A stretch of 33,466 bases of DNA from Candidatus Latescibacterota bacterium. GTDB lineage: Bacteria; Hydrothermota; Tepidihabitantia; Tepidihabitantales; CAIPLT01. The stretch covers positions 1 through 33,466 of the forward strand of contig JAGXRL010000156.1 of the NCBI GenBank assembly GCA_018335915.1, given 5' to 3'. This document shows, in pieces, positions 1 to 33,466 of the stretch. Position numbers and translations under genes: made by a program. How positions within the stretch are numbered: the first letter of the stretch is position 1; each line of letters starts with the position of its first letter. The notes beneath the pieces are model-generated. The model was not told the origin of the DNA, did no database searches, and saw only the letters and a program-made list of their open reading frames with translations.

Positions 1-1231
1 GGTACATCGACTTAATCAGCAATGCTAAGCCGGCAACACAAGGAGCAGAAAATGAAGTGCCGTCCGGCGCATAATAAGCATTATTATTGGTCGTAGTCAA
101 AACTCCGGTGCCAGGTGCCGTGACATCAACCCAGGATGCATAATTGGATTCATAACCGCCACCCCAGTTTGAGCGCATATCATTTGCATCTGAAGCCGCG
201 CAGGCAATGACATTATTATAACAAGCCGGATAACGAGGCCCGCCGTAAGAATATTGATTACCAGCCGAACCAGTCAGGACACATCCGCTTTGCCAGGCAT
301 ATTGGATTGCGTTGTCTTTGGGAGCATAATAAGAAGAACCGCCATAAGACATATTGATTACATTAACGCCCCGGGCAACGCCATAATATATCGAAGAAAT
401 CGCCTGTCCTATGTAAATACCGCCGCCAGAACCGGCTCGAACCGCAACCTGTTTGCAATTCCAGCCATAACTGGCAACGCCGATATTATTATTGGTGGTG
501 GCAACGATAACACCAGCACACATTGTTCCGTGGTCATCACCGCCTTCAGGAATCGGGTCAGGGTCGCTTGAAACAAAGTCATAACCGATAACATCGTCAA
601 TATAACCGTTACCATCATTGTCAATGCCATCAAGGTCTCCACCAGAACTAGCAGGCCAGGGGTCAAACAGGCCATTGCCATTAATATCTTCAGGAACATT
701 GACTTTAAAACTATATTTGAGGTCGTCATGATTATAGTCAATGCCCTGGTCGATTACCAGAACTGAGACCGCGGAGTTACCGGTTGTCGCGTCCCAAGCT
801 AAAGGTGCCTGGGTTTTATGTAAATGCCATTGGGAACTGAAATATGGGTCATTAGGAGTAAGGTCAACCGGCATGATTATATTGGGACCGGCAAATGCGA
901 CAGCCGGGTCGTTTTCAAAATCACGGACAACGGCATTGACATCAGTATTTTCATCAAAATAGAGCGAATATAACAAATCAAGGCTAAAACTTTTGGCTAA
1001 TTCATTTGGATTAGGGTCTTTAATCAATTTATTGAACCGGTCAATCTGCCATTTCTGGTTTAACTGGTCAATTGAAGAAACATTGGTTTGAACAATTCCG
1101 TCAGTTACTCTAAAGTTTATCTGTTCACGGTAGTGCTGATGAAACTGAATAATAATTTCACCAGGCAGGTAACTTTCACCGATTGCAATACCAGCAATCA
1201 GGATTATTGTTAATACAACTTTATTTAACAT
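1..1231 (-). CDS. Secreted subtilisin-like serine protease (S8), C-terminus beyond window
   Basis: This is an open frame of 410 codons reaching the window edge, so the C-terminus is missing; having no stop in the window, it is absent from the ORF track. It starts at an ATG with a clear SD (GGAGG, 6 nt away). The N-terminus (MLNKVVLTIILIAGIAIG) is a signal peptide, so the enzyme is exported. A propeptide-like stretch of about 120 residues follows. All three catalytic motifs of family S8 are visible in order: Asp in VIDQGIDYNHDD, His in GDDHGTMCAGV and Ser in GTSFSAPCVAGL. An Asp/Asn-rich insert between the Asp and His motifs (GDLDGIDNDGNGYIDD) resembles calcium-binding inserts of secreted subtilases. 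Extracellular proteolysis is the likely role; the substrate cannot be told. It is divergent from the lipoprotein at 1381. The ORF-track entries 254..571 and 409..741 are shadows of this gene. Confidence 0.93.
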   Translation of the reverse strand, partial: MLNKVVLTIILIAGIAIGESYLPGEIIIQFHQHYREQINFRVTDGIVQTNVSSIDQLNQKWQIDRFNKLIKDPNPNELAKSFSLDLLYSLYFDENTDVNAVVRDFENDPAVAFAGPNIIMPVDLTPNDPYFSSQWHLHKTQAPLAWDATTGNSAVSVLVIDQGIDYNHDDLKYSFKVNVPEDINGNGLFDPWPASSGGDLDGIDNDGNGYIDDVIGYDFVSSDPDPIPEGGDDHGTMCAGVIVATTNNNIGVASYGWNCKQVAVRAGSGGGIYIGQAISSIYYGVARGVNVINMSYGGSSYYAPKDNAIQYAWQSGCVLTGSAGNQYSYGGPRYPACYNNVIACAASDANDMRSNWGGGYESNYASWVDVTAPGTGVLTTTNNNAYYAPDGTSFSAPCVAGLALLIKSMY

Positions 1232-1266
1232 TTCACGCCTCCGTTATTTGTGAATATAGTAATCAT
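1225..1266 (-). CDS. Candidate leader peptide (13 codons) overlapping the protease start
   Basis: A short ORF (MITIFTNNGGVKC, then TAA) begins exactly 7 nt downstream of the protease promoter's -10 hexamer, where transcription should start. It reads out of frame through the protease SD and stops 4 nt inside the protease gene, overlapping its ATG. The geometry suggests a leaderless upstream ORF that brings ribosomes to the SD-led protease start. No homology supports the peptide; the claim rests on position and on two similar cases in this window (8990 and 9318). Confidence 0.35.
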   Translation of the reverse strand: MITIFTNNGGVKC

Positions 1267-1273
1267 AATAAAT

Positions 1274-1302
1274 ATTATCACTTGATTTGATATAAAAGTC
1301 AA
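1274..1302 (-). promoter_or_regulatory. Sigma70-type promoter for the protease gene
   Basis: On the minus strand TTGACT (1297-1302) is followed by a 17-nt spacer and GATAAT (1274-1279). An ATG lies 7 nt further on, opening the 13-codon upstream ORF. The protease ATG is about 43 nt downstream of the -10. Confidence 0.6.
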
Positions 1303-1327
1303 GATAATTGTAACCATGTAAATAACC

Positions 1328-1358
1328 TTGACAATTTACACTTTTAAATTATTATAAC
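1328..1358 (+). promoter_or_regulatory. Candidate promoter for the GyrI-like lipoprotein gene
   Basis: TTGACA (1328-1333) is followed by TTATAA/TATAAC (1352-1358) with an 18-19 nt spacer. A leader of about 17-22 nt would carry the SD AAAGGAG 8 nt before the ATG at 1381. This is the one strong promoter-proximal gene here with a conventional leader and no upstream ORF. Confidence 0.45.
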
Positions 1359-1380
1359 ATATAAGAAAGGAGTACTGTTT

Positions 1381-1935
1381 ATGCACAAATTTTTAACGAT
1401 TGTTATGATAGTCGGATTAATACTCAACTGCGGTGGTCCGAAAAAAGAGGCATCGGTGAAAACAGCAGAGTTCACAGCAGAGATCAAGATGGTGGAACCA
1501 GTGAGTGTTGCTTCGCTCGAACGGATGGGACCTTATCAGGAATTTGGCAAAACCATGAGCGAATTGTTTAATTGCACAATGGAACGACAAATTGTACCAA
1601 CCGGCGCACCGTTTGGTATTTATTATGACGATCCATCACAAACCAAACCAGAATCGACCCGCTATGAAGTTTGTCTGCCGGTCAGCCCAGAAATCAGAGG
1701 CGATAAACTCGTGAGTGTAAAAACTTTGCCAGGCAGCGAGGTCGCATGGACAATTCACACTGGTGCCTATGACAATATCAGCTCGACTTACGAAAAACTA
1801 ACCAAATGGGTTGATGAGCAGGGTTATCTTGTAAATGGTCCGGTACGAGAGATATATTTAAACGACCCAGGCACAGTGCCAAAAGAATCACTCAAGACGG
1901 AAATTCAATTCCCGGTCATTAAGAAAACAGAATAA
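1381..1935 (+). CDS. Lipoprotein with GyrI-like (AraC effector-binding type) domain
   Basis: A 184-residue protein with a short hydrophobic N-terminus ending in a lipobox (LILNC, Cys17), so it is probably an exported lipoprotein. After a short linker, residues about 30-182 show the layout of the GyrI-like small-molecule-binding domain. These include the opening strand (EIKMVEPVSVASLERMGPYQ), the middle segment FGIYYDDP and the repeated half with a WTIHTGAYDNISSTYEKL helix. Such domains usually bind small ligands inside the cell, as in AraC-family effector domains, SbmC/GyrI and relatives; a lipid-anchored version would act in the periplasm. The SD is AAAGGAG with good spacing. A strong terminator hairpin follows, so it is probably monocistronic. 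The ligand is unknown. Confidence 0.85.
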   Translation: MHKFLTIVMIVGLILNCGGPKKEASVKTAEFTAEIKMVEPVSVASLERMGPYQEFGKTMSELFNCTMERQIVPTGAPFGIYYDDPSQTKPESTRYEVCLPVSPEIRGDKLVSVKTLPGSEVAWTIHTGAYDNISSTYEKLTKWVDEQGYLVNGPVREIYLNDPGTVPKESLKTEIQFPVIKKTE

Positions 1936-1944
1936 GGATTTATA

Positions 1945-1976
1945 AGCGGAGCGTAATCTGCGGCTCCGCTTTTCTT
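1945..1976 (+). terminator. Rho-independent terminator after the GyrI-like lipoprotein
   Basis: A perfect 8-bp stem, AGCGGAGC (1945-1952) with GCTCCGCT (1963-1970), has a 10-nt loop and is followed by TTTCTT. It starts 10 nt after the lipoprotein stop and ends where rimI begins, so rimI probably needs its own promoter. Confidence 0.8.
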
Positions 1977-1988
1977 ATAATGGTTTGC

Positions 1989-2429
1989 GTGAAAATCGAG
2001 CCGATGACGAGTCAGGACTTAGACCAGATTATTTTGATTGAGAAACAGAGTTTTAAGATTCCCTGGCAGCGGAGTTTTTTCGAATATGACCTGAAGCAAA
2101 ATAACCGTTATTGTCTGGTTGCAAAAGAGAACGATATTGTTTTAGGTTATGCCAATGCCTGGCATTTTGCAGATGAGATGCAGCTGGCAAATATCGCGGT
2201 GAAAAAAGAGCAGCGCAAACAGGGTGTCGGCAGCCGTTTATTACAAGAGGTCGTAAATATTGCCCAAGAAAACCAGTGTCAGAGCATTATTTTAGAAGTC
2301 AGGATATCTAATACGGCTGCCCAATACATGTATGAGAAATTCGGATTTAAATCGATTTTTGTGAGAAAACGATATTATCCGGATGGGGAAGAGGCGATTG
2401 TTTACAAGAAGAGTCTAAAGAAAAATTAG
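1989..2429 (+). CDS. rimI: Ribosomal protein S18-alanine N-acetyltransferase (RimI-type GNAT)
   Basis: A GNAT-fold acetyltransferase of about 146 residues, the usual size of RimI, which acetylates the N-terminal alanine of ribosomal protein bS18. Visible signs are the N-terminal motif DLDQIILIEKQSFKIPW, the IAVKKEQRKQGVGSRLL acetyl-CoA loop (R/QxxGxG/A type), LEVRISNTAAQYMYEKFGF and the closing RKRYYPDGEEAIVY, all typical of RimI. The ORF track starts at ATG 1980. I prefer GTG 1989, which gives the normal start MKIEPM and lies exactly 7 nt after a TATAAT at 1976-1981; there is no SD for either start. No good -35 is seen, because it would fall inside the terminator. The stop overlaps that of the convergent nitroreductase by 4 nt (TTAG). 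Confidence 0.88.
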   Translation: MKIEPMTSQDLDQIILIEKQSFKIPWQRSFFEYDLKQNNRYCLVAKENDIVLGYANAWHFADEMQLANIAVKKEQRKQGVGSRLLQEVVNIAQENQCQSIILEVRISNTAAQYMYEKFGFKSIFVRKRYYPDGEEAIVYKKSLKKN

Positions 2430-2941
2430 AATTTATCAGTGGAGATTATTTCTGATAAAGGTTTGCGGGGTTTTGGTTCGGGCGTCTGGTCCGGGTAACC
2501 GAGCGGGGTCAGAGCAATAACCTTGACATCTTCAGGTATATTTAAGATGCGTTTGACTTCTTTTTCTTCATAAGCGCCAATCCAACAGGTACCCAAACCT
2601 TCATTCGTCGCAGCAAGCATAATATGTTCCAGGGCGATTGCGAGGTCAACCGGATAAGAGCTCCAATAGCCGCCCATTCTGCACCAGGCAATTTTTTCTA
2701 AAGCAACTGCACAGATAACAACCGGTGCCTGACCAATAAATTCCTGATTACGGCAGGCCGCGACAAGCTGTTTTTTTATTTGGGCGTCTTTAACAACAAT
2801 GAATTTCCAGGGCTGGATGTTTTTTGCCGAAGGGGCTAATCGACCGGCATCGAGAATTCTTTCCAGAACTGGTTCTGGAATCGGGTCGGATTTATATTTA
2901 CGAATGCTTTTGCGTGATTTGATTACTTCGTAGAATTCCAT
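2426..2941 (-). CDS. Nitroreductase-family flavoprotein
   Basis: A 171-residue FMN-dependent nitroreductase-like oxidoreductase. The N-terminal SRKSIRKYKSDPIP binds the FMN phosphate, followed by GRLAPSAKNIQPWKFIVV. Later come the dimer/flavin region LAIALEHIMLAATNEGLGTCWIGAY and the closing LTPLGYPDQTP, as in the short clostridial/archaeal-type nitroreductases. It probably acts in the cytosol with NAD(P)H; the substrate is unknown. The ATG lies only 12 nt downstream of the tRNA-Arg 3' end on the same strand and has no SD, so its mRNA is probably made by co-transcription with, and processing away from, the tRNA. It converges on rimI with overlapping stop codons. Confidence 0.9.
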   Translation of the reverse strand: MEFYEVIKSRKSIRKYKSDPIPEPVLERILDAGRLAPSAKNIQPWKFIVVKDAQIKKQLVAACRNQEFIGQAPVVICAVALEKIAWCRMGGYWSSYPVDLAIALEHIMLAATNEGLGTCWIGAYEEKEVKRILNIPEDVKVIALTPLGYPDQTPEPKPRKPLSEIISTDKF

Positions 2942-2953
2942 AAAATTTAGAGA

Positions 2954-3026
2954 GCGCCCGAAGTGATTTGAACACTCGACCTGCGGATCCGGAATCCGCT
3001 GCTCTATCCAACTGAGCTACGGGCGC
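2954..3026 (-). tRNA. tRNA-Arg (anticodon CCG)
   Basis: On the minus strand this gives a full cloverleaf of 73 nt before the discriminator. The acceptor stem GCGCCCG/CGGGCGC is perfect. The D arm is GCTC...GAGC, the anticodon arm is GCGGA-TTCCGGA-TCCGC with anticodon CCG, and the T arm is GAGTG-TTCAAAT-CACTT with one G-U pair. CCA is not encoded, and the next base is U, which is unusual for the arginine discriminator (normally A or G). It follows directly on the T-tract of the upstream hairpin. The nitroreductase starts 12 nt after its 3' end. Confidence 0.95.
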
Positions 3027-3078
3027 AAAAAGCAATAGTGCGTGACTCGCTTTTCAGTATTGCCACACACTATTGCTT
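3027..3078 (-). terminator. Long-stem hairpin with T-tract between the mS38-like gene and tRNA-Arg
   Basis: On the minus strand a 15-bp stem (one G-U pair) forms between 3064-3078 and 3030-3044, with a 19-nt loop and TTTTT immediately after. It begins 8 nt after the mS38-like stop codon and abuts the tRNA 5' end. It reads as an intrinsic terminator, but could also be a processing structure, since no separate tRNA promoter is evident. Confidence 0.65.
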
Positions 3079-3086
3079 GAATATTA

Positions 3087-3182
3087 CTACCGTAACTTCT
3101 TCTTATGACGATTAGATTTACGGCGTTTCTTAAACTTATGTCGTTTTATTTTTCTGAGTTTGCGTTTTCTTCCACAAGGCAT
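3087..3182 (-). CDS. Tiny basic ribosomal protein of the AURKAIP1/COX24 (mS38/bS22-like) family
   Basis: A 31-codon ORF, too short for the ORF track: MPCGRKRKLRKIKRHK then FKKRRKSNRHKKKLR. The pattern KRxxHKxKKRxxxNRHKKK is the hallmark of the AURKAIP1/COX24 domain. That domain is found in mitochondrial small-subunit protein mS38, in about 30-residue annotated proteins of Bacteroidota and relatives, and in the actinobacterial small-subunit protein bS22. More than half the residues are Lys or Arg, as expected for an rRNA-embedded peptide. An SD (AAAGGA, 5-6 nt before the ATG) supports translation. It lies downstream of the HU gene, with a possible terminator between them, and is followed by a strong hairpin. 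Function is inferred from family resemblance only. Confidence 0.85.
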   Translation of the reverse strand: MPCGRKRKLRKIKRHKFKKRRKSNRHKKKLR

Positions 3183-3226
3183 ATTTTTCCTTTACCACGA
3201 AAGCACGAAGTACCATAAAGCGTACG

Positions 3227-3252
3227 AAAAAGAGAACTCGTTTTGTGCTCTC
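3227..3252 (-). terminator. Possible intrinsic terminator after the HU/IHF gene
   Basis: On the minus strand GAGAGC pairs with GTTCTC (one G-U) around a 9-nt loop, followed by TTTTT. It starts 10 nt past the HU stop. The stem is short, so it may only attenuate transcription into the mS38-like gene. Confidence 0.45.
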
Positions 3253-3262
3253 GAAAATTTCA

Positions 3263-3553
3263 TCACTTCTTGGCGATTTTTGCTTTTAAGTTTTTACCCG
3301 GCTTGAATACCACGACCAAACGCGGTGGTATATGCAAGGGCACGTTTGTTTTCGGATTGCGGCCGACTTTGGGCTTGCGGAGTTTGGTGCGAAAGACACC
3401 AAAATCACGGAATTCAACCCGGTTACCGCTTAATAGTGCTTTGGAAACTTCATCGAGAAACATCTGGCAGATTGTCAAGACATCAGTCCGGGCAATGCGC
3501 GGTTTGAATTCTTTCGAAATCTTCTCGACGATGTTGTATTTTGTTAATGTCAT
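3263..3553 (-). CDS. HU/IHF-family DNA-binding protein
   Basis: A 96-residue protein with the full bacterial histone-like fold. The N-terminal helical body starts TKYNIVEKISKEF, the central turn is VEFRDFGVF, and the DNA-inserting beta arm carries GRNPKTNVPLHIPPR (compare GRNPQTG in HU). The arm ends with VVVFKPGKNLKAKI. The Ile-Pro-Pro in the arm and the length are nearer to IHF-like homodimers than to classic HU, but I cannot decide between them. It bends and compacts DNA in the nucleoid. It follows fmdB by 11 nt in the same transcription unit and has a strong SD (GAGGGGGAT), as expected for an internal cistron. Confidence 0.93.
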   Translation of the reverse strand: MTLTKYNIVEKISKEFKPRIARTDVLTICQMFLDEVSKALLSGNRVEFRDFGVFRTKLRKPKVGRNPKTNVPLHIPPRLVVVFKPGKNLKAKIAKK

Positions 3554-3564
3554 TTATATCCCCC

Positions 3565-3780
3565 TCACTTACAGGTGCTACAATTCTGTGAAGAGCAACT
3601 GGTACAAGAACTAGTGCTGACTTTTTTATCAGTACCAGCAACTCCGAACAAAGAAACTAATTTATTTATTTTTTTGCTGCCACACCTGGAACAACAAATT
3701 TGTTTTGCATCATTTGAGTTAAATACCAATTCTTCAAATGATTCTTTACATTCAAGGCAGACATAGTCATACAAAGGCAT
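3565..3780 (-). CDS. FmdB-family zinc-ribbon protein
   Basis: A 71-residue protein beginning MPLYDYVCLECKESFEELV, the standard FmdB/CxxC_CXXC_SSSS domain. The zinc ribbon is formed by CLEC and CSRCG. A second cysteine-rich tail (CTSC...CSTCK) is common in this family. FmdB was named as a putative regulator of formamidase; for most members the role is unknown. It is the first gene of a unit with the HU-like gene. The ATG lies 7 nt after a TATACT -10 box with no SD, so the mRNA looks leaderless. Confidence 0.88.
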   Translation of the reverse strand: MPLYDYVCLECKESFEELVFNSNDAKQICCSRCGSKKINKLVSLFGVAGTDKKVSTSSCTSCSSQNCSTCK

Positions 3781-3787
3781 AAGAGTT

Positions 3788-3816
3788 AGTATATACTAAT
3801 AAGTAATATTTGTCAA
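3788..3816 (-). promoter_or_regulatory. Promoter of the fmdB-HU unit, leaderless geometry
   Basis: Minus strand: TTGACA (3811-3816), 17-nt spacer, TATACT (3788-3793), then 7 nt to the fmdB ATG. The predicted +1 falls on or next to the A of the ATG. Confidence 0.75.
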
Positions 3817-3824
3817 TTAAAAAT

Positions 3825-5063
3825 TTATTCATATCTTAGAGCATCAATTGGATTAAGCTGGGCCGCCCGGTTTGCCGGGTAGATGCCAAAGAAAATTCCG
3901 ACCGCAGCGGAAAAACCGATACCTAAGAATACGGTCCAGACCGGCACTGCCGCAGACAGGGGTGAAACCGCACTGACAATTTTACCAATGCCAACTCCAA
4001 GCAAGGTGCCGATAATACCGCCGATAATCGAAAGCATAACCGCTTCGAAAAGAAACTGATACAGTATATTGCGGGTCGAGGCACCGACTGCTTTGCGCAA
4101 GCCGATTTCACGGGTGCGTTCACTGACCGCAACGAGCATAATATTCATAATCCCGATACCGCCGACCAATAAAGAGATTGCGGCAACGCCGATCATCACG
4201 ATGAAAGCAATATTGCTGATATTTTTGTAGATTTCTCTCAAACTTTCCTGGGTATTGATACCAAAATCATCAGGTTTATCATAACCGAGCCCGCGCCGGC
4301 GGCGCATCAGTTCCCGAATCTGGTCAATCGCGGGTTCGAGATGCTTAGCGCTTTTGGGCAAGACCTGAATCGAAATACCGCTGAATACGGCCTGCATGCC
4401 AATCGGTTTCGGGAAAATTTTATTAAAAGTGGAGAGCGGAATGATTATGACATTATCCTGGCTCTGACCGAAAAAACTTCCTTTCCGACCGAGCACGCCA
4501 ATGATTAATGTTCGTTTTCCGTTGATATTGATATACTTTCCGACCGGGTCTTCAGTCGGAAAAAGATTGTCAACGATATAACCGCCAACACAGCAGACTT
4601 GCCCTTTGCGATTATAATCTTCCTGATTGATGAACCGACCCGATTCGATTGAATAGTTTGTCGTGTATTGCAGGTCGGGTGTCGAGCCGGTTACTTCAAC
4701 CTGCTTGGCGGTTCGACCCTGATAGTTCAAGGATGAGATATTCGCGTTTCTTTGCGGAGCGACTTTGTCAACCGCCGGCAGTCTGGCGATTGCCCAGGCA
4801 TCGTCAATCGTAATTTCTTTGCGCTTGGCAATTTCCTGGATATCCATTCGGCCAGTACCCCAGGAGAAACGCTGCACGAAAATCGTATTTGAGCCGAGCG
4901 ACTGAATCTGCTCTTCAACCGACCGGTTCAAACCCTGGACCAGCGAGAGAATCGCGATAATGGTCATGACACCGATGACAATGCCAAGAATCGTCAAAAA
5001 AGAACGGAGCCGGTGGGTTCTTAAAATATTAAATGAAGAACTGATTAAATCTTTTATGGTCAT
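3825..5063 (-). CDS. FtsX/MacB-type ABC transporter permease
   Basis: A 412-residue inner-membrane permease of the MacB/LolC type. One N-terminal helix (LRSFLTILGIVIGVMTIIAILSL) is followed by a large periplasmic MacB-core domain (about residues 50-270). Three C-terminal helices (IAFIVMIGVAAISLLVGGIGIMNIML, FLFEAVMLSIIGGIIGTLLGVGIG and VPVWTVFLGIGFSAAVGIFFG) form the FtsX domain, and SERTREIGLRKAVGA is its typical cytoplasmic coupling loop. Unlike E. coli MacB, the ATPase is a separate gene just upstream (3 nt gap), so translation is probably coupled; no clear SD is seen. Such permeases transduce ATP hydrolysis mechanically to a periplasmic adaptor and TolC rather than moving the substrate through the membrane themselves. 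The substrate is unknown. Confidence 0.93.
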   Translation of the reverse strand: MTIKDLISSSFNILRTHRLRSFLTILGIVIGVMTIIAILSLVQGLNRSVEEQIQSLGSNTIFVQRFSWGTGRMDIQEIAKRKEITIDDAWAIARLPAVDKVAPQRNANISSLNYQGRTAKQVEVTGSTPDLQYTTNYSIESGRFINQEDYNRKGQVCCVGGYIVDNLFPTEDPVGKYININGKRTLIIGVLGRKGSFFGQSQDNVIIIPLSTFNKIFPKPIGMQAVFSGISIQVLPKSAKHLEPAIDQIRELMRRRRGLGYDKPDDFGINTQESLREIYKNISNIAFIVMIGVAAISLLVGGIGIMNIMLVAVSERTREIGLRKAVGASTRNILYQFLFEAVMLSIIGGIIGTLLGVGIGKIVSAVSPLSAAVPVWTVFLGIGFSAAVGIFFGIYPANRAAQLNPIDALRYE

Positions 5064-5066
5064 CGG

Positions 5067-5741
5067 CTATTTAGTATCCTCAAGAATCTGACCGTCGAGC
5101 ATTTTTATCTGGCGACGGGCATAACCGGCAATATTCGGGTCATGTGTAACCAGAATTATCGTATTACCTTCCTGGGCAATTTCATTGAACAGAGTCATAA
5201 TTTCTTTGCCGGTTTTCGAATCCAGGTTGCCGGTCGGTTCATCGGCAAACACAACCTGGGGGTTATTTATTAAAGCACGGGCTACGGCAACCCGCTGCAT
5301 TTCACCGCCGGACAGTTCATTGGGACAATGGGTTTTACGGTGAGCAAGTCCGACCCGTTCTAATATCGCTTCGATTTTTTCATTTCGGATTCTCGAATCA
5401 ATGCCCGCATATAACAAAGGCAGTTCGACATTTTTCATGACCGTGACCCGGGGCAATAAATTGAAAGTCTGAAATACAAAACCGATTGATTGGTTTCTCA
5501 GGCGGGATAGCTCCAAATCAGAAAGACTGGTGACATCCGTATTTGACAACAAGTATTTGCCCGAAGTCGGAAGGTCGAGACAACCGAGCAGGTGCATGAG
5601 CGTTGATTTGCCAGAGCCAGACGGACCAGTAATTGCGATGTATTCACCGTTTTCAATGGCAAGGGAAACGCCGCGCAGAGCCTGGACAACATAGGTTCCG
5701 ATCGTATAGTGCCGGGTCAGGTTTTCGGTCTGGATTAACAT
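5067..5741 (-). CDS. ABC transporter ATPase, MacB/LolD type
   Basis: A 224-residue nucleotide-binding subunit. Walker A is GPSGSGKST (about residue 40), the Q-loop is in FVFQTFNLLPRVTVMKNVELPLLY, the signature is LSGGEMQRVAVARAL, Walker B with catalytic Glu is VVFADEPTGNLDS, and the switch His is in ILVTHDPNIAGYARR. FNLLPRxTVxxNVELPL is characteristic of the MacB/LolD/FtsE subfamily. It sits between the adaptor gene (2 nt upstream) and the permease gene (3 nt downstream) in one operon. It powers the permease by dimerising on ATP. Confidence 0.95.
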   Translation of the reverse strand: MLIQTENLTRHYTIGTYVVQALRGVSLAIENGEYIAITGPSGSGKSTLMHLLGCLDLPTSGKYLLSNTDVTSLSDLELSRLRNQSIGFVFQTFNLLPRVTVMKNVELPLLYAGIDSRIRNEKIEAILERVGLAHRKTHCPNELSGGEMQRVAVARALINNPQVVFADEPTGNLDSKTGKEIMTLFNEIAQEGNTIILVTHDPNIAGYARRQIKMLDGQILEDTK

Positions 5742-5743
5742 GC

Positions 5744-6838
5744 TTAATTTTGATTTGTCTTGGTGAATTTTACTTTGTCACCGTCTTTGAGCTTGGCGAG
5801 AATTTTATACGGACCGGTAATGACAATTTCACCGGGCTCGATGCCTTCGAGAATTTCCAGGTCAGTTTCACTGGCAATGCCGGTCTTGATTGCTTTGAGT
5901 TTGGCAGCATCTTTTTCAACCACAAAAACGGTCTGGGTTTCTTCGCCTTTGAGTTTTCTCCGGCCAGCCGACTGAATCGGTATCAAGAGAATACTGTCTT
6001 TTTCACTGGTTATGATTTCAGCATTGATCGACATGCCGGGACGCAGGTCAGGCGTGGTCTTATCGAGTTTGATTTCGACTTCAAAATCAGTTGCCTGGCT
6101 TACTCCGGCAAGCACGCTCTGTTTGGGCATATAACCGACCCGGCTGACCAGACCGGAAAAGGTCGTGTCTGGAAAAGCATCCATCCGGACAATTGCTCGG
6201 GCACTGGTCTTGACCAGCGGAACTTCGGTCTCATCAAGGTCGATAATGCCAATCATTTTTGACAAATCAGCAATGACCATTAAAACCGTGCCCGGATTAT
6301 TCATGGTGCCAATCATAACTGCTTCACCCTGCTCGATGTTGAGCTGGGTGACAGTACCGCTGATCGGCGCATGTATCATTGTTTTATGATAACTGTCTTG
6401 TGCTTGTTCAAGACGGGCTCGAGCAGTCCGATACGCGGCTTGGGCAGTTTCATAATTCTCAAGCGAAATCAGATTTTGAGAGTACAAAGTTTCGGTACGG
6501 ACAAATGCCTGAGCCGCCTGTTCAAACTGAACCTGAGCCAAATCCAAATTGGCTTTGGCGCTTTTCTGGTCGAGCACGCAGACAAGCTGTCCTTTATTTA
6601 CATAACCGCCTTCTTTGACATGCAGTTTTTCGACAATGCCCATGGTTTGTGCCTGAATATTGACCTGGGCTTCGGCTTTGAGTTGTCCGTCACCCGATAC
6701 TTTGGAAGTAATCGAGCCGTATTGAGCCGGCTTGGTTTCAACCAGGACGCCCTGCTCTTTAAAAACAAGATTCAAGACAATGATGATGATGATTAAAAGA
6801 ATCACGCCTAAGATAATAAATAATTTTTTCTTATTCAT
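5744..6838 (-). CDS. Periplasmic adaptor (HlyD/MacA-type membrane fusion protein)
   Basis: A 364-residue membrane-fusion protein. One N-terminal anchor helix (KLFIILGVILLIIIIIVLNLVF) is followed by the first half of a lipoyl/barrel-sandwich domain (GDGQLKAEAQVNIQAQTMGIVEKLHVKEG). A coiled-coil hairpin (about residues 105-150, ANLDLAQVQFEQAAQAF to ARLEQAQDSY) precedes the second lipoyl half (IHAPISGTVTQLNIEQGEAV), beta-barrel and membrane-proximal domains. The order matches MacA, which links the MacB-type permease to TolC. The start is supported by SD AAGGGG about 6 nt before the ATG. A 136-nt AT-rich gap separates it from the TolC-like gene, while the ATPase gene follows after 2 nt. Confidence 0.93.
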   Translation of the reverse strand: MNKKKLFIILGVILLIIIIIVLNLVFKEQGVLVETKPAQYGSITSKVSGDGQLKAEAQVNIQAQTMGIVEKLHVKEGGYVNKGQLVCVLDQKSAKANLDLAQVQFEQAAQAFVRTETLYSQNLISLENYETAQAAYRTARARLEQAQDSYHKTMIHAPISGTVTQLNIEQGEAVMIGTMNNPGTVLMVIADLSKMIGIIDLDETEVPLVKTSARAIVRMDAFPDTTFSGLVSRVGYMPKQSVLAGVSQATDFEVEIKLDKTTPDLRPGMSINAEIITSEKDSILLIPIQSAGRRKLKGEETQTVFVVEKDAAKLKAIKTGIASETDLEILEGIEPGEIVITGPYKILAKLKDGDKVKFTKTNQN

Positions 6839-6974
6839 TCGTTCCCCTTTAGGTAAAATTAAAAATTAAATACCAAATATTAAAAACAAAAATGAAAAAC
6901 TTAAAAATTTTACGAGTGTGGTTAAGGTTTTTGCATTTAGTTGTTTGTGTTTTTGGTTTTTGGTTTTTCATTTT
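6839..6974. repeat. AT-rich low-complexity spacer inside the efflux operon
   Basis: This 136-nt gap has an A-rich half (AAAATTAAAAATTAAATACC) and a T-rich half (TTTGTGTTTTTGGTTTTTGG) that can partly fold back on each other. Similar A/T-rich text lies at about 9900-10050. I see no ORF; only the SD of the adaptor gene at its minus-strand end is functional in appearance. It resembles the degenerate interspersed A/T-rich repeats of many environmental bacterial genomes (from memory). Confidence 0.4.
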
Positions 6975-8258
6975 TTATTTTGAATCGCTTATTCCAAGTA
7001 AGTATTCAATCTGCGCATAACTGGTATAGGCATCATAGAGTGCCGAATAATAAGTGTTTTGGGCAGTCGTAAAAGCAATCTCAGTATTGAATAAATCGAG
7101 CTGGCTCAAGGCGCCCAACCGATACTGCTCTTGCGCAAGTTTAAGCAGACTGCGGTTGAGTTCGAGATTTTTCTGGGCATAATTATACCGTTCCTGTGCT
7201 TCTTGACAAGCATAAATCGCATTGACAGCGGTTTTGCGCAAAAGGATTGCCGCTTTTTCGAGCTGAAGCACAGCGCGCAGTTTCTCATTGCGGGTATTGC
7301 CGATGTTGAGTAAATAAGACTTGATTTCAAAGACAGGAAAACTGAAGCGGACACCATAACTTATCACATCATTGTTTTTCCAGGTGTCGAGTTTTTTCGG
7401 CATGAGCGTGTCAGAATAAGTCGATGACCAGAACAAGTTTGCCGAAGGCAAAAGATTGGCAATCGATTGAGCAAAAGCAGTGCGGGCAATTGCGCGTGTT
7501 TTTCGGACTGATTGCAGAGTAAGATTATGTTCGAAAATCTGCGACAAGAGCATTTCATAATCAATGCCGAATTCTGGCAATGACGGAGTCGTGGTCGGTT
7601 TGACGATTTCATAATCGACTCGGCCGATAAATCCTTTTAAATCCTCAATATTGATTAAAAGATTTTTCCGGGCACTTAACAAATCGAGCTCGGCTTGTGC
7701 CAGATAAGTTTCCGAGCGGAGCAGTTCAAAATCAGTTATCTGTTGGAGCCGGTTTTTTGCCTGGGCAAGAAGATAATTATTCTGCGACCGCTCAAAGCTT
7801 GCTTGAGCAATCGCATATAACTGATAAGCTTTGGCAAGATTGAAATAACTGGTCTTGAGTGAATAAACGAGATTGGCAAGTTTGTCTTGTGCCTGCAGCC
7901 GGTAATAGTCATTGTAGATAACTCCTTTGGCAACATTGGCAAAAACATCGGGCGAGAAGAGCACCTGATTCAAACCGACGGTACCGGTATAAGCATAATT
8001 CGGATTTGCGGGTAAACCCGGAATCGTGATTTCATTCTTACTGTAACTTGCGGATGCGGTTGGCGTCGGTAAAAGCTGGGCAATACTGCCGGTAATGCTC
8101 AAAACCCCGCTGGTTTTATCGATTGACGCTTCTTTTATCTGCGGGCTGGATTGTTTTGCCATCTGTAATGCCTGTTCGAGCGATAAAAAGAGCGTGTCGG
8201 GCTGACTGTAACTTAAACCGGTTAACAATACCAATAATAAAAACAAAATTATTCTCAT
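6975..8258 (-). CDS. TolC-family outer-membrane efflux channel
   Basis: About 427 residues. The track start at 8300 is a TTG; ATG 8258 is preferred because it opens directly into a signal peptide (MRIILFLLLVLLTGLSYS). Two outer-membrane-efflux repeats are visible. The first runs from LSLEQALQMAKQSSPQIKEA to the coiled-coil region LLAQAKNRLQQITDFELLRSETYLAQAELDLLSARKNLL. The second runs from YEMLLSQIFEHNLTLQSVRKT to LLKLAQEQYRLGALSQLDLFNTEIAFTTAQNTYYSALYDAYTSYAQIEYLLG, with the classic QxRYxxGxxSxLDLxxAxxxL pattern. It forms the trimeric outer-membrane duct of the efflux system encoded with it. It lies 75 nt after the Yip1-like gene; no convincing separate promoter was found. Confidence 0.93.
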   Translation of the reverse strand: MRIILFLLLVLLTGLSYSQPDTLFLSLEQALQMAKQSSPQIKEASIDKTSGVLSITGSIAQLLPTPTASASYSKNEITIPGLPANPNYAYTGTVGLNQVLFSPDVFANVAKGVIYNDYYRLQAQDKLANLVYSLKTSYFNLAKAYQLYAIAQASFERSQNNYLLAQAKNRLQQITDFELLRSETYLAQAELDLLSARKNLLINIEDLKGFIGRVDYEIVKPTTTPSLPEFGIDYEMLLSQIFEHNLTLQSVRKTRAIARTAFAQSIANLLPSANLFWSSTYSDTLMPKKLDTWKNNDVISYGVRFSFPVFEIKSYLLNIGNTRNEKLRAVLQLEKAAILLRKTAVNAIYACQEAQERYNYAQKNLELNRSLLKLAQEQYRLGALSQLDLFNTEIAFTTAQNTYYSALYDAYTSYAQIEYLLGISDSK

Positions 8259-8333
8259 TATTATGTTATACGATAATTGTACAAAAAAGTTTCGAAACAA
8301 AATTCAATATTCGTGCTCCGAATTTTTCTTTGA

Positions 8334-8993
8334 TTAAGCTTGCCCGCGCATGCCGAAGATCGATGTTATGATTGCAAACAAGAGCCAGAGCCCAAAGACC
8401 AGATAATAACTCTTTTTCCCGGATATTGCATAGATGATTTTCAAGCCCAGTGCCAACAGAATCATCTGCCAGATTGTGAAGAAATCGAATTTGGACAGGA
8501 GACGGTACAGATAAGTATTTTTGCTGAGCATGGGAAAGAACAGGGCAAAACTGGTCTGCACCAAAGGCGAACCAGTGACCAGCGTGAGAATTATCCGAAT
8601 CAGCATTTGCGGAATCGTGACTAAAGCCGAACCGACCACAATACTGAAAGTCATCAGATATTTGCTGGTAATGCCGAGCAGGGGAAGGGTGAAGTTAAAA
8701 ATCAGGGAGATAAGCAGAAACATAATCGGAGTTATCACGATTGAAGAAACAATACCTGAGATGAGCACAACCGGGCTGCCAATCATTTTCTGCGCCTGTT
8801 CAAATTGTTCTGGGGTCAGGTTACGCTCCCGTAATTGTTCGAGTTGTTTTTCCGGACTGAAAGTCGATATTACAACAACTGATGCGATGACCGAAGCGAT
8901 AATAATGACTATAAGTGGAATCAGCCATTTCGGTTTTTCTTTGAGCGCGCTAAAATATTTGCTCGGTGCAAAAAAGATATCAAGAACGTTCAC
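8334..8993 (-). CDS. Yip1-family multi-spanning membrane protein
   Basis: A 219-residue integral membrane protein with the bacterial YIP1/DUF1282-like layout. The N-terminus is VLDIFFAPSKYFSALKEKPKW, followed by about five hydrophobic helices (LIPLIVIIIASVIASVVVIS, VVLISGIVSSIVITPIMFLLISLIF, YLMTFSIVVGSALVTIPQMLIRIIL, FFTIWQMILLALGLKIIYAI and YYLVFGLWLLFAIITSIFG). A charged insert, PEKQLEQLRERNLTPEQFEQAQKM, lies between helices 1 and 2. The start is GTG, fixed by an excellent SD (GAGGAGG, 4 nt away). It heads the efflux operon; in other genomes Yip1-like proteins often neighbour MacA/MacB genes, but the role is unknown. Its GTG overlaps the stop of an 11-codon upstream ORF (GTGA). Confidence 0.85.
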   Translation of the reverse strand: MNVLDIFFAPSKYFSALKEKPKWLIPLIVIIIASVIASVVVISTFSPEKQLEQLRERNLTPEQFEQAQKMIGSPVVLISGIVSSIVITPIMFLLISLIFNFTLPLLGITSKYLMTFSIVVGSALVTIPQMLIRIILTLVTGSPLVQTSFALFFPMLSKNTYLYRLLSKFDFFTIWQMILLALGLKIIYAISGKKSYYLVFGLWLLFAIITSIFGMRGQA

Positions 8994-9025
8994 GGTGCCT
9001 CCTCAATTTGCTTTATTTTACACAT
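8990..9025 (-). CDS. Candidate leader peptide (11 codons) coupled to the Yip1 gene
   Basis: The ORF MCKIKQIEEAP begins exactly 7 nt after the TATAAT of the operon promoter. Its GAG GAG GCA codons contain the SD of the next gene, and its TGA overlaps the GTG start of the Yip1 gene (GTGA). The geometry implies leaderless initiation at the 5' end, then termination-reinitiation at the Yip1 start. Evidence is positional only. Confidence 0.4.
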   Translation of the reverse strand: MCKIKQIEEAP

Positions 9026-9032
9026 ATTTTCT

Positions 9033-9060
9033 ATTATATGCTGACAGAAATTTAAGTCAA
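9033..9060 (-). promoter_or_regulatory. Promoter of the Yip1-TolC-MacAB efflux operon
   Basis: Minus strand: TTGACT (9055-9060), 16-nt spacer and a consensus TATAAT (9033-9038). An ATG follows after 7 nt (leader-peptide ORF), and the Yip1 GTG lies 39 nt after the -10. Confidence 0.7.
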
Positions 9061-9135
9061 GCGTATTAAATAGAGAGCTCGGAAAAACTCGCTCTCTTGA
9101 TTACTCAGATTTTGAGGGATTTCACAGATAACCAT

Positions 9136-9270
9136 TTTTATTGGATTTACCCCGCACCGTAATGTTTAAGAGTTGAGTGTTGCAGAGTTGAGGCGACAAA
9201 CCCCAAAACCCTCAAACTCCCAAACCCTTAAATGAGAATAGGTGCGGGGCAGGTCTGCGTCCCAATAAAA
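9136..9270. repeat. Short inverted-repeat element, copy 1
   Basis: Nested inverted arms: outer TTTTATTGG (9136-9144) with CCAATAAAA (9262-9270), and inner CCCCGCACC (9150-9158) with GGTGCGGGG (9241-9249). The roughly 80-nt centre is C/A-rich and non-coding. The inner right end (TGAGAATAGGTGCGGGG) is nearly identical to that of the copy at 25183-25290. It ends 8 nt before the -35 of the lipoprotein promoter. Confidence 0.65.
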
Positions 9271-9277
9271 TCTGAAC

Positions 9278-9306
9278 TTGACAGTTATAATCAGGAACAG
9301 TAGAAT
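9278..9306 (+). promoter_or_regulatory. Promoter of the 9365 lipoprotein gene
   Basis: TTGACA (9278-9283), exactly 17 nt, then TAGAAT (9301-9306). The predicted start of transcription is about 9313, just before the ATG (9318) of a 14-codon upstream ORF. Confidence 0.7.
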
Positions 9307-9317
9307 AAATCGAATAG

Positions 9318-9362
9318 ATGTACGGCATCAGAAGATACTATTCAGAAAGTAAGAGGATATAA
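9318..9362 (+). CDS. Candidate leader peptide (14 codons) before the lipoprotein
   Basis: The ORF MYGIRRYYSESKRI starts 11 nt after the -10 hexamer, reads through the purine-rich SD region (AAGAGGAT) and stops (TAA) 2 nt before the lipoprotein ATG. It matches the arrangement at 1225 and 8990, where the ORF starts at the expected 5' end and stops at the main start. Positional evidence only. Confidence 0.3.
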   Translation: MYGIRRYYSESKRI

Positions 9363-9364
9363 AA

Positions 9365-9817
9365 ATGAAGAGCACAAAAAATATGATATGGTTCAATGCA
9401 GTTATTACTGCGCTTATTATTGCGGTGAGCTGTACACCGGCAGTTAAATATCCCAAGACTTTTATACCGGGACTTGTGTCAGAAAGCATATCAATTGAAA
9501 TACCGGTAAATCTTCAGTCTGATGCAGTCTGGCAAAGTGCGGTTGCGGTGCTGGCTCAAAAATATTCACTCGCGACAATTTCCAAAGAAGCCGGCAATAT
9601 CATAACCGACTGGGTCTATTCGGCAACGGGTAAGGATAAAACGGTCAATGACTATCGGGTGCGCGGACTTATTTCATTCGCATCCGACTGGACTAAAGTC
9701 AATCTCGGCACCGAAGCTAATTACCTGAAAAATGACGAATGGCTGGTCGGACATGATACAGAACTGCTGGGTAACCTGCAAACCGCAATAAACGAAATCA
9801 TCGAGATTACTAAATAA
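9365..9817 (+). CDS. Small exported lipoprotein, possibly BamC/NlpB-like
   Basis: A 150-residue protein with a signal peptide and lipobox (IIAVSC, Cys23), so a lipoprotein. The remaining roughly 125 residues form one compact alpha/beta domain: a VWQSAVAVLAQKYSLATISKEAGNIITDWVYS segment, strands RVRGLISFA and WTKVNLGTEANYL, then a C-terminal helix (LLGNLQTAINEIIEI). The 'W..A..VL....I...DK..G.I.T.W' pattern recalls the repeated domain of the outer-membrane assembly lipoprotein BamC, but I would not name it on this alone. The SD is AAGAGGAT, 5-8 nt from the ATG. It is apparently monocistronic, and the following 1 kb has no gene. Confidence 0.8.
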   Translation: MKSTKNMIWFNAVITALIIAVSCTPAVKYPKTFIPGLVSESISIEIPVNLQSDAVWQSAVAVLAQKYSLATISKEAGNIITDWVYSATGKDKTVNDYRVRGLISFASDWTKVNLGTEANYLKNDEWLVGHDTELLGNLQTAINEIIEITK

Positions 9818-9849
9818 TAAGACGAACCAGTTGTAAATATATTTAGATG

Positions 9850-9886
9850 CAGATTAACGCGGCTTATCGCGGTTTTCTGTTATCTC
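9850..9886. repeat. Fragment resembling a widespread CAGATTAACGC interspersed repeat
   Basis: The text GCAGATTAACGCGGCTTATC, with TCTGTTATCTCCGTG downstream, resembles a repeat seen in many environmental bacterial genomes (from memory). A shorter related piece (CACAGATTATCACGGATAAT) lies at 25120-25140, just before inverted-repeat copy 4. Confidence 0.35.
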
Positions 9887-10174
9887 CGTGAAAATAGGAA
9901 GCCGGGATAAAATAAGTAACAAATCCAAAGCACCAAGTTACGAATAAATTCTAATTTTCTAATATAAAAAATCCAGTGTTTAAAATCGATAAATTGTAAT
10001 TTTGATTTTTGCCTTATTTTTAATTTGTATTTTTCATATATTAGTGTCATTTGTGTTCCACTTCGTACCTCAAAATGAGAACAAAATGTCAACTGGACAG
10101 ATACTTTATTTTTACCATTTTTTCTTTCTAATGTTCTAACAACCAATAACTAACAACCAAAAACTGTTATCAAA

Positions 10175-10197
10175 GGGGTAGGGCGGAGGGGGTGGGG
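10175..10197 (+). other. G-quadruplex-forming motif
   Basis: Four G-runs (GGGG, GGG, GGGGG, GGGG) are separated by 2, 4 and 1 nt, matching the canonical G3+N1-7 pattern on the plus strand, in an otherwise AT-rich spacer. It opens the purine-rich stretch upstream of aspS. Confidence 0.6.
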
Positions 10198-10493
10198 CTC
10201 GAAAGCAAGTCAGAAATGAGAATAAAATAGGGAAGAGGGCTGAAAATCAGAGCGGTGATTTGATATAAAACAAGGATTTGAATGGGATAGAAAATAAGAT
10301 TTACAAGAAGAATTGGTTGAGGTTGAGGATTGAAGTATGGGGCAGGTTATGGAAAGGGATTGGGATAGATTAATGGGTTTTGAATCAGGAATGGAGACGG
10401 TATTTGAAATTTAAAAATCAAAATTGGTCTTAGGATGCAGATAAACCCCGCACCTATTATTAAATGAAATGAAGTTTAACCTAAAAATACAAA

Positions 10494-10620
10494 GTTTACT
10501 CCGCACCTTTTCCTGAGGTTGTAGAAGATAATCTCTTATTTTTTTACTTTATCTGTGCTGTATTCGAGAAAAGTGAGGGGTTTATCTTCACGTAACCTAA
10601 CAACAGGTGCAGTGTAAACT
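10494..10620. repeat. Short inverted-repeat element, copy 2
   Basis: The left arm AGTTTACTCCGCACCT (10493-10508) pairs with the right arm AGGTGCAGTGTAAACT (10605-10620) at 14 of 16 positions, around about 96 nt of non-coding sequence. A further motif copy in the same orientation as the left arm, ACCCCGCACCTATT, lies at 10444-10457, so the element may be nested or partly duplicated. Confidence 0.55.
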
Positions 10621-10637
10621 CATATTTTAAGGATGGT

Positions 10638-10665
10638 TTGTCATTCTGAGCGATGTGAAGAATCT
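10638..10665 (+). repeat. Fragment of the TGTCATTCTGAGCG...GAAGAATCT interspersed repeat
   Basis: TTGTCATTCTGAGCGATGTG continuing AAGAATCT closely resembles the 'GTCATTCTGAGCGAAGCGAAGAATCT' repeat that I recall from many environmental bacterial genomes. It is non-coding; its partner arm was not found nearby. Confidence 0.5.
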
Positions 10666-10854
10666 GGTTTCTTCTGTATTCATAAAAATAAAAAAGAAAA
10701 AAATCCATAAATCTTTATATGTACTCTTCATTATTATAATCTTTGTTTTTACTGGACTTTGTTATTTGTTTTGCTGTTTTTATTATAAGAACAGGGTATG
10801 AAAAATGCGGATAATTTTTTCGGGCAGTATAATAATAGATATAATATTTCGTGT

Positions 10855-10883
10855 TTGACTTTTAAGTTTTTTTTGGTTATGCT
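10855..10883 (+). promoter_or_regulatory. aspS promoter, leaderless geometry
   Basis: TTGACT (10855-10860), 17-nt spacer, TATGCT (10878-10883), then only 6 nt to the aspS ATG. No SD is present. Confidence 0.7.
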
Positions 10884-10889
10884 ATTTTT

Positions 10890-12185
10890 ATGAACAGAAC
10901 ACTGGCAATTGATGTCAAGAATCATATCGGCGAAGAGATTAAATTGAACGGATGGGTGCATCAAATCCGTTTGGTCGGCAAGATTAAGTTCGTGATTTTA
11001 CGGGACCGGACTGGTCTGGTGCAGACAATTGTGCTGGATAAGAATATTGACATATCAAATCTGGAACGGGAATCCGCGGTTGCGATTTTTGGCAAGCCAA
11101 AACTGGAAAAACAGGCACCGAACGGAGTCGAACTTGAAGTGTCGAAAATCGAAGTGATTGAAAAAGCCCAGTCACCTTTGCCGTTCGAAGTGAACCGCGC
11201 AAGTGAGCTGACCAATGTCAAAATCGATTCGATTCTTGACCACCGGCCGTTCAGTCTGCGTAATCTGGAGCTGGCAAGTATTTTTCGCTTGCAGGCTGAA
11301 ATCGTGCGGGCTTATGCTGATTTTATGCGGAGCCAAGGTTTTTTACAGATCCACACTTCCAAGATTATCTCGGCCGGCACTGAAGGCGGGACAAATCTTT
11401 TTCCAATCCAGTATTTTGAGCAGAAAGCGTATTTAGCCCAAAGTCCGCAGTTTTATAAGCAGATGATGGTCGGGGCTGGTTATGAAAGAGTTTTTGAAAT
11501 TGGTTTTGTGTACCGGGCTGAAGACCACGCGACTTCCCGGCATATTAATGAGTATTTGAGTCTGGATTTTGAAATGGGTTTTATCGAAGATGAGCAGGAT
11601 GTGATAAAGATGGAAATCAAACTGCTCCAATATATGTTTGAACAGTTAAAAAAGAACTGCGCCCAAGAGCTGAAAATGCATAATGTCGAACTGCCCGAAA
11701 TCAAAACGATTCCGCAATTACGCCTGAGCGAAGCGATTAAGATTTGCACTGATAAATATAATAAGAAGTTTGAAAATGAGAATGATTTGGACCCAGAAGC
11801 AGAGCGCCTGATTTGCGAGTATTCTAAAAAAGAGTTCGCTTCAGATTTCGTTTTTATCACGCATTATCCGCAGTCAGGACGGCCTTTTTATACGATGCCG
11901 GCTGAAGACGGTCTGACCCGCGGTTTTGATTTGCTGTATAAAGGACTGGAAGTAACGACCGGCAGCCAGCGTATCAATAATTTTGAGATGCTCGTTTCGA
12001 GTATGAAAAAGTTTGGGCTCAAACCAGAAGATTTTGAATTTTATCTGGAAATTTTCAGATATGGCATGCCTTCGCACGGCGGTCTGGCAATCGGCACCGA
12101 ACGCCTGACCCAGCAGATTCTGAACCTGAAAAATATCCGCGAAGCGTGCCTGTTCCCGCGAGACCGGTATCGATTGACACCGTGA
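10890..12185 (+). CDS. aspS: Aspartyl-tRNA synthetase, archaeal type (AspRS2), probably non-discriminating
   Basis: 431 residues, the length of the archaeal/AspRS2 type; bacterial AspRS1 has about 590 with an insertion domain. The N-terminal OB-fold anticodon-binding domain (GWVHQIRLVGKIKFVILRDRTG) is followed by the class II catalytic core. Motif 2 is in FEIGFVYRAEDHATSRHINEYLSLDFEMGF, and motif 3 is in GGLAIGTERLTQQILNLKNIREACLFPRDRYRLTP. His24 (GWVH) and Pro77 (QAPNGVE) stand where non-discriminating enzymes carry His and Pro and Asp-only enzymes carry Trp and Lys. It therefore probably charges both tRNA-Asp and tRNA-Asn with Asp, and GatCAB, encoded at 19.8-23 kb, would amidate the latter. 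The ATG is 6 nt after the -10 with no SD. Confidence 0.95.
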   Translation: MNRTLAIDVKNHIGEEIKLNGWVHQIRLVGKIKFVILRDRTGLVQTIVLDKNIDISNLERESAVAIFGKPKLEKQAPNGVELEVSKIEVIEKAQSPLPFEVNRASELTNVKIDSILDHRPFSLRNLELASIFRLQAEIVRAYADFMRSQGFLQIHTSKIISAGTEGGTNLFPIQYFEQKAYLAQSPQFYKQMMVGAGYERVFEIGFVYRAEDHATSRHINEYLSLDFEMGFIEDEQDVIKMEIKLLQYMFEQLKKNCAQELKMHNVELPEIKTIPQLRLSEAIKICTDKYNKKFENENDLDPEAERLICEYSKKEFASDFVFITHYPQSGRPFYTMPAEDGLTRGFDLLYKGLEVTTGSQRINNFEMLVSSMKKFGLKPEDFEFYLEIFRYGMPSHGGLAIGTERLTQQILNLKNIREACLFPRDRYRLTP

Positions 12186-12227
12186 AAGAAAACTCAAAAT
12201 TCAAAATGAACAGATACCACAAATTCA

Positions 12228-12310
12228 TCCCGTACCTTTTGTCAAGTGGGGCGGAGATGATACAAAACTATGATAATTTATCTAATTACGACCTAACAAA
12301 AGGTGCGGGA
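12228..12310. repeat. Short inverted-repeat element, copy 3
   Basis: TCCCGTACCTTTTGT (12228-12242) pairs with ACAAAAGGTGCGGGA (12296-12310) at 14 of 15 positions, around 53 nt. It has the same terminal motif as the other copies and lies between aspS and the PBP1A promoter. Confidence 0.65.
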
Positions 12311-12314
12311 GAAC

Positions 12315-12376
12315 CAAAGGCACGAAGGGCACAAAGATTTTCTCTGATATTTCTCTGTGACTCTGTGCCTCTGTGG
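12315..12376. repeat. Palindromic GGCACGAAGG...CTCTGTGCCTCTGTGGT repeat
   Basis: Imperfect fold-back: CCAAAGGCACGAAGGGCACA on the left against TGTGACTCTGTGCCTCTGTG on the right. It resembles the very common 'ACCACAGAGGCACAGAGNCACAGAG' interspersed repeat of environmental bacteria (from memory). A shorter relative, TTACCACGAAAGCACGAAG, lies at 3192-3210. It sits directly beside inverted-repeat copy 3. Confidence 0.55.
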
Positions 12377-12432
12377 TATTCGTTATTCAAAAGTTAAAAG
12401 TCAAGACATCTGGATTCATTCAAAAATGTGAC

Positions 12433-12461
12433 TTGACATAAGCGCTACAATTAAATAGAAT
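12433..12461 (+). promoter_or_regulatory. Promoter of the PBP1A-nth-lptD-maf operon
   Basis: TTGACA (12433-12438), 17-nt spacer, TAGAAT (12456-12461), then 10 nt to the PBP1A ATG with no SD. The predicted leader is 4 nt or less. Confidence 0.75.
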
Positions 12462-12471
12462 TTGATTATTA

Positions 12472-14550
12472 ATGAGTAAGAGTAAAAAGGCAAAAGCTTT
12501 AGTTAAAATCGCATTGATTGCCGGTGCGTTTATTATCGGGATTGTGTTTGCCGCGGTTATCCGGTTGAGTGCGGGTTTACCATCAGCCGAAGATATCAAG
12601 AATTATCAGCCGGCCGCATCAACCAAAATTTTAGACTGCCAGGGTCGTTTTGTGGTCGAGTTTTTCCAGCAGCGCCGCACGCCCGTGTCATTGGCGCAGA
12701 TTCCGCAAAATTTAAAAGACGCAATCATGATTATCGAGGATAAACGGTTTTACTCGCACTGGGGCGTTGATTTTATCCGGATTTTCGGCGCCGCGTTTCA
12801 TAATATCAGGACATTTAATCTGCGGGCGCAAGGTGCGAGCACGATTACCCAGCAATTAGCAAGAACCATGTTTCTGACTTTGGAAAAGAATATGGCGCGC
12901 AAGTTTAAAGAGATGCTGCTGGCATTCGAGCTGGAACGCACTTATTCAAAAGACGAGATTCTGGAATTATACCTGAATATGATATATTTCGGACACGGCA
13001 TGCACGGCGTGGAAGCCGCGGCACAAGCATATTTTAATATGCCGGTCAGCGAGCTGAATCTTGCCCAGTGCGCTTTGATTGCCGGATTGCCCAGAGCCCA
13101 GCGTTTTTATTCGCCGTACACAAATCCGCAGGGCGCTTTGAGCCGGAGAAATCTGGTACTGCGAATGATGTATAAACATGAAAAGATTAGCCAGCAAGAA
13201 TTAGACCGCGCCTTTCAAGAACCACTCGGCGTGCAACCAAAATTGAGTTTTCGAAACGAAGCGCCCTATTTTGTCGAAGAGATTAGAAAGTATCTGATCA
13301 ATCAGTATGGCGATGAGTTTGTTTATACAAGCGGAGCAACGATATATGCCACGCTCGATCTGGATATGCAGCGCAGTGCGAACCAGGCAGTGGAAACTCA
13401 ACTCTCAAAGATTGAAGCAGATTATAAACTGGCAAATCGAAAGACCCATTATGATACTTTGACCATTACCGATTCACTGGTCAGACCGGTTTATCTGCAA
13501 GGTGCCTTAGTTGCGATTGACCCGCAGACCGGTTATGTGCGGGCAATGGTCGGCGGACGGGATTTTTCCCAGAGCCAATTTAACCGGGCAATGCAGGCAA
13601 GACGACAGGCCGGGTCGGCATTTAAACCGTTTGTGTATGCGGCGGCAATTGAACAGGGTTATACACCGGCAGATTTAGAAGAAGATATGCCGTTGAGTAT
13701 TGAGATTGCGGGTGCACCAACCTATACACCGACCAATTTTGACCGTAAGTTTCTCGGTAATATGACTCTGCGCCGAGCACTGGCACTATCCCGTAATATT
13801 ATTGCAGTGCGTCTGATAACAAAGGTGAGTCCGCAAGCAGTGATTAATATTGCCAGTAGCATGGGGATTTCGAGTCGGCTTATGCCTTATTATTCTCTGG
13901 CATTGGGTTCGTGTGATGTCACGCTTATGGATATGGCAAGTTCGTTTTGTGTTTTTGCCAATAGTGGTTATCGCGTCAAACCGATACTCTTTACCAAGGT
14001 TGTTGATGCGGACGGACGGGTCTTAGAAGAGCATAATATCGAATCCGAACTGGTCGTGGACCCGAAAGTGACTTATTCGGTAACGCATATGCTCAAGAGC
14101 GTGGTAAACGAAGGAACCGCAACCGCAGTGCGTCGCCTGGGATTTACTTATCCCTGCGCCGGTAAAACCGGTACGACCGATGATTACACTGATACCTGGT
14201 TTATGGGTTATACGCCGGATTTGGTATGCGGAGTCTGGATTGGTTATGACCAGAAAAAGACAATTTTTAGAGGTGCGACGGGCGGCGGAATTTCGGCACC
14301 AATCTGGGCAACATTTATGAATGAAATCAGACCGATGTTATCAGGACGGGATTTTAGCCAGCCGGACAGTATGATATGGGTCAGAGTGTGCGATTTGACC
14401 GGTTATCTGGCAACAGCGCGATGCCCGAAAACACGGGAAGAAGTTTTTATACTGGGACGCGAACCAAGACAAGAATGCATGTTTCATATGCACGGACTAC
14501 CCATATATCAATTTGAACAACCAGACCAGGAACCAATTGAAGGATTTTAG
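12472..14550 (+). CDS. Bifunctional penicillin-binding protein 1A (class A)
   Basis: A 692-residue class A PBP that polymerises and cross-links peptidoglycan. One N-terminal anchor (VKIALIAGAFIIGIVFAAVI) is followed by the GT51 glycosyltransferase domain. Its catalytic motif is IIEDKRFYSHWGVD (Glu near residue 88), followed by GASTITQQLARTMFL, KFKEMLLAFELER and ILELYLNMIYFGHGMHGVEAAA. The C-terminal transpeptidase has SAFK (nucleophile near Ser382), SRN and KTGTT (about residue 564). After the transpeptidase the tail is short, with two cysteines (VCDLTGYLATARC). It heads an operon with an endonuclease III-like gene (38-nt overlap), lptD and maf. The mRNA appears leaderless or nearly so. It would cooperate with the PBP2/RodA elongation genes at 30-33 kb. 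Confidence 0.95.
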   Translation: MSKSKKAKALVKIALIAGAFIIGIVFAAVIRLSAGLPSAEDIKNYQPAASTKILDCQGRFVVEFFQQRRTPVSLAQIPQNLKDAIMIIEDKRFYSHWGVDFIRIFGAAFHNIRTFNLRAQGASTITQQLARTMFLTLEKNMARKFKEMLLAFELERTYSKDEILELYLNMIYFGHGMHGVEAAAQAYFNMPVSELNLAQCALIAGLPRAQRFYSPYTNPQGALSRRNLVLRMMYKHEKISQQELDRAFQEPLGVQPKLSFRNEAPYFVEEIRKYLINQYGDEFVYTSGATIYATLDLDMQRSANQAVETQLSKIEADYKLANRKTHYDTLTITDSLVRPVYLQGALVAIDPQTGYVRAMVGGRDFSQSQFNRAMQARRQAGSAFKPFVYAAAIEQGYTPADLEEDMPLSIEIAGAPTYTPTNFDRKFLGNMTLRRALALSRNIIAVRLITKVSPQAVINIASSMGISSRLMPYYSLALGSCDVTLMDMASSFCVFANSGYRVKPILFTKVVDADGRVLEEHNIESELVVDPKVTYSVTHMLKSVVNEGTATAVRRLGFTYPCAGKTGTTDDYTDTWFMGYTPDLVCGVWIGYDQKKTIFRGATGGGISAPIWATFMNEIRPMLSGRDFSQPDSMIWVRVCDLTGYLATARCPKTREEVFILGREPRQECMFHMHGLPIYQFEQPDQEPIEGF

Positions 14551-15193
14551 ACGATTTCCAGTACCAACAGTTTTCAAGATTTATCAGATTTTATTTGCTC
14601 ATTACGGTTTACAGCACTGGTGGCCGGGCCAATCCGAGTTTGAGATTATGGTCGGAGCGGTGCTTACCCAAAACACGAACTGGCAAAATGTCGAGCGGGC
14701 AATCGGCAATCTGAAACAGAAAAAACTGCTCAGTATCAATAAAATTAATAAGTTAAGCGTATCACGATTAGCAAAAGAGATAAAATCATCTGGATTTTTC
14801 CAGATTAAAGCAAAACGGTTGAAAGCACTGGTAAATTATCTGATACTAAGGTATGATGGCAATATCAGGCAGATGCAAAAAAAGAAGACAGCAGTTTTAC
14901 GCAGGGAACTGCTCGCTATTTACGGAATTGGTAAAGAGACGGCAGATTCGATTTTGCTCTATGCATTGAATAAACCGGTCTTTGTAGTTGACTCGTATAC
15001 AAAACGAATATTTGTGCGGCACGGATATCTTAGTGATGAGATGGATTATAATGATATCCAGAAATTTTTCACGATAAATCTTCCTAAATCAGTTAGGATT
15101 TTTAACGAATATCACGCTTTACTGGTCAGGTTGGCTAAAGATTTTTGCCGAACCAATCCATTGTGCGAGAGCTGTCCGATTAAAGCATTTTAG
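14513..15193 (+). CDS. Endonuclease III-like HhH-GPD DNA glycosylase with FeS cluster
   Basis: About 220 residues of the HhH-GPD superfamily. FEIMVGAVLTQNTNWQNVERAI matches the N-terminal motif; the helix-hairpin-helix is ELLAIYGIGKETADSILLYAL. The catalytic Asp follows in FVVDSYTKRIFVRHGY, where a Lys equivalent to the bifunctional lysine of Nth is not obvious in the hairpin. The C-terminal FCRTNPLCESCPI provides cysteines for a 4Fe-4S loop. It is nearer to the 'endonuclease III domain' group with the HWWPG motif than to canonical Nth, so base excision repair is likely but the lesion is uncertain. The track start is TTG 14513; a TTG at 14537 has a better SD (AGGA, about 6 nt). It overlaps the PBP1A end by 14-38 nt, and lptD starts 2 nt after its stop. 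Confidence 0.88.
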   Translation: MNNQTRNQLKDFRRFPVPTVFKIYQILFAHYGLQHWWPGQSEFEIMVGAVLTQNTNWQNVERAIGNLKQKKLLSINKINKLSVSRLAKEIKSSGFFQIKAKRLKALVNYLILRYDGNIRQMQKKKTAVLRRELLAIYGIGKETADSILLYALNKPVFVVDSYTKRIFVRHGYLSDEMDYNDIQKFFTINLPKSVRIFNEYHALLVRLAKDFCRTNPLCESCPIKAF

Positions 15194-15195
15194 CA

Positions 15196-17412
15196 ATGTA
15201 TCTTATATTGAGTTTTGTTCTATTAACCGCAACTGAAGGAGATACGGCGCAAAAGATTGTCCATTACACAAGTAAAAATATTGTCTATTATCCAAAACAA
15301 GAACGGGTGATTTTATTGGACTCAGCCCGGGTCAGTTATGGCGATGTCGTGGTTGATGCCGATTCGATTGAGTATGATTTGCAGACCAAAACCCTGAGCG
15401 CTTTTAAGAATGTCGTCTTTGTGACCGGCAGTGAAAAAGTAGATGGTAATGAGTTGTATTATAATCTCGATACGAAACGCGGTTTTATGCGCGATGCCCA
15501 GACTACAGTCGAAAACGGTTTTGTCGATGGTAAAGAAATCTGGCTGGTTAAAGAAAAGACTCTGCATATCCGGGACGGATATTATACGACTTGTGACCGT
15601 GACCCGCCCCATTACTATTTTTACAGCCGACGGTCAAGAGTGCTGATTGATAATACCGCAATTGCCGAACTGGTCGTGCTGAAAATTTTCGGCGTACCCT
15701 GTGCAGCAGCGCCGTTCTGGTTTTTTCCGGTTAGTAAACAGCGCAAATCTGGACTGATGCCGTTTAAGTTCGGACAGTCAAACACAGACGGACGCTATGC
15801 CAAAGGGGTTGCCTATTATCTGGTTATCAATGATTATGCCGATATGACCTTTATGCTTGATGTGATGGAGAAAAAAGGTTTTCAGCCAAAACTGGAAGCG
15901 GTCTATATTGTCAATCCGTTTGCGAGCGGTCAGATTTATGCATCGTACATAAGAGAGACTCAAACCAAACGCGAGCGCTATAGTATCAATGCCAAGCACC
16001 GTTCCCAGTTTCTGTTCGGTTCAAATCTAAACGCTTATATTGATTATCAGAGCGATGACAGTTATCTGCCCGATTATGCAGAAAACCAGATACAATGGCT
16101 GAAAAAGGAGATCTATTCACAGGTGTCATTGACCCGAGATTTTAAAAGAGTCGGCCGGACTAATCTGCTGGTCGAACAAAAACAGGATTTTGAAAAGTTA
16201 ACCACAGAATGGAAATTGCCGAGCGTCGGTATTTCTTTTTATCGGCTGCCGCTGGCTGGCAACTGGAGTTTATCACCAGGCATAAGTTTTGCCAATGTCG
16301 AAAAGAAGTATGATTCGACTGAGACCAATCCCCGAACGCGCGTGCTTACGAGCCGTTCTATTAACGGGCGTTTAGGCTTGAATCATCCGAAAACATTGCT
16401 CGGTGCGTTCGATTTGCCGATTAATCTTAATTACCGGACAGTCCGAGATGAGTATGTTGACAGTATTACAAATAAATCTGAAGAAATCAGCGGTGGCACG
16501 GGATTTTCAACATCCCAGACCGTTTTCCAGACCTTGAATTTCAGCGAAGCAATCAGTTATAATCACTCGGTTTTATGGCGGGACAGCGCGCAGAGTAATG
16601 TTCGGTATGATTTCAGTTTGAATTCGAATTTGACTTTGTTTCGACTTTTTGATATTGGCGTTCTGGGAATCGATAATGTCATGCATCGCGTGATTCCCAG
16701 TTTGAGTTATAATATCACGCCTCAAACAAGAAATTATGGTATCTGGGGTTTGCCAAGATTTGACACGATACCAAAATCGTCAAATATCGGTTTTTCCGTA
16801 AATAACCTGTTACAGGGTAAATTTCACAAGTCGGGTGAGAAAAGAGACCTGGCAGTGGTTTCGTTTAATACCAATTATGATTTTCAAACACAAGCAGTGA
16901 GTCCAATCGCACTCAATTCGGATTTATTTTTGTTAAGTAAACCTAATGCCAATCTGCTCACCAATGTCAATCTGACAATACCGTGGTGGTCTCATAATAA
17001 ACTTAATCTAAGGGTCAGTGATTTGACAGTCAACTCAAGTTTCTTTTATAATTTCACAAAACAGGATACAATTACGAACATCGAGCAGGGGATAAGAATT
17101 GGGTTAAACCATCTGCTGGCGTATACTACAAGTCAATCTGGATTAGTAATACAGTCCAATATGGTTAATGCCACGATGTCGGTTATTCCGCGAGGATGGC
17201 GGTTTGATTTGAGTTCGGGTATTAATTTTAAAGAAAAAGAGAAAATCACCAATTACAGCGTTACGGTCTATAAAGACCTGCACTGCTGGGAAGCAGTCGT
17301 TGACTTCAATAAATTCGGCGCGCAGTGGGCATATGATTTTAAAGTGCGGATTAAAAAGATTCCTGATGTTTCTTTCAGTAAAGGAATCCTCGGATTTATG
17401 CTGCCGTTTTAA
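15196..17412 (+). CDS. lptD: LPS-assembly protein LptD-like (OstA family) outer-membrane barrel
   Basis: 738 residues. A short signal peptide (MYLILSFVLLTATEG) is followed by an OstA/LptA-like beta-jellyroll (about residues 20-140: VSYGDVVVDADSIEYDLQTK and VDGNELYYNLDTKRGFM). The LptD barrel domain follows, marked by a Cys pair (YYTTCDRD...GVPCAA), PFWFFPVSKQRKSGLMPFKFG and a long run of alternating amphipathic strands to a final beta-signal-like end (VSFSKGILGFMLPF). LptD inserts LPS into the outer leaflet; a homologue implies an LPS-bearing or related outer membrane. It is translated 2 nt after the glycosylase gene and 3 nt before maf, so clearly in the operon. Barrel function in this lineage is inferred. 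Confidence 0.88.
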   Translation: MYLILSFVLLTATEGDTAQKIVHYTSKNIVYYPKQERVILLDSARVSYGDVVVDADSIEYDLQTKTLSAFKNVVFVTGSEKVDGNELYYNLDTKRGFMRDAQTTVENGFVDGKEIWLVKEKTLHIRDGYYTTCDRDPPHYYFYSRRSRVLIDNTAIAELVVLKIFGVPCAAAPFWFFPVSKQRKSGLMPFKFGQSNTDGRYAKGVAYYLVINDYADMTFMLDVMEKKGFQPKLEAVYIVNPFASGQIYASYIRETQTKRERYSINAKHRSQFLFGSNLNAYIDYQSDDSYLPDYAENQIQWLKKEIYSQVSLTRDFKRVGRTNLLVEQKQDFEKLTTEWKLPSVGISFYRLPLAGNWSLSPGISFANVEKKYDSTETNPRTRVLTSRSINGRLGLNHPKTLLGAFDLPINLNYRTVRDEYVDSITNKSEEISGGTGFSTSQTVFQTLNFSEAISYNHSVLWRDSAQSNVRYDFSLNSNLTLFRLFDIGVLGIDNVMHRVIPSLSYNITPQTRNYGIWGLPRFDTIPKSSNIGFSVNNLLQGKFHKSGEKRDLAVVSFNTNYDFQTQAVSPIALNSDLFLLSKPNANLLTNVNLTIPWWSHNKLNLRVSDLTVNSSFFYNFTKQDTITNIEQGIRIGLNHLLAYTTSQSGLVIQSNMVNATMSVIPRGWRFDLSSGINFKEKEKITNYSVTVYKDLHCWEAVVDFNKFGAQWAYDFKVRIKKIPDVSFSKGILGFMLPF

Positions 17413-17415
17413 AAT

Positions 17416-17991
17416 ATGAGTAAGCCACGGATTTATCTTGCCTCAAAATCACCCAGACGGAAAATGCTTTTAGGGCAACTCAGAATCAGATTCCAAACCA
17501 TAGTTCCTGATGTTAATGAAGAGATAAATGAAAAGAATCCGGATCGGTTCGCGATTAAGCTGGCGCAGGAAAAAGTTCGGTCAGTTCAAACCAGAATAAA
17601 ACAGGGGGTAATTATTGGTGTTGATACAATCGTCGTAATTGATAATGAAATCCTGGGTAAACCGGGCAGTAAAAAGGAAGCATATCAGATAATAGAGAGA
17701 CTCAGTGGTAGGACACATCAGGTAATATCAGGATTGTATATCTTAAGTATACCCAGCCGGAAGTATTTTAAGACGATTGAAAAGACGATAGTGCGTTTTT
17801 ACAGATTGAGCAGACAGGATATCATCAATTATATCAATTCAGACGAACCGTATGATAAAGCCGGTGGATATGGGATTCAAAGCAAAGCCGGCAGGTTTAT
17901 TGAGAGCATTAACGGCTGTTATTATAATGTGGTTGGATTGCCGATTACCAGATTATTAACAGGACTAAAGAAATTTGCAGTGATTATTTAA
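17416..17991 (+). CDS. maf: Maf-family nucleoside triphosphate pyrophosphatase
   Basis: A 191-residue Maf/YhdE-like enzyme that hydrolyses non-canonical or modified NTPs (dTTP/UTP or m7GTP type) to monophosphates. Motifs are IYLASKSPRRKMLL (substrate loop with SxxR), LAQEKVRSV, GVDTIVVIDNEILGKP (catalytic Asp and metal region), LSGRTHQVISGL, and YINSDEPYDKAGGYGIQSKAGRFIESINGCYYNVVGLP near the C-terminus. The last motif is a hallmark of the family. It is the last gene of the PBP1A operon; its stop overlaps that of the convergent HEAT-repeat gene by 4 nt, leaving no space for a terminator. Confidence 0.95.
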   Translation: MSKPRIYLASKSPRRKMLLGQLRIRFQTIVPDVNEEINEKNPDRFAIKLAQEKVRSVQTRIKQGVIIGVDTIVVIDNEILGKPGSKKEAYQIIERLSGRTHQVISGLYILSIPSRKYFKTIEKTIVRFYRLSRQDIINYINSDEPYDKAGGYGIQSKAGRFIESINGCYYNVVGLPITRLLTGLKKFAVII

Positions 17992-19598
17992 GGTCGGTCG
18001 TGTCGTTTTTCTTGTTCAAGTATTTTCAACGCCAATTTTGCTTCGGCACGGATTTCTTCGGTTTCTTTGCCAAACGGCCAGGAACGCGCCATTGGTTTGA
18101 GTAAGGGAATTGCTCCAATATAGTGCAGTTTGACCAAAGTCTGAATCGCAGTAATTTTGAGGATGACCGATTCAGAAGATAAATATTTCAGCAAATGCGA
18201 ACCGCTGTCCGTAATCTGGAGTTCACCAATTGCTTTGATGACTGAGATTTTGACGCTTTCTTCGTCATCATCTAAGGCACTGATTAAGGAGTCGAGTACA
18301 AAAGACATCCTGAGTTTGCCTAATGCCTGTGCGGCAGCAGCCCGAACCAAAGTATCCTGGTCAAAAAGACATTTCTCAATAAGGAGGTCGGCAGCAAGAG
18401 GATTTTTTGTTTCTCCTAAAGCAAAACAGACCGTACGCCTTATCCATAAGCGCGGGTCAGATAGATGTTCGGCAAGCATATTGACTAAATTGGGATTTTG
18501 AATTTTTCCGATTAGACGAGTAACCGTAATTTGACTATTCATGTCCTGTTCAGAAAGAATACTGGGTAAATATTTCACTACTTCCTCACCGCGTTCTGCC
18601 AACACAGTTGTAGCAGTCGAAATAATAATTGGGTCAAGGTCTTTAAGGCAGGAAATCAGAAATCGTAAAGTTGTTTCATCGCGGATATTACCTAATCCTT
18701 TGATTGCGGCAATTCTGACCTTTGGTTCCATATCATTAGTCAATTCAATCAATCGCCTGGCAACAACAGGGTCAGCAATATTACCTAAGATGATGGCAAC
18801 GATTTCTCTGACCGATGCCGAATAATGCTTGGTTAATTCGATAAGCGGCAAGATGACGCAACGGCCAAGCTCGGATAATTTTTGGATGGTATGGGTGCGT
18901 GTCTCAATATCGGTTGAAGTGAATGTTTCTTGATAAGGTGCTATCAAATTATTACCGATAATCTTTAGAGTTTGCACTGCGGTTTTTCTGACCTGCGGGT
19001 CTTTATCACGAGTGCTAACCTGCCAGATGCTGTCACAAGACCGCGGTTCGTTGAGTTTGGCCAATGCTTCAAGCGCGGTAATTCTCACCAGAGACGATTC
19101 GTCGCTGAGCAACTGCAGTATGAGGTCAACCGAAAGGATATCATTCATATTTCCTAATGCTGCTGCTGATTTAGTCCGCACAATCGGCTCAGGGTCTTTA
19201 ATAAATTCACGGATATGGGGTATTGACCAGATGTCTTTGACCTGGCCCAATATCTCGATTGCCGCCGCCCGCACCGAGCAGTCATGGTCAGATAATAGAT
19301 TGAGAAGATGGACATTATAGGAGATATCAAAAACTTCAGATAGAATATTTACGATACTGTCACGAATAAGCTGATTGGCAGGTTTTATGTTTTTAATCAG
19401 TATCGGAGTAATCGGTTTGCCGAATTCCAGTAAAGTTGCCGTAATTATTCGCTGGATTTCAACATTATCAGTGTCTAATGCGGATAATAATATTTCAGTG
19501 CTTTTTTCAATACCGAGCGCTTTTATAGCAATTATCGCCTGGATGCGCTGGCTCGGGTCAGCTGAGTGTAAAGATTGGATAACTTCGTTCTCTATCAT
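17988..19598 (-). CDS. HEAT-repeat protein
   Basis: 536 residues made almost entirely of HEAT/PBS-lyase-type repeats of about 31 residues, roughly 16 in number. Examples are DHDCSVRAAAIEILGQVKD, DPEPIVRTKSAAALGNMND, DMEPKVRIAAIKGLGNIRD and DQDTLVRAAAAQALGKLRM. There is no signal peptide or membrane helix, so a cytosolic scaffold is likely. No catalytic residues are visible; the partner cannot be predicted. A conserved aspartate opens most repeats (D-x-x-x-V/I-R). It converges on maf with overlapping stops. The start lacks an SD, but a 14-codon ORF ends 1 nt before its ATG. Confidence 0.9.
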   Translation of the reverse strand: MIENEVIQSLHSADPSQRIQAIIAIKALGIEKSTEILLSALDTDNVEIQRIITATLLEFGKPITPILIKNIKPANQLIRDSIVNILSEVFDISYNVHLLNLLSDHDCSVRAAAIEILGQVKDIWSIPHIREFIKDPEPIVRTKSAAALGNMNDILSVDLILQLLSDESSLVRITALEALAKLNEPRSCDSIWQVSTRDKDPQVRKTAVQTLKIIGNNLIAPYQETFTSTDIETRTHTIQKLSELGRCVILPLIELTKHYSASVREIVAIILGNIADPVVARRLIELTNDMEPKVRIAAIKGLGNIRDETTLRFLISCLKDLDPIIISTATTVLAERGEEVVKYLPSILSEQDMNSQITVTRLIGKIQNPNLVNMLAEHLSDPRLWIRRTVCFALGETKNPLAADLLIEKCLFDQDTLVRAAAAQALGKLRMSFVLDSLISALDDDEESVKISVIKAIGELQITDSGSHLLKYLSSESVILKITAIQTLVKLHYIGAIPLLKPMARSWPFGKETEEIRAEAKLALKILEQEKRHDRP

Positions 19599-19599
19599 A

Positions 19600-19644
19600 T
19601 CACAAAAAATTTCGTTTTATATTTATACCAAGTATCGTATTCAT
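19600..19644 (-). CDS. Possible leader peptide (14 codons) before the HEAT-repeat gene
   Basis: ATG AAT ACG begins the ORF MNTILGINIKRNFL, which stops (TGA) one nucleotide before the HEAT gene ATG (TGATATG). Neither start has a clear SD, and the likely promoter is about 120 nt upstream, so this is the weakest of the four upstream-ORF candidates. Confidence 0.2.
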   Translation of the reverse strand: MNTILGINIKRNFL

Positions 19645-19761
19645 CTCTTTACAAAATTCGTTTTTTTCTCTTTTTATGTTTATTGGGAATCGTTTAACAA
19701 ACCTATACTTTTATAACTTAATAAGTTAATATAAATAAATTATTCTAACACAAAGTAAGAG

Positions 19762-19789
19762 ATTATATTCGAAATATATAATATGTCAA
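19762..19789 (-). promoter_or_regulatory. Candidate promoter for the HEAT-repeat gene
   Basis: Minus strand: TTGACA (19784-19789), 16-nt spacer, perfect TATAAT (19762-19767). The predicted untranslated leader is about 155 nt and AT-rich, with small fold-back segments (AACTTATTAAGTT); nothing recognisable as a riboswitch was seen. Confidence 0.55.
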
Positions 19790-19842
19790 GGGAAAAATTT
19801 GATATTTGTTTTTTAAATCGGTTGGTTTATTGCTTGCTATGG

Positions 19843-21261
19843 TTAGGTGTTCAGATATTGTTGTAAAGTCCGGGTAATTTTCTGGGGATTTAATTTACCC
19901 TGGGATTTTTTCACGACCAGACCGGTCAGATATCCAATTACCGAGGTTTTTCCCTGCCGGTATTTTGTAACAATATCCGGATTTTCCCGAATGACTTCCT
20001 GCGCAATATTGGTGAGCAGCGCGTCGTCCTCAATAGATAATAAGTTTTGGGTTTTGGCAATTTCCTGGGCACTTTTGTTGGTTGTGACCATCTGTTCGAA
20101 AATTTGTTTAGCATTTTTCCCGGTTATCTTGTTTTCACTGAGCAGATTTAATAATTGAGCCAGTTGTTGCGGTTTTATTTTGAAATCATTAATCGATATG
20201 ATTTGTTGGTTGAGTACAGCCCGGACTTCAGTAGTGAGCCAGTTTGCAACCAGTTTTGCATTGGGACAATGTTTTACGGTCGCGTCATAATAGTCAGCAA
20301 ATTCTTTGGTTTCAATGATTACTTCGGCAATTTGCGGTGAGATTTGGTATTGCCGGATTAATTGTTGTTTTCTCTGGGCTGGCAATAAGGGAAGATTGGA
20401 CTTAATCGTATTTATCATCTTCTCAGTAATATTCATAACCGGCAGGTCAGGTTCTGGAAAATAACGGTAATCTTCACTCTCTTCTTTAGTGCGCATGGTG
20501 CCGGAAGTTTTAGTCTGTTCGTCCCAATAAAGAGTTTCCTGTTGTACGGCTTTCCCTTCATTAAGTAATTTTGTCTGGCGATTTATTTCAAATTCCAGCC
20601 CTTCACGGACATTGCGCAGGGAATTGAGATTTTTCAATTCGGTACGGACACCAAACTGTTTTTGACCAATTGGCCGTAAGGAGATATTCGGCTCGCATCG
20701 GAAATGTCCTTTTTCCATATCACAATCAGATACCTCGAGATAATTGAGAATCTGTCGTAACTCGTGTAAGTATTGGACTGCCTGGTCAGGGCTCGTAATA
20801 TTCGGTTCGGTGACGATTTCGATTAAGGGAACGCCGCAGCGGTTAAAATCTACCAATGATTCATTGCCAGCATGAATTGATTTACCTGAATCTTCTTCTA
20901 AATGCAAGCGCCGGATTCTAATTTGTGCTCGGTTGATTTCAATAAAACCTTCGTAAGCAAGCGGTTCTTTATACTGGGTAATCTGATAACCTTTGGGCAG
21001 GTCTGGATAAAAATAGTGCTTGCGGGCAAAAGTACTCTTCGGTCTGATCTGACAATTGAGTGCCAAACTTGCGCGAATTGCCAAGGCGATTGCCTGAGCA
21101 TTGACAGTTGGCAAAGTTCCGGGCAGACCCATGCAAATCGGGCAGACATTAGTATTTGCCTGGGCACCAAAACTGACTGCGCAGGCACAGAACATTTTAG
21201 TTTTAGTTTTTAACTGAGCATGGATTTCCATGCCAATGACAACTTCGTATTTATTATGCAT
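19843..21261 (-). CDS. gatB: Asp-tRNA(Asn)/Glu-tRNA(Gln) amidotransferase subunit B
   Basis: About 472 residues of GatB, the kinase/tRNA-recognition subunit of GatCAB. Motifs are YEVVIGMEIHAQLKTKTKMFC (with zinc-site Cys residues CACAV and CPICMGLPGTLP), KHYFYPDLPKGYQITQYKEP, LHLEEDSGKS, SLVDFNRCGVPLIEIVTEP and TKEESEDYRYFPEPDLP. A C-terminal YqeY/GatB tail domain (about residues 325-472, QIFEQMVTTNKSAQEI to VIGYLTGLVVKKSQGKLNPQ) contacts tRNA. The track begins at 21279; ATG 21261 gives the usual start just before KYEVVIG and overlaps the gatA stop by 8 nt, implying coupling. It is the last gene of the HD-DUF5665-gatCAB operon. Confidence 0.96.
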   Translation of the reverse strand: MHNKYEVVIGMEIHAQLKTKTKMFCACAVSFGAQANTNVCPICMGLPGTLPTVNAQAIALAIRASLALNCQIRPKSTFARKHYFYPDLPKGYQITQYKEPLAYEGFIEINRAQIRIRRLHLEEDSGKSIHAGNESLVDFNRCGVPLIEIVTEPNITSPDQAVQYLHELRQILNYLEVSDCDMEKGHFRCEPNISLRPIGQKQFGVRTELKNLNSLRNVREGLEFEINRQTKLLNEGKAVQQETLYWDEQTKTSGTMRTKEESEDYRYFPEPDLPVMNITEKMINTIKSNLPLLPAQRKQQLIRQYQISPQIAEVIIETKEFADYYDATVKHCPNAKLVANWLTTEVRAVLNQQIISINDFKIKPQQLAQLLNLLSENKITGKNAKQIFEQMVTTNKSAQEIAKTQNLLSIEDDALLTNIAQEVIRENPDIVTKYRQGKTSVIGYLTGLVVKKSQGKLNPQKITRTLQQYLNT

Positions 21262-22693
21262 ATAACTTTTCGATTGCATCGGCGCAGTTTAAAACTTCTT
21301 GTTCAGCAAAAGCCCGGCCAATAAGTTGAATCCCAGCCGGGAAGCCGTTGATTTTGTCACGGCTTGGTATTGAAATAGCCGGTAGCCCGGCTAAACTGGC
21401 TGAAGTAGTAAAAAGGTCAGAAAGATACATTGTTAAAGGGTCAGCGATTTTCTCGCCGAGTTTAAAAGGTGGGGTTGGTGCGGTTGGAGTAATGATAATA
21501 TCACAAGTTTTGAATGCCTGGTCAAAATCCTGTTTTATCAAAGCGCGGACTTTTTGGGCAGTGCCGTAATATTCATCATAATATCCTTTGGATAGACCAT
21601 AGGTGCCGAGCAAGATTCTGCGTTTTACTTCCGCGCCAAAACCCTGCCCGCGGGTCTGTTCGTACATTTCGATTAAATCATCTTTGGTTATTCGTAAACC
21701 GTATTTGACGCCATCATAACGGGCTAAATTGGATGATGCTTCAGCAGTACAGATGAGCTGGTAGGTTGCGATTGTATAACTTGTATGCGGCAGAGAAATC
21801 TGTTTGACGGCTTTGCATTTTTTACCGAGTTCAGCAATCGTCTTTTCCACGATTTGAGCAATTCGCGGGTCAAGTCCTTTGGTAAAATATTCTTGGGGCA
21901 CACCAATCGTATAATCTTTAAGAGCATCAGGATTGCATAAGAACTGATTAACCGGCATATTGACTGAAGTCGCATCATAGGGGTCGTGACCGGCAATTGT
22001 CGATAAGATAAGGGCAGCATCCTGAACAGTTTTAGTTATCGGTCCGATGCAATCAAGCGATGAGGCAAAAGCAATTAACCCATAACGGGAAACCCGGCCG
22101 TAAGTAGGTTTTAATCCGACTACGCCGCAAAACGCGGCTGGCAATCGAACCGAGCCGCCCGTATCAGTGCCAAGCGCTCCCAAGCAACCCGAATAAGCAA
22201 TTGCCGCAGCAGAACCGCCGCTTGAGCCACCCGGCACATATTCAGGATTGAGTGGATTGGCAACTTTACCGAAATAAGAAGTCTCATTCGATGAGCCCAT
22301 GGCAAATTCATCGAGATTGGTTTTACCAATAATAATCACACCGGCATCTTTGAGTCTTTGTACGGCAGTAGCATCGTACGGACTATTGAAATTATGTAAA
22401 ATACGAGAACCGCAGGTCGCGAGTTTATCTTTGACACAGATATTATCTTTTATTGCAAAAGGAATGCCGGTTAAAGGATGCAGGTTTGAAAAGTCTTTGA
22501 CCGTCTGGTCTAATTGCTGCGCCTGCTCAAAAGATTCTTGTTCAAATAGACTAATATAAGCGGAAATTTTCTTTTCGTTGTTTTTTATCTGCTGAAAAAC
22601 CGATTCAATGACATCAAAAAATTTTATTTCTTTGTTCTTTAGTTTTTGATGGATAGCGGCGATTGATAATCTGGCTAAATCAGATTTATTCAT
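21254..22693 (-). CDS. gatA: Asp-tRNA(Asn)/Glu-tRNA(Gln) amidotransferase subunit A
   Basis: About 479 residues of the amidase-signature family; it liberates ammonia from glutamine for the GatB active site. The catalytic Lys is in IPFAIKDNICV, and the Ser-cis-Ser-nucleophile segment is PGGSSGGSAAAIA...LGTDTGGSVRLPAAFCGVVGLKPTYGRVSRYGL. Further family blocks are EVKRRILLGTYGLSKGYYDEYY and ITPTAPTPPFKLGE. The track start at 22756 lies inside gatC; ATG 22693 (MNKSDLARLSI) gives the normal N-terminus and a 4-nt ATGA overlap with the gatC stop. Gene order C-A-B with overlapping ends ensures balanced subunits. Confidence 0.97.
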   Translation of the reverse strand: MNKSDLARLSIAAIHQKLKNKEIKFFDVIESVFQQIKNNEKKISAYISLFEQESFEQAQQLDQTVKDFSNLHPLTGIPFAIKDNICVKDKLATCGSRILHNFNSPYDATAVQRLKDAGVIIIGKTNLDEFAMGSSNETSYFGKVANPLNPEYVPGGSSGGSAAAIAYSGCLGALGTDTGGSVRLPAAFCGVVGLKPTYGRVSRYGLIAFASSLDCIGPITKTVQDAALILSTIAGHDPYDATSVNMPVNQFLCNPDALKDYTIGVPQEYFTKGLDPRIAQIVEKTIAELGKKCKAVKQISLPHTSYTIATYQLICTAEASSNLARYDGVKYGLRITKDDLIEMYEQTRGQGFGAEVKRRILLGTYGLSKGYYDEYYGTAQKVRALIKQDFDQAFKTCDIIITPTAPTPPFKLGEKIADPLTMYLSDLFTTSASLAGLPAISIPSRDKINGFPAGIQLIGRAFAEQEVLNCADAIEKLYA

Positions 22694-22974
22694 TCTAAAA
22701 CTGGGGGCACATAAAAATGGTGGTGTTTTTGATAGGGCAGCATTTCGGTTGCGCATTTTACTGCTTTTAGCAGGTCTGGTCTAAGGGGCAAGCTAATCGC
22801 GACCGCATGAGTCATCGGCTCGACTTTTTGTAAATCGAGATTTTTTATCATTTCAAAGTATTCGACGATTTTCTCGATGTCATTGGTCAAAGAAACCGCT
22901 TCGGATTGAGTAAGACCTAAACGGGCGAGTTTTGCGACTTTAGTTAATTCTGATGCGGATATTTTCGTGCTCAT
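22690..22974 (-). CDS. gatC: Asp-tRNA(Asn)/Glu-tRNA(Gln) amidotransferase subunit C
   Basis: A 94-residue GatC, the small belt-like subunit that stabilises GatA-GatB. Typical features are ISASELTKVAKLARLGLTQSE, FEMIKNLDLQKVEPMTHAV and a C-terminal extended region ending LPYQKHHHFYVPPVLE. The track starts at a TTG (22983); ATG 22974 is preferred although no SD is obvious. The stop overlaps the gatA start (ATGA). It lies 15 nt after the DUF5665 gene. Confidence 0.93.
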   Translation of the reverse strand: MSTKISASELTKVAKLARLGLTQSEAVSLTNDIEKIVEYFEMIKNLDLQKVEPMTHAVAISLPLRPDLLKAVKCATEMLPYQKHHHFYVPPVLE

Positions 22975-22989
22975 ACGAGACAATTATTA

Positions 22990-23310
22990 TTATCGAGCCA
23001 TCATCTGGCGCTGGGCTTCGATAAATTCGAGAATTTTTGCAATATAACCACCAATCACCGGTACGGAAACAGCCCGCTTCATGACAAGAATAAGAATTGC
23101 TGCTAAAAGCATAAATCCGATGGCAAATCCAAATCCGCGTCCAATACCAGCAACCACATTTAAGAAAAAGACTTTAAAAGGATTTCTTAAGAAGGCAATC
23201 ATCTCGCCAACACCTAAAAAGTCAAAACGTTTTAAGCCTTCTTTTGTCTTGCTTTCTTCAGTCTCTTCTGGTTTGACTGGTGGTTCGGCGATATCTTTTT
23301 TTTCTTTCAT
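22990..23310 (-). CDS. DUF5665-type small membrane protein
   Basis: 106 residues. A charged, Glu/Lys-rich cytosolic N-terminus (about 35 residues) is followed by FLRNPFKVFFLNVVAGIGRGFGFAIGFMLLAAILILVMKRAV, with one or two membrane helices, and an amphipathic tail (IAKILEFIEAQRQMM). FLNxxAGIxRGxGFAIGF is the conserved block of the DUF5665 family, of unknown function. It is encoded between the HD hydrolase (1-nt gap) and gatC (15-nt gap), so co-transcribed with both; the link to tRNA amidation may be only co-expression. Confidence 0.8.
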   Translation of the reverse strand: MKEKKDIAEPPVKPEETEESKTKEGLKRFDFLGVGEMIAFLRNPFKVFFLNVVAGIGRGFGFAIGFMLLAAILILVMKRAVSVPVIGGYIAKILEFIEAQRQMMAR

Positions 23311-23311
23311 C

Positions 23312-23974
23312 TTATATCAAACGGTTATTGTTTATAACTAATTCAAACTTGCATTTTATGAAATCAGCGGCGCGTCTTGAGATTACCATGCGCGATAAAA
23401 AGATTTCAAAATAGTCCATAACCGGTGCGATTGAGGTATCAATAGTTATATCAAAGGTAATTTTATGTTCCCGCCGATTGACAGTTAAGGTTGATTTTTT
23501 AACTGCAAAATTAACGCGGTCGTGAATATCGAATTTAATAAATTCAGGATTGCGCACCCGGCTTTGATGCACATCTGATTTATCAGCTAAAATCAAGGCA
23601 GCAGAGATTTCTGAAACCGGATTGCCATTTTCTTCGTGATGATTACCTATGGCAGAGATAATCTCGGCAATTTCACAAGCGGGCATTTGCATTCGGGATA
23701 AAATATCCCGTGCAATCAAGGCACTTATCTGTTCGTGGCGCTCACGGGATACGACATTACCAATATCATGCAAGTATCCGGCAATTGCAGCCATTTCGCA
23801 TAACCGTTCATTATAACCTAACTCAACTAAAAGATTACGGGCTTTTTTAGCAATCAAACGGGCATGACGGGACCCGTGTTCAGTATAACCGATAATTTCC
23901 AGATAGCGGTCAGCCTGAATAATATATGCCTGCACTTCCGTATCTTTCATAATTGTTTTTAAAGTCACTTCCAT
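23312..23974 (-). CDS. HD-domain phosphohydrolase
   Basis: A 220-residue HD-superfamily protein. The metal ligands are visible as H in TEHGSRHARLIAKKARNL, the HD pair in AAIAGYLHDIGNV, His residues in ERHEQISALIARDI and IGNHHEENG, and D in ALILADKSDVHQSRVR. The last 70 residues form a separate small beta-rich segment (VNFAVKKSTLTVNRREHKITFDITID). This architecture (HD then a short tail) is found in cytosolic HD hydrolases of Gram-positive and thermophilic bacteria with unassigned substrate. It is the first gene of the operon leading to gatCAB. The ATG is 8 nt after a perfect TATAAT with no SD, so probably leaderless. Confidence 0.88.
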   Translation of the reverse strand: MEVTLKTIMKDTEVQAYIIQADRYLEIIGYTEHGSRHARLIAKKARNLLVELGYNERLCEMAAIAGYLHDIGNVVSRERHEQISALIARDILSRMQMPACEIAEIISAIGNHHEENGNPVSEISAALILADKSDVHQSRVRNPEFIKFDIHDRVNFAVKKSTLTVNRREHKITFDITIDTSIAPVMDYFEIFLSRMVISRRAADFIKCKFELVINNNRLI

Positions 23975-23982
23975 AAGTATTG

Positions 23983-24011
23983 ATTATAGACCCGATTAGA
24001 TGTTAAGTCAA
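23983..24011 (-). promoter_or_regulatory. Promoter of the HD-DUF5665-gatCAB operon, leaderless geometry
   Basis: Minus strand: TTGACT (24006-24011), 17-nt spacer, TATAAT (23983-23988), then 8 nt to the ATG. One of the best promoter matches in the window. Confidence 0.8.
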
Positions 24012-24066
24012 TAAGCGATTAGCCGTTAGTCGTTAGCGGACAGCGGGGAACGGAGAGCGGTAAGCA
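24009..24066. repeat. Degenerate GTTAGC/AGCGG short tandem repeat
   Basis: The stretch GATTAGCCGTTAGTCGTTAG then CGGACAGCGGGGAACGGAGAGCGG is built from imperfect 6-8 nt units (GTTAGCG, AGCGG). It lies between the divergent HD and TGS-GTPase promoters. No coding potential. Confidence 0.45.
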
Positions 24067-24075
24067 GAATATAAT

Positions 24076-24120
24076 AAGCATGACGCGTGAAGCGTATATC
24101 TGCGTTCGAGCGTGATGCTT
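24076..24120. promoter_or_regulatory. Inverted repeat touching the TGS-GTPase promoter (possible operator)
   Basis: AAGCATGACGC (24076-24086) and GCGTGATGCTT (24110-24120) are complementary at 10 of 11 positions around a 23-nt centre; the right arm's final TT is the start of the -35 TTGACA. It could be a repressor site or simply another fold-back repeat. Confidence 0.35.
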
Positions 24121-24146
24121 GACATTCTGACTAATCTCAGTAAAAA
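24119..24146 (+). promoter_or_regulatory. Promoter of the TGS GTPase gene, leaderless geometry
   Basis: TTGACA (24119-24124), 16-nt spacer and TAAAAA (24141-24146), with the ATG 6 nt further; no SD. The -10 is weaker than in the other cases. Confidence 0.5.
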
Positions 24147-24152
24147 TGTAAT

Positions 24153-25112
24153 ATGCCGGCAAATTTGACACCCCAATATCTGGAAGCGGATAAACGGTTT
24201 AAACAGGCAAAAACGACAGAAGAGAAAATCGCCTGCCTGCAGGAGATGATGGCTGTGATTCCCAAGCATAAGGGAACCGAAAAAATGCGGGCAGATATGA
24301 AAACGCGGCTTTCCAAACTAATGAAACAAAAAGGCAAAAAATCCGGAACCCATCGTGCAGTCTGGTATCACTTTGAAAAACAGGGGGCAGGACAGGTTGC
24401 GATTTTTGGTACCGTGAACACGGGTAAGTCTTCGGTCGTGAAGATTCTGACCGGCTGTCAGACCGAGGTTGCGCCTTATCCTTTTACGACAACAATTCCG
24501 ATAACAGGGATGCTCATCTATGAAGATGTTCAGATTCAGTTGATTGATACGCCGCCTTTGACCGAAGACAGCCCGCCCTGGTTATTTCATATTTTACGGA
24601 CTGCGGATTCAGTGGTCTGGATAGTGGATGTGAGTGCGGATGACCTGCTTGAAACAACTGAACTTTGTATCAAGAAACTACAGGGAGCGAATTTGTATCC
24701 GAGCGCAGAAAATCCCGCGGTCAATAAAAAGATGCTCATAGTTGCCAATAAAACCGACCAGCCGAATGCGAAATTTGGTCTGGAAATATTAAAAGAGCTG
24801 ATACCGAACACACAATTTATCGAAGTTTCGGTCAGCCGGGCACAGGGTTTGGAAGATTTGAAAACAAGGATTTTTGAGAGTCTGGATGTTATTCGGGTCT
24901 ATACCAAACCGCAGGGTAAACCGCCGGATTTAACCGACCCGGTAATAATGAAAAAAGGCGGCTCGGTTATGGATGCGGCAAAAACTCTGCACAAAGATTT
25001 TGCCGCAAAACTCAATTATGCCCGGCTCTGGGATAATGATAAACACAATGGTCAGCGGGTTGACCGAAACTATGTGCTCAAAGATAAAGATATTATCGAG
25101 TTTCATGTGTAA
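24153..25112 (+). CDS. TGS-domain GTPase of the Obg/DRG type
   Basis: 319 residues. An N-terminal helical region (about 1-75, PQYLEADKRFKQAKTTEEKIACLQEMM) precedes a GTPase domain with G1 GTVNTGKSS, Thr in YPFTTTIPITGM (G2) and G4 NKTD. G3 is DTPPL in place of DxPG, so the glycine that normally contacts the gamma phosphate is replaced by proline. The C-terminal TGS domain (about 255-319) shows GGSVMDAAKTLHKDFAAKLNYARLWDN and NGQRVDRNYVLKDKDIIEFH, as in DRG/Rbg proteins. Members of this family associate with ribosomes, so a translation-linked role is plausible. There is no SD; the promoter geometry suggests a leaderless mRNA. It is divergent from the HD-gatCAB operon. Confidence 0.9.
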   Translation: MPANLTPQYLEADKRFKQAKTTEEKIACLQEMMAVIPKHKGTEKMRADMKTRLSKLMKQKGKKSGTHRAVWYHFEKQGAGQVAIFGTVNTGKSSVVKILTGCQTEVAPYPFTTTIPITGMLIYEDVQIQLIDTPPLTEDSPPWLFHILRTADSVVWIVDVSADDLLETTELCIKKLQGANLYPSAENPAVNKKMLIVANKTDQPNAKFGLEILKELIPNTQFIEVSVSRAQGLEDLKTRIFESLDVIRVYTKPQGKPPDLTDPVIMKKGGSVMDAAKTLHKDFAAKLNYARLWDNDKHNGQRVDRNYVLKDKDIIEFHV

Positions 25113-25182
25113 AAATAACCACAGATTATCACGGATAATAACGCCAATAAAAATTTAGTTTTACAATCAGATTTATATTGAT

Positions 25183-25290
25183 CCGGCACCTATTCTTGAG
25201 ACTTGCCTTGAATCAAGTTCAGGGTCTTCGATGTAAGCAAAGACGAGATGTTTCTATTAGGACTATACCGCATTTGAGAATAGGTGCGGG
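25183..25290. repeat. Short inverted-repeat element, copy 4
   Basis: CCGGCACCTATTCT (25183-25196) pairs with AGAATAGGTGCGGG (25277-25290) at 13 of 14 positions, with an 80-nt non-coding centre that also holds CTTGAATCAAG. The right end matches copy 1 (GAGAATAGGTGCGGGG) and touches the -35 of the next promoter. Confidence 0.65.
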
Positions 25291-25291
25291 G

Positions 25292-25320
25292 TTGACAGGA
25301 TTATTAATTACAGGTATATT
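25292..25320 (+). promoter_or_regulatory. Promoter of the 25336 gene
   Basis: TTGACA (25292-25297), 17-nt spacer, TATATT (25315-25320), then 15 nt (GAGGTGAGGAAAAAT) to the ATG. The -35 begins 1 nt after inverted-repeat copy 4. The predicted leader is about 9 nt and would keep only GAGGA of the SD-like text. Confidence 0.65.
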
Positions 25321-25335
25321 GAGGTGAGGAAAAAT

Positions 25336-25935
25336 ATGCGGAAGATAATAGTAATTATACTTATCGGTATAATTTTCACATCAATCCATGCTGATACCGA
25401 ACAACAGTTCCAAATCGGGATGAAGAAAGTCGGTCTTACTGAAATTATAACTACTGACGGTGTTAAGCATACGGGCAGGATATTATATGTCCGAGACAGT
25501 CTTTTACTGTTTTGGGAGACGACTTCCTCATTTAAGAGTGATTTTCTTGATAAGTACGGGATGATTTATGATTATTCTGACATCGAGCGAATTAGAATCA
25601 AAAGCAGAAATGGTGCCAGCGCAGGATTTTCAATCGGTACTTGCGTTGGTGTTTCGAGCGGAGTTGCGTACGGGGACCGAGTATATCAAAGAGAAGCAAG
25701 TTCATGTCTAAGATTGCCGCTCGAATACTACTTAATTAAATACGCATGTATGTTTGGTGGTAGTGGTGCGGTGATTGGCGGAATTATCGGTTCGATTTTT
25801 GATAAAGAAGGTTATGACATTAAAGGCGATTATAATTTATACCGAAAAATTCTACCTGTGATAAATCAACATGCTGTTTTTCCGTATTATCTGACGGTAG
25901 AGTTACATAATTTTATTCAAGAGCAAAAACGGTAA
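25336..25935 (+). CDS. Exported protein with glycine-zipper-like segment, unknown function
   Basis: About 199 residues. The track start (25324) is a GTG; ATG 25336 directly opens a signal peptide (MRKIIVIILIGIIFTSIHA). A small beta-rich region follows (EIITTDGVKHTGRILYVRDSLLLFWE), then YDYSDIERIRIKS. Such 'ITTDG..YxGxI..V.DS.I' segments occur in exported proteins with a repeated SH3/Lsm-like fold. Two small-residue-rich segments come next: NGASAGFSIGTCVGVSSGVAYGD and MFGGSGAVIGGIIGSIFDKEGYDIKGD, a glycine-zipper pattern typical of outer-membrane or envelope proteins. No enzyme motif was found. The promoter is strong, and nothing follows in the same direction. Confidence 0.75.
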   Translation: MRKIIVIILIGIIFTSIHADTEQQFQIGMKKVGLTEIITTDGVKHTGRILYVRDSLLLFWETTSSFKSDFLDKYGMIYDYSDIERIRIKSRNGASAGFSIGTCVGVSSGVAYGDRVYQREASSCLRLPLEYYLIKYACMFGGSGAVIGGIIGSIFDKEGYDIKGDYNLYRKILPVINQHAVFPYYLTVELHNFIQEQKR

Positions 25936-26345
25936 AGATAGATATTACCCAAAATATTATTCTGTTTTCCGAGTGGGAATGTATATGTCGTATTCGGTTA
26001 TGGAATCGGTTGGAAAAGCTAAAACCGATTCGTATTTGAGTGCGCAGTCGGGTTCGAAGATGTGGGATAATTGTTAAGATATTTCAAAGGATGTTTATTA
26101 CGATGATTCGTGCTATGATTTTAAAGCAGAATTGTATTCAGATTTATATTTAACTTAAATAATCACCGCGATATTATGGACAGGTGCGTATAAATGGTCA
26201 TATCTGAAGTCGACTCAGGGGGCTATACCATCTTTTTGAGGAATTTTGAATCAAGAATTTGGAATTTAAAAGGTTAGAAAGATTTTTGGGTTGACAAAAG
26301 TGTTAGTTATAACTAACACTTTGTTCGGGTGCGACCCGTACCAGT
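25936..26345. other. Gene-free region between convergent genes
   Basis: No supported gene. A 9-bp hairpin without T-tract (GAATCGGTT 26003-26011 with AACCGATTC 26023-26031) lies in the left part. A partial motif ACAGGTGCG (26178-26186) recalls the inverted-repeat family but has no partner. A perfect 26-bp palindrome (26297-26322) lies close to the end of the CapA-type gene. A 30-codon ORF near 25986 has no SD and is ignored. Confidence 0.55.
26297..26322 (-). terminator. Perfect 26-bp palindrome, probable terminator of the CapA-type gene
   Basis: AAAGTGTTAGTTA is followed directly by its exact complement TAACTAACACTTT, then TTTGTC on the minus strand. It lies 23 nt after the CapA-type stop. 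A TTGACA abuts the palindrome on the plus strand, so an operator for a lost plus-strand gene is the alternative. A second small stem, CGGGT-GCG-ACCCG (26326-26338), lies between it and the gene. Confidence 0.5.
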
Positions 26346-29303
26346 TTAATTATTAAGCAGGATGATTTTGCGGGTTTGGTTTTGTTCTTTGGTTGTGAGA
26401 TGGCAGAAATAGATGCCTTTGGGCAATATTTGGTTCTGGTTGTCTTTGCCATCCCATACGGTCGTATGTAATCCCGGCATTTGAATATCGTTGATAAGGG
26501 TTCTGACTTCCTGACCCAGACTGTTATAGATTTTTAAGGCAACTTTGCTGGGCGTGAGTAAGTTGTATTTTATGACTGGCAGGGATTTTACCGGGTTCGG
26601 ATAAACCGTAAAGTTTTTAATTTCCAATTTTCTATTTTTAGTTTCAGTGATTGCAGAAGCGTAATTATAATCAGTTTCCTGATAAGTCAGAATCGCGCTG
26701 TTGGTTAATTGATTGGTTCGGATTTGAATCCAGTAATAGTCATTAGGATGTTGAATATTATTAAAATTGTCGAGCGGTTGCCACTCGCTCCATTCAATGA
26801 TACCGACATTGTCATACCAACTGCGACAGGATGCAGTTAAAGGCGCGACACTGCGTAAATAGATATCAAAGAATTTTGTACCGCTGGCCGGAGTAAAATC
26901 TTTGTAATGAAAACTCCAGTTATTGGTGCCGCTGACCGTATCAAGACTGATTGTACCAAGCGGATTGGTCGCAGTGCGCGACGCGTAGCATTTGAGAAAG
27001 ATACTGGTATTGTCGCTCTGTTCGGTTTTAATATGTCCGTACAGCGTGTATTGGCTGGTATCAGAATAACAGATAATGTATTTTTTCAGATTGGTGATTA
27101 AAGGCAAGGAAGCAGCCGGACGGATTTGGCAAAGCGAACGCTGACCCTGATAAGCGACCGTATCATAAAACTCGTTGGTATTATTTAAGAGCCAGTTATT
27201 GGAACCTTCATCTTCAAAATTACCAAACCATAACCATTTTAATTCTCTGCCTAATCTGACCTGCCAGGTTCGCTGTGGCGCGATACTGGTGACGGCTGAA
27301 ATATTCCCGGTTCGGTGCAATTGCAATGGTGCTGATGTGTAATAATTGTTTTTTAGTTGTAATGATAAAGACGCGTTATGACTATTTACTGTTGATGTTA
27401 GACTGAGCGTGTCGAGAATGATTTGTCCAATCACCGAATCGGGATTAACAATCAGATAAGTATTCAAGTTTTTCGAGCGTTCGGCTAAATAGTCGAGAAT
27501 ATAGGTGCCAAGTTGGCCCTGTGCCCGGCGCGGTATGTAATTGTCGATATAAACAGGAATGACCGAGAAATCATAAAATCCGGTGTGGTTGATATTGGTA
27601 TTGAGAATGACAGACGGATAGGTTTCTGGATAGTCCAAATCAAAGATAAAATTTCCCAGAGAATGGCTAATCAGTTTTCCTTGATAAATTTCAAAGCCGT
27701 GAATAATATGCGGGTGATGGCAGATAACCAAATCGGCGCCGTGGTCGATTGCCGAGTGTCTGACTCTGATATCACTGGTGCACGGAACCAATGCCTGGGC
27801 AGAATAGAATTCGTCATCATTGTCTTGCAAAGGAATCGGGGCTAATGAGTATTCGCTGCCAGAATGCATCTGGACAACGATTAAGTCAGCATGGTTGCTT
27901 AGATCGGCAATATGCTGAGCAAGCGTAAAGGTGTCGAGTTCAGCAAAACCAGGTTTGTTATAACCGGCACCAAGATAAGGCTGATAATTATTATACTGGC
28001 CGGTCCGGTCACTATATGCGAGAAATCCGATATTGACTCCAGATTTGTTGATAAAGACAGGCATGCCTGCCTGATATGAATTGGCACCAGCGCCGGAATG
28101 GATAATATTAACCGAATCTAATACGCGTTGGGTCTGTTCAATCCCGTCAAGACCATAATCAAGAATATGATTGTTTGCTAATGTGACCAGGTCGATTCCA
28201 GCATAAACCAGGCCGGCAACATTTTCTGGCCGGCCCCTAAATACGATCGGTTTGGTCGGATGGCGCACCCCGCGATTGGTTAACGGACTTTCCAGATTGG
28301 CAACCGAGATATGCGCATTGTTTCCTAAATAGGGCAGAGTCGGTGCAAAGATCGATTCCACGCCATAAGTATTGATAATGCCGCCGGGCGCTTCGTATCT
28401 GCGGGCAAGCATGATATCACCGACAAAATTTATCTTAATCGGAAAACTGGAAATACCGCTGTCCGGCGTAATCTGACAGGTTGCCTGTCCCCATAAATTA
28501 GTACTGTCTTTGACACGGAGCAAAACCGTGTATTGATGGTCGTCTTCAACGAGATAAGTGTGGCTTGGCTGCGAGTCATTACTGGTCGCGCCATCTCCAA
28601 AATACCAATAGTATGCGTGCTGCTCGCTATCCGGGTCAAAAACCAGACTGTAGAACTGTACTGTAAGATTCTGTTTGCCTTGCTGGTCAGTAAAAACTGA
28701 ACCGACTGAATCCCAGATTAAGACCTGCGGCGCGATTGGCAAATCTTCCGTGATATCAATGATTTCGTCAAAATAGACAACTGCGCTGGTGTCAGTATCG
28801 CGGTCATTGACAAAAACAATCGCGGTAAGAGTCGGCAGATAACCAAACCAGTTGAGCCAGTCCTGACCGATTGGTAATTGATAAGTGTTCCAGGTATCCT
28901 GCGCAAAGGCGCCCTGATAAACCGTAACCCATTCCTGAACGTTTAACTGCTCAGTACCAGCAAAGGCATAGAACAGAGTATTATCATATGAATCTCTTAA
29001 ACCAAAACCCTGAATCTCGCCCAGTTCGTCAATATAAGCCGCAACCTGCCAGACCTCATTAGTATCGACAGCGCGAAAGTTGATGCTTTCCATTTTCCAG
29101 GTATTGCCATACAGTTTGAGTGAAAAAGGAGAGTTATGATAAGTATTAACTGAATCCAGAGCCCAGGCATCGGGATGCATATCCTGGCCCGGATAAGAAT
29201 ATAAATTGACAATACCAGAGTCAAAGTTTTCAATCACCTGATACCGAAAATAACTAAATAATAACGCCGGTAGAAAAAATATAATTAAAAGCGTTTTTTT
29301 CAT
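26346..29303 (-). CDS. Large secreted CapA-type metallophosphatase-like protein with PKD and C-terminal sorting module
   Basis: 985 residues; signal peptide MKKTLLIIFFLPALLFS. Residues about 22-190 form a beta-sandwich resembling a carbohydrate-binding module (VIENFDSG to VVYFDEI). Residues 200-285 are a PKD domain (YWYFGDGATSNDSQPSHTY). Residues about 290-610 are a CapA/PGA_cap domain with the family's metal-site blocks GDIMLARR, VANLESPLT, LANNHILDYG, MHSGSEYS and CHHPHIIHG...SLGNFIFD. A second sandwich follows (about 690-860). The C-terminus (VYPNPVKSLP to GIYFCHLTTKEQNQTRKIILLN) is a FlgD/T9SS type A-like sorting domain. It is probably cell-surface attached or secreted. CapA relatives take part in poly-gamma-glutamate capsules, but the substrate here is unknown. 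It has its own promoter, and the ATG is 8 nt after the -10. Confidence 0.9.
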   Translation of the reverse strand: MKKTLLIIFFLPALLFSYFRYQVIENFDSGIVNLYSYPGQDMHPDAWALDSVNTYHNSPFSLKLYGNTWKMESINFRAVDTNEVWQVAAYIDELGEIQGFGLRDSYDNTLFYAFAGTEQLNVQEWVTVYQGAFAQDTWNTYQLPIGQDWLNWFGYLPTLTAIVFVNDRDTDTSAVVYFDEIIDITEDLPIAPQVLIWDSVGSVFTDQQGKQNLTVQFYSLVFDPDSEQHAYYWYFGDGATSNDSQPSHTYLVEDDHQYTVLLRVKDSTNLWGQATCQITPDSGISSFPIKINFVGDIMLARRYEAPGGIINTYGVESIFAPTLPYLGNNAHISVANLESPLTNRGVRHPTKPIVFRGRPENVAGLVYAGIDLVTLANNHILDYGLDGIEQTQRVLDSVNIIHSGAGANSYQAGMPVFINKSGVNIGFLAYSDRTGQYNNYQPYLGAGYNKPGFAELDTFTLAQHIADLSNHADLIVVQMHSGSEYSLAPIPLQDNDDEFYSAQALVPCTSDIRVRHSAIDHGADLVICHHPHIIHGFEIYQGKLISHSLGNFIFDLDYPETYPSVILNTNINHTGFYDFSVIPVYIDNYIPRRAQGQLGTYILDYLAERSKNLNTYLIVNPDSVIGQIILDTLSLTSTVNSHNASLSLQLKNNYYTSAPLQLHRTGNISAVTSIAPQRTWQVRLGRELKWLWFGNFEDEGSNNWLLNNTNEFYDTVAYQGQRSLCQIRPAASLPLITNLKKYIICYSDTSQYTLYGHIKTEQSDNTSIFLKCYASRTATNPLGTISLDTVSGTNNWSFHYKDFTPASGTKFFDIYLRSVAPLTASCRSWYDNVGIIEWSEWQPLDNFNNIQHPNDYYWIQIRTNQLTNSAILTYQETDYNYASAITETKNRKLEIKNFTVYPNPVKSLPVIKYNLLTPSKVALKIYNSLGQEVRTLINDIQMPGLHTTVWDGKDNQNQILPKGIYFCHLTTKEQNQTRKIILLNN

Positions 29304-29311
29304 GTTTATTT

Positions 29312-29340
29312 ATTAAAATATGAAACGAGCAGTAAGTCAA
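29312..29340 (-). promoter_or_regulatory. Promoter of the CapA-type gene, leaderless geometry
   Basis: Minus strand: TTGACT (29335-29340), 17-nt spacer, TTTAAT (29312-29317), then 8 nt to the ATG with no SD. It starts 13 nt after the rlmN stop, so the gene is independent of the elongation operon. Confidence 0.65.
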
Positions 29341-29353
29341 GACTTATCGATTA

Positions 29354-30367
29354 TTATTGAGCGGCTAATTGACCGCAGGCAGCCAGAATTTCCTGACCCC
29401 GACTTTTGCGGATGGTTACAGCAGGTAACTGGGGATAAAGTTTTTCGGCAAACGCTTCCATCTCTGGTAAAGTCGGACTTTGGTATTTTGTATGCGGGCA
29501 GGGATTGAACGGAATCAGATTGATTTTACAGGCAATGCCGTATAAGAGTTTGGTTAAGGCTCTGACATCCTGAGCCCGGTCATTAATGCCTTTAATCAGG
29601 ACATATTCAAAAGTGACCCGTTTTTTCTTTTTTTCGATATAGTAACGGACTGCTTTGATTATTTCAGACAGGGGATATTTTTTATTGATAGGCATGAGTT
29701 CATTACGGAGCTGGTCAGTTGCGGCATTGAGCGAGATTGCCAGTTTTGCCTGTAATGGAAAATCGGCAAAATCATAAATCCGCTCGACAATCCCTGAGGT
29801 CGAAACCGTAATTCTGCGGGCACCGATGTTTAAGCCAAAGTCTGAGTTAAGATTTTCAATGGCTTTAAGACACTCGGCATAATTGAGAAACGGTTCACCC
29901 ATACCCATAAATACAACATTGCTGATGCGTTCGCCGGTCAGCAGCTGTACCTGCAGAATCTGGTCGGCGATTTCATGGAATTTCAGATTGCGGATAAATC
30001 CGATTTGTGCAGTATGGCAGATTTTACAGCCGAGCGCACAGCCGACCTGAGTCGAGACGCAGACCGTTTTCCTATCAGTTTCTGGAATAAACACGGTTTC
30101 AATCTTATGTTGGTCGTGCAACCGAAACAGGAATTTCCGGGCACGGTCTTTGGCTTGTTTTGTGTCGATTAAATGAAGAGAGCTGATAAAGCAGTCGCAA
30201 GCGAGTTGCTCGCGTTTTGATTTTGCCAGATTGGTCATGAGATCGATATCATTGATTCCTTTTTGCCAAATCCAGGTATAGATTTGCTGGCTGCGGTATG
30301 ATTCCCATCCAATTGACTTGACCAATTCGGCAAGTTGCGTAAAAGTTAAGGATTTTAAATCAGTCAT
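29354..30367 (-). CDS. rlmN: Dual-specificity 23S rRNA/tRNA adenine-C2 methyltransferase RlmN
   Basis: About 337 residues. This radical-SAM enzyme methylates C2 of A2503 in 23S rRNA and of A37 in some tRNAs. The cluster-binding motif CxxxCxxC is in VGCALGCKICHTAQ, and the two mechanistic cysteines appear as CVSTQVG (upstream) and AACGQL (C-terminus). Other family blocks are VVFMGMGEPFLNY, ITVSTSGIV, LAISLNAATDQLRNELMPINKKYPL and FEYVLIKGINDRAQD. The track start lies far inside rodA; ATG 30367 (MTDLKSLTFTQL) gives the usual N-terminus and begins 1 nt after the rodA stop, so it is the last gene of the mreD-mrdA-rodA-rlmN operon. Confidence 0.96.
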   Translation of the reverse strand: MTDLKSLTFTQLAELVKSIGWESYRSQQIYTWIWQKGINDIDLMTNLAKSKREQLACDCFISSLHLIDTKQAKDRARKFLFRLHDQHKIETVFIPETDRKTVCVSTQVGCALGCKICHTAQIGFIRNLKFHEIADQILQVQLLTGERISNVVFMGMGEPFLNYAECLKAIENLNSDFGLNIGARRITVSTSGIVERIYDFADFPLQAKLAISLNAATDQLRNELMPINKKYPLSEIIKAVRYYIEKKKKRVTFEYVLIKGINDRAQDVRALTKLLYGIACKINLIPFNPCPHTKYQSPTLPEMEAFAEKLYPQLPAVTIRKSRGQEILAACGQLAAQ

Positions 30368-30368
30368 T

Positions 30369-31544
30369 TTAGGTTTGTTTATGTCGGATATTGAGGATGA
30401 TGCCGACTGCAATAAAGTAAAATAAGAGCGAGGAACCGCCATAACTGAGAAAAGGCAGGGCAATTCCAGTAATGGGCAATAAACCTAAAACCATGCCGAT
30501 ATTAACAAATACCTGATAAGCAAGGACCGTGAATAAACCGATTGCGACCAGACTGGCAAATTCGTTATTGGTCTTACGGGCGGTGTTCAAGAACTGATAG
30601 ACCAGAAAGAAAAAGAGTGCCAAAACAATCAGACTGCCGATAAAACCGAATTCCTCGGCAATCGTTGAGAAAACAAAATCGGTCTGGCGATTGGGCAGAA
30701 ATGCGAGTTTTTTCTGGGTTCCGGATAAAAATCCCTTGCCAAAAATCTGACCCGAACCTACAGCAATCTGAGATTGAATCAAATTCCAGTTCATACCTTT
30801 TGGGTCAAGCCAGGGCGAGAGAAAACCGATAATGCGCGTTTTCTGATAGTCTTTGATGTTTGCCCAGATAATCGGGGAGGAGAGACCGGCCAGAATGTTT
30901 ATGACCAGGGTCGTCACCCAACCGACAATCGTACTTTTTTTATAGGTGACGATAGCCAGAAAAATGAAAAACGGTATCCAGAGATAAAGAGAAAAACCGA
31001 AAACAAAACTTAAAATTGGCGAGAAAAGCAGTAAAGTATGGAATAATGATAATCCTTTCCAGTAAACCATAATCGCCAGGATTGGTAAAAAAATCAAAGC
31101 AGTGCCTAGGTCAGGTTCTAAAAATACGAGTCCGGTGTAAATCAGTACTGCGCTTACCGGAAAAAACAAGTCCCGGAACCGGAAAGCGATTTTTCGGTTT
31201 GCCCAATATTGGGCTAAGAGCAATATGACCGCAAGTTTGGCAAATTCACTCGGCTGGAAATTGACAAAACCGATATTAAACCAGCGACGGGTACCGGCAC
31301 CGGTGCCGACAAATAAAACCGCAACTAAAAGCAAGAGGATAAAAAGCCAGAAATACAAAGCAAAATTTTCCATGACCCGACGGGGCATCTGATAGGCAAG
31401 AATCAGACCTGCACTTGAGATGAAAAACCAGACCAGCTGACGGATAAAGTATGTTTTTCCAGCCCCACTGTAAATCATAATCAGACTGATTGCAACAAGA
31501 ATCAGGCAGACAATAATAACGGTCGAAGAGCGTAATCTATTCAT
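30369..31544 (-). CDS. rodA: RodA, SEDS-family peptidoglycan glycosyltransferase
   Basis: About 391 residues with about ten membrane helices, the polymerase of the cell-elongation complex. SEDS-family marks are GAGTRRWFNIGFVNFQPSEFAKLAVILLLAQY, LVFLEPDLGTALIFLPI, AVGSGQIFGKGFLSGTQKKLAFLPNRQTDFVFSTIAEEFGFIG and GIALPFLSYGGSSLLFYFIAVGIILNI. The track start (31571) is TTG; ATG 31544 (MNRLRSST) overlaps the mrdA stop by 8 nt, giving translational coupling with its partner transpeptidase. The GKGFLSGTQKKLAFLP variant is typical of RodA rather than FtsW. Confidence 0.96.
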   Translation of the reverse strand: MNRLRSSTVIIVCLILVAISLIMIYSGAGKTYFIRQLVWFFISSAGLILAYQMPRRVMENFALYFWLFILLLLVAVLFVGTGAGTRRWFNIGFVNFQPSEFAKLAVILLLAQYWANRKIAFRFRDLFFPVSAVLIYTGLVFLEPDLGTALIFLPILAIMVYWKGLSLFHTLLLFSPILSFVFGFSLYLWIPFFIFLAIVTYKKSTIVGWVTTLVINILAGLSSPIIWANIKDYQKTRIIGFLSPWLDPKGMNWNLIQSQIAVGSGQIFGKGFLSGTQKKLAFLPNRQTDFVFSTIAEEFGFIGSLIVLALFFFLVYQFLNTARKTNNEFASLVAIGLFTVLAYQVFVNIGMVLGLLPITGIALPFLSYGGSSLLFYFIAVGIILNIRHKQT

Positions 31545-33285
31545 GAGTGACTGACCGATTTTTCTCTTCAAAATATTTTCGGATTAATTCACGGACAATC
31601 GGTGCCGCAATCGCACCGCCTTTGCCGACATTTTCAACAATGACACAGAATAAGACCTGGGGATTTTCGGCCGGCGCATAACCAACAAACCAGGCATGGT
31701 CAAGATTAGGCGGATTTTCCGCAGTGCCGGTTTTACCAGCCACTGTGACGTTACCAAGATAAGCACCACCGCCAGTACCTTTTTCAACTGCTTCTTTTAA
31801 TGCTTGTTTGATGATGCTGATATTTTTATCAGATATGTTTAACTGTTGTTTTTGGACGGGATAGGATTCGATTACCTTGTCACCGTTTTTAACTGCTTTT
31901 AACAGGTGCGGTGTGTAATAAACACCATTATTAGCAATCGCAGCATAGATTGAAGCAAGTTGTAATGGCGTGGTTAAGATTTCTCCCTGACCAACTGCAA
32001 AGTTGGGTAAGAGACCTGTGGTCCAGCGATTTTTTCCATAACGGTTATCGAGGTATTTTCGGGAAGGGACATTACCTTTACGCTCACCGATCAGGTCAAT
32101 ACCGGTCCGGTCATCAATGTGCCAGGTTTGTAAAAATGAAGCGATGTTATCAACACCCAGTTTTAATCCGAGTTGATAAAAATAGATGTTGCAGGAATGG
32201 ACAATTGCACTGGAAAGGTTTAAAGAACCGTGTTTGGATAGACATCGGTAGGTCCGGTTACCATAAACAAAACTGCCCTGGCAAGGAGTAAAACGGGTGT
32301 ATGCATCGATTAAATTCTTTTCGAGCGCCTGTAAGGCGAGAATCGGTTTGATGGTTGAACCGGGCGGATATGCGCTGCCAATAGTTCGATTGATAAGCGG
32401 AGATGATTTATTGCTGATTAGTTTTTGCCATTCAGTGGCAGAGATACCACGGGTCATGAGTTCCGGGTCAAAACCGGGATAAGACAATAAACAGAGGATA
32501 CCGCCGTCGCTTAAATCAATACCAACCACAGCACCGCGTTTATATTTGCTGATTAATTCATAGGCTAAGTTCTGAATCTGGACATCGATGGTGAGCTGGA
32601 CATCATAACCCGCAGAGGGTAAGATTTCCCGTTTTTCCTTAATCGGACCGATTTCCCGGCCCGAAGCATCAATTTCAGTATAACGAATACCGTCAACGCC
32701 GCGCAGGTATTTTTCGTACTGGAGTTCAATCCCAGCACGACCAACATAGTGCCACGGTTTATAAAACGTGTCGTTCTGTAATTCGTCCGGGCTGACATCA
32801 CTGAGATATCCGATTGTATGCGCATAGGCAGAGCCATTTGGATACACCCGGACCGGTTCAACTTCGACCGAAACGCCCGGTAAGAGATGAGAGTTTTCTT
32901 CCAATTTGAGAACACTTTTGATATCAATATTTCTTTTAACTTTAATCGGGGTGCGTAAATAAGCAACATCATTGATCCAGTTTTTTATCCGTTCATCATC
33001 GATATCTGCAAAACGCATGAGATTGGTAATAGTGAGACTATCCATTTCACAGGGAATTACAGAAATTGCAAAGGCGGGTCGGGAATCAGCGATTGGTAGA
33101 TTATGACGGTCAAGAATCTTGCCGCGCGGAGCCGGGGTATAAATTTTGCGAATCCGGTTCGCTTCGGCTAATCGAAGGTAACGCTTGCCACCTAATACCT
33201 GAAGGTGAAATAGTTTGATGACGATAACAAGAAAACAGATTATAGTTATGATTAATAACTGTTTTCGGTGAAGTGCATGCGCCAT
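31537..33285 (-). CDS. mrdA: Penicillin-binding protein 2 (elongation-specific transpeptidase)
   Basis: 582 residues, class B PBP. One N-terminal anchor (QLLIITIICFLVIVIKLFHLQVL) is followed by the pedestal domain (RGKILDRHNLPIADSRPAFAISV, GYLSDVSPDE and GRAGIELQYEKYLRGVDGIRYTEIDASGR). The transpeptidase domain has catalytic STIKP in YPPGSTIKPILA (Ser near 310), SCN and KTGTAENP (about residue 517). It cross-links new wall in the Rod complex with RodA, encoded next with an 8-nt overlap. It overlaps the end of mreD by 34 nt. No SD is visible at the ATG, consistent with coupling to mreD. Confidence 0.96.
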   Translation of the reverse strand: MAHALHRKQLLIITIICFLVIVIKLFHLQVLGGKRYLRLAEANRIRKIYTPAPRGKILDRHNLPIADSRPAFAISVIPCEMDSLTITNLMRFADIDDERIKNWINDVAYLRTPIKVKRNIDIKSVLKLEENSHLLPGVSVEVEPVRVYPNGSAYAHTIGYLSDVSPDELQNDTFYKPWHYVGRAGIELQYEKYLRGVDGIRYTEIDASGREIGPIKEKREILPSAGYDVQLTIDVQIQNLAYELISKYKRGAVVGIDLSDGGILCLLSYPGFDPELMTRGISATEWQKLISNKSSPLINRTIGSAYPPGSTIKPILALQALEKNLIDAYTRFTPCQGSFVYGNRTYRCLSKHGSLNLSSAIVHSCNIYFYQLGLKLGVDNIASFLQTWHIDDRTGIDLIGERKGNVPSRKYLDNRYGKNRWTTGLLPNFAVGQGEILTTPLQLASIYAAIANNGVYYTPHLLKAVKNGDKVIESYPVQKQQLNISDKNISIIKQALKEAVEKGTGGGAYLGNVTVAGKTGTAENPPNLDHAWFVGYAPAENPQVLFCVIVENVGKGGAIAAPIVRELIRKYFEEKNRSVTHE

Positions 33286-33466
33286 TGACGGTAAAAAATA
33301 TTCGTAAAAAAGATTTCTAATGGTATTGCTAAAATCAAGATAATGACAACCTGTAATAACCAGGTTGAGAATGGCTGGACAGTACGGATAAAAATCAGGG
33401 AAACAAGATACTTGAAAAACAGGGCGAGCAGTAAAATAATCAGAAAGTAAATTTTATCTTTATAAA
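33252..33466 (-). CDS. mreD: MreD-like rod-shape protein, C-terminal part (gene continues beyond window)
   Basis: This partial frame is not in the ORF track because its start is outside the window. The last 70 residues read KIYFLIILLLALFFKYLVSL then IFIRTVQPFSTWLLQVVIIL, ending IFYRQWRMHFTENSY. Two hydrophobic helices and a short basic tail fit the end of MreD. Its position directly before mrdA, with a 34-nt overlap, is the standard mreC-mreD-mrdA-rodA order. The identification rests on position and topology, since too little sequence is present for firm recognition. Confidence 0.75.
   Translation of the reverse strand, partial: YKDKIYFLIILLLALFFKYLVSLIFIRTVQPFSTWLLQVVIILILAIPLEIFFTNIFYRQWRMHFTENSY

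Follow-up and report, generated by a model that had tools for sequence, protein, structure and literature searches.

The 11-codon mini-ORF ahead of an efflux-like operon is predicted to be leaderless and translationally coupled, and on balance we think it probable that it loads ribosomes for re-initiation at the first gene of the operon, which is itself led by a Shine-Dalgarno (SD) sequence. The operon lies in the window, i.e. the whole analysed stretch of 33,466 nucleotides, from a genome of 1.93 Mb in 159 contigs (G000), and its closest named relatives are from candidate division WOR-3. An earlier note on this DNA had described TATAAT followed after 7 nt by ATG, an 11-codon ORF with the SD inside it, and a TGA overlapping the GTG start of the main gene. 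All of these elements are present in the sequence, and they are on the minus strand, which the earlier note had not stated. The features of the leader were read from the sequence and the genes were assigned with Pfam:

9055..9060, minus strand: -35 hexamer TTGACT (promoter score 14.2 with the 16-nt spacer)
9033..9038, minus strand: -10 hexamer TATAAT, 7 nt 5' of the ATG (exact pattern match)
9032-9026, minus strand: AGAAAAT, the 7 nt between -10 and ATG
8990..9025, minus strand: predicted leaderless mini-ORF, ATG to TGA (the orthologous ATG has this spacing in G001 and G004 and one of 11 nt in G003)
9025-9023, minus strand: mini-ORF start codon ATG
8998..9003, minus strand: SD AGGAGG within the mini-ORF (own 16S rRNA end, GGATCACCTCCTTTCT)
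8990..8993, minus strand: GTGA, 4-nt overlap of mini-ORF stop and main-gene start
8993-8991, minus strand: main-gene start codon GTG
8992-8990, minus strand: mini-ORF stop codon TGA
8334..8993, minus strand: main gene, 219 aa, Yip1-family membrane protein (PF04893, E=4.6e-13), first of the operon
6975..8300, minus strand: outer membrane efflux protein (OEP), TolC-like (PF02321)
5744..6838, minus strand: HlyD/MacA-like membrane fusion protein
5067..5741, minus strand: ABC transporter ATPase, MacB/LolD-like
3825..5063, minus strand: MacB-like permease (PF12704 and FtsX)

The order TTGACT, 16 nt, TATAAT, 7 nt, ATG was found both by inspection of the sequence and by pattern search, and the 7-nt spacing after the -10 box is the mode among the leaderless genes of G000. 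The mini-ORF reads ATG TGT AAA ATA AAG CAA ATT GAG GAG GCA CCG TGA and encodes MCKIKQIEEAP. It reads the SD in the codons ATT GAG GAG GCA, 4 nt ahead of the GTG. Orthologues were found in 52 of the 61 genomes searched. The choice of GTG as the main-gene start is supported because orthologues begin at the same place. The 3' end of the 16S rRNA is canonical, with the anti-SD CACCTCC, and SD initiation is therefore available in G000.

Two further observations were made around the main gene. The second gene, encoding the OEP, has no obvious SD, and TATAAC is found 6 nt ahead of its likely ATG (window 8258-8330, minus strand); this gene may have a leaderless start of its own. On the other side, a dispersed repeat of ~80-110 bp occupies window positions 9063-9170 (minus strand), with copies in L002-L007, L061 and L067. 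Nine sizeable copies are 81-94% identical and terminate in a GAGAGCGAGTTTTTCCGAGCTCTC hairpin. A TTGACA/T -35 sequence follows within about 8-15 bp of most copies, as if the repeat adjoins promoters on their upstream side.

According to the mechanism that we propose, a sigma-70-type promoter would direct transcription from the A of the mini-ORF's start codon or from within a base or two of it, as the spacing suggests. 70S ribosomes would bind the 5'-terminal AUG, presumably in the same way as on this lineage's numerous leaderless mRNAs, and would translate the 11 codons across the SD before terminating at the stop codon, which overlaps the GTG. At that point either the ribosome that has just terminated or its 30S subunit, caught by the adjoining SD, could start again on the GTG. 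The encoded peptide probably has no role of its own, and the kept feature is the 5' AUG and, genome-wide, an open frame that reaches the main start. The same module precedes other SD-led genes, including those for LexA, enoyl-CoA hydratase and serine hydroxymethyltransferase (SHMT). Among relatives, the mini-ORF alternates at the same promoter with a main gene of leaderless type or with an N-terminal extension that is in frame.

Leaderless initiation appears to be common in this lineage. Strong promoters were defined as TTGAC.. and a TATAAT-like hexamer with a spacer of 16-18 nt, and in G000 and G001 an ATG peak was found 5-9 nt past their -10 boxes, with no peak for GTG or TTG. When TATAAT-to-ATG distances were counted over all sequence with no -35 required, there was no peak, because most TATAAT sequences are not promoters; requiring a -35 sequence revealed it. 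Four family genomes and 300 kb of E. coli were run through the same simple gene-calling pipeline. Leaderless-type starts made up 14-21% of the genes with >60 nt upstream in the family genomes, compared to 0.7% in E. coli, which served as a control for leaderless calling only since its 8 SD genes with a strong promoter were too few for the ATG-in-leader test described below. By this measure the system is leaderless-rich, and the term 'leaderless-dominated' used in the earlier note was too strong. A class-wide search for the exact pattern TTGAC-N15-18-TATAAT-N7-ATG gave up to 29 matches per genome, compared to 0-2 for the backwards pattern. The leaderless promoter signature was seen throughout the WOR-3 class and was highest in genomes of families f6 and f9. 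A literature search found no report on leaderless initiation in WOR-3.

The orthologous operons of the family, which comprises only five genomes, were then compared. The earlier note had proposed to test whether the ATG, the frame and the stop position are kept while the peptide drifts, and this held for the ATG better than for the stop. ATG is placed exactly 7 nt past TATAAT in three of the five genomes (G000, G001 and G004) and 11 nt past it in G003, while G002 has no recognisable promoter or mini-ORF at the orthologous gene. The stop overlaps the main start as GTGA in G000 and as ATGA in G003, but the mini-ORF ends 14 nt inside the main gene in G001 and 20 nt upstream of it, before the SD, in G004. 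The four peptides, MCKIKQIEEAP in G000, MKAKIIVGGLNEFN in G001, MPVLNNI in G004 and MLKYTVIKEA in G003, are unrelated, i.e. the linkage is kept while the peptide drifts. In farther relatives the main gene itself has a leaderless-type start, 7 nt past the -10 box in G008 and 5 nt past it in G051, G033 and G060 (these orthologues are in L025, L026, L035 and L036).

Taken by itself, this locus would be a weak case against a chance arrangement, as ATG occupies ~1.7-1.9% of leader positions and a frame open over 11 codons is common. However, two other genomes have the identical spacing ahead of the orthologue. The exact pattern TTGAC-N15-18-TATAAT-N7-ATG has only 43 sites in the five whole family genomes, compared to 5 for a control with the pattern reversed. 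Three of these 43 sites precede the orthologous Yip1 gene (G000, G001 and G004). We regard chance as scarcely credible.

Enrichment of the module was examined in sampled stretches of four genomes (0.76 Mb of G000, 0.40 Mb each of G001 and G002, and 0.26 Mb of G003), in which gene starts and promoters are predictions from a home-made pipeline on partial genomes. In SD genes that had a promoter and were not leaderless, ATG occurred at 25 of 695 positions 5-9 nt past the -10 box, compared to 71 of 4267 at the remaining positions of these leaders, a 2.2-fold excess (p=0.001). No comparable excess of ATA, ATT or ATC was found at the same leader position; therefore, the ATG excess does not simply reflect a preferred initiating nucleotide. 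A total of 42 mini-ORFs were listed in the four genomes, 21 of them in G000. As the enrichment is only about 2-fold, roughly half of the listed cases could be due to chance, and those other than the conserved ones are uncertain. The genes behind the mini-ORFs are functionally unrelated, encoding LexA, SHMT, enoyl-CoA hydratase, HU, a PPIase and an ATP synthase subunit. The exact four-base overlap found at our locus is shared by 7 of the 21 G000 mini-ORFs, and overlap lengths across this set range from +1 to +23. With about twenty further G000 genes in the 0.76-Mb sample having a similar leader, these results suggest that ribosomes could be passed from the mRNA end to the next gene by a general route.

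The reading frame was informative as well. The mini-ORF frame was open to the main start in 17 of 21 cases in G000, compared to 7 of 42 for the other two frames (p=1e-6), and in 27 of 42 cases in the four genomes, compared to 22 of 84 (p=4e-5). These control frames belonged to the same leaders and were scored from the position following the ATG. This test is conservative because in-phase readers were left out of the mini-ORF set yet were counted in the controls.

These data bear on two other explanations. The mini-ORF could be a neutral by-product of pervasive translation, such that any AUG on a transcription start site is translated in a leaderless-competent lineage and the operon is unaffected. 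Most leaderless small ORFs of M. tuberculosis are without codon-level selection and were called spurious (PMC9094748), and the stop position of our mini-ORF varies among relatives. However, a by-product would not account for the enrichment of ATG over other ATN triplets at the start-site position of SD leaders, for an ATG frame that reaches the main start without a stop much more often than the other frames do, or for an ATG position that is kept despite complete peptide divergence, and we consider this explanation unlikely. Alternatively, the 5' AUG might act as a tag that recruits ribosomes or stabilises the mRNA, in which case 70S binding would matter and translation of the mini-ORF would not, a role that has been proposed for ptrB of E. 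coli. Mutation of the ptrB 5'-uAUG left less than 8% of downstream expression, compared to 40% with a start-stop version (PMC4965119), and the mini-ORF of G004 ends ahead of the SD. Yet if recruitment were all, there would be no need for a frame that is open through the SD genome-wide, and a role of this kind seems quite improbable. Translation that continues through the SD as far as the main start fits the frame result better than a 5' AUG that does no more than recruit ribosomes.

Other listed genes were compared among the relatives. At the enoyl-CoA hydratase gene, the mini-ORF ATG is at 6 nt in both G000 and G002, with different peptides that end at +11 and +1, respectively. The ATG of G003 is also at 6 nt and is in frame with the gene, that of G001 is at 10 nt, and G004 has none. 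For LexA, G000 and G003 have mini-ORFs at 6 nt and G002 has a leaderless-type main gene at 5 nt; promoter spacing is similar across L074:12400-12470, L219 and L220. Mini-ORFs precede the SHMT gene in G000 and G002. None was present at the corresponding position in any of four relatives for GAPDH, a listed case with a weak promoter. Several further listed mini-ORFs were also without conservation, and orthologue searches for two listed genes gave no match. A palindrome, CAAACGT-N13-ACGTTTG, lies directly past the -10 box of a gene for a TetR-like regulator and extends across the mini-ORF start (L115:5375-5434 and L221). It is conserved in G003 and looks like an autoregulatory operator; the ATG of this gene may have been kept for its place within the palindrome.

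The earlier note had also raised the possibility that stalling in the mini-ORF regulates efflux. In such a sensing leader peptide, a drug or the supply of cysteine or proline would control the operon. The operon is efflux-like, the last residue before the UGA is proline, and short leader peptides control resistance operons elsewhere. Against this explanation, the peptide sequence is not conserved among relatives at the same operon, similar mini-ORFs precede the housekeeping genes for SHMT, LexA and enoyl-CoA hydratase, and the 71-nt leader folds like its shuffles (z=-0.32), with no sign of the alternative structures of an attenuator. Stalling or attenuation was rejected on the basis of the unconserved peptides and this fold value, and we judge it very improbable. 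The suggestion in the same note that a mini-ORF could be the route by which ribosomes reach an SD-led gene fared better. It is supported by the ATG position, the drifting peptide, and the enrichments of ATG and of the open frame, although the overlap of stop and start is not strictly kept.

Re-initiation from a leaderless mini-ORF could have wider relevance. Coupled leaderless mini-ORFs might be the standard means of loading ribosomes onto SD-led genes throughout WOR-3, as well as an evolutionary bridge between initiation modes, which we put forward tentatively and as less than an even prospect. If so, the leaderless start at one promoter could open any of three things: the main gene, an extension of it that is in frame and contains the SD, or a coupled mini-ORF. 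Lineages could then change from leaderless to SD-led initiation or back while ribosomes continued to enter at the 5' end. The mechanism proposed for our mini-ORF would itself provide a stepwise route for the switch, and 5'-end entry and SD use could be combined in series. It would also take coupled leaderless mini-ORFs beyond Actinobacteria, into a distant and uncultivated phylum with AT-rich DNA, in whose genomes gene callers may miss both mini-ORFs and leaderless starts.

Ribosome passing of this type has until now been known mainly from mycobacteria, in which leaderless small ORFs, including a 'coupled' class with an RTGA overlap, are over-represented, and in which the linkage is conserved and the peptide is not (Shell et al. 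2015, PMC4633059). The best explanation for our mini-ORF is that it is a predicted member of this coupled class in a new lineage, related to the E. coli mRNAs with a 5'-terminal uAUG. Like the mycobacterial ORFs, which are 5-50 aa long and overlap an annotated gene by RTGA, it is short (11 aa), lies directly upstream of the main gene, overlaps it by GTGA (8993-8990) and keeps its linkage while the peptide drifts. The mycobacterial transcripts begin at the start codon, as would the transcript at the WOR-3 locus. In contrast to the mycobacterial cases, the WOR-3 mini-ORFs are from an AT-rich lineage, are predicted from sequence only, start with ATG rather than RTG, and span a strong SD; their overlap varies in length, and just one in three has the RTGA form.

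In E. coli, too, there are SD mRNAs that have an AUG at their 5' end; in some of them it controls the gene that follows, and in others it is without effect (Beck et al. 2016, PMC4965119). These mRNAs share with the predicted WOR-3 transcripts an AUG located no more than 2 nt from the 5' end, a short uORF, with an ATGA overlap in the case of rhaB, and an SD-led gene after it (PMC4965119). At our locus, AGGAGG and the 16S CACCTCC correspond to the last of these features. The E. coli mRNAs form a small set in a bacterium in which leaderless genes are rare, whereas the predicted WOR-3 mini-ORFs are enriched across a leaderless-rich lineage. Leaderless genes with an adjacent -10 box have been described previously (Zheng et al. 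2011, PMC3160421), including in Deinococcus-Thermus (PMC12340547). As in those genes, the -10 box in WOR-3 is a few nt ahead of a start codon, and orthologues switch between leaderless and SD-led initiation. Unlike them, the leaderless-type start opens a mini-ORF rather than the gene. What may be new is that a leaderless gene, an in-frame extension and a coupled mini-ORF can take one another's place at a single promoter.
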